Shown here: piece by piece, positions 1 to 42,565 of the stretch
Layout of the letters: every line of letters starts with the position of its first letter
Position numbering within the stretch: the first letter of the stretch is position 1
From: a virus
IMG/VR virus record: IMGVR_UViG_3300027985_000052
Span: 1-42,565 of that record
Direction: 5' to 3' (one strand)
Length of the DNA: 42,565 bases
The notes under the pieces: generated by a model
The model's input: the letters and a program-made list of their open reading frames with translations, nothing else
What the model was told of the DNA's origin: nothing
The model's database searches: none
Program-made: the position numbers and the translations under genes

Positions 1-144
1 CCGAACTTGGGCATATATCATTCTTGGGCGCTTGGCGAATCCGGTTGGAACACGCAAAACGACGCCAACCTTAAACTAATCGACGCTATGATTTTCCTTA
101 GCGTTCTTTCGGCCACAACGACAGCGGAACCGGGAAGCCCGGCG
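1..144. repeat. Terminal overlap, left copy
   Basis: Bases 1-144 are identical to 42422-42565, and the same open reading frame passes through both. This is what a circular or circularly permuted genome looks like when its contig ends overlap. It marks a unique genome length of 42,421 bp. Confidence 0.95.
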
Positions 145-441
145 GCTGGCGACCGTTACATTGTTCCAGCTTCAGCAACCGGCACCAATTGGGCCGGGGA
201 AGACGGAAAGGTTGCAGTCTATGACGGGTCGGCTTGGGCCTTCTATGCGCCCGCTGAAGACTGGAAGGCCCGCGCTGAAGATACCGGCCAACCTTGGCTT
301 TACACGTCGTCGGCTTGGGCGCTGGAAGGTTCCACATACGGCCAGTATGCCGACGATACAGCCGCCAGCGGCGGGGGCGTTCCTGTTGGCGGCTATTACG
401 TCAATTCTTCGACCGGGGCGCTTACGGTTCGCTTGGTATAA
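1..441 (+). CDS. DUF2793-like tail-associated protein, 3' part (start lies at 42404, across the circular junction)
   Basis: This is the body of a 152-residue protein whose ATG is at 42404. The first six codons lie before the junction and the frame continues unbroken at base 1. A TTG at base 7 is not the start. The middle matches the DUF2793 pattern as I know it: a GSPAAGDRYIVP stretch, then a W-A-G-E-D-G-K-V-A-V-Y-D-G-SAW segment, then a FYAPAEDWKAR block followed by DGSAW-like repeats. DUF2793 proteins often lie at the end of phage tail modules, and their exact role is not known to me. It follows the tail-tip gene by 3 bp and ends just before a bidirectional terminator. A receptor-binding accessory or fibre-tip role is an inference from position. 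Confidence 0.7.
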   Translation, partial: PNLGIYHSWALGESGWNTQNDANLKLIDAMIFLSVLSATTTAEPGSPAAGDRYIVPASATGTNWAGEDGKVAVYDGSAWAFYAPAEDWKARAEDTGQPWLYTSSAWALEGSTYGQYADDTAASGGGVPVGGYYVNSSTGALTVRLV

Positions 442-443
442 GA

Positions 444-463
444 AAAGGGGCTTCGGCCCCTTT
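444..463. terminator. Bidirectional terminator between convergent genes
   Basis: A perfect 8-bp stem, AAAGGGGC / GCCCCTTT, encloses a TTCG loop. It is flanked by A-rich sequence on one side and T-rich on the other, so it can end both the tail operon (plus) and the replication operon (minus), whose last genes converge here with stops at 441 and 469. Confidence 0.9.
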
Positions 464-468
464 ATTCG

Positions 469-2496
469 TTAGAAAAACAATGATTCGGTTTGCGGTTCAC
501 GCATTCCCCCGCAATCGTAAAGCATATCGACAGCTTTGTTTATATACCAATCGTAATTTATATCTTCGGGGAATTCTTCGGGCAAATCCATTAAAGGGCG
601 CGCCCCGTCTGTTCGACTTACTTTGTTTCCGCTTCCAAGATACGCAATATAACCGGCTTCGCCTTTCGGGTAATAGAAGCGAACAACCTTGCCCAAATAA
701 ACGCCGTTCTTTTCGCCGCCGCCTTTAACGTTCCGCACGGTAACAAAGCGGCGAATGTCTTTGCATTTTTTAACCGTCTTTTCGACTGGCGTTTTGTTCT
801 TTAGGTATTCAATAACAGCGTCGGAACAAATAAGCGTTTCAGGGTTCTTTGAAAGAATCGAATTCAAAGCCGACCCGCGTTCGCAATAAGTACCCTTTGT
901 CTTACAGCCTAAACGGTCGTCAAGAAAGCGCGCTTCAGGGTCGCCGCCGTCGGCTTTAACCGCGATATACGAATTAACGTCGCGGCTATAGGTTGCAAGA
1001 TAGCGGGTTTCTTCAGTTTCAAAACCTGTCTTCGCTTCCCAATCTGCAATAATGGCCCTAACGTCTTTATGGCGGTTTTTATGATACTTTGAAACAACGC
1101 CGTCGGTGTTGCCTGATACAACGTCAATACCGGCGTCTTCAAGCATTTCAATAAGCATAAGAAGCACAAGTTGCCCGGTAATGGTAACTTGAAGCATAAG
1201 TTGCGGCGCGTAAAGCGTTGAATACTTGTTTCCAAGTTTGCCGAAGCTTCCGTTAATAGTAATCTTCAAACTGTCGGCAATTGTCTTCCAACGTTTCGCC
1301 GCTTCCCGGTCGCCCGCTTTTTTGGCCTTGGCCGCTTCCGCTTTTGCATGAATGCGGGTTTCGACTATCTTGTTGTAAACCTGAAGGAACGCTTCGCCAA
1401 GGTGCGGCGGGAACAAACCTTGATTCAAAATAATTCGCGGATAAAACGAAGCAACGTCGTTGTCTGCAAGAATAATGTCGTCGGTCGCTATGTGTGCAAC
1501 TTTCTTTTCTTGCGAATGAAGCCCACCCATTCCCATTTTATAAACGCTGTTGCCAATTCGCACTTTCAGCTTTTCAAGTGTGGGCGGCATTATCGGGGAA
1601 CCCATACCGTCAAGGTAAAAACGGGTTTCGCGCACCACTTCAAGCATTTGTTTAAGTTCGGGCGAACGATACGAAATGAAGTCGGGTATATTGTACTGAA
1701 GAACAAGACTATCGTTGAACTTCGGCTTTCGCGGATAGTAACCAAGAACTTTTTGCAATTCGCTGTTAATTACAGCTTCGGCAACTTGCGCGTCTGATTT
1801 CGAACGAAGGTCAACGCCGTATTCTTCCGACATTTCGGTTCGAAGCTTCAATTCCGGGGCAAGTTCGTTAAATAGAAGTTCGGTGTTTGCAAGGTCGTTG
1901 CAGCAATAAGGCCGAACAACTTTGGCGTCGTCGGCTGTTAAAATGTGGTATTCAGGAAACGGCAAATCTTGCATAGTGGCACAATGCAAACGCCCGGCGT
2001 AAAGCTTCAATGAACCTTGCAACGGTGCGACTTCAATTAGGTCAATATGGTTATATTGTTGGATTTGAAGCCCGTATTCTTTTTCGAACGCCCAAGGTGT
2101 GTTATTACCTTTAATGATAAAATCCGACGCTTCTTTTAGTTCTTCGCACGTTGCGCCTTTAATGGCAAGCGACATAATCGGTATGTCGTAATTGCGCGAA
2201 TTGAAGCCCACAATACAGAAGCGCCAAAGCATCCAAAGAAGTTTATTCGGGTTAAAGCTGAAGTCTGGCGATTGTTCGAACGCGACGAACTTTCCGTTCG
2301 ACAGGCATTTGAACGCAACATAAAAAAAGTTTCGGTAACATTCAACGTCAAAGACGAACACGCTTCCAGCCGGAACCGACAAAAGTTCGTCGTCTGTCAT
2401 GTATTCGACAGGATTTAACGCCAGCCGCACCGCTTGCGAAAGCTTGTCGATACTTCGGTTGTTTTTGGCTACAAGAAAGCCGTCTTCGTTTAACAT
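469..2496 (-). CDS. Family B DNA polymerase with 3'-5' exonuclease domain
   Basis: Replicative DNA polymerase of 675 residues. The exonuclease comes first: motif I FDVE (D50, E52), motif II NSRNYD (D104) and motif III Y197-CCN-D201. The polymerase motifs follow in family B order: motif A D347-V-A-S-F-Y-P, motif B K411 with NGSFG, and motif C NTDG around D465. It is shorter than cellular family B enzymes, as in other small phage versions. The protein ends in QTESLFF, which resembles a bacterial clamp-binding tail (S-L-F core), and the gene just upstream encodes a clamp-like protein. The ATG at 2496 is preceded by a GGGGG Shine-Dalgarno sequence. It is the last gene of the minus-strand operon and runs into the terminator at 444-463. 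It contains no GAG or CTC triplet on either strand. Confidence 0.93.
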   Translation of the reverse strand: MLNEDGFLVAKNNRSIDKLSQAVRLALNPVEYMTDDELLSVPAGSVFVFDVECYRNFFYVAFKCLSNGKFVAFEQSPDFSFNPNKLLWMLWRFCIVGFNSRNYDIPIMSLAIKGATCEELKEASDFIIKGNNTPWAFEKEYGLQIQQYNHIDLIEVAPLQGSLKLYAGRLHCATMQDLPFPEYHILTADDAKVVRPYCCNDLANTELLFNELAPELKLRTEMSEEYGVDLRSKSDAQVAEAVINSELQKVLGYYPRKPKFNDSLVLQYNIPDFISYRSPELKQMLEVVRETRFYLDGMGSPIMPPTLEKLKVRIGNSVYKMGMGGLHSQEKKVAHIATDDIILADNDVASFYPRIILNQGLFPPHLGEAFLQVYNKIVETRIHAKAEAAKAKKAGDREAAKRWKTIADSLKITINGSFGKLGNKYSTLYAPQLMLQVTITGQLVLLMLIEMLEDAGIDVVSGNTDGVVSKYHKNRHKDVRAIIADWEAKTGFETEETRYLATYSRDVNSYIAVKADGGDPEARFLDDRLGCKTKGTYCERGSALNSILSKNPETLICSDAVIEYLKNKTPVEKTVKKCKDIRRFVTVRNVKGGGEKNGVYLGKVVRFYYPKGEAGYIAYLGSGNKVSRTDGARPLMDLPEEFPEDINYDWYINKAVDMLYDCGGMREPQTESLFF

Positions 2497-2508
2497 TTCA
2501 AACCCCCG

Positions 2509-3645
2509 TCAAAATGGAATGTCGTCTTCGAACGTATCAACGTCGGTTGGCCCTTCGGTTTGTGTGTGACGTTCGACACCCATTACTATTCCGCGCACGT
2601 TATCGCCGAAGAAGAAAGCTTTATTAGAAGATTCTTCAAAATGCACTTTTTCAAATGCTTTTTCGACCATAAGCAAATATTTAGAGTTAAAACCCATACC
2701 TTCGGGCAACCCTTCAATTATATACGTTGACGCTTCGTTTTCAAGTTCGTTCGACGCAAGCTTTCCTTCTTCAAAGTAAACAACGCCGTTTCGTGTAAAC
2801 GCTTGAATCGACTTGACAGCTTGAAAGAATTCTTCAGGCACGGGCCAAGGGTTCAAACCTTCGCATTCAAACAACGGCGCATAATTCGGGAAGCGTTCGC
2901 CGTAAAGTTGGGTTTTAATAAAGCTGTCGTCGTCGAACCAGAAGGTTGCAGACGGGCCAGAATAGCCAAAGCGGGCAAGGGGTTTACCGGCCTTCACAAT
3001 GGCCGCGACAGCCGCTTTAGGCACCAACAGGCCGGGCGGAAGGTCTATGCCGTGCCAGTATTCCGCCAAGACGTGCCCGTTGGTCGCCACGGCGCTTCCA
3101 GACTGAAGCAAAACCGACGCATACGCGGCATTTGGTGCCCCTTCGGTCGCCAGCGGTGCCAGCATGGCGAACGCGTCTTTAATGCGGTCGTCTATTTCGG
3201 CGCAAGGTTCGTCGGGCGCACTTATCGAAAGTTGGTCGAAAGGTACGCAAGGAACTAGCGCGCGAAACGCCCCGGATACAACAGAAATCGAAGTTTGCGA
3301 CAGTTGCGAAATTGAAAGGTCGTCGCCCGTCTTTTTCAAGGCTTCTTCAAATTGCGTTGTTTGTGGGCAAGCGGTCAAGTCTTCTTCGACCTTTGTTGCG
3401 ATTGTCATAACTCCGTCAGAAGCCGCCGCCCAATTGCCGGTTATCATGCAAAATTGCTGTTGCGTTGTCCCGGTCTTCTTTTGAACAGGCTTCAAGAACT
3501 TCAACGCGTTCAACAAAGACTTCGCCGGGGTAACTGGCGATTGCGCCTTTCGGCGGGCGCGGTGTTTCTTCTTTGGCGGTTCCGGGGCCGCTTCAACTTT
3601 ATCTTCGTCTTCTGGAATCGGAATGTCTTTGTCTAAAGTTGTCAT
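2509..3645 (-). CDS. Sliding-clamp-like (DnaN-type) protein with an SSB-like acidic C-terminal tip
   Basis: 378 residues from the ATG at 3645, which has a GGTGA Shine-Dalgarno and sits 4 bp after the helicase stop. An alternative start at 3699 would add 18 residues inside the helicase gene. After a charged, basic N-terminal tail (about residues 1-40) the protein resembles a bacterial beta clamp: a region with TTQQQFCMITGNWAAASDGV, a middle domain with SAVATNGHVLAEYW and LVPKAAVAAIV, then YGERFPNYAPLF, like the clamp signature for the third domain. The extreme C-terminus is FEDDIPF, matching the acidic tip by which bacterial SSB recruits partners, where a clamp would normally end differently. 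The clamp call rests on pattern and position beside the polymerase; the tail is read directly from the sequence. Confidence 0.7.
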   Translation of the reverse strand: MTTLDKDIPIPEDEDKVEAAPEPPKKKHRARRKAQSPVTPAKSLLNALKFLKPVQKKTGTTQQQFCMITGNWAAASDGVMTIATKVEEDLTACPQTTQFEEALKKTGDDLSISQLSQTSISVVSGAFRALVPCVPFDQLSISAPDEPCAEIDDRIKDAFAMLAPLATEGAPNAAYASVLLQSGSAVATNGHVLAEYWHGIDLPPGLLVPKAAVAAIVKAGKPLARFGYSGPSATFWFDDDSFIKTQLYGERFPNYAPLFECEGLNPWPVPEEFFQAVKSIQAFTRNGVVYFEEGKLASNELENEASTYIIEGLPEGMGFNSKYLLMVEKAFEKVHFEESSNKAFFFGDNVRGIVMGVERHTQTEGPTDVDTFEDDIPF

Positions 3646-3649
3646 ATTG

Positions 3650-5302
3650 TCACCATTCAGCCGATAAAACTTCGGGATACTTCTTGTTAGTCCAAACACG
3701 AACCCGCGACGGAACCCTTAATTCGGATACATGGCGCAAGGCTTCGTTCGTTGTTGCTGGCGGTTCGGCATGGTGCCGCTGTCGCCACCAGTCGCGGGCG
3801 CGCTTGCCCGGCAAACCGTTATGTTCAAGACAAACCCATTCGTTGAACATTTGAAAGCCGCAAAAATACGAAACTTTAATTGAAGGCGGCGAAACAAGTA
3901 TTCCGTCGCTGTTCCGTTTTTCGTGCAAGTTATATATTACCTTTTGAACGTCGAAATATTCAACAACCGGCGCGTCGCTTCTAAGAAGTTCGTCGGTTCC
4001 AGCCGCCGCAAATATCTTCGTTTCAAAACTGAATTCGCTTCCGCAACTTATGCAATGCCGCGCCGAAGCATGGTTGTAAACGCCGCAAACTTCGCAAATA
4101 CGAACCGGCGCGTCGCCCCCGCCTTTGCCCGGCTTGCGCGGTTTAATCGGGTCGTTGATAGGCCCAAGGCGTCGCGTGTTACCGGCGAAGTCAAGAACAA
4201 GGCAATTTTGTTTGCCAGTGTCGGGCGAAGGTCGGGTTCCGCGCCCTAGCATTTGAACCCACAAGCCCGGCGACATTGTAGGGCGTAGCATTCCGATAAG
4301 GTCAATCGGCGGGTGGTCGAAGCCGGTTGTCAACTTGTTGTTGTTGACCAAGGCCCGAAGTTCGCCGGATTTAAACGCCTTAATACGGGCGTCGTTTTCA
4401 GCCGCTTTAAGCTTGGAATGCGACGCGGCGGCGGGTATTCCGAAGCTTTGAAGCATGGCCGCGACGTGTTCGCTATTTTCGACGCCTGAAGCGAAGATTA
4501 ACCAGCTTTGCCGGTCGTATCCAAGTTCGACCATTTCTTTAACAGCGTCGTAAGTAATTTCGTCGGCAACTTCGTTAAGTTGTTTGCCGTTGAAATCACC
4601 CGCCGCCATTTTTACGTTAGAAGTGTCGATTTCAACTTGTGTACGTTTAGGAATAAGCGGGGAAAGGTAGCCTTCAAAGATAAGACGATTGAACGCTTCG
4701 ACGCCGGTTATGTCGTAACAAAGGTCGGTAAACAACCCGTCGTCGTCTGTAATCATACCTTGCTTTAAACGGTACGGCGTAGCGGTTAGGCCAATAACTT
4801 TCAAATGCGGGTTAATCTTCAAAAGTTCGGCGATAACGTATTGATACATTGTATCTTCGTTCGGGCCTAACAAATGGCATTCGTCAATAATAACAAGGTC
4901 GCGCCAACCAAAATGTTTTAAATGCGGCGGCGTTCCGTCATCTTGTTCAAGACTTTTTTGAATAGCTTTTGAAACAGATTGAACGCCACCGAATACGATT
5001 GGAAGAATCATATCGCGCGACTTTAACCCAGCTGAATAAATCCCAAGCGGGGCCGTCGGCCAAACTGACAACAACTTTTCGGCGTTTTGTTCAATCAATT
5101 CTTTAACGTGCGTCAACATCATTATTCGCTGATTCGGCCAATAGCCGAAGACGCGCCGAACAAAGTTCGCAATTACAATCGACTTGCCCGTTCCGGTCGG
5201 CATGGCAACAACAGGGTTTCCCGTGCCGCCACTTTGGAAATAATCGAATATCGAAAATTCCGCTTCGTCTTGATACCAGCGATTCGCGTAAATACTAGAC
5301 AT
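3650..5302 (-). CDS. SF2 DEAD/DEAH-type helicase with a zinc knuckle
   Basis: ATP-dependent helicase of 550 residues. Walker A is MPTGTGKS (residues 34-41), Walker B DECH (140-143), motif III TATP (173-176) and motif VI QMLGRGTRPS (350-359). A four-cysteine knuckle follows (C403, C406, C417, C420). A C-terminal extension of about 110 residues with several tryptophans is a common companion of phage helicases of this type. Its ATG at 5302 overlaps the end of the methyltransferase gene by 8 bp, and the clamp-like gene starts 4 bp after its stop. That packing makes it part of the replication operon; duplex unwinding at forks or during recombination is inferred. Confidence 0.93.
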   Translation of the reverse strand: MSSIYANRWYQDEAEFSIFDYFQSGGTGNPVVAMPTGTGKSIVIANFVRRVFGYWPNQRIMMLTHVKELIEQNAEKLLSVWPTAPLGIYSAGLKSRDMILPIVFGGVQSVSKAIQKSLEQDDGTPPHLKHFGWRDLVIIDECHLLGPNEDTMYQYVIAELLKINPHLKVIGLTATPYRLKQGMITDDDGLFTDLCYDITGVEAFNRLIFEGYLSPLIPKRTQVEIDTSNVKMAAGDFNGKQLNEVADEITYDAVKEMVELGYDRQSWLIFASGVENSEHVAAMLQSFGIPAAASHSKLKAAENDARIKAFKSGELRALVNNNKLTTGFDHPPIDLIGMLRPTMSPGLWVQMLGRGTRPSPDTGKQNCLVLDFAGNTRRLGPINDPIKPRKPGKGGGDAPVRICEVCGVYNHASARHCISCGSEFSFETKIFAAAGTDELLRSDAPVVEYFDVQKVIYNLHEKRNSDGILVSPPSIKVSYFCGFQMFNEWVCLEHNGLPGKRARDWWRQRHHAEPPATTNEALRHVSELRVPSRVRVWTNKKYPEVLSAEW

Positions 5303-6020
5303 TTTTCAACCTAAAAAGTTTTTCGATACTTTGTTTATTACCGCCACTTTTGCCGTTTGCGCTTAAAGAACTTGTTGCGACACTTTGCCAAACACATTCA
5401 AAATCATCAGGTGCATTATATTCGGATATAAAAACCTCATGTTCTTTTGAAACTTTGCGAACCCAATCCCAAAATTTGCAATGATTAAAGTCGTCCTTAT
5501 ACTTCGTCGTTCCTTCATAAGGCGGATCACAATAAACAAGCGAATTTTTAGGAATTTCAATTTCATCATAAGAAGCGTTGCAATACCAAACTTCGTTTAG
5601 TTTTGCAATTTGTTTTTGCATGTGACGAAAAGCTTCTTCTTGATAGTTTCGAACTGTTCCGATTGCCGTTTTAACTTCACCGGCGTAACCACCAAACCAT
5701 TTACCAGAATACGAACAATTAAAGCCAACATAACCAATAACATGCAATTCTTCGTCAAAATTGCGGCATTTTTCGTAAAATTCGCGCGTTACAGTTTGCG
5801 GCGGAATCCAACCATTCGCCAATGCTTTAAACATTTCAATTAAATACGGGTTGCAGTCATTCGCATAACGCGGGCCGTCTTCGTGCGGAACTTCGCAAAT
5901 CATATTCATTCCGCCAGCAAACGGTTCCACCCAAGGCCGACCGTTGCGAGGCGAAAGTTCGCAAATTTTAGCGTAAATTGCTTTTGCGAAACGTGCTTTA
6001 GAACCCATGTATTTCATCAT
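5295..6020 (-). CDS. D12-class N6-adenine DNA methyltransferase (Dam-like)
   Basis: 241 residues. The AdoMet-binding motif is VEPFAGGMN (31-39), the catalytic DPPY motif is at 165-168, and SYSGKWFGGY (103-112) is typical of the D12 class. It would methylate adenine in a short DNA site, probably to protect phage DNA from host restriction. The site cannot be read from sequence. GATC is the commonest target in this class, yet this genome has almost no GATC, and one of the two copies (5525) lies inside this very gene. The gene is visibly more AT-rich than its neighbours and contains a CTC triplet (near 5436), otherwise very rare here, so it may be a recent acquisition. ATG at 6020 with a GAGG Shine-Dalgarno; a second ATG follows at once. 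Confidence 0.92.
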   Translation of the reverse strand: MMKYMGSKARFAKAIYAKICELSPRNGRPWVEPFAGGMNMICEVPHEDGPRYANDCNPYLIEMFKALANGWIPPQTVTREFYEKCRNFDEELHVIGYVGFNCSYSGKWFGGYAGEVKTAIGTVRNYQEEAFRHMQKQIAKLNEVWYCNASYDEIEIPKNSLVYCDPPYEGTTKYKDDFNHCKFWDWVRKVSKEHEVFISEYNAPDDFECVWQSVATSSLSANGKSGGNKQSIEKLFRLKNV

Positions 6021-6033
6021 TAAACCTCATTCG

Positions 6034-7122
6034 TCAAATATTTTGCGTTATCGCCTTGTATTGTGGGCAAGCCCGCGGCACGAAATTGCGCGGAATTATG
6101 CCGTTGTGTTTCGAACAAAACCATTCGCCATTTTCGGCGGGGCTTGCGAAAGAACAGCTTCGGCAATTGACTTCGGGTTGTTCGTTCTTATGACAAATCC
6201 CGCTGAAATGGCAAAACTTGCATTTAAAAAACGTTGGGCTTTCCGAAAGCTTGGGCGGCGCTTTATCCGAAGTAATAATTTGTTCGGCCTTATGCTTCAT
6301 TTGTTCGCCTAAGTTATGGTCAAGCGGCACAACTTCAATATGAAGGTCGTCGTCGTTTTTGCAAATGTTCAGATACACAACGAAGCGAAACTTGTATTCG
6401 TTGCCATACGTTGACGTTTGCGCGAAGTGTTGCGGCTTGCTTACCGGCATTCCGTCTTTTTGTAAATCCGAAAAACCCTTTCCGGTTCCGTTCGTCTTAA
6501 ATTCAAGAAGAACAGGTTCGTCGATTCCGTACCGTTCGGGAAGTCGGGCGATACCGTCAAGCGACCCGCCAAAGTGCCCGTTTACGGCTGAAATTCGGTA
6601 TTGGGGAAATTCCAAACCGTCGGCGCGTGCGCGTTCTTTGTGCTTTTTGAAATACGGGTTATCTTCAAAGATTGGTTCGCAACAAGGGTCGCCGGGTTCT
6701 TCACCGGCCTTCAAAAGAATATAACTATCACTTTCGGCATGAAACCAAAGCGTATTATTCGTGAAATCGTCGGCCCAAATTTTAAAGCCGATACCTTCAA
6801 GCCATTCAATAAAACGGAATTCTTCGCGGTGCCCACGATTAAAAAGGCGCTGTTGCCGCCCTGTCGTTTTTTCGTGCTTGCACCAACGGAAGATATACCA
6901 AAGCTTGCGTTTGCATTCGTCGCCGATAAGACTTGCGCCCAAGTGCCAGCGGTGCCCGCCGTCGTAAGTGTCAACGCAATATTGGTCAACGTCTTCAAGA
7001 ATGCGTTTCGCAAGTGCCTTCGGAACCCCGGTGTCGCTAAGGTTTACGCTTTGCTTTCCGGCGTTTAATGTGGCTTGCGACTTTTCGTCGTTGGTCTTTT
7101 TCGCGCTTGTGTCTTTTTTCAT
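6034..7122 (-). CDS. PD-(D/E)XK-family nuclease with cysteine cluster
   Basis: 362 residues. A RecB/Cas4-like nuclease core is visible: D189 in GGSLDG followed by E207-F-K209 in VLLEFKT. A cysteine-rich C-terminus (C301, C304, C310, C320, C323) could hold zinc or an iron-sulphur cluster, as in Cas4-like enzymes. The likely role is DNA end processing in replication or recombination, together with the DUF669 protein and the Sak4-like ATPase upstream. The ATG at 7122 has a good AAGGTGAAG Shine-Dalgarno, so the gene truly overlaps the end of the previous gene by 86 bp in another frame. Both proteins are lysine-rich in that overlap. Confidence 0.82.
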   Translation of the reverse strand: MKKDTSAKKTNDEKSQATLNAGKQSVNLSDTGVPKALAKRILEDVDQYCVDTYDGGHRWHLGASLIGDECKRKLWYIFRWCKHEKTTGRQQRLFNRGHREEFRFIEWLEGIGFKIWADDFTNNTLWFHAESDSYILLKAGEEPGDPCCEPIFEDNPYFKKHKERARADGLEFPQYRISAVNGHFGGSLDGIARLPERYGIDEPVLLEFKTNGTGKGFSDLQKDGMPVSKPQHFAQTSTYGNEYKFRFVVYLNICKNDDDLHIEVVPLDHNLGEQMKHKAEQIITSDKAPPKLSESPTFFKCKFCHFSGICHKNEQPEVNCRSCSFASPAENGEWFCSKHNGIIPRNFVPRACPQYKAITQNI

Positions 7123-7555
7123 CTTGCTTCACCTTACGCCGACAAAGGGCTTCGTAATTGTCTTGAAAATAGGTCGCCGATAATTCCGCAACCCTTCGAA
7201 GTTGTTCTTCCGGTAGCCATGAAATATGGCATTCGTCAACAGGGATTTGCAAAGCCCCGGCAAGCCATTGGTAAGCCTTCTGTCTGGTCATTACCTTACT
7301 TCGCCAAAGCTTGTCGAATTCTTTATGTGCTGTCGCCCTAAGCTGTCGAATTCTTCGGTCGGCCATTCGGCCAAGTGGAATGTCGGTGCCGTGGTGACAA
7401 CCGACAGCGGCTTTGCAGTCTTTGCAAAACCAGATTTTCGGCCAATTGCCATAAGTTCGCCCGTATATGCGGTCGTTGGTTGTTAATTCGATATTCGAAG
7501 AACAACACGCGTCGCAAAGTTCGGGCAATGGCAACGCGTTTTTAATTTTTGACAT
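7037..7555 (-). CDS. DUF3268-like zinc-finger protein
   Basis: 172 residues. A CxxCC element near the N-terminus (C14, C17, C18), a WFCKDC element (C44, C47) and the VGCHHGTDIPLGRMADRRIR segment match the phage zinc-finger family DUF3268. The next stretch, HKEFDKLW...AYQWLAGAL...CHISWL, is also typical of that family. The last 45 or so residues are strongly basic (KRHKREKDQRRK and on), suggesting nucleic-acid binding. The function of the family is not known to me. Translation starts at 7555; an AAGGAG lies about 14 bases upstream, longer than usual. A terminator hairpin lies between it and the DUF669 gene upstream. Confidence 0.8.
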   Translation of the reverse strand: MSKIKNALPLPELCDACCSSNIELTTNDRIYGRTYGNWPKIWFCKDCKAAVGCHHGTDIPLGRMADRRIRQLRATAHKEFDKLWRSKVMTRQKAYQWLAGALQIPVDECHISWLPEEQLRRVAELSATYFQDNYEALCRRKVKQDEKRHKREKDQRRKVASHIKRRKAKRKP

Positions 7556-7587
7556 TCTATAGCGCCTTACTCCTTCGATAAAGAAAA

Positions 7588-7609
7588 CGTCGGGGCCGAA
7601 GCCCCGACG
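7588..7609 (-). terminator. Intrinsic terminator after the DUF669 gene
   Basis: A 9-bp perfect stem, CGTCGGGGC / GCCCCGACG, has a TTCG loop when read on the minus strand and is followed by TTTTCTTT. It lies just after the DUF669 stop. It probably attenuates rather than blocks transcription into the polymerase-side genes, because no convincing promoter is visible downstream of it. Confidence 0.85.
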
Positions 7610-7618
7610 CGTCGCGGG

Positions 7619-8383
7619 TTACTGTTGACCGCCCCAAGGAGCGCCGCCAGCCGGTGCGCCGCCCTGTTGCCAGCCGCCGCCGTTGTTGGCCGGTTGCTGG
7701 TTGTTAGCCGGGGCGTTGTTAGCGGGCGCGCCGCCGTTATTACCCCAAGCCGGGGCACCGCCGCCGTTCTGGCCGTTGTTGGCGGGCTGTTGCTGGTTGC
7801 CGCCCTGATTACCGCCCCAAGCTGGCGCGCCGCCTTGCGGGGCTTGCTGGCCGTTGTTGGCCGGTGCCTGTTGCTGACCGCCCCAACCGCCGCCGTTTTG
7901 CGCTGGCTGTTGCTGGCCTTGCGGTGCGCCGCCCTGTTGGCCTTGCGGTTGTGCCGGGGCGTTACCCTGTCCCGCTTGGCCGGGTTCGTTCCCGTTAATA
8001 TCGAAGACTTTCTTGACTTCGGTATATTGCGGGTCGTTCTTTTGCGGGCCGACTTCAATTACGAAGGGGATTCCGTGCAACTGGCCCGAATCCTGAACGT
8101 TAAACACGCCAACGACGTGACAAACGGCGGAAAGCTGGCGGTGCGCAATTTCAACCGTCTGTTGGTTGGAATGGTACAGGTTCAGACGATAAGCGCCGGT
8201 AACGCCCTGTTGCGGGCCGTCAATTACCTTCAAATTAAGCTGAAGGTATCCGCCGTCGTTAGCCTTGTTGGCTTTGACTTCGGAAGATTCCACAACGACA
8301 GGGTGACGACCAATCGGAAGACCGCCGACGCCTTGGGTTGGGTCGAATTGTTGTGCGTTGAAGGGTTGGATAAGTTGTGCCAT
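7619..8383 (-). CDS. DUF669-family ssDNA-binding-type protein with a long Q/G/N/A tail
   Basis: 254 residues. Residues 1 to about 135 fit DUF669: FNAQQFDPTQGVGGLPIGRHPVVV is the opening signature, followed by GGYLQLNLKVIDGPQQG, LNLYHSNQQTVEIAHRQLSAVCHVVGV and a LHGIPFVIEV segment. These proteins usually sit beside Sak4-like ATPases, as here, and are thought to act in ssDNA binding or recombination. Residues from about 135 to the end are a low-complexity tail rich in Q, G, N, A and P with scattered tryptophans. It resembles the disordered linker of an SSB, but the tail ends PWGGQQ and lacks the acidic tip. The ATG at 8383 follows an AAAAGGTGAAA Shine-Dalgarno. Confidence 0.82.
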   Translation of the reverse strand: MAQLIQPFNAQQFDPTQGVGGLPIGRHPVVVESSEVKANKANDGGYLQLNLKVIDGPQQGVTGAYRLNLYHSNQQTVEIAHRQLSAVCHVVGVFNVQDSGQLHGIPFVIEVGPQKNDPQYTEVKKVFDINGNEPGQAGQGNAPAQPQGQQGGAPQGQQQPAQNGGGWGGQQQAPANNGQQAPQGGAPAWGGNQGGNQQQPANNGQNGGGAPAWGNNGGAPANNAPANNQQPANNGGGWQQGGAPAGGAPWGGQQ

Positions 8384-8445
8384 TTGATTTCACCTTTTGC
8401 AAAAGTAAAGTTTATCTTCGGTTTGCGGTACGAAGACGAAGACCG

Positions 8446-9126
8446 TTACGACATACACTTTCGGAACAAGTCGCCCAAAATAGGCGGTTCAAATTCCGAA
8501 AGCCGACCCGAACGGTCGCGGGCCATAATGCCGAAAGTCGGAAGCGCGCGAATTGCAATGACAGGTTTTGCCATGCCGGGAATATTCGCTTCGCCAATAT
8601 GAAGAATTTCGTCGTAAAGGTGCGGAACCTTAACGTTCAAATCTTGGCCGGGGAAATACGGCGCTTTAGTTGAAACGCCGTTTTCGTCGCGTGTCGCCTG
8701 TTTGCCAATTAAATAAACGTGTTTGTTCGGCAAGTAATAAAGACCGTTGACCAAATCCATAACTCGCCGGGACATTTCGCCATAAGCTTTACGCCCGTCT
8801 TTGTTCCGCTTCAATTCTTGCGTAAGAAAGATTTCGGCAAGTTGCGAAATTGAATCAATGCCGACCGTATCAAAATTTTTCGCTTCGTTCGACTTGAACA
8901 GCCAAGTAAAAAAATCGTCGATACGTTCGGGCGTGTACGCGTCCCAAGCCGGAAGGTCGTTGGCGTCCCGCATTGACAACATGCCGGGTTCGACGACGCA
9001 AAGCACGGGGCGCGGTGCGGTCTTAATCATTGGCGTTTTACCGACGCCCGGCCCGCCATAGGCCAAGCACTTTACGCCGAATTGTTGGGCCAGTTGTGAC
9101 GCTGGCCGAAGTTGGTTCATTTGCAT
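8446..9126 (-). CDS. Sak4-like RecA-fold ATPase (phage recombinase type)
   Basis: 226 residues. Walker A is GGPGVGKT (24-31), and a Walker B-like VGIDS centres on D91. The layout, a P-loop followed by KNFDTVGIDSISQLAE and a later HVYLIGKQATRDENG segment, is that of the AAA_24/Sak4 group of phage ATPases linked to single-strand annealing and recombination. It lies directly upstream of DUF669, a standard pairing. The ATG at 9126 is 6-7 bases after AAGGGGA and overlaps the previous gene by 10 bp; a second ATG two codons later is also possible. Confidence 0.83.
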   Translation of the reverse strand: MQMNQLRPASQLAQQFGVKCLAYGGPGVGKTPMIKTAPRPVLCVVEPGMLSMRDANDLPAWDAYTPERIDDFFTWLFKSNEAKNFDTVGIDSISQLAEIFLTQELKRNKDGRKAYGEMSRRVMDLVNGLYYLPNKHVYLIGKQATRDENGVSTKAPYFPGQDLNVKVPHLYDEILHIGEANIPGMAKPVIAIRALPTFGIMARDRSGRLSEFEPPILGDLFRKCMS

Positions 9127-9410
9127 TCGCGTTCCCCTTTTTCGTTAAAGGCGCGGTCGGGGTGCGAAAGTTCGCACATATACCCAAGCTTTGTAAATCC
9201 GAAACCGTCGGGAAGTTCAAACCCGTCGATATAAACGTTCGGGTGCGAAGTTCCGGTTCGGTTCGCCCTGATATATCCGCCGCCGTGTTGAATGTAAATA
9301 AGGCCGTTCCGCTTGTAAACTTTGGCTTGCTTAAATACGCCTTTGCTTCGCGTAATGGCAACGGCACCTTCTATCAAGTGGAACAACCCCGGTTTGATTG
9401 AATTTGACAT
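9117..9410 (-). CDS. Hypothetical protein, 97 aa
   Basis: I do not recognise this protein. I place the start at the ATG at 9410 (MSNSIKPG), preceded by GGGGTTGAAA, rather than the in-frame TTG at 9416. It has a glycine/aromatic middle (GLIYIQHGGGYIRANR) and a YIDGFELPDGFGFTKLGY stretch suggesting a small beta-rich fold. It overlaps the Sak4-like gene by 10 bp, so the two are probably translationally coupled. A copy of the dispersed 10-mer TTGTGGGCAA lies about 30 bp upstream, in the gap before this gene. Confidence 0.65.
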   Translation of the reverse strand: MSNSIKPGLFHLIEGAVAITRSKGVFKQAKVYKRNGLIYIQHGGGYIRANRTGTSHPNVYIDGFELPDGFGFTKLGYMCELSHPDRAFNEKGERECK

Positions 9411-9461
9411 TTTCAACCCCTTCGCATGGCCCCGGCTGTTGTGGGCAACCCGGCAAGCCGC

Positions 9462-9893
9462 TTACTTGGATTTTGGAACCACAAGTTCAAGCGCTGGCGT
9501 ACCGGGCGAAGCGGTCAACACTTCGTCAATAAGCTTCTTGAACTTTTCAGGAAGTTTTTTGTATTCGGAAAGCGCAAGTTCAGGCTTCCACTTAACAAGA
9601 CGTTCAGCGATAAACTGACCTTCGGCCCCGGTTTTTTCGATTTTGGTAAGAACCTTGTCAACCGCTTCGTCTTTGTTATCAAGACGACGGTTAAGCTTGA
9701 AGACAGCTTTCAGCTTGTAACCGTTGCCAAGTTCGACGTTTTGCGTTCCTTCGCGGTCGTCGCCGTCAAAGTCGAAACATTCGGTCAAAACTTCTTTACG
9801 AAGTGCGGCTTCCGCGTCTTTAGCGGCGGCAAGCTGTTTAACCGCTTCTTGCCATTCAAGAATTTTAGCGTCACGCTTTGCTTGTTCGTTCAT
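9462..9893 (-). CDS. Conserved phage protein of unknown function (helical N-terminus, 143 aa)
   Basis: The protein starts with a helical, charged region (about 1-40: AKILEWQEAVKQLAAAKDAE) followed by EGTQNVELGNGYKLKAVFKLNRRLD and ends AERLVKWKPELALSEYKKLP...VLTASPGTPALELVVPK. I recognise this as a conserved phage protein that commonly sits beside recombination ATPases, with no assigned activity. Its own promoter is visible upstream (9948-9976), placed inside the end of the MazG-like gene. Translation starts at 9893 after a GAAAGGAAAA Shine-Dalgarno. Confidence 0.7.
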   Translation of the reverse strand: MNEQAKRDAKILEWQEAVKQLAAAKDAEAALRKEVLTECFDFDGDDREGTQNVELGNGYKLKAVFKLNRRLDNKDEAVDKVLTKIEKTGAEGQFIAERLVKWKPELALSEYKKLPEKFKKLIDEVLTASPGTPALELVVPKSK

Positions 9894-9947
9894 GTTCGTT
9901 TTTCCTTTCGGTTAGTTTGCCGCCGGGTTATCCGACGGCATGGTTAG

Positions 9948-9976
9948 AATATACGACCTTTATTCGGCCTTGTCAA
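9948..9976 (-). promoter_or_regulatory. Sigma70-type promoter inside the 3' end of the MazG-like gene
   Basis: Read on the minus strand: -35 TTGACA (9971-9976), 17-bp spacer, -10 TATATT (9948-9953). It should drive the nine minus-strand genes from 9893 onward independently of the first gene of the operon. The -35 box overlaps the last codons of the MazG-like gene (stop at 9960-9962). Confidence 0.8.
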
Positions 9977-10532
9977 CACCATTCGACAAAATTTTTCGTT
10001 CTTCGAACAAATCGCGGTTGTTGGCGTCGTATTCGGTGAACGCATTCGGGAAGCGTGCGCGAAGTTTTTCAATGTTTACGCGTTGCGCTTCGCCGAAGTT
10101 TGAACCAAGCGCCTTCAATAAAAGCGCGTCATACCAAAAGCCGTCGCCAACTTCTTCAATTGCGTTCACGGCGTCAAATGCCTCGCCTTCGACAATTGTT
10201 TTCGACAATGCTTCAAGAAGTTCGCCTGCTTCGGTGGCTTTGCCGATAATTGCGTGAATTACGTTGACGGCTTTTGCGTCGTCTTCAGCGTTGTCGGAAA
10301 TCCAATAAGGGGCTTTATCAAGGGTTGCTTCGTTGGGGTTGGCCGGTGGTGCAATGCCGGTGTCGCGACCGTAAAACAAAGCTTTTTTGATAGCGTCAAG
10401 CTTGTTCAACGCGGCGATTGCTTCGCCTACGACTTCGGAAAAATGTTCAAGCGGAATACACTTGCCGTAATACTTGTCGGAAGCCGTAACATGCGCTTCT
10501 TCGATATAGTCAAACACTTTAGTTTCGTTCAT
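9960..10532 (-). CDS. MazG-like nucleotide pyrophosphohydrolase
   Basis: 190 residues. The all-alpha NTP pyrophosphatase signature is present: E101-A-G-E104 in KATEAGELLEAL, then E126/E127 and D130 in AIEEVGDGFWYD. The C-terminal LRARFPNAFTEYDANNRDLFEERKIL is typical of phage MazG-like proteins. It would hydrolyse (d)NTPs to monophosphates, either to clean the nucleotide pool or to influence host alarmone signalling; the substrate cannot be told from sequence. It is the first gene of the minus-strand operon, transcribed from the promoter at 10565-10593, with a GAAAGGCG Shine-Dalgarno before the ATG at 10532. Confidence 0.85.
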   Translation of the reverse strand: MNETKVFDYIEEAHVTASDKYYGKCIPLEHFSEVVGEAIAALNKLDAIKKALFYGRDTGIAPPANPNEATLDKAPYWISDNAEDDAKAVNVIHAIIGKATEAGELLEALSKTIVEGEAFDAVNAIEEVGDGFWYDALLLKALGSNFGEAQRVNIEKLRARFPNAFTEYDANNRDLFEERKILSNGVDKAE

Positions 10533-10564
10533 TGTGGTTCGCCTTTCTTGGTTAAGGTGGTGAC

Positions 10565-10593
10565 AGCTTAGGACACCCGCCCGGCACTGTCAA
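10565..10593 (-). promoter_or_regulatory. Main leftward sigma70-type promoter
   Basis: On the minus strand: -35 TTGACA (10588-10593), 17-bp spacer, -10 TAAGCT (10565-10570). It reads into the MazG-like gene and the replication operon. The -35 is perfect and the -10 weak, which would suit a regulated promoter. Confidence 0.72.
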
Positions 10594-10606
10594 CAATATT
10601 TTATCC

Positions 10607-10635
10607 TTTACAGCTAAGATTTTGCAAGCTATGAT
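10607..10635 (+). promoter_or_regulatory. Main rightward sigma70-type promoter
   Basis: -35 TTTACA (10607-10612), 17-bp spacer, -10 TATGAT (10630-10635). It is divergent from and almost abutting the leftward promoter, with the two -35 boxes only 13 bp apart, so one regulator could control both. The small HTH gene begins about 42 bp after the expected start point. A 9-base core copy of the dispersed motif (TTGCCCACA, 10657-10665) lies in the leader. Confidence 0.78.
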
Positions 10636-10683
10636 AAGCCCCAATGAATTGAAACTTTGCCCACATTCTAAAGGCGAACGCTT

Positions 10684-10881
10684 ATGACCTTGTATGAAAA
10701 GACGCGCGAATTGCTACGTTCGCGCCCGGCGACTATGACCTTCGCCAGTATCGAAGACGCGACAGGAATTAAAGAATCTTGGCTTCGTATGTTCAACCGG
10801 GGGAAGATTGAAAACCCTTCGGTTAACACTGTTCAAGCACTATATGAACACTTGTCAGGTACGAAGTTAAGGGTCGAATAA
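10684..10881 (+). CDS. Small helix-turn-helix DNA-binding protein (Cro/XRE-like)
   Basis: 65 residues with one HTH: MTFASIEDATGIKESWLRMFNRGKIENPSVNTVQALYEHL has the helix-turn-recognition-helix spacing of XRE/Cro-type proteins. It is the first gene of the rightward operon, right next to the divergent promoter pair, so it is the natural candidate regulator of the early region. The next gene starts on the last base of its stop codon (TAATG), implying coupled translation. No lysogeny genes accompany it, so a lysogenic switch role is unlikely. Confidence 0.78.
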   Translation: MTLYEKTRELLRSRPATMTFASIEDATGIKESWLRMFNRGKIENPSVNTVQALYEHLSGTKLRVE

Positions 10882-13211
10882 TGAACTATAACAATATACC
10901 GCAAGAAATGCGGATTTTCCCGCAATGGGTTGTTTGGCGATTTGAAGACACGGACAGCGCCAAGCCGACGAAAGTTCCGTATTCAGCGAATAACGGGCGA
11001 CTTGCCAGCGTTAGCGACCCGAACACTTGGGCCACGTTTGACCAAGCTTGTCACGCGGCTTCAACTTCAAATTGGTATGACGGAATTGGTTTCGTGTTGA
11101 CTGAAGCCGACCCGTTCGCGTTTATCGACCTTGACGACACAAAGGGCGACCAAACCGCACTTGACCGCCAAATAAAGATATACAACGAATTTGACAGCTT
11201 CGCCGAACGTTCGCCTTCAGGTTCGGGCCTTCACATTATCGTCAAAGGAAACTTGCCGTCGGGTCGTCGTCGTTCGTTTATTGAAATTTATTCGTCGGGT
11301 CGTTATATGACAATGACCGGCGACATTTACCGCGACGCACCTATTAAGGAACAAAACGAACTTTTAAACGTTCTTTGGTCGCAAATGGGTTCGGGTAATC
11401 AAGCCGCCGCCGTTTACGCCGGTCTTGCCGAAGCTAAAGAAAGCGACGAAGTTGTTATTCAGCGCGCAACCGACGCGGCCAACGGTGAAAAATTCGCCGA
11501 CTTGTACGCCGGGCGCTGGCAAGATTATTACCCGTCGCAATCTGAAGCCGACTTTGCCCTTGTCGATATTATCGCGTTTTACACCCAAAACCGGGCGCAA
11601 ATTTCCCGCTTATTCCGGGCGTCGGGTTTAGGCCGGCGTGACAAAGCGAAGCGCGACGATTACGTTAATTATATGTTGAACAAGTGCTTTGACCGTATGC
11701 TTCCGCCGGTTGATATTGACGGCTTGCGAAACCAATTAAACGAAGCAATTGAAGCGAAGCAAAAGAAAGACCTTCAAGAAGCCAAAAGTCTTCAAAACCG
11801 TATCGAACCGGAACAAGGGCAAGCCCCGAAAACGGAAGACTTGAAGCCGTCAAAAGACGTTTACAGCGTCCCGCCGGGGTTGGTCGGTGAAATCGCGCAA
11901 TTCATATACGCCCAAGCGCCGCGACCTGTTCCCGAAATATCCCTTGCCGGCGCCCTTGGCATGATTGCGGGTATTGTGGGAAGGGCTTACAACATATCGG
12001 GCACGGGCCTTAATCAATACACGCTTCTTCTTGCGCCAACTGGTACAGGTAAAGAAGCGATTGCTTCAGGTATCGACAAGCTTTTTGCGTCGGTTATTCG
12101 AACCGTTCCCGCGTCAACTGACTTCATAGGCCCGGCGGAAATTGCTTCGTCGCAAGCTGTCATTAAGTATATGTCAAAAGGCCCAACAAGCTTCGTTTCA
12201 TTGGTTGGCGAATTTGGTATTTATCTTCAGCAAATGGCAAGCCACAACGCACCGCCGCACCTTATAGGGCTTCGCCGTTTCTTGCTTGACGCTTACAATA
12301 AATCAGGTGAAGGCAAAGTTCTTCGCCCTTCTATTTATTCGGACAAAGACAAGAACACAAGCGCGGTTCTTGCCCCGGCTTTTTCGTTACTTGGCGAATC
12401 AACCCCCGAAAAGTTTTACGAAGGTCTTCACGAAGGTTTGATTTCTGAAGGCTTGCTTCCGCGCTTTACAATTATTGAATACCACGGCGACCGCCCGCCT
12501 TACAATCCGGCCCATTTGCACGCACAACCAAGCTTTGAACTTATCGACAGGCTTTCGACGTTGTGTGCCCATGCTTTAATGTTGAACAGCCAGCACAAAG
12601 CGATTAACGTTCAAATGTCAACGGAAGCAAAACGCATGTTCGACGAATTTGACCGTCATTGCGATTTGCAAATTAACGGAAGCGACAAAGAAGTTCGCCG
12701 TCACCTTTGGAACCGGGCGCATATTAAGGCAATGAAGCTTGCCGCGCTTGTTGCTGTTGGTTGCAATCCTTACGACCCGACTATTTCGCTTGACGTTGCG
12801 ACTTGGGCGACGAACATTGTTGTTGCTGATATTCGAAACTTACTTGACCGTTTCAACGCTGGCGAAATTGGCGTTGACAATGACGAAACGAAACAGCTTG
12901 CGAAGGTAATTGCGACGGTGAAAGAATTCGTCGTTTCGCCTTGGCCTGAAGTTTCGAAATACACGGGCGAAGGTATGTCAAACCTTCATTCAAACCGAAT
13001 TGTTCCTTACGCCTTCGTTCAACGAAAGCTTGCCGCTGTTGCCGTCTTCCGCAAAGACCGCATAGGGTCAAGCGGGGCAATCAAGCGCGCGCTGACGACG
13101 TTGACCGAACGCGGCGACCTTCAGGAAGTCAGCCGGGCCACACTGGCGAAGGATTATGGCACAAGCGCCCGCGCCTTTATGATTTCAAACCCCCGCGTCT
13201 TCGAACTATAA
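10881..13211 (+). CDS. Primase-helicase (archaeo-eukaryotic primase domain plus DUF3987-like ATPase)
   Basis: 776 residues with three parts. Residues 1 to about 165 are a primase-polymerase domain: F81-I-D-L-D85-D gives the catalytic acidic pair, SPSGSGLHI (111-119) the conserved Ser-His element and SGRYMTMTGD (139-148) the third motif. Residues from about 330 to 690 form an ATPase with Walker A APTGTGK (385-391), like the DUF3987 class. Residues about 705-776 look like a winged helix (NRIVPYAFVQRKL...VFRK...AIKRALTTLTERGDLQEV), a segment that recurs at the end of the 14361-14993 protein. It would lay primers and unwind DNA at phage forks. It is translationally coupled to the HTH gene. Confidence 0.87.
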   Translation: MNYNNIPQEMRIFPQWVVWRFEDTDSAKPTKVPYSANNGRLASVSDPNTWATFDQACHAASTSNWYDGIGFVLTEADPFAFIDLDDTKGDQTALDRQIKIYNEFDSFAERSPSGSGLHIIVKGNLPSGRRRSFIEIYSSGRYMTMTGDIYRDAPIKEQNELLNVLWSQMGSGNQAAAVYAGLAEAKESDEVVIQRATDAANGEKFADLYAGRWQDYYPSQSEADFALVDIIAFYTQNRAQISRLFRASGLGRRDKAKRDDYVNYMLNKCFDRMLPPVDIDGLRNQLNEAIEAKQKKDLQEAKSLQNRIEPEQGQAPKTEDLKPSKDVYSVPPGLVGEIAQFIYAQAPRPVPEISLAGALGMIAGIVGRAYNISGTGLNQYTLLLAPTGTGKEAIASGIDKLFASVIRTVPASTDFIGPAEIASSQAVIKYMSKGPTSFVSLVGEFGIYLQQMASHNAPPHLIGLRRFLLDAYNKSGEGKVLRPSIYSDKDKNTSAVLAPAFSLLGESTPEKFYEGLHEGLISEGLLPRFTIIEYHGDRPPYNPAHLHAQPSFELIDRLSTLCAHALMLNSQHKAINVQMSTEAKRMFDEFDRHCDLQINGSDKEVRRHLWNRAHIKAMKLAALVAVGCNPYDPTISLDVATWATNIVVADIRNLLDRFNAGEIGVDNDETKQLAKVIATVKEFVVSPWPEVSKYTGEGMSNLHSNRIVPYAFVQRKLAAVAVFRKDRIGSSGAIKRALTTLTERGDLQEVSRATLAKDYGTSARAFMISNPRVFEL

Positions 13212-13255
13212 CGAAGCTTTAACGAAGTTTTCTTTCGTACCGTGTCAAAAACTAC

Positions 13256-13285
13256 TTGACGCGGGGCTTCGTCGTGTCTTATATT
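13256..13285 (+). promoter_or_regulatory. Sigma70-type promoter for the DenV-like gene
   Basis: -35 TTGACG (13256-13261) and -10 TATATT (13280-13285) with an 18-bp spacer; TTATAT one base earlier gives 17. A strong AAAGGAG Shine-Dalgarno follows before the ATG at 13321. Confidence 0.75.
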
Positions 13286-13320
13286 CATGTTGTGCTTTAA
13301 ACTTTAAAGGAGTTCAAACC

Positions 13321-13707
13321 ATGACACGAATAAACGTCGTACCTGTTGAAGAACTTTGCGACCAACACCTTTTAGCGGAACACCGCGAACTTACCCGCAT
13401 TCCGAATGCTGTTGCACGCGGGCGCTTCAGCTTGGCCGGGCAACCCGCCGATTATAAACTTGGCGAAGGTCACGTTCGCTTTTTCTTCGACAAGCTGGCC
13501 TTCCTGAAACGTCGCTACACCGCATTGCACGGTGAATGCCTAGCAAGGGGTTTTAAGGTAACAAATCGTTGGCCTGACGACCTACCAGCCGCCGGCAGCC
13601 TTTGGCTTGACTATGTGCCCACAATGGCCGCGCTTGCCGCCAACCGGGAACGCATAGCCGTTCGAATGCCAAAGGCCGCACGCTTCACACTTTCAACTGT
13701 ACGATAA
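13321..13707 (+). CDS. denV: Pyrimidine dimer DNA glycosylase / AP lyase (T4 endonuclease V-like)
   Basis: 128 residues, close to the 138 of T4 DenV. The N-terminus MTRINVVPVEELCDQHLLAEHREL aligns with the T4 enzyme as I remember it. Thr2, whose amino group is the nucleophile after Met removal, and the catalytic Glu23 are both in place, and LGEGHVRFFFDKLAFLKRR matches the T4 segment GAGHVTFFYDKLEFLRKR. It repairs UV-induced cyclobutane dimers by base excision. The C-terminal part is shorter and differs from T4, with no clear W-Y-K-Y-Y end. It has its own promoter (13256-13285), so it may be expressed separately from the primase-helicase. UV repair fits a phage exposed to sunlight, but that is only an inference. 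Confidence 0.9.
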   Translation: MTRINVVPVEELCDQHLLAEHRELTRIPNAVARGRFSLAGQPADYKLGEGHVRFFFDKLAFLKRRYTALHGECLARGFKVTNRWPDDLPAAGSLWLDYVPTMAALAANRERIAVRMPKAARFTLSTVR

Positions 13708-13719
13708 GGAGTACGAACA

Positions 13720-13950
13720 ATGTTCAATTGGTTTAATCGACACAAGCAACAGCGAAAGCAAATACGTTATCGGCAAGGGTACGATTACGCCGCAGGGGAA
13801 CTGTTACGCAATCCGACGTTGCAAACAGCGAAGACACTTGAAAACCATATTGATTCGGCGCGCACGTTTGGCGAACATGACGAATTCGACGAAGGTATTC
13901 AACAGGCGCTTCAGAATTGGGGCGAACGGTTGTCACTATTGAAAAGATAA
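13720..13950 (+). CDS. Hypothetical protein, 76 aa
   Basis: I do not recognise it. It starts MFNWFNRHKQQRKQ, basic and aromatic, then a helical acidic stretch (ENHIDSARTFGEHDEFDEGIQQAL). AAGGAG precedes the ATG by about 8 bases, and the gene follows the DenV-like gene by 12 bp in the same transcript. A strong terminator begins 15 bp after it. It looks soluble and helical. Confidence 0.7.
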   Translation: MFNWFNRHKQQRKQIRYRQGYDYAAGELLRNPTLQTAKTLENHIDSARTFGEHDEFDEGIQQALQNWGERLSLLKR

Positions 13951-13965
13951 TTCGATTGAATACTT

Positions 13966-13989
13966 GACCGCTTCGGCGGTCTTTTTTTT
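13966..13989 (+). terminator. Strong intrinsic terminator
   Basis: Stem GACCGC / GCGGTC with a TTCG loop, followed by eight T residues. It ends the HTH-primase-DenV transcript and insulates the AT-rich block that follows. Confidence 0.95.
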
Positions 13990-14291
13990 GTCTGAATAGC
14001 AACGCATTATAACCTTAAACGCATTAAATGTATTTATTGAATGGCATTAACATTCGTAAGTTGTTGATTTTAAAGGAAAATGAACGATTTATAATAAGGT
14101 TAAGCTTTTCCACCCAACCACCACCCCTAAAGTTTAAGATTAGCCTTATATCATACCTTATATTAAAAAGACTTATTTATTATTAACATTATTATATATT
14201 TTATTATTCTTTATTTATCAGTAACTTAGAGATTAAAAAACTTCTTCAATTTGTATAATGTAAATTCATAACGTTTAATCTATATAACAGC
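13990..14291. other. AT-rich non-coding block, candidate replication origin
   Basis: About 300 bp without a credible gene, far richer in A+T than the rest of the genome. It holds three GCATTA words (near 14004, 14021 and 14044), two copies of CCTTATAT 12 bp apart (14144-14151 and 14156-14163), a pyrimidine-biased C-rich run around 14111-14127, and a long A+T tract (14161-14220) that would melt easily. It lies between a strong terminator and a promoter, next to the primase-helicase operon. Origin function is inferred from composition, repeats and place; a recently acquired or regulatory segment is the alternative. Confidence 0.5.
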
Positions 14292-14320
14292 TTGACAAGG
14301 CGACAGCTTGCGGCTATCTT
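14292..14320 (+). promoter_or_regulatory. Sigma70-type promoter for the accessory gene cluster
   Basis: -35 TTGACA (14292-14297), 17-bp spacer, -10 TATCTT (14315-14320). It lies at the right edge of the AT-rich block and reads into the 14361 gene. Confidence 0.8.
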
Positions 14321-14360
14321 ATAAGCGTCAAACTTCTTAAACTTTAACAAAGGTGATGAG

Positions 14361-14993
14361 ATGGAAACTGAAAACGAATTTGAATACGTCGAACCGTCGA
14401 ACATTGGCGAATATTACTTGAAGCACGTCGAAGCAATGAAGCCGACAGAAAAGCAACCTGAAGGCAAGTCGTTTGCAATCCAAAGCGACGGTTATTCGCT
14501 TTCACTATTGCGCGACCTTGCAGACGCGGCCAACGTGGGAAAGAAAGCAATTGTTGTTGTCGAATGGCCTGAAGTGTTCGAAGTGCAACGCTTGCCAGAC
14601 GGAAGCAACACAAAGCTTTTTTACCGCTATTCAACAGGCAACAAACGCGGCAACCGGGTTGAACTTAGCGAATGCGAAGAAAGCATTGAAGAAATTAAAC
14701 GTATTTTGAAAGAATATATTGAAGACGATTTTGAAGAATGTCTTAAATACGACAAGAATATAAACGCCGAAGCTAAAGCCGAAAAGATTGTTAGTTACGC
14801 ATACGTTCAACGTCGTTGTCTTGGCCTTGCGGCTTTTAGAAAAGCCCCCGAAGGTGCGTCAAAGCGTTTCAAGTCGGCAATCGAAGAACTTGTTGAAAGC
14901 GGCTATTTAAAAGCGGTGCCTAAAACTGTTGCGTCTGGCGCTTTTGAGACAAACGGCAAGCTTTATCAAATTGTGGGCAATCAAGGGGAATAG
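14361..14993 (+). CDS. Protein with C-terminal winged-helix-like module shared with the primase-helicase
   Basis: 210 residues. The N-terminal 140 residues are acidic and unfamiliar to me, with a beta-rich stretch (KKAIVVVEWPEVFEVQRL). Residues about 141-210 (EKIVSYAYVQRRC...AAFRK...KRFKSAIEELVESGYLKAV) line up with residues 705-776 of the primase-helicase (NRIVPYAFVQRKL...AVFRK...AIKRALTTLTERGDLQEV), so the module seems duplicated within this genome. A role at the origin or as partner or decoy of the primase is plausible, since it lies next to the candidate origin. First gene behind the promoter at 14292-14320, with an AAAGGTGATGAG leader before the ATG. Confidence 0.72.
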   Translation: METENEFEYVEPSNIGEYYLKHVEAMKPTEKQPEGKSFAIQSDGYSLSLLRDLADAANVGKKAIVVVEWPEVFEVQRLPDGSNTKLFYRYSTGNKRGNRVELSECEESIEEIKRILKEYIEDDFEECLKYDKNINAEAKAEKIVSYAYVQRRCLGLAAFRKAPEGASKRFKSAIEELVESGYLKAVPKTVASGAFETNGKLYQIVGNQGE

Positions 14994-14995
14994 TT

Positions 14996-15187
14996 ATGGC
15001 TGACGAAATAGACGTTACAAACGACCGCATTGAAGCGGAACTTGAAAAGGAACAAGCGCGCATTCGTGCCGAAGCGGCGAAGTTTGACCCCGGTAAACCG
15101 GGCGATTGTGAACTTTGCGGCGAATGGTCAGGGCGTCTTGTAAAAGGCGTTTGTGCGCCATGTCGTGACAAACGGGGGTTTGAATAA
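14996..15187 (+). CDS. DksA/TraR-type zinc-finger protein
   Basis: 63 residues. After an acidic helix (DRIEAELEKEQARIRAEA) comes a four-cysteine finger, CELCGEWSGRLVKGVCAPCRD, the arrangement of small TraR/DksA-like phage proteins. The host relatives bind in the secondary channel of RNA polymerase and alter promoter choice; this one may tune host or phage transcription. It starts 3 bp after the previous stop, with AAGGGGA upstream, and its stop shares a base with the next start. Confidence 0.85.
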   Translation: MADEIDVTNDRIEAELEKEQARIRAEAAKFDPGKPGDCELCGEWSGRLVKGVCAPCRDKRGFE

Positions 15188-15705
15188 TGACACCGGATAA
15201 ACTAGCCAAGTCAGGCACCGAACACGCGCACCAAGTCGCGTTATTCGCTTATACCGCCGTTGCATATCGTCACGGCTTCGACGTTGCTGACGCATGGTGC
15301 AAAGAAGGCAATGAAGCATTTAAGGCCAGCGCATACAAAGCGGGCGACCCGCCAGCCGTCCCGGCCCTTGAATGGTTTCACGCGATACCCAACGGCGGAA
15401 GCCGGGGCGACGACGACAAGTCGCGCAAGATACGCGGGGCGCAACTGAAGGCCGAAGGCGTGCGGCAAGGCGTTGCCGACACTTTCCTTCCTTGGCCCGT
15501 CGGCCCTTGGCACGGTCTTTATATCGAAATGAAGAAGCCAGACCAACGGCCTAAAACGTCGAAGTCTAAAGGCGGAATGTCAGACGAACAAATTGAATTC
15601 GGCGAATACGCGAAAAAGGTTGGCTTCGGCTTTATGACGTGTTACAGTTGGGAACATGCCGCAAGCGTTTTGCGGTCTTATATCGAATGGCAACCGAAGG
15701 AGTAA
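15187..15705 (+). CDS. VRR-NUC-domain nuclease
   Basis: 172 residues. The VRR-NUC core reads clearly: FHAIPNGGSR, then GAQLKAEGVRQGVADTFLP, then GLYIEMKKP (the E-x-K of the active site), then MSDEQIEFGEYAKKVGFGFMTCYSWEHA. This family cuts branched DNA or acts in repair, and free-standing copies are common in phages next to replication genes. It overlaps the DksA/TraR-like gene by one base. With endonuclease VII and the PD-(D/E)XK nuclease it gives the phage three structure- or end-directed nucleases. Confidence 0.9.
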   Translation: MTPDKLAKSGTEHAHQVALFAYTAVAYRHGFDVADAWCKEGNEAFKASAYKAGDPPAVPALEWFHAIPNGGSRGDDDKSRKIRGAQLKAEGVRQGVADTFLPWPVGPWHGLYIEMKKPDQRPKTSKSKGGMSDEQIEFGEYAKKVGFGFMTCYSWEHAASVLRSYIEWQPKE

Positions 15706-15710
15706 ATCAA

Positions 15711-15950
15711 ATGAAACTTTCAATTGAAGACTTGACAGGTAATGACCCGGAAAAGGCCGCACTTTGTTTGCGCGCTGTTATCTTGCTTAATGGCGAAAAA
15801 GTCGAAATGTGCATTGAAGCCGACGAAGAAGAAGGTTACATTGTACGAAACGCCGTTGACGAAAACGGGCAAATTTACCTTGACGGCGAAGAAGTAGCAA
15901 CCGAACGCCTTGAAGGTGAAGTTCGTATTATTGACCCTGAAAAGGAGTAA
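15711..15950 (+). CDS. Hypothetical acidic protein, 79 aa
   Basis: I do not recognise it. The start is the ATG at 15711 (MKLSIEDLTG), preceded by AAGGAG, rather than the farther-upstream start at 15639 inside the nuclease gene. It is strongly acidic and appears to be mostly beta strands (AVILLNGEKVEMCIEADEEEGYIVR). It lies 5 bp after the VRR-NUC gene. Small acidic phage proteins can mimic DNA or inhibit host enzymes, but nothing here proves that. Confidence 0.68.
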   Translation: MKLSIEDLTGNDPEKAALCLRAVILLNGEKVEMCIEADEEEGYIVRNAVDENGQIYLDGEEVATERLEGEVRIIDPEKE

Positions 15951-15955
15951 GTCGA

Positions 15956-16165
15956 ATGTCTGACGCAACCAAAGCGGCGCAAATAGCCGCAACACTGTTC
16001 AACGAAGGCCGAAGCGTGAACGAAGTTATTTCGACGTTGTACGAACCGGAAGACTTCGAACAATACCGTTTCTTTGAAGCGAACGGCTTCTTGTATATGG
16101 AAGACGACGACGGGCGCTTTCCCGCTGTCAAAGTCTGTCAAGTGCCCGAAAGTGGCAAGGAGTAA
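15956..16165 (+). CDS. Hypothetical protein, 69 aa
   Basis: Unknown. The N-terminal half is helical (KAAQIAATLFNEGRSVNEVISTLY), which looks like a small three-helix or HTH-like fold. The C-terminal half is acidic and aromatic (FLYMEDDDGRFPAVKVCQV). AAAGGAG lies 7 bases before the ATG. One of five small genes in tandem. Confidence 0.65.
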   Translation: MSDATKAAQIAATLFNEGRSVNEVISTLYEPEDFEQYRFFEANGFLYMEDDDGRFPAVKVCQVPESGKE

Positions 16166-16170
16166 AAACA

Positions 16171-16368
16171 ATGCCTAAACTTTTCACCGTACACTTTACT
16201 TTAACAGCAACCGGCGAACGTCAAGCCGACACCGTAACAGCCTACAGCCCCAAAGACGCCGAACAGCTTGTTCGCAAAGCGTATGCCGGGCAACCTTTGG
16301 CCGTGCGTAAGGTCAAGTTCGTCAAGGGGTCAGGCAATGAACACCAACAACGAAGCGAACGCGGTTAA
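16171..16368 (+). CDS. Hypothetical protein, 65 aa
   Basis: Unknown. A short beta-alpha-beta pattern is suggested by LFTVHFTLTATGERQADTVTAYSPKDAEQLVRKAY, similar in style to small phage proteins that pair a sheet with one helix. Good AAGGAG upstream. Its last 32 bp overlap the start of the next gene in another frame, where the basic GNEHQQRSERG tail is read. Confidence 0.62.
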   Translation: MPKLFTVHFTLTATGERQADTVTAYSPKDAEQLVRKAYAGQPLAVRKVKFVKGSGNEHQQRSERG

Positions 16369-16540
16369 ACAAATTGAAGACGTGTTGAAAGCGGCAAAGG
16401 CTGAAGGTTCCGACGTGTGCCGCATTTTAACGCAAGTTTGCGCCAATCACTTATTTAGTGACGAAAGCGACACTTGCCACGTTAACGGCGTAGAATTTGG
16501 CGCGCGTATTAACGAACTTGCGTTGAATAATACGAAGTAG
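16337..16540 (+). CDS. Hypothetical protein, 67 aa
   Basis: Unknown. I use the ATG at 16337 (MNTNNEANAVKQ), which has AAGGGG 7 bases upstream, not the more distant start at 16268. The sequence is helical (AVKQIEDVLKAAKAEGSDVCRILTQVCANHLF) and then VNGVEFGARINELAL. It is the last gene before the promoter at 16563. Confidence 0.62.
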   Translation: MNTNNEANAVKQIEDVLKAAKAEGSDVCRILTQVCANHLFSDESDTCHVNGVEFGARINELALNNTK

Positions 16541-16562
16541 TTCACAAAGTAGCGAATAAGGC

Positions 16563-16591
16563 TTGACGCCTTCGAAGTTTCGTCGTATATT
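16563..16591 (+). promoter_or_regulatory. Sigma70-type promoter
   Basis: -35 TTGACG (16563-16568), 17-bp spacer, -10 TATATT (16586-16591), reading into the 16626 gene, which has AAGGAG before its ATG. It is among the closest to consensus of the rightward promoters. Confidence 0.85.
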
Positions 16592-16625
16592 TAACTTATA
16601 GATTGAACGCGAAGGAGTAAGCACA

Positions 16626-16916
16626 ATGCAAACAGAAATTCGAATTCTTGGCGGGCTTCCGGTAACGGTTGAATTCACAACATGCCCCGCCGAACCCGAT
16701 GTTGGTATTATGAACGACTATATCGACGAATGGTCGATTGTTGAAGTAAACGGCAAGCCTTGCAAGAAGTCGCCCGACTGGCTTTACACCCGAATTGATA
16801 ACACCAAGGGCGAAGAAGACCGAATTATTGTTGAATGCTTCGACGCGTTGAATGACGCACGCGAACAAGCTTCAATTGACGCCGCCGAAGCCCGCGCGGA
16901 TTTTTACGAATGGTAA
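16626..16916 (+). CDS. Hypothetical acidic protein, 96 aa
   Basis: Unknown. It reads as strands then helix: EIRILGGLPVTVEFTTCPAEPDVGIMNDYIDEWSIVEVNGKPC, then a helical acidic end ECFDALNDAREQASIDAAEARADFYEW. First gene behind the strong promoter at 16563-16591, so it is probably expressed at high level. Confidence 0.7.
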   Translation: MQTEIRILGGLPVTVEFTTCPAEPDVGIMNDYIDEWSIVEVNGKPCKKSPDWLYTRIDNTKGEEDRIIVECFDALNDAREQASIDAAEARADFYEW

Positions 16917-16931
16917 TAAAGGTGTAGTGTT

Positions 16932-17057
16932 ATGAGCGAACAACAAGTTTCAAATCTAGTCGTTGAAGTTGCAAAAGAGTTGCCGAATATGCCGTTGATT
17001 GATATTATCAAGTTTCTATCGGTCGCAAGTTCAAAGTTAAAGGAAACCAAAACATGA
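16932..17057 (+). CDS. Small hypothetical protein, 41 aa
   Basis: A complete short frame, MSEQQVSNLVVEVAKELPNM and on to TGA at 17055-17057. It looks like two short helices with a hydrophobic face (PLIDIIKFLSVASSKLKE). Upstream AAAGGTG is about 9 bases from the ATG. Its stop overlaps the next ATG (ATGA), the first of two such couplings in a row, which supports it as a real gene. Confidence 0.6.
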   Translation: MSEQQVSNLVVEVAKELPNMPLIDIIKFLSVASSKLKETKT

Positions 17058-17191
17058 AAATTGCCTTGTTGTGTTTCGTATGTCTAAGCGTCGGCGTGTG
17101 CCTTGGCTACTTTATCGCCGCACTTATGTTCATTGCCCGTCAAGCTGACGACGAAGCCGACAAGGCCGAACGAAAGGAGCGCCCCAAATGA
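17054..17191 (+). CDS. Small single-span membrane protein, 45 aa
   Basis: Residues 2-28 (KIALLCFVCLSVGVCLGYF and on) form a clear membrane segment rich in cysteine and glycine. The remainder (RQADDEADKAERKERPK) is charged and would face the cytoplasm or periplasm. It starts within the stop of the preceding gene (ATGA) and ends in the start of the next (ATGA). Function unknown; small membrane proteins of phage early regions often act in superinfection exclusion or host takeover. Confidence 0.6.
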   Translation: MKIALLCFVCLSVGVCLGYFIAALMFIARQADDEADKAERKERPK

Positions 17192-17334
17192 TTTCAACTA
17201 TCTGTTACATTATTTCAGCCTTGGCCCTGTTGAACGCCTATCGCCTGAAGCGAAACCAAATGAAGGCCGATAAGCACAACCGCCAAATTCAAGAACGCGC
17301 CCTTGTCGAAGGAGCGCGCAACAATCGCTTTTAA
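17188..17334 (+). CDS. Small membrane-anchored protein, 48 aa
   Basis: An N-terminal hydrophobic segment, MISTICYIISALALLNAY, is followed by a basic tail (RLKRNQMKADKHNRQIQERALVEGARNNRF). The basic side should stay in the cytoplasm. Translational coupling to the previous gene by ATGA, with AAAGGAGCGCC ahead of the start. Function unknown. Confidence 0.6.
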   Translation: MISTICYIISALALLNAYRLKRNQMKADKHNRQIQERALVEGARNNRF

Positions 17335-17343
17335 GGTGGTAAT

Positions 17344-17733
17344 ATGGCCGACTTGGAAAAGATACGGTTGAACCGTATTCGTCTTGATTCGTGCGCCTTG
17401 CACAAGTTCGAAGTTGCCGGGCTTACTGTCGAAGCTATTCAACAGGGCTTTGGTAAGAAGGTTCGTTGTACTGAATGCCGGGGCGAAATGCCGCTTGTTG
17501 AAGCCAACCAATACGTTCGGGGCGTGCTTGCCGCTGGCGGCTATCCGCTTGAAGTGTGGGCAGACTTCCACAACCCCGGCGAAGAATTGCAAACGTGTTG
17601 CCCGCAATGTATCGGTCGAACTTACGTCGAACCAAGGCCGAACGATTTCTTCGATTGTGACTTGTGCGAATCGACGGGTTTTGTTACAGTATCAACAGCC
17701 CGAACATTTCTGAAGGAGCAAAACGAATGTTAA
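17344..17733 (+). CDS. Hypothetical zinc-ribbon protein, 129 aa
   Basis: Three cysteine pairs of the form CxxC are seen, CTECRGEM, CCPQCIGR and CDLCESTGF, spaced like the zinc-binding region of DnaJ-like proteins. The N-terminal 40 residues look helical (ADLEKIRLNRIRLDSCALHKFEV). A zinc-stabilised protein- or nucleic-acid-binding role is likely; nothing more can be said. It overlaps the next gene by 7 bp. Confidence 0.7.
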   Translation: MADLEKIRLNRIRLDSCALHKFEVAGLTVEAIQQGFGKKVRCTECRGEMPLVEANQYVRGVLAAGGYPLEVWADFHNPGEELQTCCPQCIGRTYVEPRPNDFFDCDLCESTGFVTVSTARTFLKEQNEC

Positions 17734-18059
17734 ACCATGACCAAATAATGAACTTGAAGCTTGTCAAGTTTCCAGACGGCGAAATTGTCAGCGTTGACAC
17801 CGACAACAAAACCGGCGAACTTGTGTTTGCCAACGGGTCGGTTCACGAAGAATATTACAACCTTCTTCGCGCTTCCGCCGTGCTTTACCAGACGTTGCAC
17901 TTTCAAGGCGTTGCGCTTCAACAGCTTGTTGAAGCCGCCGAAGCAATTGGGGCCGACGGTATCGTTCCGACGCTTAACCAAATGAAAGGGCCAATCGAAT
18001 TCGCGCTTCTTCTTGCCGAACAAGGCGTTGAAAGCTATCTTCAGGAACCGAAGCAATGA
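17727..18059 (+). CDS. Hypothetical protein, 110 aa
   Basis: Unknown. The start is the ATG at 17727 (MLNHDQIMNLKLV), with AAGGAG upstream, rather than 17664, which lies deep in the previous gene. The first half is beta-like (LVKFPDGEIVSVDTDNKTGELVFANGSV) and the second helical (YNLLRASAVLYQTLHFQGVAL). It overlaps genes on both sides by a few bases. Confidence 0.68.
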   Translation: MLNHDQIMNLKLVKFPDGEIVSVDTDNKTGELVFANGSVHEEYYNLLRASAVLYQTLHFQGVALQQLVEAAEAIGADGIVPTLNQMKGPIEFALLLAEQGVESYLQEPKQ

Positions 18060-18256
18060 AGAACAAACTATTGACAGGAATTGGCATAATAATTGCCGTC
18101 GTTTTGTTCGGCATTGTTGGCCGTATGGATTACGAAGACGAACTTAAAAGTCAAGCGCATTATTGTGAAATGGTAAGCGAAGGCGCTTGGCCTGACTTCA
18201 AAGGAATTTTCGAAGAAAGTTGCACTTTCGACGAAAAAAGGGTTGACGACGAATAG
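18056..18256 (+). CDS. Small membrane-anchored protein, 66 aa
   Basis: Residues 5-22 (LLTGIGIIIAVVLFGIVG) form a membrane or uncleaved signal segment. The rest, YCEMVSEGAWPDFKGIFEESC, is a pattern I recognise from small conserved phage proteins found beside lysis or accessory genes, without known activity. Two cysteines in the outer part may pair if it is periplasmic. Its stop codon lies in the promoter at 18243-18271. Confidence 0.75.
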   Translation: MKNKLLTGIGIIIAVVLFGIVGRMDYEDELKSQAHYCEMVSEGAWPDFKGIFEESCTFDEKRVDDE

Positions 18257-18271
18257 TCGTCGGCCTATTAT
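18243..18271 (+). promoter_or_regulatory. Sigma70-type promoter with an inverted repeat in its spacer region
   Basis: -35 TTGACG (18243-18248), 17-bp spacer, -10 TATTAT (18266-18271). The -35 and spacer contain the inverted repeat GACGAC-GAATA-GTCGTC (18245-18261), which could be an operator or a small hairpin for the upstream message. A second dyad, TTGCCG-AAA-CGGCAA, follows near 18277. It drives the 18322 gene. Confidence 0.75.
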
Positions 18272-18321
18272 CAACCTTGCCGAAACGGCAAATTTAACTT
18301 TAACCGAAAGGAGCCTTAAAA

Positions 18322-18870
18322 ATGGAACGCGCAAAGAAACCAACCGAAAAAGAACTTGACCTTCTGGCAAATATCGTCGAAGCTACCAATTCCGAAAGCG
18401 GCATGTTGTTTGTCGCTGAATCTGAAACGACGAAGCTTGTTGAACTTGGTCTTGTTGAAATCAACGTTACCATGACCGACGACGACGGCAACGTTGCAAC
18501 CCGCGCAACTGAAGAAGGTATTTCCAAAATGACCGAAACAACTGAAACCCCGAACACCGAAACCGCTGACGCTACCGAATCCAAAGCTTCAGGCTTTGAA
18601 CTGGAAAGCGGCATTGCCCTTCCGACCGTTCGTCGCGGTGGCCGTGGTGCCAACGTGTACCCGTTCGACGATATGGACGTTGGGCACTCCTTCCACGTCC
18701 CGGTTAGCGAAGACAAGCCGAACCCGGCGAAGTCGCTTGCTTCGACTGTTTCAAGCGCAACAGCGCGTTACAAAGACGAAGACGGCAACGTTACCCGCAA
18801 GTTCGTTGTTCGTTCTGTCGGCGACGAAGACCCGAAAGGCGCGGGCGCACGCGTATTCCGCGTCGAATAA
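18322..18870 (+). CDS. Conserved phage protein, 182 aa (winged-helix-like N-terminus)
   Basis: Residues 1-70 resemble a small winged helix (EKELDLLANIVEATNSESGMLFVAES...TTKLVELGLVEIN...ATRATEEGISKM). A Thr/Glu-rich linker (70-90) follows. The C-terminal part, SGIALPTVRRGGRGANVYPFDDMDVGHSFHVP, then SSATARYKDEDGNVTRKFVVRSV, is a module I know as a frequent stand-alone phage protein of unknown function. The gene is alone between a good promoter and a strong terminator and has AAAGGAG, suggesting high expression and possibly a regulatory role. Confidence 0.75.
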   Translation: MERAKKPTEKELDLLANIVEATNSESGMLFVAESETTKLVELGLVEINVTMTDDDGNVATRATEEGISKMTETTETPNTETADATESKASGFELESGIALPTVRRGGRGANVYPFDDMDVGHSFHVPVSEDKPNPAKSLASTVSSATARYKDEDGNVTRKFVVRSVGDEDPKGAGARVFRVE

Positions 18871-18895
18871 GCTTCGGCTTTAAACCCCGCTTTGG

Positions 18896-18926
18896 AACCC
18901 CGGCCTAAAAACCGGGGTTTCTTTTT
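18896..18926 (+). terminator. Intrinsic terminator before the lysis genes
   Basis: Stem AACCCCGG / CCGGGGTT with an 8-base loop, followed by TCTTTTTG. It separates the accessory cluster from the lysis cassette. Confidence 0.92.
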
Positions 18927-18982
18927 GCCTAAAATTTGCTATCCTGTCCGATAACTTCAACACACGTCTTCAGGGGTTCGCC

Positions 18983-19504
18983 ATGAACAACGAACATAAC
19001 GACCGCCCTTCGTGGCTTATTGCCGCGTTTTCGTATTTGGGCCTTTGGGAATGGAAGGGAAGCGACCACAACCCGAAGATTCTTGAATGGTGGTCGAAGA
19101 TTCGTGCCCCATTTACCGACGACGAAACGCCGTGGTGTGCCGGATACGTCGGCGGAATCCTTGAAGAATGCGGCATTCGTTCGACGCGTTCAGCCGCCGC
19201 GCGTTCGTATATGAAATGGGGCTTCGAACTATCCGGCCCCGCTGTCGGTTCAATCGTCGTATTCTGGCGCGGCAAGCCCGACGGTTGGTCGGGTCATGTT
19301 GGCTTTGTCGTCGGCAAAGACCAAGCCGGAAACTTAATGGTATTGGGCGGCAACCAAGGCAACCAAGTTACGGTTCGACCTTTCGACACTTCGCGCGTTC
19401 TTTCGTATCGTTGGCCCGACACCGAACTTCACCCCGAACGAATCGGGTTCCATAACTTGCCGGTCGTTAAATCCGACGGCAAACTTTCAACTAATGAGGC
19501 GTAA
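18983..19504 (+). CDS. Endolysin (TIGR02594-type, NlpC/P60/CHAP-like fold)
   Basis: 173 residues. TPWCAGYVGGILEECG holds the catalytic Cys52 and GHVGFVVG the catalytic His105. LGGNQGNQV and VLSYRWP complete the signature of the TIGR02594 peptidoglycan hydrolases. It would cleave cell-wall peptide links at lysis. There is no signal peptide, so release should depend on a holin, and two candidates follow. The opening DRPSWLIAAFSYLGLWEWKGSDHNPKILEW is standard for this group. No good promoter is visible in the 56 bp between the terminator and the ATG. Confidence 0.9.
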   Translation: MNNEHNDRPSWLIAAFSYLGLWEWKGSDHNPKILEWWSKIRAPFTDDETPWCAGYVGGILEECGIRSTRSAAARSYMKWGFELSGPAVGSIVVFWRGKPDGWSGHVGFVVGKDQAGNLMVLGGNQGNQVTVRPFDTSRVLSYRWPDTELHPERIGFHNLPVVKSDGKLSTNEA

Positions 19505-19509
19505 CCGTA

Positions 19510-20040
19510 ATGGCAAATATGAAGCTATATATCGGCGGCGCGCTTCTTGCCGTCGCATTCTTGGCCGGTTGGACAATTCAAGGTTGGCGAAGCGACGCGG
19601 TTATTGCAAATATGCAAGCCGACGCCGACAAAGCCGCCAAAGAAGCCCAAGCGCAAGCCCAAGCTAAAACCGACCGAATCAACGAACTTCAAGACGAACT
19701 TGCGCAAACAGTCGCCGAAAAACAGGCGCTTGAATCGCAAGAAGCGGAAGTTGTAACGCGTACCATAACCGAAAAGGTGATTGAATATGTTAAAAGCCCC
19801 GACGCTGGCAATTGCAATTTGCCTAATCAGTGGGTGCGCGTCCATGACGCCGCCGCCCGTGGAATGCCCCCAACCGAAGACACCGAAGCCCCCGGCGGAA
19901 CTAATGACACCGCCAGCGGAATTACAGACATTGAAGCCCTTCAAGTCACAACCGGAAATTACGCAACCTGTAACGCAATAGCGACCCGGCTTCGCAATCT
20001 TCAATTGTGGGCAAAGGGGTTGCAAAATGCCGAACAGTAA
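19510..20040 (+). CDS. Rz: Inner-membrane spanin subunit (Rz-like)
   Basis: 176 residues: one N-terminal membrane segment (about 5-24, LYIGGALLAVAFLAGW), then a long alpha-helical coiled coil (about 30-85, rich in Q, A, E and K), then a periplasmic tail. It would span the periplasm and, with the Rz1 lipoprotein encoded inside it, fuse the two membranes at the end of lysis. The gene lies 5 bp after the endolysin and overlaps the holin candidate by 14 bp. Assignment rests on topology, position and the nested lipoprotein, the usual hallmarks of Rz/Rz1. Confidence 0.88.
   Translation: MANMKLYIGGALLAVAFLAGWTIQGWRSDAVIANMQADADKAAKEAQAQAQAKTDRINELQDELAQTVAEKQALESQEAEVVTRTITEKVIEYVKSPDAGNCNLPNQWVRVHDAAARGMPPTEDTEAPGGTNDTASGITDIEALQVTTGNYATCNAIATRLRNLQLWAKGLQNAEQ
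19787..19981 (+). CDS. Rz1: Outer-membrane spanin lipoprotein (Rz1-like), nested inside Rz
   Basis: 64 residues from the ATG at 19787 in a different frame of the Rz gene. A lipoprotein signal peptide, MLKAPTLAIAICLISGCASM, has a lipobox ending ISGC, and the mature part is proline-rich (TPPPVECPQPKTPKPPAELM). AAAGGTGA lies 6 bases before this ATG; a TTG two codons earlier is less likely. It should be anchored in the outer membrane and pair with Rz, which implies a Gram-negative host. Confidence 0.9.
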   Translation: MLKAPTLAIAICLISGCASMTPPPVECPQPKTPKPPAELMTPPAELQTLKPFKSQPEITQPVTQ

Positions 20041-20305
20041 AGACGCATTTGACGCAATGGTTGGCGAAGTGTTCAAGCAACCTTTACATAAGACGCTTAG
20101 GCAATATCGGCTTATGACCGTATTTGTTTTAGGCTGTTCAATTGATATTATGTATCGGCTTCTTGGCATACTTGAAGAAGCGAACCGTCTAAGCGAAGGC
20201 CAGCAAATCGCCGCAATTGTCGGCCTTGCAACCGCACTTATAACAGCGATTTGGAAAGGCATTGCGAACTTATCCGAACCGCATAAAGAAGACTTTAAAG
20301 AATAA
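20027..20305 (+). CDS. Putative holin with two membrane segments
   Basis: 92 residues with two hydrophobic spans (about 29-49, LMTVFVLGCSIDIMYRLLGIL, and about 60-82, QIAAIVGLATALITAIWKGIANL), a charged N-terminus and a charged C-terminal tail (SEPHKEDFKE). Size, topology and place between the spanins and the rest of the lysis cassette fit a class II holin. Exact family not recognised. Confidence 0.68.
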   Translation: MPNSKDAFDAMVGEVFKQPLHKTLRQYRLMTVFVLGCSIDIMYRLLGILEEANRLSEGQQIAAIVGLATALITAIWKGIANLSEPHKEDFKE

Positions 20306-20314
20306 GGGTTTTGT

Positions 20315-20605
20315 ATGTCGGTTGAACTAACGTTTACGCTTATAGGGATTGGGCTAACCGTGGTCGCAATTATCGGCGGAATCATTGTGCGGGATAGGCA
20401 AGTAATGAAAGCAATTCAAGACGGCGACAACGTACTTCACGCGCGCGTTACACGGGTTCAAGAAGAATACGTTCGCCGGGACGATTTGAACGGGCACATT
20501 TCCAGTATTGAAAACAGCGTAAACCAAATGCGCGAAGAACAGCGCGAAACAAACCGCCGAATAGACGCGCTTTTAACGGCCATGACGAACAACGCCAAGA
20601 AATAA
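20315..20605 (+). CDS. Single-span membrane protein with coiled coil (holin or antiholin candidate)
   Basis: 96 residues: a membrane segment at about 5-25 (LTFTLIGIGLTVVAIIGGIIV), then a helical, coiled-coil region (ISSIENSVNQMREEQRETNRRIDALL). The topology is that of small phage proteins that partner a holin. Last gene of the lysis group; it ends only a few bases before the -35 box of the late promoter. Either it or the preceding gene could be the pore former. Confidence 0.62.
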   Translation: MSVELTFTLIGIGLTVVAIIGGIIVRDRQVMKAIQDGDNVLHARVTRVQEEYVRRDDLNGHISSIENSVNQMREEQRETNRRIDALLTAMTNNAKK

Positions 20606-20608
20606 AGC

Positions 20609-20637
20609 TTGCCCAAAAGCCGGGCGCGGCTTATATT
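20609..20637 (+). promoter_or_regulatory. Late promoter ahead of the packaging genes
   Basis: -35 TTGCCC (20609-20614), 17-bp spacer, -10 TATATT (20632-20637). It lies between the lysis cassette and the small terminase gene and could drive the structural operon. The -35 is the weakest of the set, which may mean that it needs an activator. Confidence 0.65.
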
Positions 20638-20665
20638 TAATACAAACTTTTAAGGTGCGCCCGCA

Positions 20666-21121
20666 ATGTCAGACGAAGAACTAAAAGCCGAATATGCCCG
20701 GCTGTTACTCAAAATAAGCGACCCGTTCAAAGCGGCGTTGCAACTGTTCCCCGATAATACGTCGCGCGCCCTTCGTGTTGCTAACGAATGGCCGACCGAC
20801 TCCGAAGTTATCGCGGCGCAAGCCGAACTTCTTGAAGAAGGCGGCGAACTTTCCTTTTTGCCCACAAAAGCCGACTTCGCCCGTCACCTATGGGATAAGA
20901 TGCAAGAAGAACGGCTTTCGCCTGAAGATTACGCGAAGCTTGGCAAGCTTTATGCCGACGTTCGCGGATTTATCGAAAAGCCGCAAACCACTATTAACAA
21001 CAATAACAACGTGACAAATAATCGCGTCATGGTTGTTCGTGAAAATGGAAGCGACGAAGATTGGGAAGCGAAGCTTCGTAAGCAACAGGACAACTTAACG
21101 AATGCTTCAACCAAACATTAA
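20666..21121 (+). CDS. Terminase small subunit
   Basis: 151 residues. A helical N-terminal part (YARLLLKISDPFKAALQLFPDNTSRALRVANEWPTDSEVIAAQAEL) fits a DNA-binding terminase small subunit. It is followed by a helical middle and an asparagine-rich hinge (TTINNNNNVTNNRVMVV). It would recognise the packaging site and load the large subunit. It is the first late gene after the promoter at 20609. Its end overlaps the endonuclease VII gene by 20 bp. Confidence 0.8.
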   Translation: MSDEELKAEYARLLLKISDPFKAALQLFPDNTSRALRVANEWPTDSEVIAAQAELLEEGGELSFLPTKADFARHLWDKMQEERLSPEDYAKLGKLYADVRGFIEKPQTTINNNNNVTNNRVMVVRENGSDEDWEAKLRKQQDNLTNASTKH

Positions 21122-21590
21122 ACATTCAAAGGCGGTTGCCGAAGCCAATAAGAAACGCGCCAATTCCGATAAAGAAACCGCGCGCGCTGAAGGTCGTAAT
21201 ATTTACGTCGGCAAACCGTGTAAGCGCGGTCATAGTGGCGAACGTTACGTTTCAAATTCGCAATGTGTCGAATGTTTGAAACTTAAAACAAAGCGTTTGC
21301 GAAAGTCGAAACCTGAACAGTTCGAACAATACAACCGTAAAAGCTGGCTTAAAAAAGCATACGGCTTAACTGTTGAAGAATTCGAACAAATGGTTGAAGC
21401 GCAAAGCAATAAATGCGCTATTTGTGAAAAGGATTTGACAAACGATTTACATGTTGACCATTGTCATTCAACCGGAAAAGTTCGCGGGCTTTTGTGTTCG
21501 GCTTGCAATAAAGGAATTGGTCATTTTGGCGATTCAAGCGAACTTTTAATTAAGGCGGCGGGGTATTGTAAACATCATGCAAACCGCTGA
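21102..21590 (+). CDS. Recombination endonuclease VII (HNH/His-Me finger, T4 gp49-like)
   Basis: 162 residues. YGLTVEEFEQMVEAQSNKC is followed by the ICEKDL...HVDHCHSTGKVRGLLCSACNKGIGHF core, with zinc-binding cysteine pairs and the catalytic H in VDHCH. It ends SSELLIKAAGY, as in T4 endonuclease VII. An upstream basic region has two more Cys pairs (KPCKRGH, QCVECLK). It resolves branched DNA, which must be cleared before packaging. It sits between the terminase subunits, overlapping small by 20 bp and large by 14 bp. The gene is somewhat AT-richer than its neighbours. Confidence 0.92.
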   Translation: MLQPNIKHSKAVAEANKKRANSDKETARAEGRNIYVGKPCKRGHSGERYVSNSQCVECLKLKTKRLRKSKPEQFEQYNRKSWLKKAYGLTVEEFEQMVEAQSNKCAICEKDLTNDLHVDHCHSTGKVRGLLCSACNKGIGHFGDSSELLIKAAGYCKHHANR

Positions 21591-23151
21591 AGAACTCGAA
21601 ATTGTTTGGGAACCGATAGAAGGAAGTTCGCAAGAACTGGCCGTTGACACACGTTGTCACCACACCCTTTACCACGGCACACGCGGCCCCGGCAAAACCA
21701 TTACCCAACTTATGCGCTTCCGTCGTCATGTTGGCCTTGGTTACGGTTCGTATTGGCGCGGAATCATATTCGACAAGGAGTTTAAAAACCTGTCGGATTT
21801 GGTCGCGCAATCGAAGCGTTTCTTTATGGCGTTTGGTGACGGGGCGAAGTTTCTTGAATCAGCTTCCGAATATAAATGGGTTTGGCCGACTGGCGAAGAA
21901 CTGTTGTTTCGTCATGCAAAGAAGCTTTCGGATTATGACGCGTTCCACGGTCACGAATACCCGTTTATTGGCTGGAACGAATTAACAAAGCACGCGACTT
22001 CCGAACTTTACGATAAGCTTATGTCAACAAACCGTTCGTCGTTTACGCCAACGCGTGACACGCCGAAGGCACTTGACGAAAAAGGAAAGCCGCGCTATAC
22101 GAAAGAAGGAAACGTTATTTATGCGACCTTCGACGGCAACCCGCTTCCGCGTATCCCGCTTGAAGTGTTCAGCACAACGAACCCAAGCGGCCCCGGTCAT
22201 AATTGGGTCAAGCGCCGCTTTATTAACGTTGCCGCGAATGGCGAAGTCGTGCGTCGAACCGTCGAAGTGTTCGACCCTAAGCAACAAAAAGACGTTGAAG
22301 TTACAAAAACACAAGTTGCAATATTCGGGTCGTATCGCGAAAACATTTATCTTGACGCGTCGTATATTGCGGAACTTGACCGCCTTTGCGAATCCGACCC
22401 GAACCTTCGTAAAGCTTGGCTTGAAGGCGATTGGGATTTTACAGCGGGCGGCGCAATCGACGACCTTTGGTCGAAGAAGGTTCACGTCTTGCCCCGGTTC
22501 CGTATTCCTGAAAGCTGGCACGTTGACCGGGCGCTTGATTGGGGTTCGACGCACCCGTTTAGTGTGGGTTGGTGGGCCGAAGCCAACGGCGAAGAAGCGA
22601 CGCTTGAAGACGGTTCGACGTTTTGCCCGCCGCCGGGCACGCTTGTTCAGCTTGCCGAATGGTACGGAACCGCCGAAATTGGTTCAAATAAGGGTTTGAA
22701 GTTAAGTGCGCCGGATTTGGCCGACGGTATCATTGAACGCGAAATTGAACTTATGTCCGAAGGTTGGGTTCCGTCGCAACCTTGGCCGGGGCCAGCCGAC
22801 AACCAAATTCGGGACGTTCGCGAATCCGACGTTGACACGATTGAAAAGAAAATGTCGAAGAAGGGCGTTCGTTGGACGGAAAGCGACAAGTCGCCGGGTT
22901 CCCGCAAAAACGGCCTTCAGCTATTGCGCGACAGGTTGGAAGCCGCGAACCGACGCGAAGGCCCGGCAATTTACTTCATGCAAAATTGCGTTGGTTCGAT
23001 TGAAACGTTGCCGTCGCTTCCGCGTGACGAAGTGAAGATTGACGACGTTGACACTACCGCCGAAGACCATTGTTATGATATGGTTCGTTATCGGGTACTT
23101 AAAGGCGCGAACAGAATTGCGCGGAAGATTAACGTAAAGTTCGCAAGATAA
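21577..23151 (+). CDS. terL: Terminase large subunit
   Basis: 524 residues. The packaging ATPase has Walker A HGTRGPGKT (33-41) and a GWNEL element (131-135) taking the Walker B/catalytic Glu place. The nuclease domain begins at DRALDWGSTHPFSVGWW (about 310), with later acidic residues in ADNQIRDVRESDVD. It drives DNA into the prohead and cuts it. The ATG at 21577 overlaps the endonuclease VII end by 14 bp and lacks a strong Shine-Dalgarno, so translation may be coupled. The GxxxPGKT form of the P-loop matches terminases paired with DUF4055 portals, as here. Confidence 0.93.
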   Translation: MQTAEELEIVWEPIEGSSQELAVDTRCHHTLYHGTRGPGKTITQLMRFRRHVGLGYGSYWRGIIFDKEFKNLSDLVAQSKRFFMAFGDGAKFLESASEYKWVWPTGEELLFRHAKKLSDYDAFHGHEYPFIGWNELTKHATSELYDKLMSTNRSSFTPTRDTPKALDEKGKPRYTKEGNVIYATFDGNPLPRIPLEVFSTTNPSGPGHNWVKRRFINVAANGEVVRRTVEVFDPKQQKDVEVTKTQVAIFGSYRENIYLDASYIAELDRLCESDPNLRKAWLEGDWDFTAGGAIDDLWSKKVHVLPRFRIPESWHVDRALDWGSTHPFSVGWWAEANGEEATLEDGSTFCPPPGTLVQLAEWYGTAEIGSNKGLKLSAPDLADGIIEREIELMSEGWVPSQPWPGPADNQIRDVRESDVDTIEKKMSKKGVRWTESDKSPGSRKNGLQLLRDRLEAANRREGPAIYFMQNCVGSIETLPSLPRDEVKIDDVDTTAEDHCYDMVRYRVLKGANRIARKINVKFAR

Positions 23152-23163
23152 AAGGGGCAAGCC

Positions 23164-24663
23164 ATGCCAAATGTTGCATTTGTACGAAAAGACTTAAAGG
23201 CGCTTTTGCCGCTTTATCAACTTATTCGCGACGCTATCGACGGCGAAGTTAAGATTAAAGCCGGTAAAACGAAATATCTTCCACAACCAAACGCCGAAGA
23301 CGAATCCGACGAAAATATTCAACGTTACAAAGCTTACGTTGAACGCGCCGTTTTTTACAACGTAACGGCCCGAACTTTGAAAGGCTTCGTCGGTCAAGTC
23401 TTTCTTCGCGACCCTGTTATTGAAGTTCCGACGCTTCTTAAAATCGTCGAAGAAGACGCAAACGGCGGCGGGGTAAATATAACCCAATCTTCGAAGAAAG
23501 CCGTCGGTTACGTGCTGTCGCATGGCCGGGCCGGGCTGTTCGTCGATTACCCGGCAACTGAAGGCGTCGCCAGCCGGGCACAACTGGAAGCGGGCGACAT
23601 TCGGCCCACATTGAACCTTTATGCCCCTTGGCGCGTGTTGAACTGGCGCACGACCAAGCGCGGCGCGCGTGAAATCTTGTCGCTTGTCGTATTGTCCGAA
23701 ACTTACATTCAATCCGACGACGGCTTTGAAATGAAAGAAGCCGAACAATTCCGCGTTCTTCGTCTTGGTAAAAGCAAAGACAATGTTCAAGACAATATCG
23801 ACGAAGGCGAAGACGTTTACACGGTCGAAGTTTGGCGCAAAGAAGGCGGCAAGTTTGGAATTTCCGAATCGTATCAACCGCGCGATTCTTCCGGCGCATT
23901 ACTGAAAGAAATTCCGTTTACGTTTATCGGTGCTGAAAATAACGACGTTGATATTGACAACCCGCCGTTGTATGACTTGGCGTCGCTTAACGTTGCGCAT
24001 TACCGAAATTCGGCGGATTACGAAGAATCGTGTTTTATTGTTGGACAGCCGACGCCATATTTCGCCGGATTAACCGAAGAATGGGTTAATAAGGTAATGG
24101 GCGGAACTGTAACGCTTGGTTCGCGCGGCGCTGTCCCGTTGCCCGAAGGCGGTTCCGCTGGTTTGCTGCAAGCCGAAGCAAACACAATGCCTAAAGAAGC
24201 AATGGAACACAAAGAACGGCAAATGGTCGCACTTGGCGCAAAGCTTGTTGAACAAGCGACCGTTCAGCGAACGGCCACCGAAGCCGACCTTGAAGCCACT
24301 TCCGAAAATTCAACCCTTTCGTCTTCAGCTAAGAACGTAAGCGCCGCTTATAAATGGGGGCTTGAATGGTGCGCGGTATTTGTCGGCGTACCTGAAACCG
24401 GAATTGTTTTCGAACTTAACACCGAATTCGATATTGCGAACATGACGCCGCAAGAACGGGCGCAAGTTATTTCCGAATGGCAATCCGGGGCGATTACATT
24501 TGGCGAAATGCGCGAAAACTTGCGAAAGGCTGGCGTCGCTAAACTTGACGACGCAAAGGCGAAAACAGAAATCGAAGCCGAACTTGCAGACGGGCCAAAC
24601 CTTGACAGCAACGGCGGAAATGGTAACACCGACAACAACACGGGCGGCAATGAAGGCCAATAA
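23164..24663 (+). CDS. Portal protein (DUF4055-type)
   Basis: 499 residues. RYKAYVERAVFYNVTARTLKGFVGQVF near the N-terminus, VGYVLSHGRAGLFVDYP, and LNLYAPWRVLNWR are typical of DUF4055 portals. The C-terminal 30 residues are Asn/Gly-rich and disordered (NGGNGNTDNNTGGNEGQ). It forms the dodecameric ring through which DNA enters and leaves. It directly follows the large terminase. Confidence 0.9.
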   Translation: MPNVAFVRKDLKALLPLYQLIRDAIDGEVKIKAGKTKYLPQPNAEDESDENIQRYKAYVERAVFYNVTARTLKGFVGQVFLRDPVIEVPTLLKIVEEDANGGGVNITQSSKKAVGYVLSHGRAGLFVDYPATEGVASRAQLEAGDIRPTLNLYAPWRVLNWRTTKRGAREILSLVVLSETYIQSDDGFEMKEAEQFRVLRLGKSKDNVQDNIDEGEDVYTVEVWRKEGGKFGISESYQPRDSSGALLKEIPFTFIGAENNDVDIDNPPLYDLASLNVAHYRNSADYEESCFIVGQPTPYFAGLTEEWVNKVMGGTVTLGSRGAVPLPEGGSAGLLQAEANTMPKEAMEHKERQMVALGAKLVEQATVQRTATEADLEATSENSTLSSSAKNVSAAYKWGLEWCAVFVGVPETGIVFELNTEFDIANMTPQERAQVISEWQSGAITFGEMRENLRKAGVAKLDDAKAKTEIEAELADGPNLDSNGGNGNTDNNTGGNEGQ

Positions 24664-24702
24664 GCCGCCCCGGTAAGTGTGGGCAACTAACAGGGGGCGC
24701 GA

Positions 24703-25752
24703 ATGGCCGATAATTTACGTTTGTTCAATGTGCTTACACGGCACCAAATTTACCTTGAAGGCTTGAAGGTTGGACAGGCGCGCGAATTCAACGACGTTCT
24801 TCTTGAACTTGATTCGGAACTTCGAAAGTTGTTTTCGCGTCTTCGCTTTGACAATCTTGACGCGTTGACAAAACGCGAACTTCGAACTTTTTTGCGCGAA
24901 CTTAAAGTTTCGCAAAGTAAGATTTACAACGCTTACGCGGTTAGGCTTCAAAACCAAATTCGCGAATTTATGGCAGTTGACGTTGACCTTACGAAAGAAA
25001 TATTCGAAACGCTTGAAGGTCGGTCGATGCAACAAGCATACGACGAAGGCGACGGTTTGCCGATTTGGGGTTTGCTTGCTTTTCTTGGAACAGGTAAAAG
25101 CGACGACAAGCTTTGGGGTATAATTAAAAACGCCCCGATACCGGCGAACGGTTCTTTGGTTATTGGTTTTATTGACTCCTTTGTTGCTTCAGCCGCGCAA
25201 GCTGTCGAAAACATGGTTCGCAAAGGTTACGCGAACAAATGGACAAAAGAAGAAACCCTTGCGGCTATTACCGGAACAAAGGCCCGTAACTGGCGCGACG
25301 GCGAATTTCGGCGAACGTACAACCAAGCCGGGGCCGTTATTTCAACAGCGATTCAACACATAAGTTCAATCGTTCAAGCTGGCATTGCTTCTATATTTTA
25401 CCGCCGTTACGTTTGGGTTTCGGTAATTGACGGCGGAACAACCGACATTTGCCTTGGCCGGGACGGCAAAACTTACGAATACGGCAAAGGGCCGTTGCCG
25501 CCCGCGCATATTCGTTGCCGAAGCAAAACGATTCCGAAGCCCGCCGACGTTGACGACGCGCCGCAAACTTATTATTCTTGGCTTAAAAGCCAACCTTCGA
25601 AAGTTCAAACTGATATACTTGGACGCGACAGGGCGGCGGGGCTTAGAAATGGAACGCTTACTTCGAAAGACTTTCCAAAATTCGTCGATGCAAAGCCGCT
25701 TAGTGTTGACGAATTCAGTAAGAAGCGCGGCGTTATATTAACCGAAGATTGA
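24703..25752 (+). CDS. Minor head protein (Mu gpF-like)
   Basis: 349 residues. A helical N-terminal half leads to the MuF signature at about 243-275: SVIDGGTTDICLGRDGKTYEYG then PLPPAHIRCRSK. Such proteins are few per head and help in assembly or DNA ejection. Position right after the portal is the classical one. Good AGGGGGC Shine-Dalgarno before the ATG. Confidence 0.88.
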   Translation: MADNLRLFNVLTRHQIYLEGLKVGQAREFNDVLLELDSELRKLFSRLRFDNLDALTKRELRTFLRELKVSQSKIYNAYAVRLQNQIREFMAVDVDLTKEIFETLEGRSMQQAYDEGDGLPIWGLLAFLGTGKSDDKLWGIIKNAPIPANGSLVIGFIDSFVASAAQAVENMVRKGYANKWTKEETLAAITGTKARNWRDGEFRRTYNQAGAVISTAIQHISSIVQAGIASIFYRRYVWVSVIDGGTTDICLGRDGKTYEYGKGPLPPAHIRCRSKTIPKPADVDDAPQTYYSWLKSQPSKVQTDILGRDRAAGLRNGTLTSKDFPKFVDAKPLSVDEFSKKRGVILTED

Positions 25753-25787
25753 ACGGTGTTCAATCGTAACCAAAAAAGGTCGTACCT

Positions 25788-26501
25788 ATGGCACTTAAAA
25801 AGAAGATTTCAAAAGAAGCTTTCGAAAAGCTGTCCGAAGAACTGAAAGCTGAATATGTTGAAAAAGACGGCGAATACGTTCTTGACATTGACGGCGACGA
25901 AGACACGGGCGCACTGAAGCGGGCCAAAGACCGCGAAGCGCAACTTCGCCGCGACGCTGAAAAGCGGGCTAAAGAAGCCGAAGACCGCCTTGCGAGTCTG
26001 GAAGGCGACGACGCACGTAAGCGCGGTGATATTGAAACGCTTGAAAAGTCTTGGCAAAAGAAACTTCAAGACCGCGAAACCGAACTTACCGGCAAGCTTG
26101 AAGGAAAAGACGCCTTCATTAAAAACACGCTTGTCGATAGCGTCGCGAAAGATATTGCCCACAAGATTTCGACAAGCCCGGCGCTGATTATGCCGCATAT
26201 CAAGTCGCGTCTTATGGCAGATTTGGACGGCGACAAGCCTTCGACGAAGGTTCTTGACGCAAACGGCCAACCTTCGGCAATGACTGTTGCCGAACTTGAA
26301 CAAGAATTTGTTGCAAATAAAGATTTTTCCGCTATTATAATTGGAAGTAAGGCGTCGGGAAGTGGTACTTCCAAAGACGGCCAAAACAAGTCAACCCGTG
26401 TCGGTGCCACGGATAACGACGGTAAACCCGTTCCGCTTTCGACTTTGAACCCGAAAGAACTTGCGGAACACGTCAAAAGTTCTAAAGAACGACAGGAGTA
26501 A
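25788..26501 (+). CDS. Capsid scaffolding protein
   Basis: 237 residues. Strongly helical and charged (AKDREAQLRRDAEKRAKEAEDRLASLEGDDARKRGD and on), with a C-terminal acidic and basic tail (DGKPVPLSTLNPKELAEHVKSSKERQE). The layout and the place just before the major capsid gene fit a head scaffold, although the fold is not diagnostic. It begins MALKKKISKEAFEKLSEEL. Confidence 0.78.
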   Translation: MALKKKISKEAFEKLSEELKAEYVEKDGEYVLDIDGDEDTGALKRAKDREAQLRRDAEKRAKEAEDRLASLEGDDARKRGDIETLEKSWQKKLQDRETELTGKLEGKDAFIKNTLVDSVAKDIAHKISTSPALIMPHIKSRLMADLDGDKPSTKVLDANGQPSAMTVAELEQEFVANKDFSAIIIGSKASGSGTSKDGQNKSTRVGATDNDGKPVPLSTLNPKELAEHVKSSKERQE

Positions 26502-26506
26502 TAAAC

Positions 26507-27475
26507 GTGGCACTTTCAGACTTGGCAGTATTCAGCGAATACGCATACGACAGCATGACCGAAGTTCTGGCCCAACAGGTCGAACTATTCAACGCCGCTT
26601 CGCGCGGTACGATTACCCTTCGGCCAGCGGCACACCAAGGCGACTATTCCGACCGCGCGTTTTACGCGAAGATTGACGGTTTGGTTCGTCGTCGTAATGC
26701 TTACGGTTCGGGTGCGGTTACTGGTAAAACCCTTTCCCATTTGGTTGACACTATGGTTAAAGTTGCCGCCGGTACGCCGCCGGTTAGCCTTGACCCCGGC
26801 CAATTCAAATGGATTCAGCGCAACCCCGAAGAAGCGGGCGCGGCACTTGGTCAACAACTGGCGGTTGATACGCTGGCCGATATGTTGAACACTGGCGTTG
26901 CGGCGGCTTATGCGGCAATGGCGCAAGTTTCGACCATTGTTCACGACGGCACCGCCGGAAGTCTTACCCCGACCGCTTTGAACAATGGTGCCCGCAAGTT
27001 CGGCGACCGTTCGAATTCGGTTTTGGCTTGGATTCTTCATTCTTCGCCGTTGCACGACTTTTACAACGACAACTTGGCTAACGTCGAACGACTGTTTACT
27101 TATGGAACGGTAAACGTTATCGCCGACCCCTTCGGTCGTGTATTCGTCGCTACCGATAGCCCTTCGTTGTTCACTGTTGACGGTGTTGGGGTTGGCATTG
27201 ACGAATTTCACACCTTGGGCCTTGTGGCCGACGCGCTGGTTATTCACCAGAACAACGACTTTACCGACAACTTCGAAACGAAGAACGGCGACGAAAACAT
27301 TCTTCGCACGTACCAAGCGGAATGGTCGTACAATGTGGGCGTGAAAGGCTTTGCTTGGGATAAGACCAACGGCGGCGCTTCCCCGAATGACGCGGCACTT
27401 GCTACCGCGACCAATTGGGACAGATACGCAACCAGCGACAAAGACCTTGCCGGGGTTGTGGTCGAATCCCGCTAA
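26507..27475 (+). CDS. Major capsid protein
   Basis: 322 residues, starting at a GTG with AGGAG upstream. N-terminal FSEYAYDSMTEVLAQQVELFNAASRGTITL, then DYSDRAFYAKIDGLVRRRNAYGSG, is the pattern of a family of siphovirus capsid proteins. The middle (KFGDRSNSVLAWILHSSPLHDFYN) fits an HK97 fold. It lies between scaffold and connector genes and is followed by a strong terminator hairpin, as expected for the most abundant virion protein. Confidence 0.88.
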   Translation: MALSDLAVFSEYAYDSMTEVLAQQVELFNAASRGTITLRPAAHQGDYSDRAFYAKIDGLVRRRNAYGSGAVTGKTLSHLVDTMVKVAAGTPPVSLDPGQFKWIQRNPEEAGAALGQQLAVDTLADMLNTGVAAAYAAMAQVSTIVHDGTAGSLTPTALNNGARKFGDRSNSVLAWILHSSPLHDFYNDNLANVERLFTYGTVNVIADPFGRVFVATDSPSLFTVDGVGVGIDEFHTLGLVADALVIHQNNDFTDNFETKNGDENILRTYQAEWSYNVGVKGFAWDKTNGGASPNDAALATATNWDRYATSDKDLAGVVVESR

Positions 27476-27481
27476 CCGATT

Positions 27482-27509
27482 AAGCGGGGTTTCGGCCCCG
27501 CTTTTCTTT
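27482..27509 (+). terminator. Terminator after the major capsid gene
   Basis: Stem AAGCGGGG / CCCCGCTT with the loop TTTCGG, followed by TTCTTTT. Partial read-through would be needed because no convincing promoter lies between it and the next gene, so it probably sets a high capsid-to-connector ratio. Confidence 0.9.
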
Positions 27510-27531
27510 TGAATCCCAAGGAGCCAACCCA

Positions 27532-27960
27532 ATGAAACGTTATCCTCGAATTCTGTTTTTCATTAAGGGCGTAATGCCGTCGGCTGAAGCAATGGAAGTC
27601 GCCGAAAAGTACGGCCCGAACGTTGCATTCCGCAACGCAAACTTTGTGCCTTCTTCCGGTGCAATTGAAAAGTGCGACGGCGTGGCGGGTGAAGTTCCCG
27701 AAACTTACGCCAAATGCCCGAAGGCTGAAGACGCGATTGAAGCGTTTGAAAAAGAGCGCAAAGCCGCTATCGAAAAAGCCGCGAAGCGCAAAGAAGAAAA
27801 AGCCGAAGCCGACGCGAAAGCAAAAGAAGAAGCCGAAGCAAAGGCGAAAGAACAGGCCGAAGCCGACGCCAAGAAAGCGGCTGAACTGGCGGAAGCAAAT
27901 AAAAACAAAGTCAAGCCGTCGGCGGCTAACAAGCCCGCCGATTGGAAACCGAACGCCTAA
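27532..27960 (+). CDS. Head-associated protein with an Ala/Lys/Glu-rich helix, 142 aa
   Basis: Unknown function. The N-terminal third, YPRILFFIKGVMPSAEAMEVAEKYGPNVAFRNANF, followed by GAIEKCDGVAGEVP, looks conserved in style among phage proteins found after the capsid gene. Residues about 65-125 are a nearly unbroken helix of short A/K/E repeats (AEADAKAKEEAEAKAKEQ). The length of that charged helix suggests a structural arm or scaffold-like contact. AAGGAG precedes the ATG. Confidence 0.7.
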   Translation: MKRYPRILFFIKGVMPSAEAMEVAEKYGPNVAFRNANFVPSSGAIEKCDGVAGEVPETYAKCPKAEDAIEAFEKERKAAIEKAAKRKEEKAEADAKAKEEAEAKAKEQAEADAKKAAELAEANKNKVKPSAANKPADWKPNA

Positions 27961-27967
27961 CGGCGTA

Positions 27968-28034
27968 GGGATCGGCGTAGCACGGGCCAAAGGCACAAGC
28001 GCCGACCCCGACCATTAACGGATTTTTACCGGGG
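27968..28034 (+). promoter_or_regulatory. Possible structured leader with alternative hairpins
   Basis: In the 100 bp before the 28061 gene, GGG-A-TCGGCG (27968-27977) can pair with CGCCGACCC (28000-28008). The CCCCG at 28006-28010 can instead pair with CGGGG at 28030-28034, after a short T-run. The two foldings exclude each other, as in attenuators. It also contains one of only two GATC sites in the genome (27970). No known riboswitch is recognised. Confidence 0.35.
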
Positions 28035-28060
28035 CTTGCAAATGTATTAGGTGAATCAAA

Positions 28061-28657
28061 ATGGCGACCGACAACGAAGAATATTTGAAATTCCAACACC
28101 CTAAAACTGGTCGTCGTCTTCGCGAAAATTCCGAAGTTTGGAACGAATCAGAATGGGGCTTTCTTTCGGATTTATCCGACCCGCGCGGTCACGTATTCCG
28201 ACAACGCGGTTTCTTTTGGTCGCATCTTCGCGAATCTGTCGCAAGTGCTAACGAATATTACTATTCCTTTGTAATGTCGGCGACAAAGCATACTATTATT
28301 TACATTCGCGACCTTTCAGCGGGCGAAGGCCCGGTTCGCCTTGAAAACATAGGCGGCGCAACGTACACGCCCGGCACGCCGTCGAACCCGATTAACTTGT
28401 TTGCTGGCGGGGCTAGTCCAGACCTTGCCATTACAGCCGGGGCAACCGGCGTAACTGGCGGCGTCGCAATCCCTGTTGATTTTCTGTTTAGCACTGGTAA
28501 CAAAGCCGCCGTTGCTGGCGGTGCTGGCTTGCCGACAATCTTTCCGCCGAATACCGAATTACTTTTGAAAGTAACCAACGAATCGGTCGGCGCAAACCCC
28601 GGAATAAAGTTGGCTTTGGCGTTTGCCGAAGTCGCGATTCCTAACGATTTGGTGTAA
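28061..28657 (+). CDS. Probable virion protein between capsid and head-tail connector, 198 aa
   Basis: Unrecognised. EEYLKFQHPKTGRRLRENSEVWNESEW at the start and a Gly/Ala/Pro-rich second half with beta character (ATYTPGTPSNPINLFAGGASPDLAITAG and on) suggest a head decoration or connector protein. It sits in the head operon 2 bp before the connector gene. The start has AGGTGA upstream. Confidence 0.65.
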   Translation: MATDNEEYLKFQHPKTGRRLRENSEVWNESEWGFLSDLSDPRGHVFRQRGFFWSHLRESVASANEYYYSFVMSATKHTIIYIRDLSAGEGPVRLENIGGATYTPGTPSNPINLFAGGASPDLAITAGATGVTGGVAIPVDFLFSTGNKAAVAGGAGLPTIFPPNTELLLKVTNESVGANPGIKLALAFAEVAIPNDLV

Positions 28658-28659
28658 CT

Positions 28660-29169
28660 ATGGCGCTTATTGTAGAAGACGGAAGTATTGTCGCAAACGC
28701 CGATTCGTATATTGACCTTGCATTTGCGCGGGCTTATGCGTCGGCCCGTGGTGTAGCTTTGCCGACAGACGACGCCGAAGCCGACGCGCTGGCTTATAAG
28801 GCAATGGACTATTTAGAAGGCAAGCGCGCCGAATATCAAGGCGATAAAACCGACCCATTGAATCAGGAATTACAGTGGCCGCGAACTGGCGTAAAGATTG
28901 ATTGCGTCGAAGTGGCTTCGGATTTCATACCGAAAGAACTGAAGCAAGCGCAAGCCCGTCTTATGATGGAAGCAAGCGCCGGGGTCGATATTCAGCCCAC
29001 AAGAACCGGCGGCTTTATTATCGAAGACACGACCGGCCCGCTTACAACCAAGTATTCGGAAAAAATAGGCGTTGGCGTTGAACCGACTATTTCCGCCGTT
29101 GACGCGTTGCTTGAACCGCTGTTTAGTGCATGTGGGCAACGCTTCGCGCTTAAAACGATAAGGGTTTAA
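28660..29169 (+). CDS. Head-tail connector protein (DnaT-like/adaptor type)
   Basis: 169 residues. IVEDGSIVANADSYIDLAFARAYASARG followed by DALAYKAMDYLEGKRAEY and ELQWPRTGV is the pattern of phage proteins labelled DnaT-like ssDNA-binding, which by position act as the first head-tail adaptor under the portal. The start of the next gene follows 1 bp after its stop. Confidence 0.75.
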   Translation: MALIVEDGSIVANADSYIDLAFARAYASARGVALPTDDAEADALAYKAMDYLEGKRAEYQGDKTDPLNQELQWPRTGVKIDCVEVASDFIPKELKQAQARLMMEASAGVDIQPTRTGGFIIEDTTGPLTTKYSEKIGVGVEPTISAVDALLEPLFSACGQRFALKTIRV

Positions 29170-29170
29170 A

Positions 29171-29551
29171 ATGGGCGTTTACGACCGACAAATTCAACGC
29201 GCGAAGGAACAAATCGCCAAGAAGGGCCAGCTTGTAGCATGGCGAAGCTTGACCAATGGTGCGCCCGCTGATTCGTCGAAGCCTTGGAAGCCTTCAGCCG
29301 CAAACGAAAACGATAATCCGGTTCGAATTGTTTTCCTTCCGCTTAATCTTGAAACCCGAAAGTTTTTAAGTTATTTGAAAGGCACTGAAGTTCCGACGGG
29401 TTCGCTTGGCGGTCTTATGGCGGCTGTTAGTTTCACCCCGGCGATTAAAGACGTTGTTATTCGTGACGGCAAAGAACTTACGATTCGCAACTTCGATTTA
29501 ATAGCGCCGAACGGCGAACCGATTCTTTATATTTTGGAATTCGACCAATGA
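29171..29551 (+). CDS. Head closure-type connector protein, 126 aa
   Basis: No direct motif. The order adaptor, this gene, tail terminator, major tail protein places it as the head-closure or stopper protein, and its small size with beta-rich composition (NPVRIVFLPLNLETRK...ELTIRNFDLIAPNGEPILYILEF) agrees. Its last bases overlap the next gene (ATGA). Confidence 0.6.
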   Translation: MGVYDRQIQRAKEQIAKKGQLVAWRSLTNGAPADSSKPWKPSAANENDNPVRIVFLPLNLETRKFLSYLKGTEVPTGSLGGLMAAVSFTPAIKDVVIRDGKELTIRNFDLIAPNGEPILYILEFDQ

Positions 29552-29994
29552 CCAATTACGAAGACGCAATTGACGAAATGTTTTCGTTATTTAAAACGGC
29601 TTGGGACGCTAACAGCGCCGCCGTTGCGTCATACATTCCCGAAGTTCGTTGGCCCGGCGTTGAAGAACCCGCGACGCCCGACCCTTCGAAATTTTGGGCG
29701 CGCGTTTCACAACAAACCGTTGACGAAGAACAATCAACCCTTCGCAATGGTGAATTCGTCAAACGCTACACCGCTGACGGTTTAATATTCGTGCAAGTGT
29801 TTTGCCCGAAATCCGACGCGGAAAGCATGACAAAAGGCCGTCGTTTGGCTATTATCGCACGTAATGCCTTTCGCGGAAATTCAACTTCGGGTAAGGTATG
29901 GTTTAGAAATGCACGAATAAACGAACTTCCGCCGGAAGAAAAGTTTTATCGGTTTAACGTCGTTGCCGAATATGAATACGACGAACAAGGCTAA
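29548..29994 (+). CDS. Tail terminator/completion protein, 148 aa
   Basis: 148 residues. The N-terminal helix (YEDAIDEMFSLFKTAWDANSAAVASYIPEVRWPGV) followed by strands (RYTADGLIFVQVFCPKSD and YRFNVVAEYEYDEQ) matches the small tail terminator fold seen in siphoviruses. It directly precedes the major tail protein. It is coupled to the previous gene by ATGA. Confidence 0.68.
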   Translation: MTNYEDAIDEMFSLFKTAWDANSAAVASYIPEVRWPGVEEPATPDPSKFWARVSQQTVDEEQSTLRNGEFVKRYTADGLIFVQVFCPKSDAESMTKGRRLAIIARNAFRGNSTSGKVWFRNARINELPPEEKFYRFNVVAEYEYDEQG

Positions 29995-30005
29995 AAGGTG
30001 GCAAC

Positions 30006-31529
30006 ATGGCTAACAAAATTGACAGCAATGTTACCGGATTGGCGTTCGCCGAAGAAGCAAGTTTGAAGACGCTTCCGGGGTCGCCTGTTTGGTATGAACT
30101 GGAACCAAATTCTTATTCGGATTTTGGCGTGGAACTTTCCAACGTAGCACGGGCACCAATCAACCCGTCGCGCCAGCGTAAGAAAGGCAAAATCGTTGAT
30201 TTGGACGCTTCCGGCGGATTCAACAGCGATATTACCCTTAAAAACATGCAACGGCTTCTTCAAGGCTTCTTCTTTGCAGACGCCCGCGAAAAGTTTTCGA
30301 CCGCGCCAATCAACGGCACCGCGATTGCGCTTACCAACGTTGACGGCACGCTTGAACAGTACCAAGCCGCGTCGGGCCTTGACGGGTTCCTTGTCGGCGC
30401 ACTGGTCAAAGCTTCAGGCTTCACCAATGCCGCGAACAACGGTATCAAGACCGTAACGACCGCCGCCGCTGGCGCGCTTACCGTGTCTGAAGACATTGTT
30501 GACGAAGCGGCCCCACCTTCGGCGGCAAAGCTGGAAGCAATCGGCTTCGAAGCTGGCGCGGGCGACATTAACATTACGGCTTCGGCGTCAAGCATTGTGC
30601 TTGATTCGACAACCCTTGATTTTACAACCTTGGGGCTTACTGTCGGCGAATGGATTTTTGTTGGCGGCGACGCGGCGGGAAATCGCTTCGTAAACAACGA
30701 ACCGGGTTACGCCCGCGTTTTGTCAATTGCGGCGAATGCGCTTGCGCTTGACGATACAACTTGGACGCCTGTAACCGAAACCGGCACCGGGCTTAATATC
30801 CGCTTCTTCTTCGGCATGGTTCTTCGTAACGAAAAAGACCCGTTGCTTATCAAGCGCCGGTCGTTCAATATCGAACGCCAGCTTGGGCAAGATTCCAACG
30901 GCACGCAATCCGAATACCTTGAAGGAGCGATTGCTAACGAATATACGTTGAATATCCCACAAGCCGACAAGCTGAACGCCGACCTTACCTTTGTCGCAAT
31001 GGACAACACCCAACGCGACGGTTTGACCGGGTTGAAGGCAGGAACGCGGGTAAGCGCCGCGAGCGAAGACGCGTTTAACACTTCTTCGGATATTTACCGA
31101 ATTAAGTTGAACGTTGTTGACCCGGTAACACTGAACCCGACGGCGCTGTTTGGTTACGTGTCCGAAGCGAACATTGCAATCAACAACAACGTTACGCCGA
31201 ACAAGGCGGTCGCTGTTCTTGGCGCATTCGACGCAACGGCGGGCGACTTCGAAGTTTCCGGTTCAATTACCGCTTACTTTACCGAAGTTGCAGCGGTTCA
31301 GGCGGTGCGCAATAACAGCGACGTTGCATTGAACTTCATTGCAGCGCAAAACAATTCGGGCTTCGTCTATGACATTCCGCTTCTTGCCCTTGGCGGCGGT
31401 CGGCTGAACGTCGAAAAAGACGCACCTATTACAATTCCGGTTGATACCAACGCGGCGGAATGCGAAGCGGGTTACACCTTGCTTTCAACTTTCTTCCCGT
31501 ACTTGCCTAGTGTGGGTATGCCCGCGTAA
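30006..31529 (+). CDS. Major tail (tube) protein
   Basis: 507 residues, longer than a minimal tube protein. AFAEEASLKTLPGSPVWYELEPNSYSDFG, then INPSRQRKKGKIVDLDASGGFNSDIT, is typical of a group of siphovirus tube proteins. Residues about 95-270 appear to hold an extra beta domain (many A/T/G, such as FLVGALVKASGFTNAANNGIKTV). It precedes the two tail chaperones and the tape measure gene. AAAGGTGG lies before the ATG. Confidence 0.85.
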   Translation: MANKIDSNVTGLAFAEEASLKTLPGSPVWYELEPNSYSDFGVELSNVARAPINPSRQRKKGKIVDLDASGGFNSDITLKNMQRLLQGFFFADAREKFSTAPINGTAIALTNVDGTLEQYQAASGLDGFLVGALVKASGFTNAANNGIKTVTTAAAGALTVSEDIVDEAAPPSAAKLEAIGFEAGAGDINITASASSIVLDSTTLDFTTLGLTVGEWIFVGGDAAGNRFVNNEPGYARVLSIAANALALDDTTWTPVTETGTGLNIRFFFGMVLRNEKDPLLIKRRSFNIERQLGQDSNGTQSEYLEGAIANEYTLNIPQADKLNADLTFVAMDNTQRDGLTGLKAGTRVSAASEDAFNTSSDIYRIKLNVVDPVTLNPTALFGYVSEANIAINNNVTPNKAVAVLGAFDATAGDFEVSGSITAYFTEVAAVQAVRNNSDVALNFIAAQNNSGFVYDIPLLALGGGRLNVEKDAPITIPVDTNAAECEAGYTLLSTFFPYLPSVGMPA

Positions 31530-31550
31530 ACTGGTTGAACCGCAACAAGG

Positions 31551-31567
31551 CCGGGGCGGTGCCCCGG
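31551..31567 (+). terminator. Hairpin after the major tail gene
   Basis: CCGGGGC-GGT-GCCCCGG, a 7-bp stem with a tight loop, followed only by a weak T/A tract. It may slow transcription or protect the 3' end of the abundant tube-protein message. Confidence 0.6.
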
Positions 31568-31577
31568 TCAATTTAAC

Positions 31578-31592
31578 TTTAGGAGTCCTAAA
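31578..31592 (+). promoter_or_regulatory. Palindromic Shine-Dalgarno of the tail chaperone gene
   Basis: TTTAGGAGTCCTAAA has 7-base arms around one G and contains the AGGAG of the 31594 gene. As RNA it could fold into a small hairpin that hides the ribosome site; as DNA it is a dyad a protein could bind. Confidence 0.5.
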
Positions 31593-31593
31593 A

Positions 31594-32013
31594 ATGTCAC
31601 TTTACAGCCAGTTTGCAACGAATAAAGACGCCGAAGTTGACGGCGTTTGGGTCGAATACGGCGCGAATGAAGACGGGTCAATTCCCGCTTTCAAAATTTC
31701 GCGTATGTCGAAGGCCAACAAGAAATATACGAAGGCGCTTGAAAAAGCAACGCGCCCGCACCGCCGCGCAATCGAACTTGAAACAATGAACAACGACCTT
31801 GCCGAACGGCTGTTTATGGAAGTGTTCGTTGACACGGTTCTTCTTGAATGGAAGAACATTCGAAATCGTGACGGCGACGAAGTGGCATTTAACAAAGAAG
31901 CCGCTTTGAAGCTGTTTGTCGATTTGCCGGAACTTTACGACGACCTTCAGGAAAAGGCAAAGAAGGCGTCGTTGTTCCGCGACGAAACGCTTGAACAAGA
32001 AGCGGGAAACTAA
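31594..32013 (+). CDS. Tail assembly chaperone, short form (gpG-like)
   Basis: 139 residues from the ATG at 31594, the start with a Shine-Dalgarno; a longer upstream frame from 31441 lies in the tail gene. GVWVEYGANEDGSIPAFKISRMSKANKKYTKALEKATRPHRRAIE and NDLAERLFMEVFVDTVLLEWKNI match first-frame tail chaperones placed before the tape measure gene. Its last codons carry the slippery heptamer GGGAAAC (32004-32010) directly before the stop TAA (32011-32013). Confidence 0.85.
   Translation: MSLYSQFATNKDAEVDGVWVEYGANEDGSIPAFKISRMSKANKKYTKALEKATRPHRRAIELETMNNDLAERLFMEVFVDTVLLEWKNIRNRDGDEVAFNKEAALKLFVDLPELYDDLQEKAKKASLFRDETLEQEAGN
32004..32010 (+). other. Programmed -1 frameshift slippery heptamer GGGAAAC
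   Basis: In the gpG frame it reads G-GGA-AAC just before TAA, a canonical X-XXY-YYZ site like lambda's GGGAAAG. A -1 slip continues into the 32010-32348 frame, which is open from 31995 onward. A 9-bp stem-loop starts 6 bases after the heptamer. Confidence 0.92.
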
Positions 32014-32348
32014 CGGCTGTTCTATTGTACCTATTGGATTTAGGGTCGATAGAACAGAACATTGCAAGGCAAGCTATGCGGGCGGGCGCACCATTACCCG
32101 AACGCATAGCGAACGCCCCGGAACTTTTGCCGGGGCTTCAAGTGTACTTGCAAGCGTTCTTTGATTTGGACGCGGAACGAACGCACGCGTTAAGCTTGAC
32201 GCCGATTCCTTGGACAAGCATTCGCGCTTATGCCGACGCTTACGCGTTTGACGAAGAACAAACCGAAGACCTTCTTTATCTTGTTCGTAAAATGGACGAC
32301 GCGCATTTAAAGCGGTTGTCGAAGAAGAACAACACGGGGTCGAAGTAA
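32010..32348 (+). CDS. Tail assembly chaperone, -1 frameshift extension (gpT-like part of G-T)
   Basis: 112 residues added to gpG by the frameshift, giving a fusion of about 251 residues. The frame has no Shine-Dalgarno or ATG of its own near its start; the TTG at 32025 is an unlikely start. APLPERIANAPELLPGLQVYLQAFFDLDAERTHALSLTPIPW fits the second tail chaperone of siphoviruses. Together G and G-T fold or load the tape measure protein encoded just downstream. Confidence 0.85.
   Translation, partial: LTAVLLYLLDLGSIEQNIARQAMRAGAPLPERIANAPELLPGLQVYLQAFFDLDAERTHALSLTPIPWTSIRAYADAYAFDEEQTEDLLYLVRKMDDAHLKRLSKKNNTGSK
32017..32057 (+). other. Stem-loop stimulating the frameshift
   Basis: CTGTTCTAT (32017-32025) pairs perfectly with ATAGAACAG (32049-32057), leaving a 23-base loop. 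The stem starts 6 bases after the slippery site, the optimal distance for -1 frameshifting. The long loop could also form a pseudoknot. Confidence 0.82.
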
Positions 32349-32782
32349 TGGCAAGAACGCTTTTAGATTTGGCAATAAGTCTTGAACGGCGCGTTGAAAA
32401 GCTTGACGAAGAAGCCAGTAAAGCCGCCGTTCAAGTTGCCTTAACCGTATTGGGCGACCTTGTTTACGTTACGCCTGTCGATACTTCCCAAGCTTTGTCG
32501 AACTGGCAAGTAAGCCTTGGCGAACCCGCTTCCGATTCTATCCCGCCATATTACCCCGGCGAACAAGGTTCGACCCAACGCGCAAGCGCGCAAGCGGCCC
32601 TTAATGCGGCCCGCGCGGTTTTACGTGGAAAAAAGCCGGGCGATACGATATATTTAAGCAACGTTCTTCCGTATATCAGGCGGCTTAATGACGGTTATTC
32701 GGCACAAGCCCCGGCGGGATTCGTTGAACGTGCCGCTTTGCTTGGTCGCAAACAAGCGCGGAAGGTTAAAATAAAGCTTTAG
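32348..32782 (+). CDS. Tail completion/minor tail protein (HK97 gp10-like)
   Basis: 144 residues. VTPVDTSQALSNWQVSLGEP, a middle with QASAQAALNAARAVL, and IYLSNVLPYIRRLNDGYSAQAPAGFVERA match the HK97 gp10-like family. The start shares one base with the previous stop (TAATG). Normally this family sits earlier, before the tail tube gene; here it lies between the chaperones and the tape measure. Confidence 0.8.
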   Translation: MARTLLDLAISLERRVEKLDEEASKAAVQVALTVLGDLVYVTPVDTSQALSNWQVSLGEPASDSIPPYYPGEQGSTQRASAQAALNAARAVLRGKKPGDTIYLSNVLPYIRRLNDGYSAQAPAGFVERAALLGRKQARKVKIKL

Positions 32783-32791
32783 GGGCGACGT

Positions 32792-35700
32792 ATGGCCGAC
32801 GAAAGAATTGATATTGAAATAGGCGATAAGGTTTCGCCGAACGTTCGTAAGAAGGTTCTTGAAATCGCCGACGCCGCACGTCTTGCAGATAGTGCCGTTT
32901 TGAAGCTTAAAAGTCAACTTGCTTCTATAAATGATACGGCGCTTAACAAGCTTGCCGCGTCTTCGGCCAAAGTTACGAACGCCCTTGCCCGTGAAACAAA
33001 CGCACAAGCCCGCCTTACTTCGGCAAATGCGCGAATGACAGACGCAACGAATCGGGCCGCACTTTCACAACAAAAACTTGCGACAGAATCGGCCAAAACA
33101 GCGGCGGCACAATCAAAAGCTGAAGTTGCGGCAAGCCGTAACGCTATTGCTCAACAAAAAGTTGCAATTGAGACGAACAAAGCTTTGTTGCAGGAATTGA
33201 AAGCCGAAGAAGCCTTAAACAAAGCCGCTATTGCTGAAACAAACGCGGCAATTGCGTTGCAGCGCCTTTCAGCACAAGCCGCTAAAACAGCACAAGAAAC
33301 CGCCAAACTTGAAGCCGCACAAAATGCGGCAAACGCGTCTTATTTTAAATCTGAAGAAGCGCTTAATCGTGCTATTGCTTCGGAAACAAACGCGGCTAGT
33401 GCTCAACAGCGTTTGAATTCTGAAACGACAAAATCGGCAATCGCACAAGAACGGCTTGCCGGGGAACTCAAGCAAACTGAACTTCGGCAACAGCGTCTTG
33501 CAACTGAAACGCAAAGAACTTCGGCGGCACAAAGTAACGCCGCCGCTTCAGCGTCAAGGGCCGAACTTGCGACCTTGCGATTAAAGACCGCGCAAGACAA
33601 GCTTACAGCTTCAACAACCCGTTCGAATCGAAGCCTTGGTTCATTTATTCGAACCGCCGCCGCTTTTGCTGGAATTGGTTTCAGTGGTGCGGCTATTGTT
33701 GGCGCGGCTGATTCTTACACTATACTTGAAAACAAACTTCGAAACGTTGTCGATTCTGAAAAACAGCTTGTTACAGTTACGAACGAAGTTTTCGATATTG
33801 CGAACCGAACCCGTGCGCCCGTTCAAGACACCGCGCAAGCTTTCCAGCGGTTCGACTTGGCGCTTCAGCAATTGGGCGCGTCGCAACGCGAAAGTTTGCA
33901 GCTTACCGAAACTGTCAACAAAGCTTTGGTTTTGTCCGGGTCAACGACAAACGAACAGGCTTCGGCACTTCTTCAGCTTTCGCAAGCATTTAACAAAGGC
34001 AAGCTTGACGGTGACGAATTCCGAACCGTTATGGAACTTATGCCTTCGGTCGCCGACGCTATCGCGAAACAATTGAATGTTACGCGCGGGGCGCTTCTTG
34101 ACCTTGCCCCGCAAGGCAAAATTACCGCCGAAGTTATGCGACAGGCATTCGCGAACGCACGCGAAGAAATCGCCGACAGATTCGCCAAAACGATTCCCAC
34201 ATTGGGGCAAGCGTTCGTTGTGCTTCGTAACAGTGCGACGCAATTCTTCGGTGAAATAAACAAACGCCTTGGTATTACTGAAGCAATGTCGAAGGCGTTG
34301 TTGTTCTTGGCCGACAATATGAAAGCCGTCGGGGTTGCACTGGCCGCACTGACAGCCGCGTTACTGGTCGCCTTCGGCCCGGCTATCATTTCGGGCATTG
34401 TGGCCGCTACCGGGGCCGTCAAGGCGTTTACGCTGGCAATCGCCGCGAACCCTATTGGTTTGCTTATCGTCGGCCTTACAACGGCAATCGCGCTGTTCGC
34501 GGCCTTCAAAGACGACATTGCGGTTTCAGAAGACGGCCTTGTTACCCTTGGCGATACGGCGCGGGCTGTCTTCCAGCTTATCGGCGAAACTGTCGCCCCG
34601 GTTGTTCAATTCTTCCGCGACGTTTGGAACGCGGCCTTCAATGAAGTCGAAAGCCGTTCGTCTGTTTTTGTGGGCATTATTGGCAAGGCGCTTAACAACG
34701 TTGTTTCAATCGCGAAGACCATTGTTAATGGTTATATTGCACTTTGGGTCGGCGCTTACAATTCAATTGTCAACGGCTGGCGGCTTTTCCCCGCCGCACT
34801 TAAAGACATTGTTGTTGGCGCGTTTAACGGCGTTATTTCAGTTGTCGAAAGCGGCATTAACGGCGTGTTAAATGGGCTTAAATCGCTTCTTGAACTTGCA
34901 AACGACGCCGCTGAATTCTTGGGCCTTAACCCCGTATTTAATACAGACTTTGACGTTGATTTGTCGCGCTTTAAAGGCGAACTTACCGGCGCGGCTTCTG
35001 AACTTGGCGGCATTGTTCAAGAAGAATTTACAAAAGCTTTCAACACCGACTTTATCGGCCAAGCTGTTGACGCTGTTTCAAGCCGTGCGCGTGAAATTTC
35101 ACAACAGCGCATTGCAGAACAGCAAGCGGCGGGTCGCGTCGGACAATTGCGCGGCGAAGGAACAGCGCCGTCGGCTGGCCCGTCAAGCGACGAACTTAAA
35201 GCCGCTGAAAAGCGGGCCGACGCATTGGCGAAGGTTAATCGTGAACTTGATTCCGAACTTCGGCTTCTTGGCTTGCTTGGGCCGCAACGTGAAATTCAAC
35301 AACAGTTTGAACAAATCAATAACGAATTGTTGAATAAGAAAATAACGCTTACCAAGCAAGAACAACAAGCGATTCTTGGCAAGCTTCAAACCTTGCAGCG
35401 CGAAAAAGGCATTCAGCAAGAACTAGACGCAATTTACGATTCTTCGATTGGCAAGTTTCAGCAAATCGCCGACGGCCTTGAAGCTTCAAATCGCGCGTAT
35501 CAAATGGGCATTATTAACGCCGAAACATACGCGAATAAACTTGTTGAACTTAACACGCAAGCCGCGAATCTTCGCTTGACTATGGGCGACGGAACTTGGG
35601 CCGACGTGTTTACTTCGTCAATGGCCCGCGTTGTTGAAAGTTACGAAGGTTCGCTTCCGGCTATGGCTGAAGCGTTCGGCAATTTGTTTACGCAACTTAC

Positions 35701-36418
35701 CGACGGCTTCGCGAATAGTATTGGCCGCGCAATTGTATATTCTGAAGACTTGGGCGAAAGCTTGCGGGACGTTGCCCGAAGCGCATTGTCGGAACTTATT
35801 TCGGCAATTATCAAAATGGGCATTCAATGGCTTGTTCAAACCGCGCTTCAGAAGACAGCGGCAACGACAGCCCTTGCAGCCCAAACAGCCGCGTCGGTCG
35901 CCGCTGCAAGCACCACGGCGGCGGCTTGGGCGGCCCCGGCGGCTTTGGTATCGCTTGCCAGCTTTGGCGCTAACAGCGCCCCGGCGGCGGCTGGTATCGC
36001 TGCAACGACAGCCCTTGCGCAAGGCTTGGCGGCGGTGCCGGGCTTTGAAGAAGGTGGTTACACTGGCAACCTTGGTCGGAAAGAAGTTGCGGGCGTTGTG
36101 CATGGTAGCGAATACGTTATGGACGCGGCTTCAACTGAACGAATCGGCGTCGGCAACCTTGACGCGTTGCGCCGTGGTGCGGCCAATGTTCAACAAGGTA
36201 CGCTTGGTAATCCTAACGGCGGCGCTTCAGGCGCGGCCCCTGTAAACGGCCAAGGCGAAGGCGCTTCGCAAAGCGGAACGTCTGTAAACTTGAAAACGAT
36301 TAACCTTGTCGATTCGTCAATGTTGGGCGATTACTTGGATTCTTCCGACAGCGACGAAGTGTTTATTAACAAAATCAGCCGAAACGCTGAACAAATAAAT
36401 AGGGCGCTAAGTGGCTAA
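32792..36418 (+). CDS. Tail tape measure protein
   Basis: 1208 residues. Residues about 20-290 are a long helical region built of repeated Ala-rich units (NAAIALQRLSAQAAKTAQETAKLEA-like). Residues from about 290 contain the tape measure domain, with FIRTAAAFAGIGFSGAAIVGAADSYTILENKLRN and AVFDIANRTRAPVQDTAQAF-like text. Two or three hydrophobic segments follow at about 510-570 (VGVALAALTAALLVAFGPAIISG...LIVGLTTAIALFAAF). A Gly/Ala-rich end leads to SEYVMDAASTERIGVGNLDALRRG. Its length sets the tail length. The last 8 bp overlap the next gene, which starts with GTG. Confidence 0.95.
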   Translation: MADERIDIEIGDKVSPNVRKKVLEIADAARLADSAVLKLKSQLASINDTALNKLAASSAKVTNALARETNAQARLTSANARMTDATNRAALSQQKLATESAKTAAAQSKAEVAASRNAIAQQKVAIETNKALLQELKAEEALNKAAIAETNAAIALQRLSAQAAKTAQETAKLEAAQNAANASYFKSEEALNRAIASETNAASAQQRLNSETTKSAIAQERLAGELKQTELRQQRLATETQRTSAAQSNAAASASRAELATLRLKTAQDKLTASTTRSNRSLGSFIRTAAAFAGIGFSGAAIVGAADSYTILENKLRNVVDSEKQLVTVTNEVFDIANRTRAPVQDTAQAFQRFDLALQQLGASQRESLQLTETVNKALVLSGSTTNEQASALLQLSQAFNKGKLDGDEFRTVMELMPSVADAIAKQLNVTRGALLDLAPQGKITAEVMRQAFANAREEIADRFAKTIPTLGQAFVVLRNSATQFFGEINKRLGITEAMSKALLFLADNMKAVGVALAALTAALLVAFGPAIISGIVAATGAVKAFTLAIAANPIGLLIVGLTTAIALFAAFKDDIAVSEDGLVTLGDTARAVFQLIGETVAPVVQFFRDVWNAAFNEVESRSSVFVGIIGKALNNVVSIAKTIVNGYIALWVGAYNSIVNGWRLFPAALKDIVVGAFNGVISVVESGINGVLNGLKSLLELANDAAEFLGLNPVFNTDFDVDLSRFKGELTGAASELGGIVQEEFTKAFNTDFIGQAVDAVSSRAREISQQRIAEQQAAGRVGQLRGEGTAPSAGPSSDELKAAEKRADALAKVNRELDSELRLLGLLGPQREIQQQFEQINNELLNKKITLTKQEQQAILGKLQTLQREKGIQQELDAIYDSSIGKFQQIADGLEASNRAYQMGIINAETYANKLVELNTQAANLRLTMGDGTWADVFTSSMARVVESYEGSLPAMAEAFGNLFTQLTDGFANSIGRAIVYSEDLGESLRDVARSALSELISAIIKMGIQWLVQTALQKTAATTALAAQTAASVAAASTTAAAWAAPAALVSLASFGANSAPAAAGIAATTALAQGLAAVPGFEEGGYTGNLGRKEVAGVVHGSEYVMDAASTERIGVGNLDALRRGAANVQQGTLGNPNGGASGAAPVNGQGEGASQSGTSVNLKTINLVDSSMLGDYLDSSDSDEVFINKISRNAEQINRALSG

Positions 36419-37577
36419 GATTTCGACAACATTATTCGGGGAAAAGGCGTTTTTGCCGTATCAGGCCGAAACGCCGATTCTTGAACGCTTCGAATTCTTG
36501 ACCGACGTTATTGAACACCAAGACGGAACGGAACAACGAATTCAGACCCGACAAGTTGCCCGACAGTTTTTTGAATATACAATTCCGCTTCAGTATTGGA
36601 AAAAGGCGGCGGCGTTTAATACGCTTTACGGTGCGCTTCGCAAAGATTGGGCGGTTCCTGTTTGGTCTGAAGGCCAGTTTGTCGGCGACATTACGGCGGC
36701 GCAAACAGTTATTTCGTGTGACACTTTGGTTCACGACTTAACGGCGTCTTCGCTGGCAATGTTGTTCAGCGCCGACGGGTCTTATGAAATTGTTGAAATT
36801 GACACGATAACCAACACCGACGTTACGCTTTTAAGCGGGGCAAGCGCGCGCCTATCGGCCTATTTAATCCCGGTTAAAACCGCTTTTATTGTGGGCACCG
36901 CAACGCTGTCTTCAAGTGGCCGCGAAGGTTCAGTTAAGCTTACGTTTCAAATTGAAAATACGACAGAAATTACAAGCGCCGCACCTTCGCAATATTTAGG
37001 CGACGACATTTATTACGAACCGGGTATTCTTGGCGATTCTAAATTTATCGAACGTGTTCTTGAAATGCGGCACGATATAAACGACTTCGACCTTGGCATT
37101 GTTGGACGTTCGACGCCTTGGTTGAACCCGCGTTATTCGATGCCTTACCGCGCTTTAATGGAAGGCGCGACAGAAGTTCGACAGTATAAAGAATGGGTTT
37201 TTCGCCGGGCCGGTAAATACCGGGCTTTTTGGTTGCCCACATTTGAAAACGACCTTCGGCACAAGTCGGCGAATCTTGTTACCAATATTCTTCTTGTTGA
37301 TTCCGATTCAATCGTTGACTATGCTTCGAACCGGGTTCATATTGCTGTTGAAGATATGGCGGGCAATTGGTATCCGCGCCAAGTTACAGAATTTCAGCAA
37401 ACCGGGTCAACGACGGTGCAAATTACCCTTGACAGCCCTTTGAACATAGACGCAAGCGAAATCGCGCGAATTTCATATTTGGGGCTTAACCGAATGGACA
37501 TTGAACGCGTTGAATTAAATTGGCTTGGGAATTCGGTTGTTCGTTCAGAAGTTCGAATTGTGGAGTTGTCGCCTTGA
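36411..37577 (+). CDS. Minor tail protein, distal tail region (388 aa)
   Basis: 388 residues, GTG start with AGGGCG upstream. FLPYQAETPILERFEFLTDVIEHQDGTEQRIQTRQVARQFFEYTIPLQYW is the opening of proteins that follow the tape measure gene in several siphoviruses and form the tail-tube end. A beta-rich middle (about 75-185) and the ERVLEMRHDINDFDLGIVGRS segment follow. I infer a distal-tail role from order and resemblance. Confidence 0.72.
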   Translation: MAKISTTLFGEKAFLPYQAETPILERFEFLTDVIEHQDGTEQRIQTRQVARQFFEYTIPLQYWKKAAAFNTLYGALRKDWAVPVWSEGQFVGDITAAQTVISCDTLVHDLTASSLAMLFSADGSYEIVEIDTITNTDVTLLSGASARLSAYLIPVKTAFIVGTATLSSSGREGSVKLTFQIENTTEITSAAPSQYLGDDIYYEPGILGDSKFIERVLEMRHDINDFDLGIVGRSTPWLNPRYSMPYRALMEGATEVRQYKEWVFRRAGKYRAFWLPTFENDLRHKSANLVTNILLVDSDSIVDYASNRVHIAVEDMAGNWYPRQVTEFQQTGSTTVQITLDSPLNIDASEIARISYLGLNRMDIERVELNWLGNSVVRSEVRIVELSP

Positions 37578-38380
37578 ATATAGTTGAAATGTATAAATTC
37601 GTTCGCGACGCCGACGAATGGAATAAAACAAGCGCAAACATTGAAGTTTCGTATAACGGCGATACTTATGTTCCCGCGCCTATTGGTCGCGGCGACCTTG
37701 AAGCCCGAAACGAAATTTCAAAGTCAACGCTTGAAATTGAAATTGACATTTTCGACGATTTGGCGCAAGAACTTTTAACAAAGTTTACTGAAAAGATTCT
37801 TTCTTTAACTTTGTTTATAAAAACCGACGTTATAACCGGCGTTGCTTGGAAAGGTCGCCTTACTGATATTAAGCCGACTAAAACTAAGTTAAAGCTGTCT
37901 TTCGAAAACATTTTTACCAGTATGCGCCGCCCCGGCCTTCGCGCCCGTTATCAAAAGCCGTGCCGACACGTTCTTTACGGTCGTGGTTGCGGCCTTGACC
38001 CGGAAGCATTCGCAACGGCTGGCCTTGTGTTGGCGGTAAGCGGGACTTTCGTAACTGTTGGCGAAGCGGCGCTTCAACCCGACGGGTATTATTTGGGCGG
38101 TATGCTTCGCGGAAATGACGGAATACTTGGTTATATAATTAGCCATTCCGGTTCAATATTGGGCTTGCAACGACCTATCGAATCGCTTAACGCTGATTTT
38201 GCAAGTTCAGGTTACGGCTTAAATTACGGCAATTTGTACGGCGGTCTTGAAGCCAAACTTTATCCGGGTTGCGACAGGTTGCGCCAAACGTGCGAAAGCA
38301 AATTTAACAACCTTGACAACCACGGCGGTTTTCCTTGGATACCTTCGCGAAACCCAATGGACGGTTCGTCAATACTATAG
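37574..38380 (+). CDS. Phage BR0599/DUF2163-type tail-tip protein
   Basis: 268 residues from the TTG at 37574, which overlaps the previous stop (TTGA) and has GGAG 8 bases upstream; an ATG at 37589 lacks a Shine-Dalgarno. The start at 37520 lies inside the previous gene. RRPGLRARYQKPCRHVLYGRGCGLDPEAF and the C-terminal YPGCDRLRQTCESKFNNLDNHGGFPWIP are the Cys-containing signature of DUF2163/BR0599 proteins. It forms part of the tail-tip hub. Confidence 0.88.
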   Translation: MNIVEMYKFVRDADEWNKTSANIEVSYNGDTYVPAPIGRGDLEARNEISKSTLEIEIDIFDDLAQELLTKFTEKILSLTLFIKTDVITGVAWKGRLTDIKPTKTKLKLSFENIFTSMRRPGLRARYQKPCRHVLYGRGCGLDPEAFATAGLVLAVSGTFVTVGEAALQPDGYYLGGMLRGNDGILGYIISHSGSILGLQRPIESLNADFASSGYGLNYGNLYGGLEAKLYPGCDRLRQTCESKFNNLDNHGGFPWIPSRNPMDGSSIL

Positions 38381-38389
38381 GGGGTTGGT

Positions 38390-38620
38390 ATGTGGCAATT
38401 TATCGCCATTCTTGTTATTGCTGTTGTTGCAGCGTATGCGCTTCGACCTAAGCCTGAAACACAACCGCCCGCCGGTCTTGGTGAAATCGAAGCCCCGACC
38501 GCTGAAGAAGGGCGCGAAATTCCGGTTTTGTTTGGAACGCGTGACATTCGCGGGCCTAACGTCGTTTGGTTCGGCCATCTTCGAACTGTACCGATTAAGA
38601 AGAAGGGCGGTAAAAAATGA
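38390..38620 (+). CDS. Small membrane-anchored tail-module protein, 76 aa
   Basis: An N-terminal hydrophobic segment (residues 2-19, WQFIAILVIAVVAAYALR) followed by GLGEIEAPTAEEGREIPVLFGTRDIRGPNVVWFGHLRT. That ending is familiar from small proteins encoded just before tail-tip proteins in siphoviruses, and likely works in tail-tip assembly at the membrane. Strong GGGGG Shine-Dalgarno. Overlaps the next gene by ATGA. Confidence 0.8.
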   Translation: MWQFIAILVIAVVAAYALRPKPETQPPAGLGEIEAPTAEEGREIPVLFGTRDIRGPNVVWFGHLRTVPIKKKGGKK

Positions 38621-38823
38621 CGACCGAAGAACCTGTTATTGTTAGAATGTCCCATGTAAGGGCGGCTAAAATGTGCAGTCGCGGGGCGCGTACCTTTTTT
38701 GAACGGCATAGTCTTGATTGGTCGAAGTTTTTAAAAGAAGGTATCGCGGCGGAAGAATTAGAAGCAACCGGCGACGCAATGGCGTTGCATGTTGTTAAGG
38801 TGGCGCGCAATGGGCGGAAGTAG
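38617..38823 (+). CDS. Conserved small tail-module protein, 68 aa
   Basis: MSHVRAAKMCSRGARTFFERHSLDWSKFLKEGI followed by LEATGDAMALHVVKVA is a strongly conserved small phage protein next to tail-tip genes; its activity is not known to me. It is coupled to both neighbours: ATGA with the gene before, a 14-bp overlap with the tail-tip gene after. Confidence 0.8.
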   Translation: MTTEEPVIVRMSHVRAAKMCSRGARTFFERHSLDWSKFLKEGIAAEELEATGDAMALHVVKVARNGRK

Positions 38824-41800
38824 CAAAAAACAAACGGTCGGATACAAGTATTATCTTGGTATTCACATGATTCTTTGTCATGGGCCGGTTGATTATTTGA
38901 AACGAATTGAAGTTGACAAGAAAACTTTAATCGAAGGCGCGTTTCCAGATTCGCAACTTAACGTAAATAGACCGGATTTGTTCGGCGGTGAAAAGCGCGA
39001 AGGCGGCGTTTCCGGTGCGATTGACTTTGAAAACGGTCTTCCCACACAAAGCCGAAATGATTATTTGCAAGCTCGGCTTGGCGCAAACATTCCGGCTTTT
39101 CGCGGTGTTGTTGGTGTTGTACTTCGTCAAGTTTATCTTGGCGTAAACCCTTATTTGAAACGTTGGGCGTTTCGTCTTCAGCGCATTCATGTTAGACAAG
39201 ACAACGTTTCGCAATGGTATGACGAAAAAGCCGAAATTTTCGGTTTTACTTCTTCGTCTAATGCTTATTTCGAAGATTGGTCAAACGGGCTTTCAGGGTA
39301 TTCAATAGTCGATACAACGGGAGGCGCTTCGAATCCCGGTACACTTGGCGATTTTTCAATTGAAAGCGACACTTACGGCAATTGCTTGTTAATAAAAAAT
39401 GGCGCGCCGCCATACCCAACGCACCCGTCTATAGCTAAAAGCTTAGGGGTAAGCGCCCCGCTTCAATACGCAAGCGCGAAATTTAAACTTGTAACATTAG
39501 ATTCAAACGATTGCGGCTTTCTTGAATTGCGCGACGCCGACCTTAATGTTGTCGCCGGTTTTAACGTGGCCCGCGATTCTTCAGTTGATTCGCTAAGACG
39601 CCCGACGTTTGGTTTCGTTGACCAACCGGGGAACCCCGGAAACCCAATCGGAAGCGGCCCAGTTACAATTGGCGAATGGTACAGCGTTGTAATGACTTAC
39701 AACCCGGCACTTTCGCAATTCACTTGTTCGATAACTCATATCGACAGCGACACGCTTTTTGGTTCGGCTACGGTTGGGGTTTCCAGTCGTTCCGATATTT
39801 CTTACGTTATTTACGGCAATGACGGAAGCGGCGATTCTGGAACGTCAAAGTTCGACGATATTACAATAATAACTTCGCAAGTTACCGGCGATATGAACCC
39901 GGCGCACATAATACGCGAATGTTTGACCGACCCCGATTGGGGCATGGGCTACCAAGAAGCCGATATTGACGACGTTTCTTTTGCGGCGGCGGCTGACACA
40001 CTATTTGCCGAAGGAATGGGCATTTCTTTATTGTGGGATAGGCAAAACACGATTGAAGCTTTTGTTCAGGAAATTGTAAAACACATTGACGCTTCGCTTT
40101 ATGTTGATAGAACAACCGGCAAGTTTGTTTTAAAGCTGGTTCGCGGCGATTACGACGAAAACGCACTTATTGAATTCGACGAAGCCAACGTTGCCCAAAT
40201 CCAAAACTTAAAACGTGCTGCATTTGGTGAATTGGTTAATTCTGTAACCGTTAATTATTGGGATTCGCAAACCGGCGAAACTTCAAGTTTGACGGTGCAA
40301 GACACGGCGCTTGCTCAAATGCAAGCAACGGTTATAAACACAACCGTTCAATACCCCGGTTTTACAAATTACGACATTGCGGCGCGCGTTGCTGCTAGGG
40401 ATTTAAAAGCTTTGTCTTCGCCGCTTTGGTCTTGCACCATTTACGCGGATAAAGACGCCGACGCTTTGAACATAGGCGACGTTTTTAAATTGTCATGGAG
40501 CGATTACGGTTTAAATTCTGTTGTAATGCGCGTAACTGGAATGTCATTCGGTGACGGAAAAAGCAACCGCGTTAAAATAATTGCGGTTCAAGATTCCTTT
40601 GCACTTCCAGACACGGCGGTTTTAGCTACACCAGACCCCGGCGACGGTTGGCAACCTATCGACACCGACGCGCAACCAGTCGTTCAACGTGTTGTTACTG
40701 AAGCCCCTTATTACGAAATAGTTACGCTAATAGGGCAAGTTCAGGCCGACGACGACCTTGCAGCAAACGCCGATTTAGGTTACGTGTTTGCGGCTGGCGG
40801 TCGCCCGTCTGTCGAATCGGCGCTTAACGCTTTGCTTTACGTCGATAACGGTTCGGGTACTTACGAAGAATCCGGTCCAATGGATTTTTCGCCTTATGCG
40901 TTTCTTGACGAAGACGTTACAGCCGGGCAACTTACGTTTGCAATAACCGGCGGTGTTGATTTAGATATTGTTGAAATTGGAACACATGCGCAAATCGGCA
41001 ATGAACTTGTTCGCGTAGATTCTATAAGCGACACGTCAATTACTGTCGGTCGCGGCCTTCTTGACACGGTGCCGCCGCCGTTGCATTCAACTGGTTCGCA
41101 AATTGTGTTTTGGGACAATTACCCGGCAAGCGATGAAGTTCAATATTCAGCAAGTGAAACCATAAACGTGAAGTTGCTTACAACAACAGGCGCGGGAACA
41201 CTTGACGAAGGTTCGGCTTCAGCCGATTCGGTAACTTTAAATTCGAGGGCAATCCGACCATACCCGCCGGGTAACGTTCTTATAAATTCGCTTGCGTTCC
41301 CTGAATACATGGCGCTTGCCGACGACCTTTCGCTTACATGGTCGCACCGCGACAGAACGCAACAGACTTCGGGGGATTTTTACGATTACTTAGACGCAAG
41401 TATTGGGCCTGAAGTTGGAACAACTTATTCGATAAATATCTATAATGAAGACGGCGACCTTGTTAAGCAATTGACAGGGGAAACTGGAACTTCTTATTTG
41501 TGGGCAACTGAAATCGACGATTCGAGCATTGCTGTTGATACTCCAAATAGTGACCAATATTGGAACAATGTTGTTTTTGCTTCACACTTCAACGGTACAA
41601 ACGGAAGCACAACTTTTGTCGATTCGTCCAACAATGGCTTGACAATAACACCAGTCGACAACGCTCAAATTTCAACAGTCAACAGCGTATTCGGCGGGGC
41701 TTCTATAAAATTCGACGGAAGCGGCGATTATGCCTATGTCAACGATACTAACGAACTTGAATTAAGTAACGAAGACTTTACAATTGACTTATTTGTTAAT

Positions 41801-42400
41801 TTTTCCGGCTATCCTGATATAAATGGGTCAAATCGTTACGCGGCTGTTTTAAACAAATACGCTTTAAATAATAAGTCTTGGATTTTATCAATCGGTTCGC
41901 CAAATACAACGGCACAACTTAGCGAAATATTGTTTGCGTTTTCTACAACAGGTAGCGACGACGTTAATGTTACTGTTCCGGTTTCACTGTCTTTAAACAC
42001 TTGGTATCACATTGAAGTTGTAAGAAGCGGCAACACGCTATATATATTTTTAGACGGGGTTCTTCAAAACGCTGGCGGTTCTAGTTTTAACTATACGGCT
42101 TACAATGGTTCGGCACAAATGCGAATCGGCGGTTTGAACTATAGCGGCGGAACTTATACACGTTGGTTCAATGGTTACGTTGACGACCTTAGAATTACTA
42201 AAGGGGTCGCGCGCCATACTTCGAATTTCACGCCGCCGACTTCTGAATTCGCCGAAACAGCGGCATTTAGGAAAAACGGAAAAATAACATACGAAGCTTG
42301 GTCGATTCGCGACGGTTACGAATCGCTTTACAAACAAACCCACACTGTACTAAGGTACGGTTACGGGTTTAACTATGGTCTTTATTACGGTGGAGTTTAA
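38810..42400 (+). CDS. Tail-tip attachment protein (TipJ/gpJ-like) with two inserted beta-sandwich domains
   Basis: 1196 residues, starting at the ATG at 38810 after AAGGTGG. Core hub sequence: GYKYYLGIHMILCHGPVDYL, RWAFRLQRIHVRQ, MNPAHIIRECLTDPDWGMGY, LLWDRQNTIEAFVQEIVKHIDASLYVD. Two segments interrupt it. Residues about 147-361 are a Gly/Ser/Asp-rich beta domain (FEDWSNGLSGYSIVDTTGG and on). Residues about 917-1144 are a LamG/concanavalin-like lectin domain (FASHFNGTNGSTTFVDSS...WYHIEVVRSGNTLYIFLDGVL...MRIGGLNY...GYVDDLRITKGVARH). The lectin interrupts a fibronectin-like domain that resumes at GKITYEAWSIRDGYESLY. Such inserts bind sugars and likely set host range. Confidence 0.92.
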   Translation: MGGSSKKQTVGYKYYLGIHMILCHGPVDYLKRIEVDKKTLIEGAFPDSQLNVNRPDLFGGEKREGGVSGAIDFENGLPTQSRNDYLQARLGANIPAFRGVVGVVLRQVYLGVNPYLKRWAFRLQRIHVRQDNVSQWYDEKAEIFGFTSSSNAYFEDWSNGLSGYSIVDTTGGASNPGTLGDFSIESDTYGNCLLIKNGAPPYPTHPSIAKSLGVSAPLQYASAKFKLVTLDSNDCGFLELRDADLNVVAGFNVARDSSVDSLRRPTFGFVDQPGNPGNPIGSGPVTIGEWYSVVMTYNPALSQFTCSITHIDSDTLFGSATVGVSSRSDISYVIYGNDGSGDSGTSKFDDITIITSQVTGDMNPAHIIRECLTDPDWGMGYQEADIDDVSFAAAADTLFAEGMGISLLWDRQNTIEAFVQEIVKHIDASLYVDRTTGKFVLKLVRGDYDENALIEFDEANVAQIQNLKRAAFGELVNSVTVNYWDSQTGETSSLTVQDTALAQMQATVINTTVQYPGFTNYDIAARVAARDLKALSSPLWSCTIYADKDADALNIGDVFKLSWSDYGLNSVVMRVTGMSFGDGKSNRVKIIAVQDSFALPDTAVLATPDPGDGWQPIDTDAQPVVQRVVTEAPYYEIVTLIGQVQADDDLAANADLGYVFAAGGRPSVESALNALLYVDNGSGTYEESGPMDFSPYAFLDEDVTAGQLTFAITGGVDLDIVEIGTHAQIGNELVRVDSISDTSITVGRGLLDTVPPPLHSTGSQIVFWDNYPASDEVQYSASETINVKLLTTTGAGTLDEGSASADSVTLNSRAIRPYPPGNVLINSLAFPEYMALADDLSLTWSHRDRTQQTSGDFYDYLDASIGPEVGTTYSINIYNEDGDLVKQLTGETGTSYLWATEIDDSSIAVDTPNSDQYWNNVVFASHFNGTNGSTTFVDSSNNGLTITPVDNAQISTVNSVFGGASIKFDGSGDYAYVNDTNELELSNEDFTIDLFVNFSGYPDINGSNRYAAVLNKYALNNKSWILSIGSPNTTAQLSEILFAFSTTGSDDVNVTVPVSLSLNTWYHIEVVRSGNTLYIFLDGVLQNAGGSSFNYTAYNGSAQMRIGGLNYSGGTYTRWFNGYVDDLRITKGVARHTSNFTPPTSEFAETAAFRKNGKITYEAWSIRDGYESLYKQTHTVLRYGYGFNYGLYYGGV

Positions 42401-42403
42401 AAC

Positions 42404-42565
42404 ATGGCTGCAACACTAGGCCCGAACTTGGGCATATATCATTCTTGGGCGCTTGGCGAATCCGGTTGGAACACGCAAAACGACGCCAACCTTAAACTAA
42501 TCGACGCTATGATTTTCCTTAGCGTTCTTTCGGCCACAACGACAGCGGAACCGGGAAGCCCGGCG
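42404..42565 (+). CDS. DUF2793-like tail-associated protein, 5' part (continues at base 1)
   Basis: The ATG at 42404 begins MAATLG and then runs into the sequence repeated at bases 1-144. Read on a circle, the gene ends with TAA at 439-441 and encodes 152 residues. It starts 3 bp after the stop of the tail-tip gene, so it is probably co-translated with it. No independent promoter is visible. The final 144 bases of this entry are the duplicated assembly overlap, not a second gene copy. Confidence 0.75.
   Translation, partial: MAATLGPNLGIYHSWALGESGWNTQNDANLKLIDAMIFLSVLSATTTAEPGSPA
42422..42565. repeat. Terminal overlap, right copy
   Basis: Exact repeat of bases 1-144. Because the copy sits in the middle of a continuous gene, an assembly overlap of a permuted genome is more likely than true short terminal repeats. 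Confidence 0.95.

Follow-up and report, generated by a model that had tools for sequence, protein, structure and literature searches.

The gene located at positions 2509–3645 on the minus strand of the window, i.e., the whole 42,565-nucleotide stretch of viral DNA analyzed here (IMG/VR record IMGVR_UViG_3300027985_000052), encodes a DnaN-type sliding clamp that carries, on a flexible tail, a C-terminal tip resembling that of the bacterial single-strand DNA-binding protein (SSB). Comparison with related phages makes it fairly likely that this ending belongs to a movable SSB tip, which is kept off the SSB, occurs about once per genome, and shifts among the clamp, a RadD-like helicase, and a small four-cysteine adaptor, serving recruitment at a single point of the replication machinery.

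The open reading frame begins with ATG, codes for 378 residues with the C-terminus ..TDVDTFEDDIPF (TFEDDIPF), and is terminated by TGA. The Pfam search returned no match for the protein, and the PHROG search assigned residues 40–358 to phrog_947, annotated as "DNA polymerase processivity factor" (E = 2.5e-66). A profile constructed from 78 relatives of the clamp matched DnaN in the PDB with E = 6e-6, and a 12-sequence profile did so with E = 3.7e-5. The tertiary structure modeled with AlphaFold2 from a 78-row alignment showed a mean pLDDT of 93, with residues 40–358 predicted confidently and residues 1–30 and 361–378 with low confidence; the single-sequence prediction (pLDDT 37) was set aside. 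With Foldseek, each of the 50 best PDB matches of the model was a bacterial beta clamp, with E values between 2.6e-19 and 1.3e-17 and TM scores of 0.68–0.74 to DnaN of E. coli, Pseudomonas, Caulobacter, and Stenotrophomonas. Neither an OB fold nor a TIGR00621 or DUF669 domain was detected in the protein by Pfam and fold comparison. The original prediction had described the protein as clamp-like from its sequence and had named an unrelated fold or an OB fold as the outcomes that would speak against it; the fold found is that of DnaN.

The three-domain core (residues 40–358; 2572–3528) is followed by a flexible C-terminal tether modeled with low confidence (residues 359–378; 2512–2571), which ends in the tip FEDDIPF (residues 372–378; 2512–2532) directly before the stop codon. 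It is preceded by an N-terminal extension, also of low confidence (residues 1–39; 3529–3645), that contains a short (I/V)P(I/L)P motif and the basic stretch KKKHRARRK. In the Septimatrevirus-like clamps as well as in the window (3600–3645), this extension shows a conserved N-terminal motif, (D/E)(N/K)xx(I/V)P(I/L)P, after which an acidic and then a basic stretch occur. Compared with bacterial DnaN, the window clamp is ∼15–18% identical and contains in addition the basic N-terminal extension and the tip-bearing tether, and no PF13177 clamp-loader gene was found with it. Clamp loaders of this type (DnaX/delta-prime) were not detected in 23 phages of the group, while the same search was positive in 13 of 14 control genomes. 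In Pseudomonas phage PSV3 (NC_069755.1 and OP712479.1; hits H74 and H75), the clamp homologue is present as three pieces over three annotated genes, a sequence arrangement that suggests frameshifts or an insertion.

The C-terminal peptide of bacterial SSB (SSB-Ct; MDFDDDIPF in E. coli) likewise consists of acidic residues followed by IPF at the end of a flexible tail (PMC10238739). The window clamp shows all the sequence features of an SSB-Ct, namely, acidic residues, I-P-F, a free C-terminal carboxylate, and a flexible tail, so that the SSB-type ending pointed out in the original prediction is indeed present. It differs from bacterial SSB in its carrier, which here is a clamp, or in other phages a helicase or a four-cysteine protein, instead of an OB-fold ssDNA binder. 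The number of tips per assembly would differ as well: an SSB tetramer has four, and a clamp ring would probably have two, provided that it forms a dimer as DnaN does.

Homologues of the clamp were found in 294 phage records by tblastn. The tip is kept on Septimatrevirus-like clamps, Rhodobacter Titanvirus clamps, and several deeper groups, with endings such as EDDIPF, SDDIPF, DDEIPF, and DDDVPF, so the DDIPF-type end, whose retention in homologues had been proposed as a check, is a shared feature of these relatives. Among 27 non-redundant clamp carriers, D or E was present at position −6 in 20, D at −5 in 24, and D or E at −4, I or V at −3, and P at −2 in all 27, while the terminal F was present in 26 and replaced by Y in one. 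The tipped helicases and small proteins converge on this clamp-type ending, which is always placed at the extreme C-terminus. The linkers of tipped clamps are divergent in sequence and extend 15–93 residues past the last RG of the core, whereas tipless clamps usually stop ∼7 residues past it and nearly all end near the position of residue 359 of the window clamp; hence, carrying the tip seems to be the purpose of the clamp tail. Outside the Septimatrevirus/Titanvirus-like clade, most families of phrog_947 clamps are, unlike the window clamp, without a clamp tip. The replicative phrog_947 clamps of Septimatrevirus, Lokivirus, and Queuovirinae are members of the window clamp's family and share most of its replication module; they are annotated as clamps, and no mention of a tip was found for them.

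The specificity of the ending was evaluated at the level of both protein and DNA. In the window, the tip pattern was not found in any other frame of 40 aa or more. A looser DNA pattern, [DE][ILVM]PF-stop, was matched in 36 of 47 genomes, with 39 matches in total and nearly always one per genome, while the reversed pattern matched in none of the 47. Surplus matches in genomes G008 and G032 and in Rhizobium RHph_Y55 (12650) lay in frames of only 19–28 codons and were considered chance occurrences. A match in Langgrundblatt2 (12182) was rejected as it ended in TGG and not in a stop codon, and the match in Axy18 corresponded to a small protein spanning the record junction.

The clamp gene is part of a replication–recombination module on the minus strand. 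In the 5′ to 3′ direction, the module comprises a DUF7173 protein, a frame without a family (9117–9416), a Sak4-like annealing ATPase (8446–9126; phrog_124), the DUF669 SSB (7619–8383), a DUF3268 zinc-finger protein, a Cas4-domain exonuclease (6034–7122; phrog_1990), a D12 methyltransferase, a RadD-like SF2 helicase (3650–5302), the clamp, and, directly downstream of it, DNA polymerase B (469–2496; phrog_1252). The helicase, which matches E. coli RadD structures with E = 1.3e-56, is tipless here and tipped in other phages of the group. It is separated from the start of the clamp gene by 4 bases, which leaves no room in the window for the small four-cysteine gene found at this place in relatives. 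The polymerase ends in QTESLFF (472–492) and those of relatives in ..QISFF or ..TASLFF, endings that resemble the known beta-clamp-binding motif and may function as such, which would indirectly fit a clamp that encircles DNA and makes the polymerase processive. Elsewhere in the window, a 210-aa protein (14361–14993) resembles the phage primase, the product of 10881–13211, in the C-terminal part of the latter (phrog_29311, phrog_3022).

The DUF669 protein was identified as a single-strand DNA-binding protein of phrog_6015 (E = 4e-87), and no match to the TIGR00621 SSB was obtained anywhere in the window. Its disordered tail, rich in G, Q, P, A, and N, has the C-terminus GGAPAGGAPWGGQQ, ending in APWGGQQ. 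Thus, the statement of the original prediction that the likely ssDNA binder lacks an acidic tip was found to be correct, and it extends to the group, as the strict tip was present in 0 of 148 SSBs in related loci. Of 103 DUF669 SSB tails of the group, 98 had a tryptophan among their last eight residues and only six an acidic residue. These tails have a conserved end of their own, P-x-W-(G/A)-(Q/R/K), seen in outgroup phages too, which, judging from its sequence, may be a separate docking tip. The DUF669 SSB of phage HK620, which belongs to the same SSB family and likewise adjoins a Sak4, has its own tip, NDYPPF, required for the binding and stimulation of Sak4 (PMC5928155). In contrast to HK620, the SSBs of the window's group have lost or never had an acidic tip and carry the P-x-W-G-Q-R-like end instead. 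The existence of a functional tip on the HK620 SSB makes a separation of the tip from the SSB in this group plausible.

To locate the tip across related phages, about 240 loci were added by three scans of viral contigs, and the strict pattern was scored over 250 related loci. It was found in 149 frames, comprising 63 small four-cysteine proteins, 43 clamps, 41 RadD-like SF2 helicases, and 2 Cas4 proteins, the last from two loci of one contig. Besides the SSBs, it was absent from all 173 PolBs, 118 Sak4s, and 39,930 other frames of these loci. With relaxed tip definitions, 133 of the 148 non-redundant informative modules contained one tip, 8 contained two, and 7 contained none. The small four-cysteine protein (∼65–110 aa), encoded between the helicase and clamp genes, contains an invariant CxxC..C..PP..C pattern, ends in (D/E)IPF in many phages, and matches phrog_23504 of unknown function; it is also weakly similar to the cysteine-rich C-terminal end of the module's Cas4 exonuclease. 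In the representative encoded at L049:6637–6849 and about 90 relatives, the SSB-type tip is usual. In locus L072, the Cas4-domain exonuclease (locus positions 3556–4635) has a C-terminal extension ending in LDSDIPF, and the small protein of the same phage ends in FDIPF. The RadD-like helicase is the carrier in the Queuovirinae PaMx25 and 9g, where it ends in DLDDDIPF and DFDDDIPF, respectively.

Similar carriers were observed beyond the group. Seven further DUF669 phages taken as an outgroup gave three pattern matches, all on the helicase (Moraxella Mcat26, PLDDMPF; Roseobacter CRP-901, SFEEIPF) or the four-cysteine protein (Salmonella SE13, FDYDVPF). A first scan of bacterial genomes revealed no relative, and a second identified one metagenome-assembled gammaproteobacterial contig (L264), in which the small protein ends in KIPF. 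The rule of one tip per module is strong, though not absolute. Five modules in which the helicase end was covered had no tip (Acinetobacter phage Loki, L027, L029, L093, and L097), and whole-record searches of Loki (L004), which has the full module, and of L093 also revealed none; the tip is therefore not strictly essential. Deviant endings were observed as well, i.e., DDISV in L040, DDEIQF in L042, and DDNFPPF on the clamps of L023 and L036, the last being a variant similar to the functional NDYPPF ending of HK620.

A strong tip on a second carrier usually goes along with loss or decay of the tip of the small protein. In L064, L079, and L085, the clamp tip is strong and the small protein, though present, has lost its tip (..FELKG, ..GTSGT, and ..GKASN); in L057 and L061, the small protein has only a weak tip (CFLIPF and VMKIPF) and another carrier is tipped; and in L245, L257, and L261, the helicase tip is strong and the small protein ends in EEPPF or GKAPF. 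On a tree of clamp cores, the small protein was the commonest carrier and its tip state was widespread; the clamp tip changed at least 8 times, the helicase tip 4 times, and all states together 17 times. A Pagel-type test, based on a quick tree and relaxed tip definitions, favored correlated over independent evolution for the clamp against the other carriers (LRT 13.6, p = 0.009) and for the small protein against the others (LRT 27.3, p = 2e-5). The independent-pairs test, the strictest applied to the tree, gave 4 opposite and 0 same pairs (p = 0.125), which is below significance. The exclusivity of the carriers is thus well supported by counts, with a modest number of independent events. An origin of the clamp tip by fusion of the small four-cysteine gene was considered and rejected, as that gene lies upstream of the clamp, the tip is C-terminal, and the clamp tails contain no cysteine domain. 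The original prediction had further proposed that docking may have been moved from the SSB to the clamp. The separation of the tip from the SSB agrees with this. The usual carriers, however, number three, of which the clamp is just one, and the clamp tip arose several times, so that a direct transfer from SSB to clamp is a hypothesis only.

The pockets that receive the SSB-Ct contact the side chain of the terminal Phe, its carboxylate, and an upstream Asp (PMC10238739). As the Phe, the carboxylate, and the acidic residues are all kept at the extreme C-terminus, the phage tip should fit such pockets. The best explanation, which we regard as probable, is that the tip, separate from the phage SSB and present once per replication module, recruits SSB-Ct receptor proteins, probably those of the host. 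The C-terminus of the clamp would then act as a flexible tether providing one SSB-type docking peptide per subunit. As a rule, such a peptide would be carried once per replication–recombination module, by the small four-cysteine protein, the RadD-like helicase, or, in the clade of the window, the clamp. On entering the pocket for the C-terminal Phe and acidic residues of SSB, it would bring one or a few proteins, probably of the host, to the phage fork. A tipless DUF669 coat would not advertise the phage ssDNA to all host partners of SSB, nucleases included; recruitment would be uncoupled from ssDNA coating, and a single tip on a fork protein would call in what is needed. For a phage that encodes its own clamp and in which no clamp loader was detected, an attractive partner would be chi, a subunit of the host clamp loader, although this idea alone does not explain the tips on small proteins or helicases in most relatives.

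The tip could instead dock a phage-encoded protein, such as the Sak4 annealase or the RadD-like helicase, and so wire the phage's own module, a reading to which we give a minor but appreciable chance. The dependence of Sak4 on the NDYPPF tip in HK620 (PMC5928155) speaks for this, and the adjoining helicase is a relative of E. coli RadD, a proven SSB-Ct binder (PMC10238739). The phage helicases have mostly retained the hydrophobic positions of the RadD pocket as well as a basic residue (K/R) at position 145 of RadD. However, they do not conserve Arg21 and Arg49 of RadD, on which SSB binding depends in E. coli, the pocket residues show no difference between carrier classes, the helicase is itself tipped in many phages, and the tipless Loki retains helicase, Sak4, and SSB.

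It is rather unlikely that the tip is an inhibitor which, as an SSB-Ct mimic, blocks exonuclease I, RecQ, RecO, PriA, and the like in the host and thereby protects phage DNA or slows the host. Many repair proteins of the host share the receptor pocket (PMC10238739), and titration would be a suitable role for a small carrier that stands alone; but the tip resides on fork and recombination machinery (the clamp, the helicase, and once Cas4), and replication proteins would be odd decoy vehicles. Its presence about once per genome on fork machinery fits targeted recruitment better than mass titration. It appears highly improbable that the clamp ending arose by chance or was inherited and has no docking function. 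Short linear motifs can arise randomly, and degraded endings occur in a few relatives (DDISV, DDEIQF), yet the tip is conserved despite divergent linkers and was acquired repeatedly and independently, and its absence from background frames and from the reversed-pattern control strongly disfavors chance.

In the open-access literature, with subscription journals mostly outside its scope, no description was found of an SSB tip on a sliding clamp, phage helicase, or small protein, nor of a pattern of one tip per genome. The clamp, the SSB-Ct, and the DUF669 SSB are each already known.

The C-terminal tip of SSB is a hub contact of bacterial DNA metabolism and is normally assumed to sit on the ssDNA-binding protein. 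This group of phages keeps the tip off the SSB and moves it among three fork proteins, with a number close to one per genome, an arrangement in which the coating of ssDNA would be separated from the recruitment of partners. With such naturally occurring constructs, it can be asked for which single partner a replisome depends on the SSB tip. The finding also bears on how phages with a clamp and no loader use the host loader, as well as on how phage ssDNA may avoid SSB-guided nucleases, and it provides a candidate function for the unannotated family phrog_23504.
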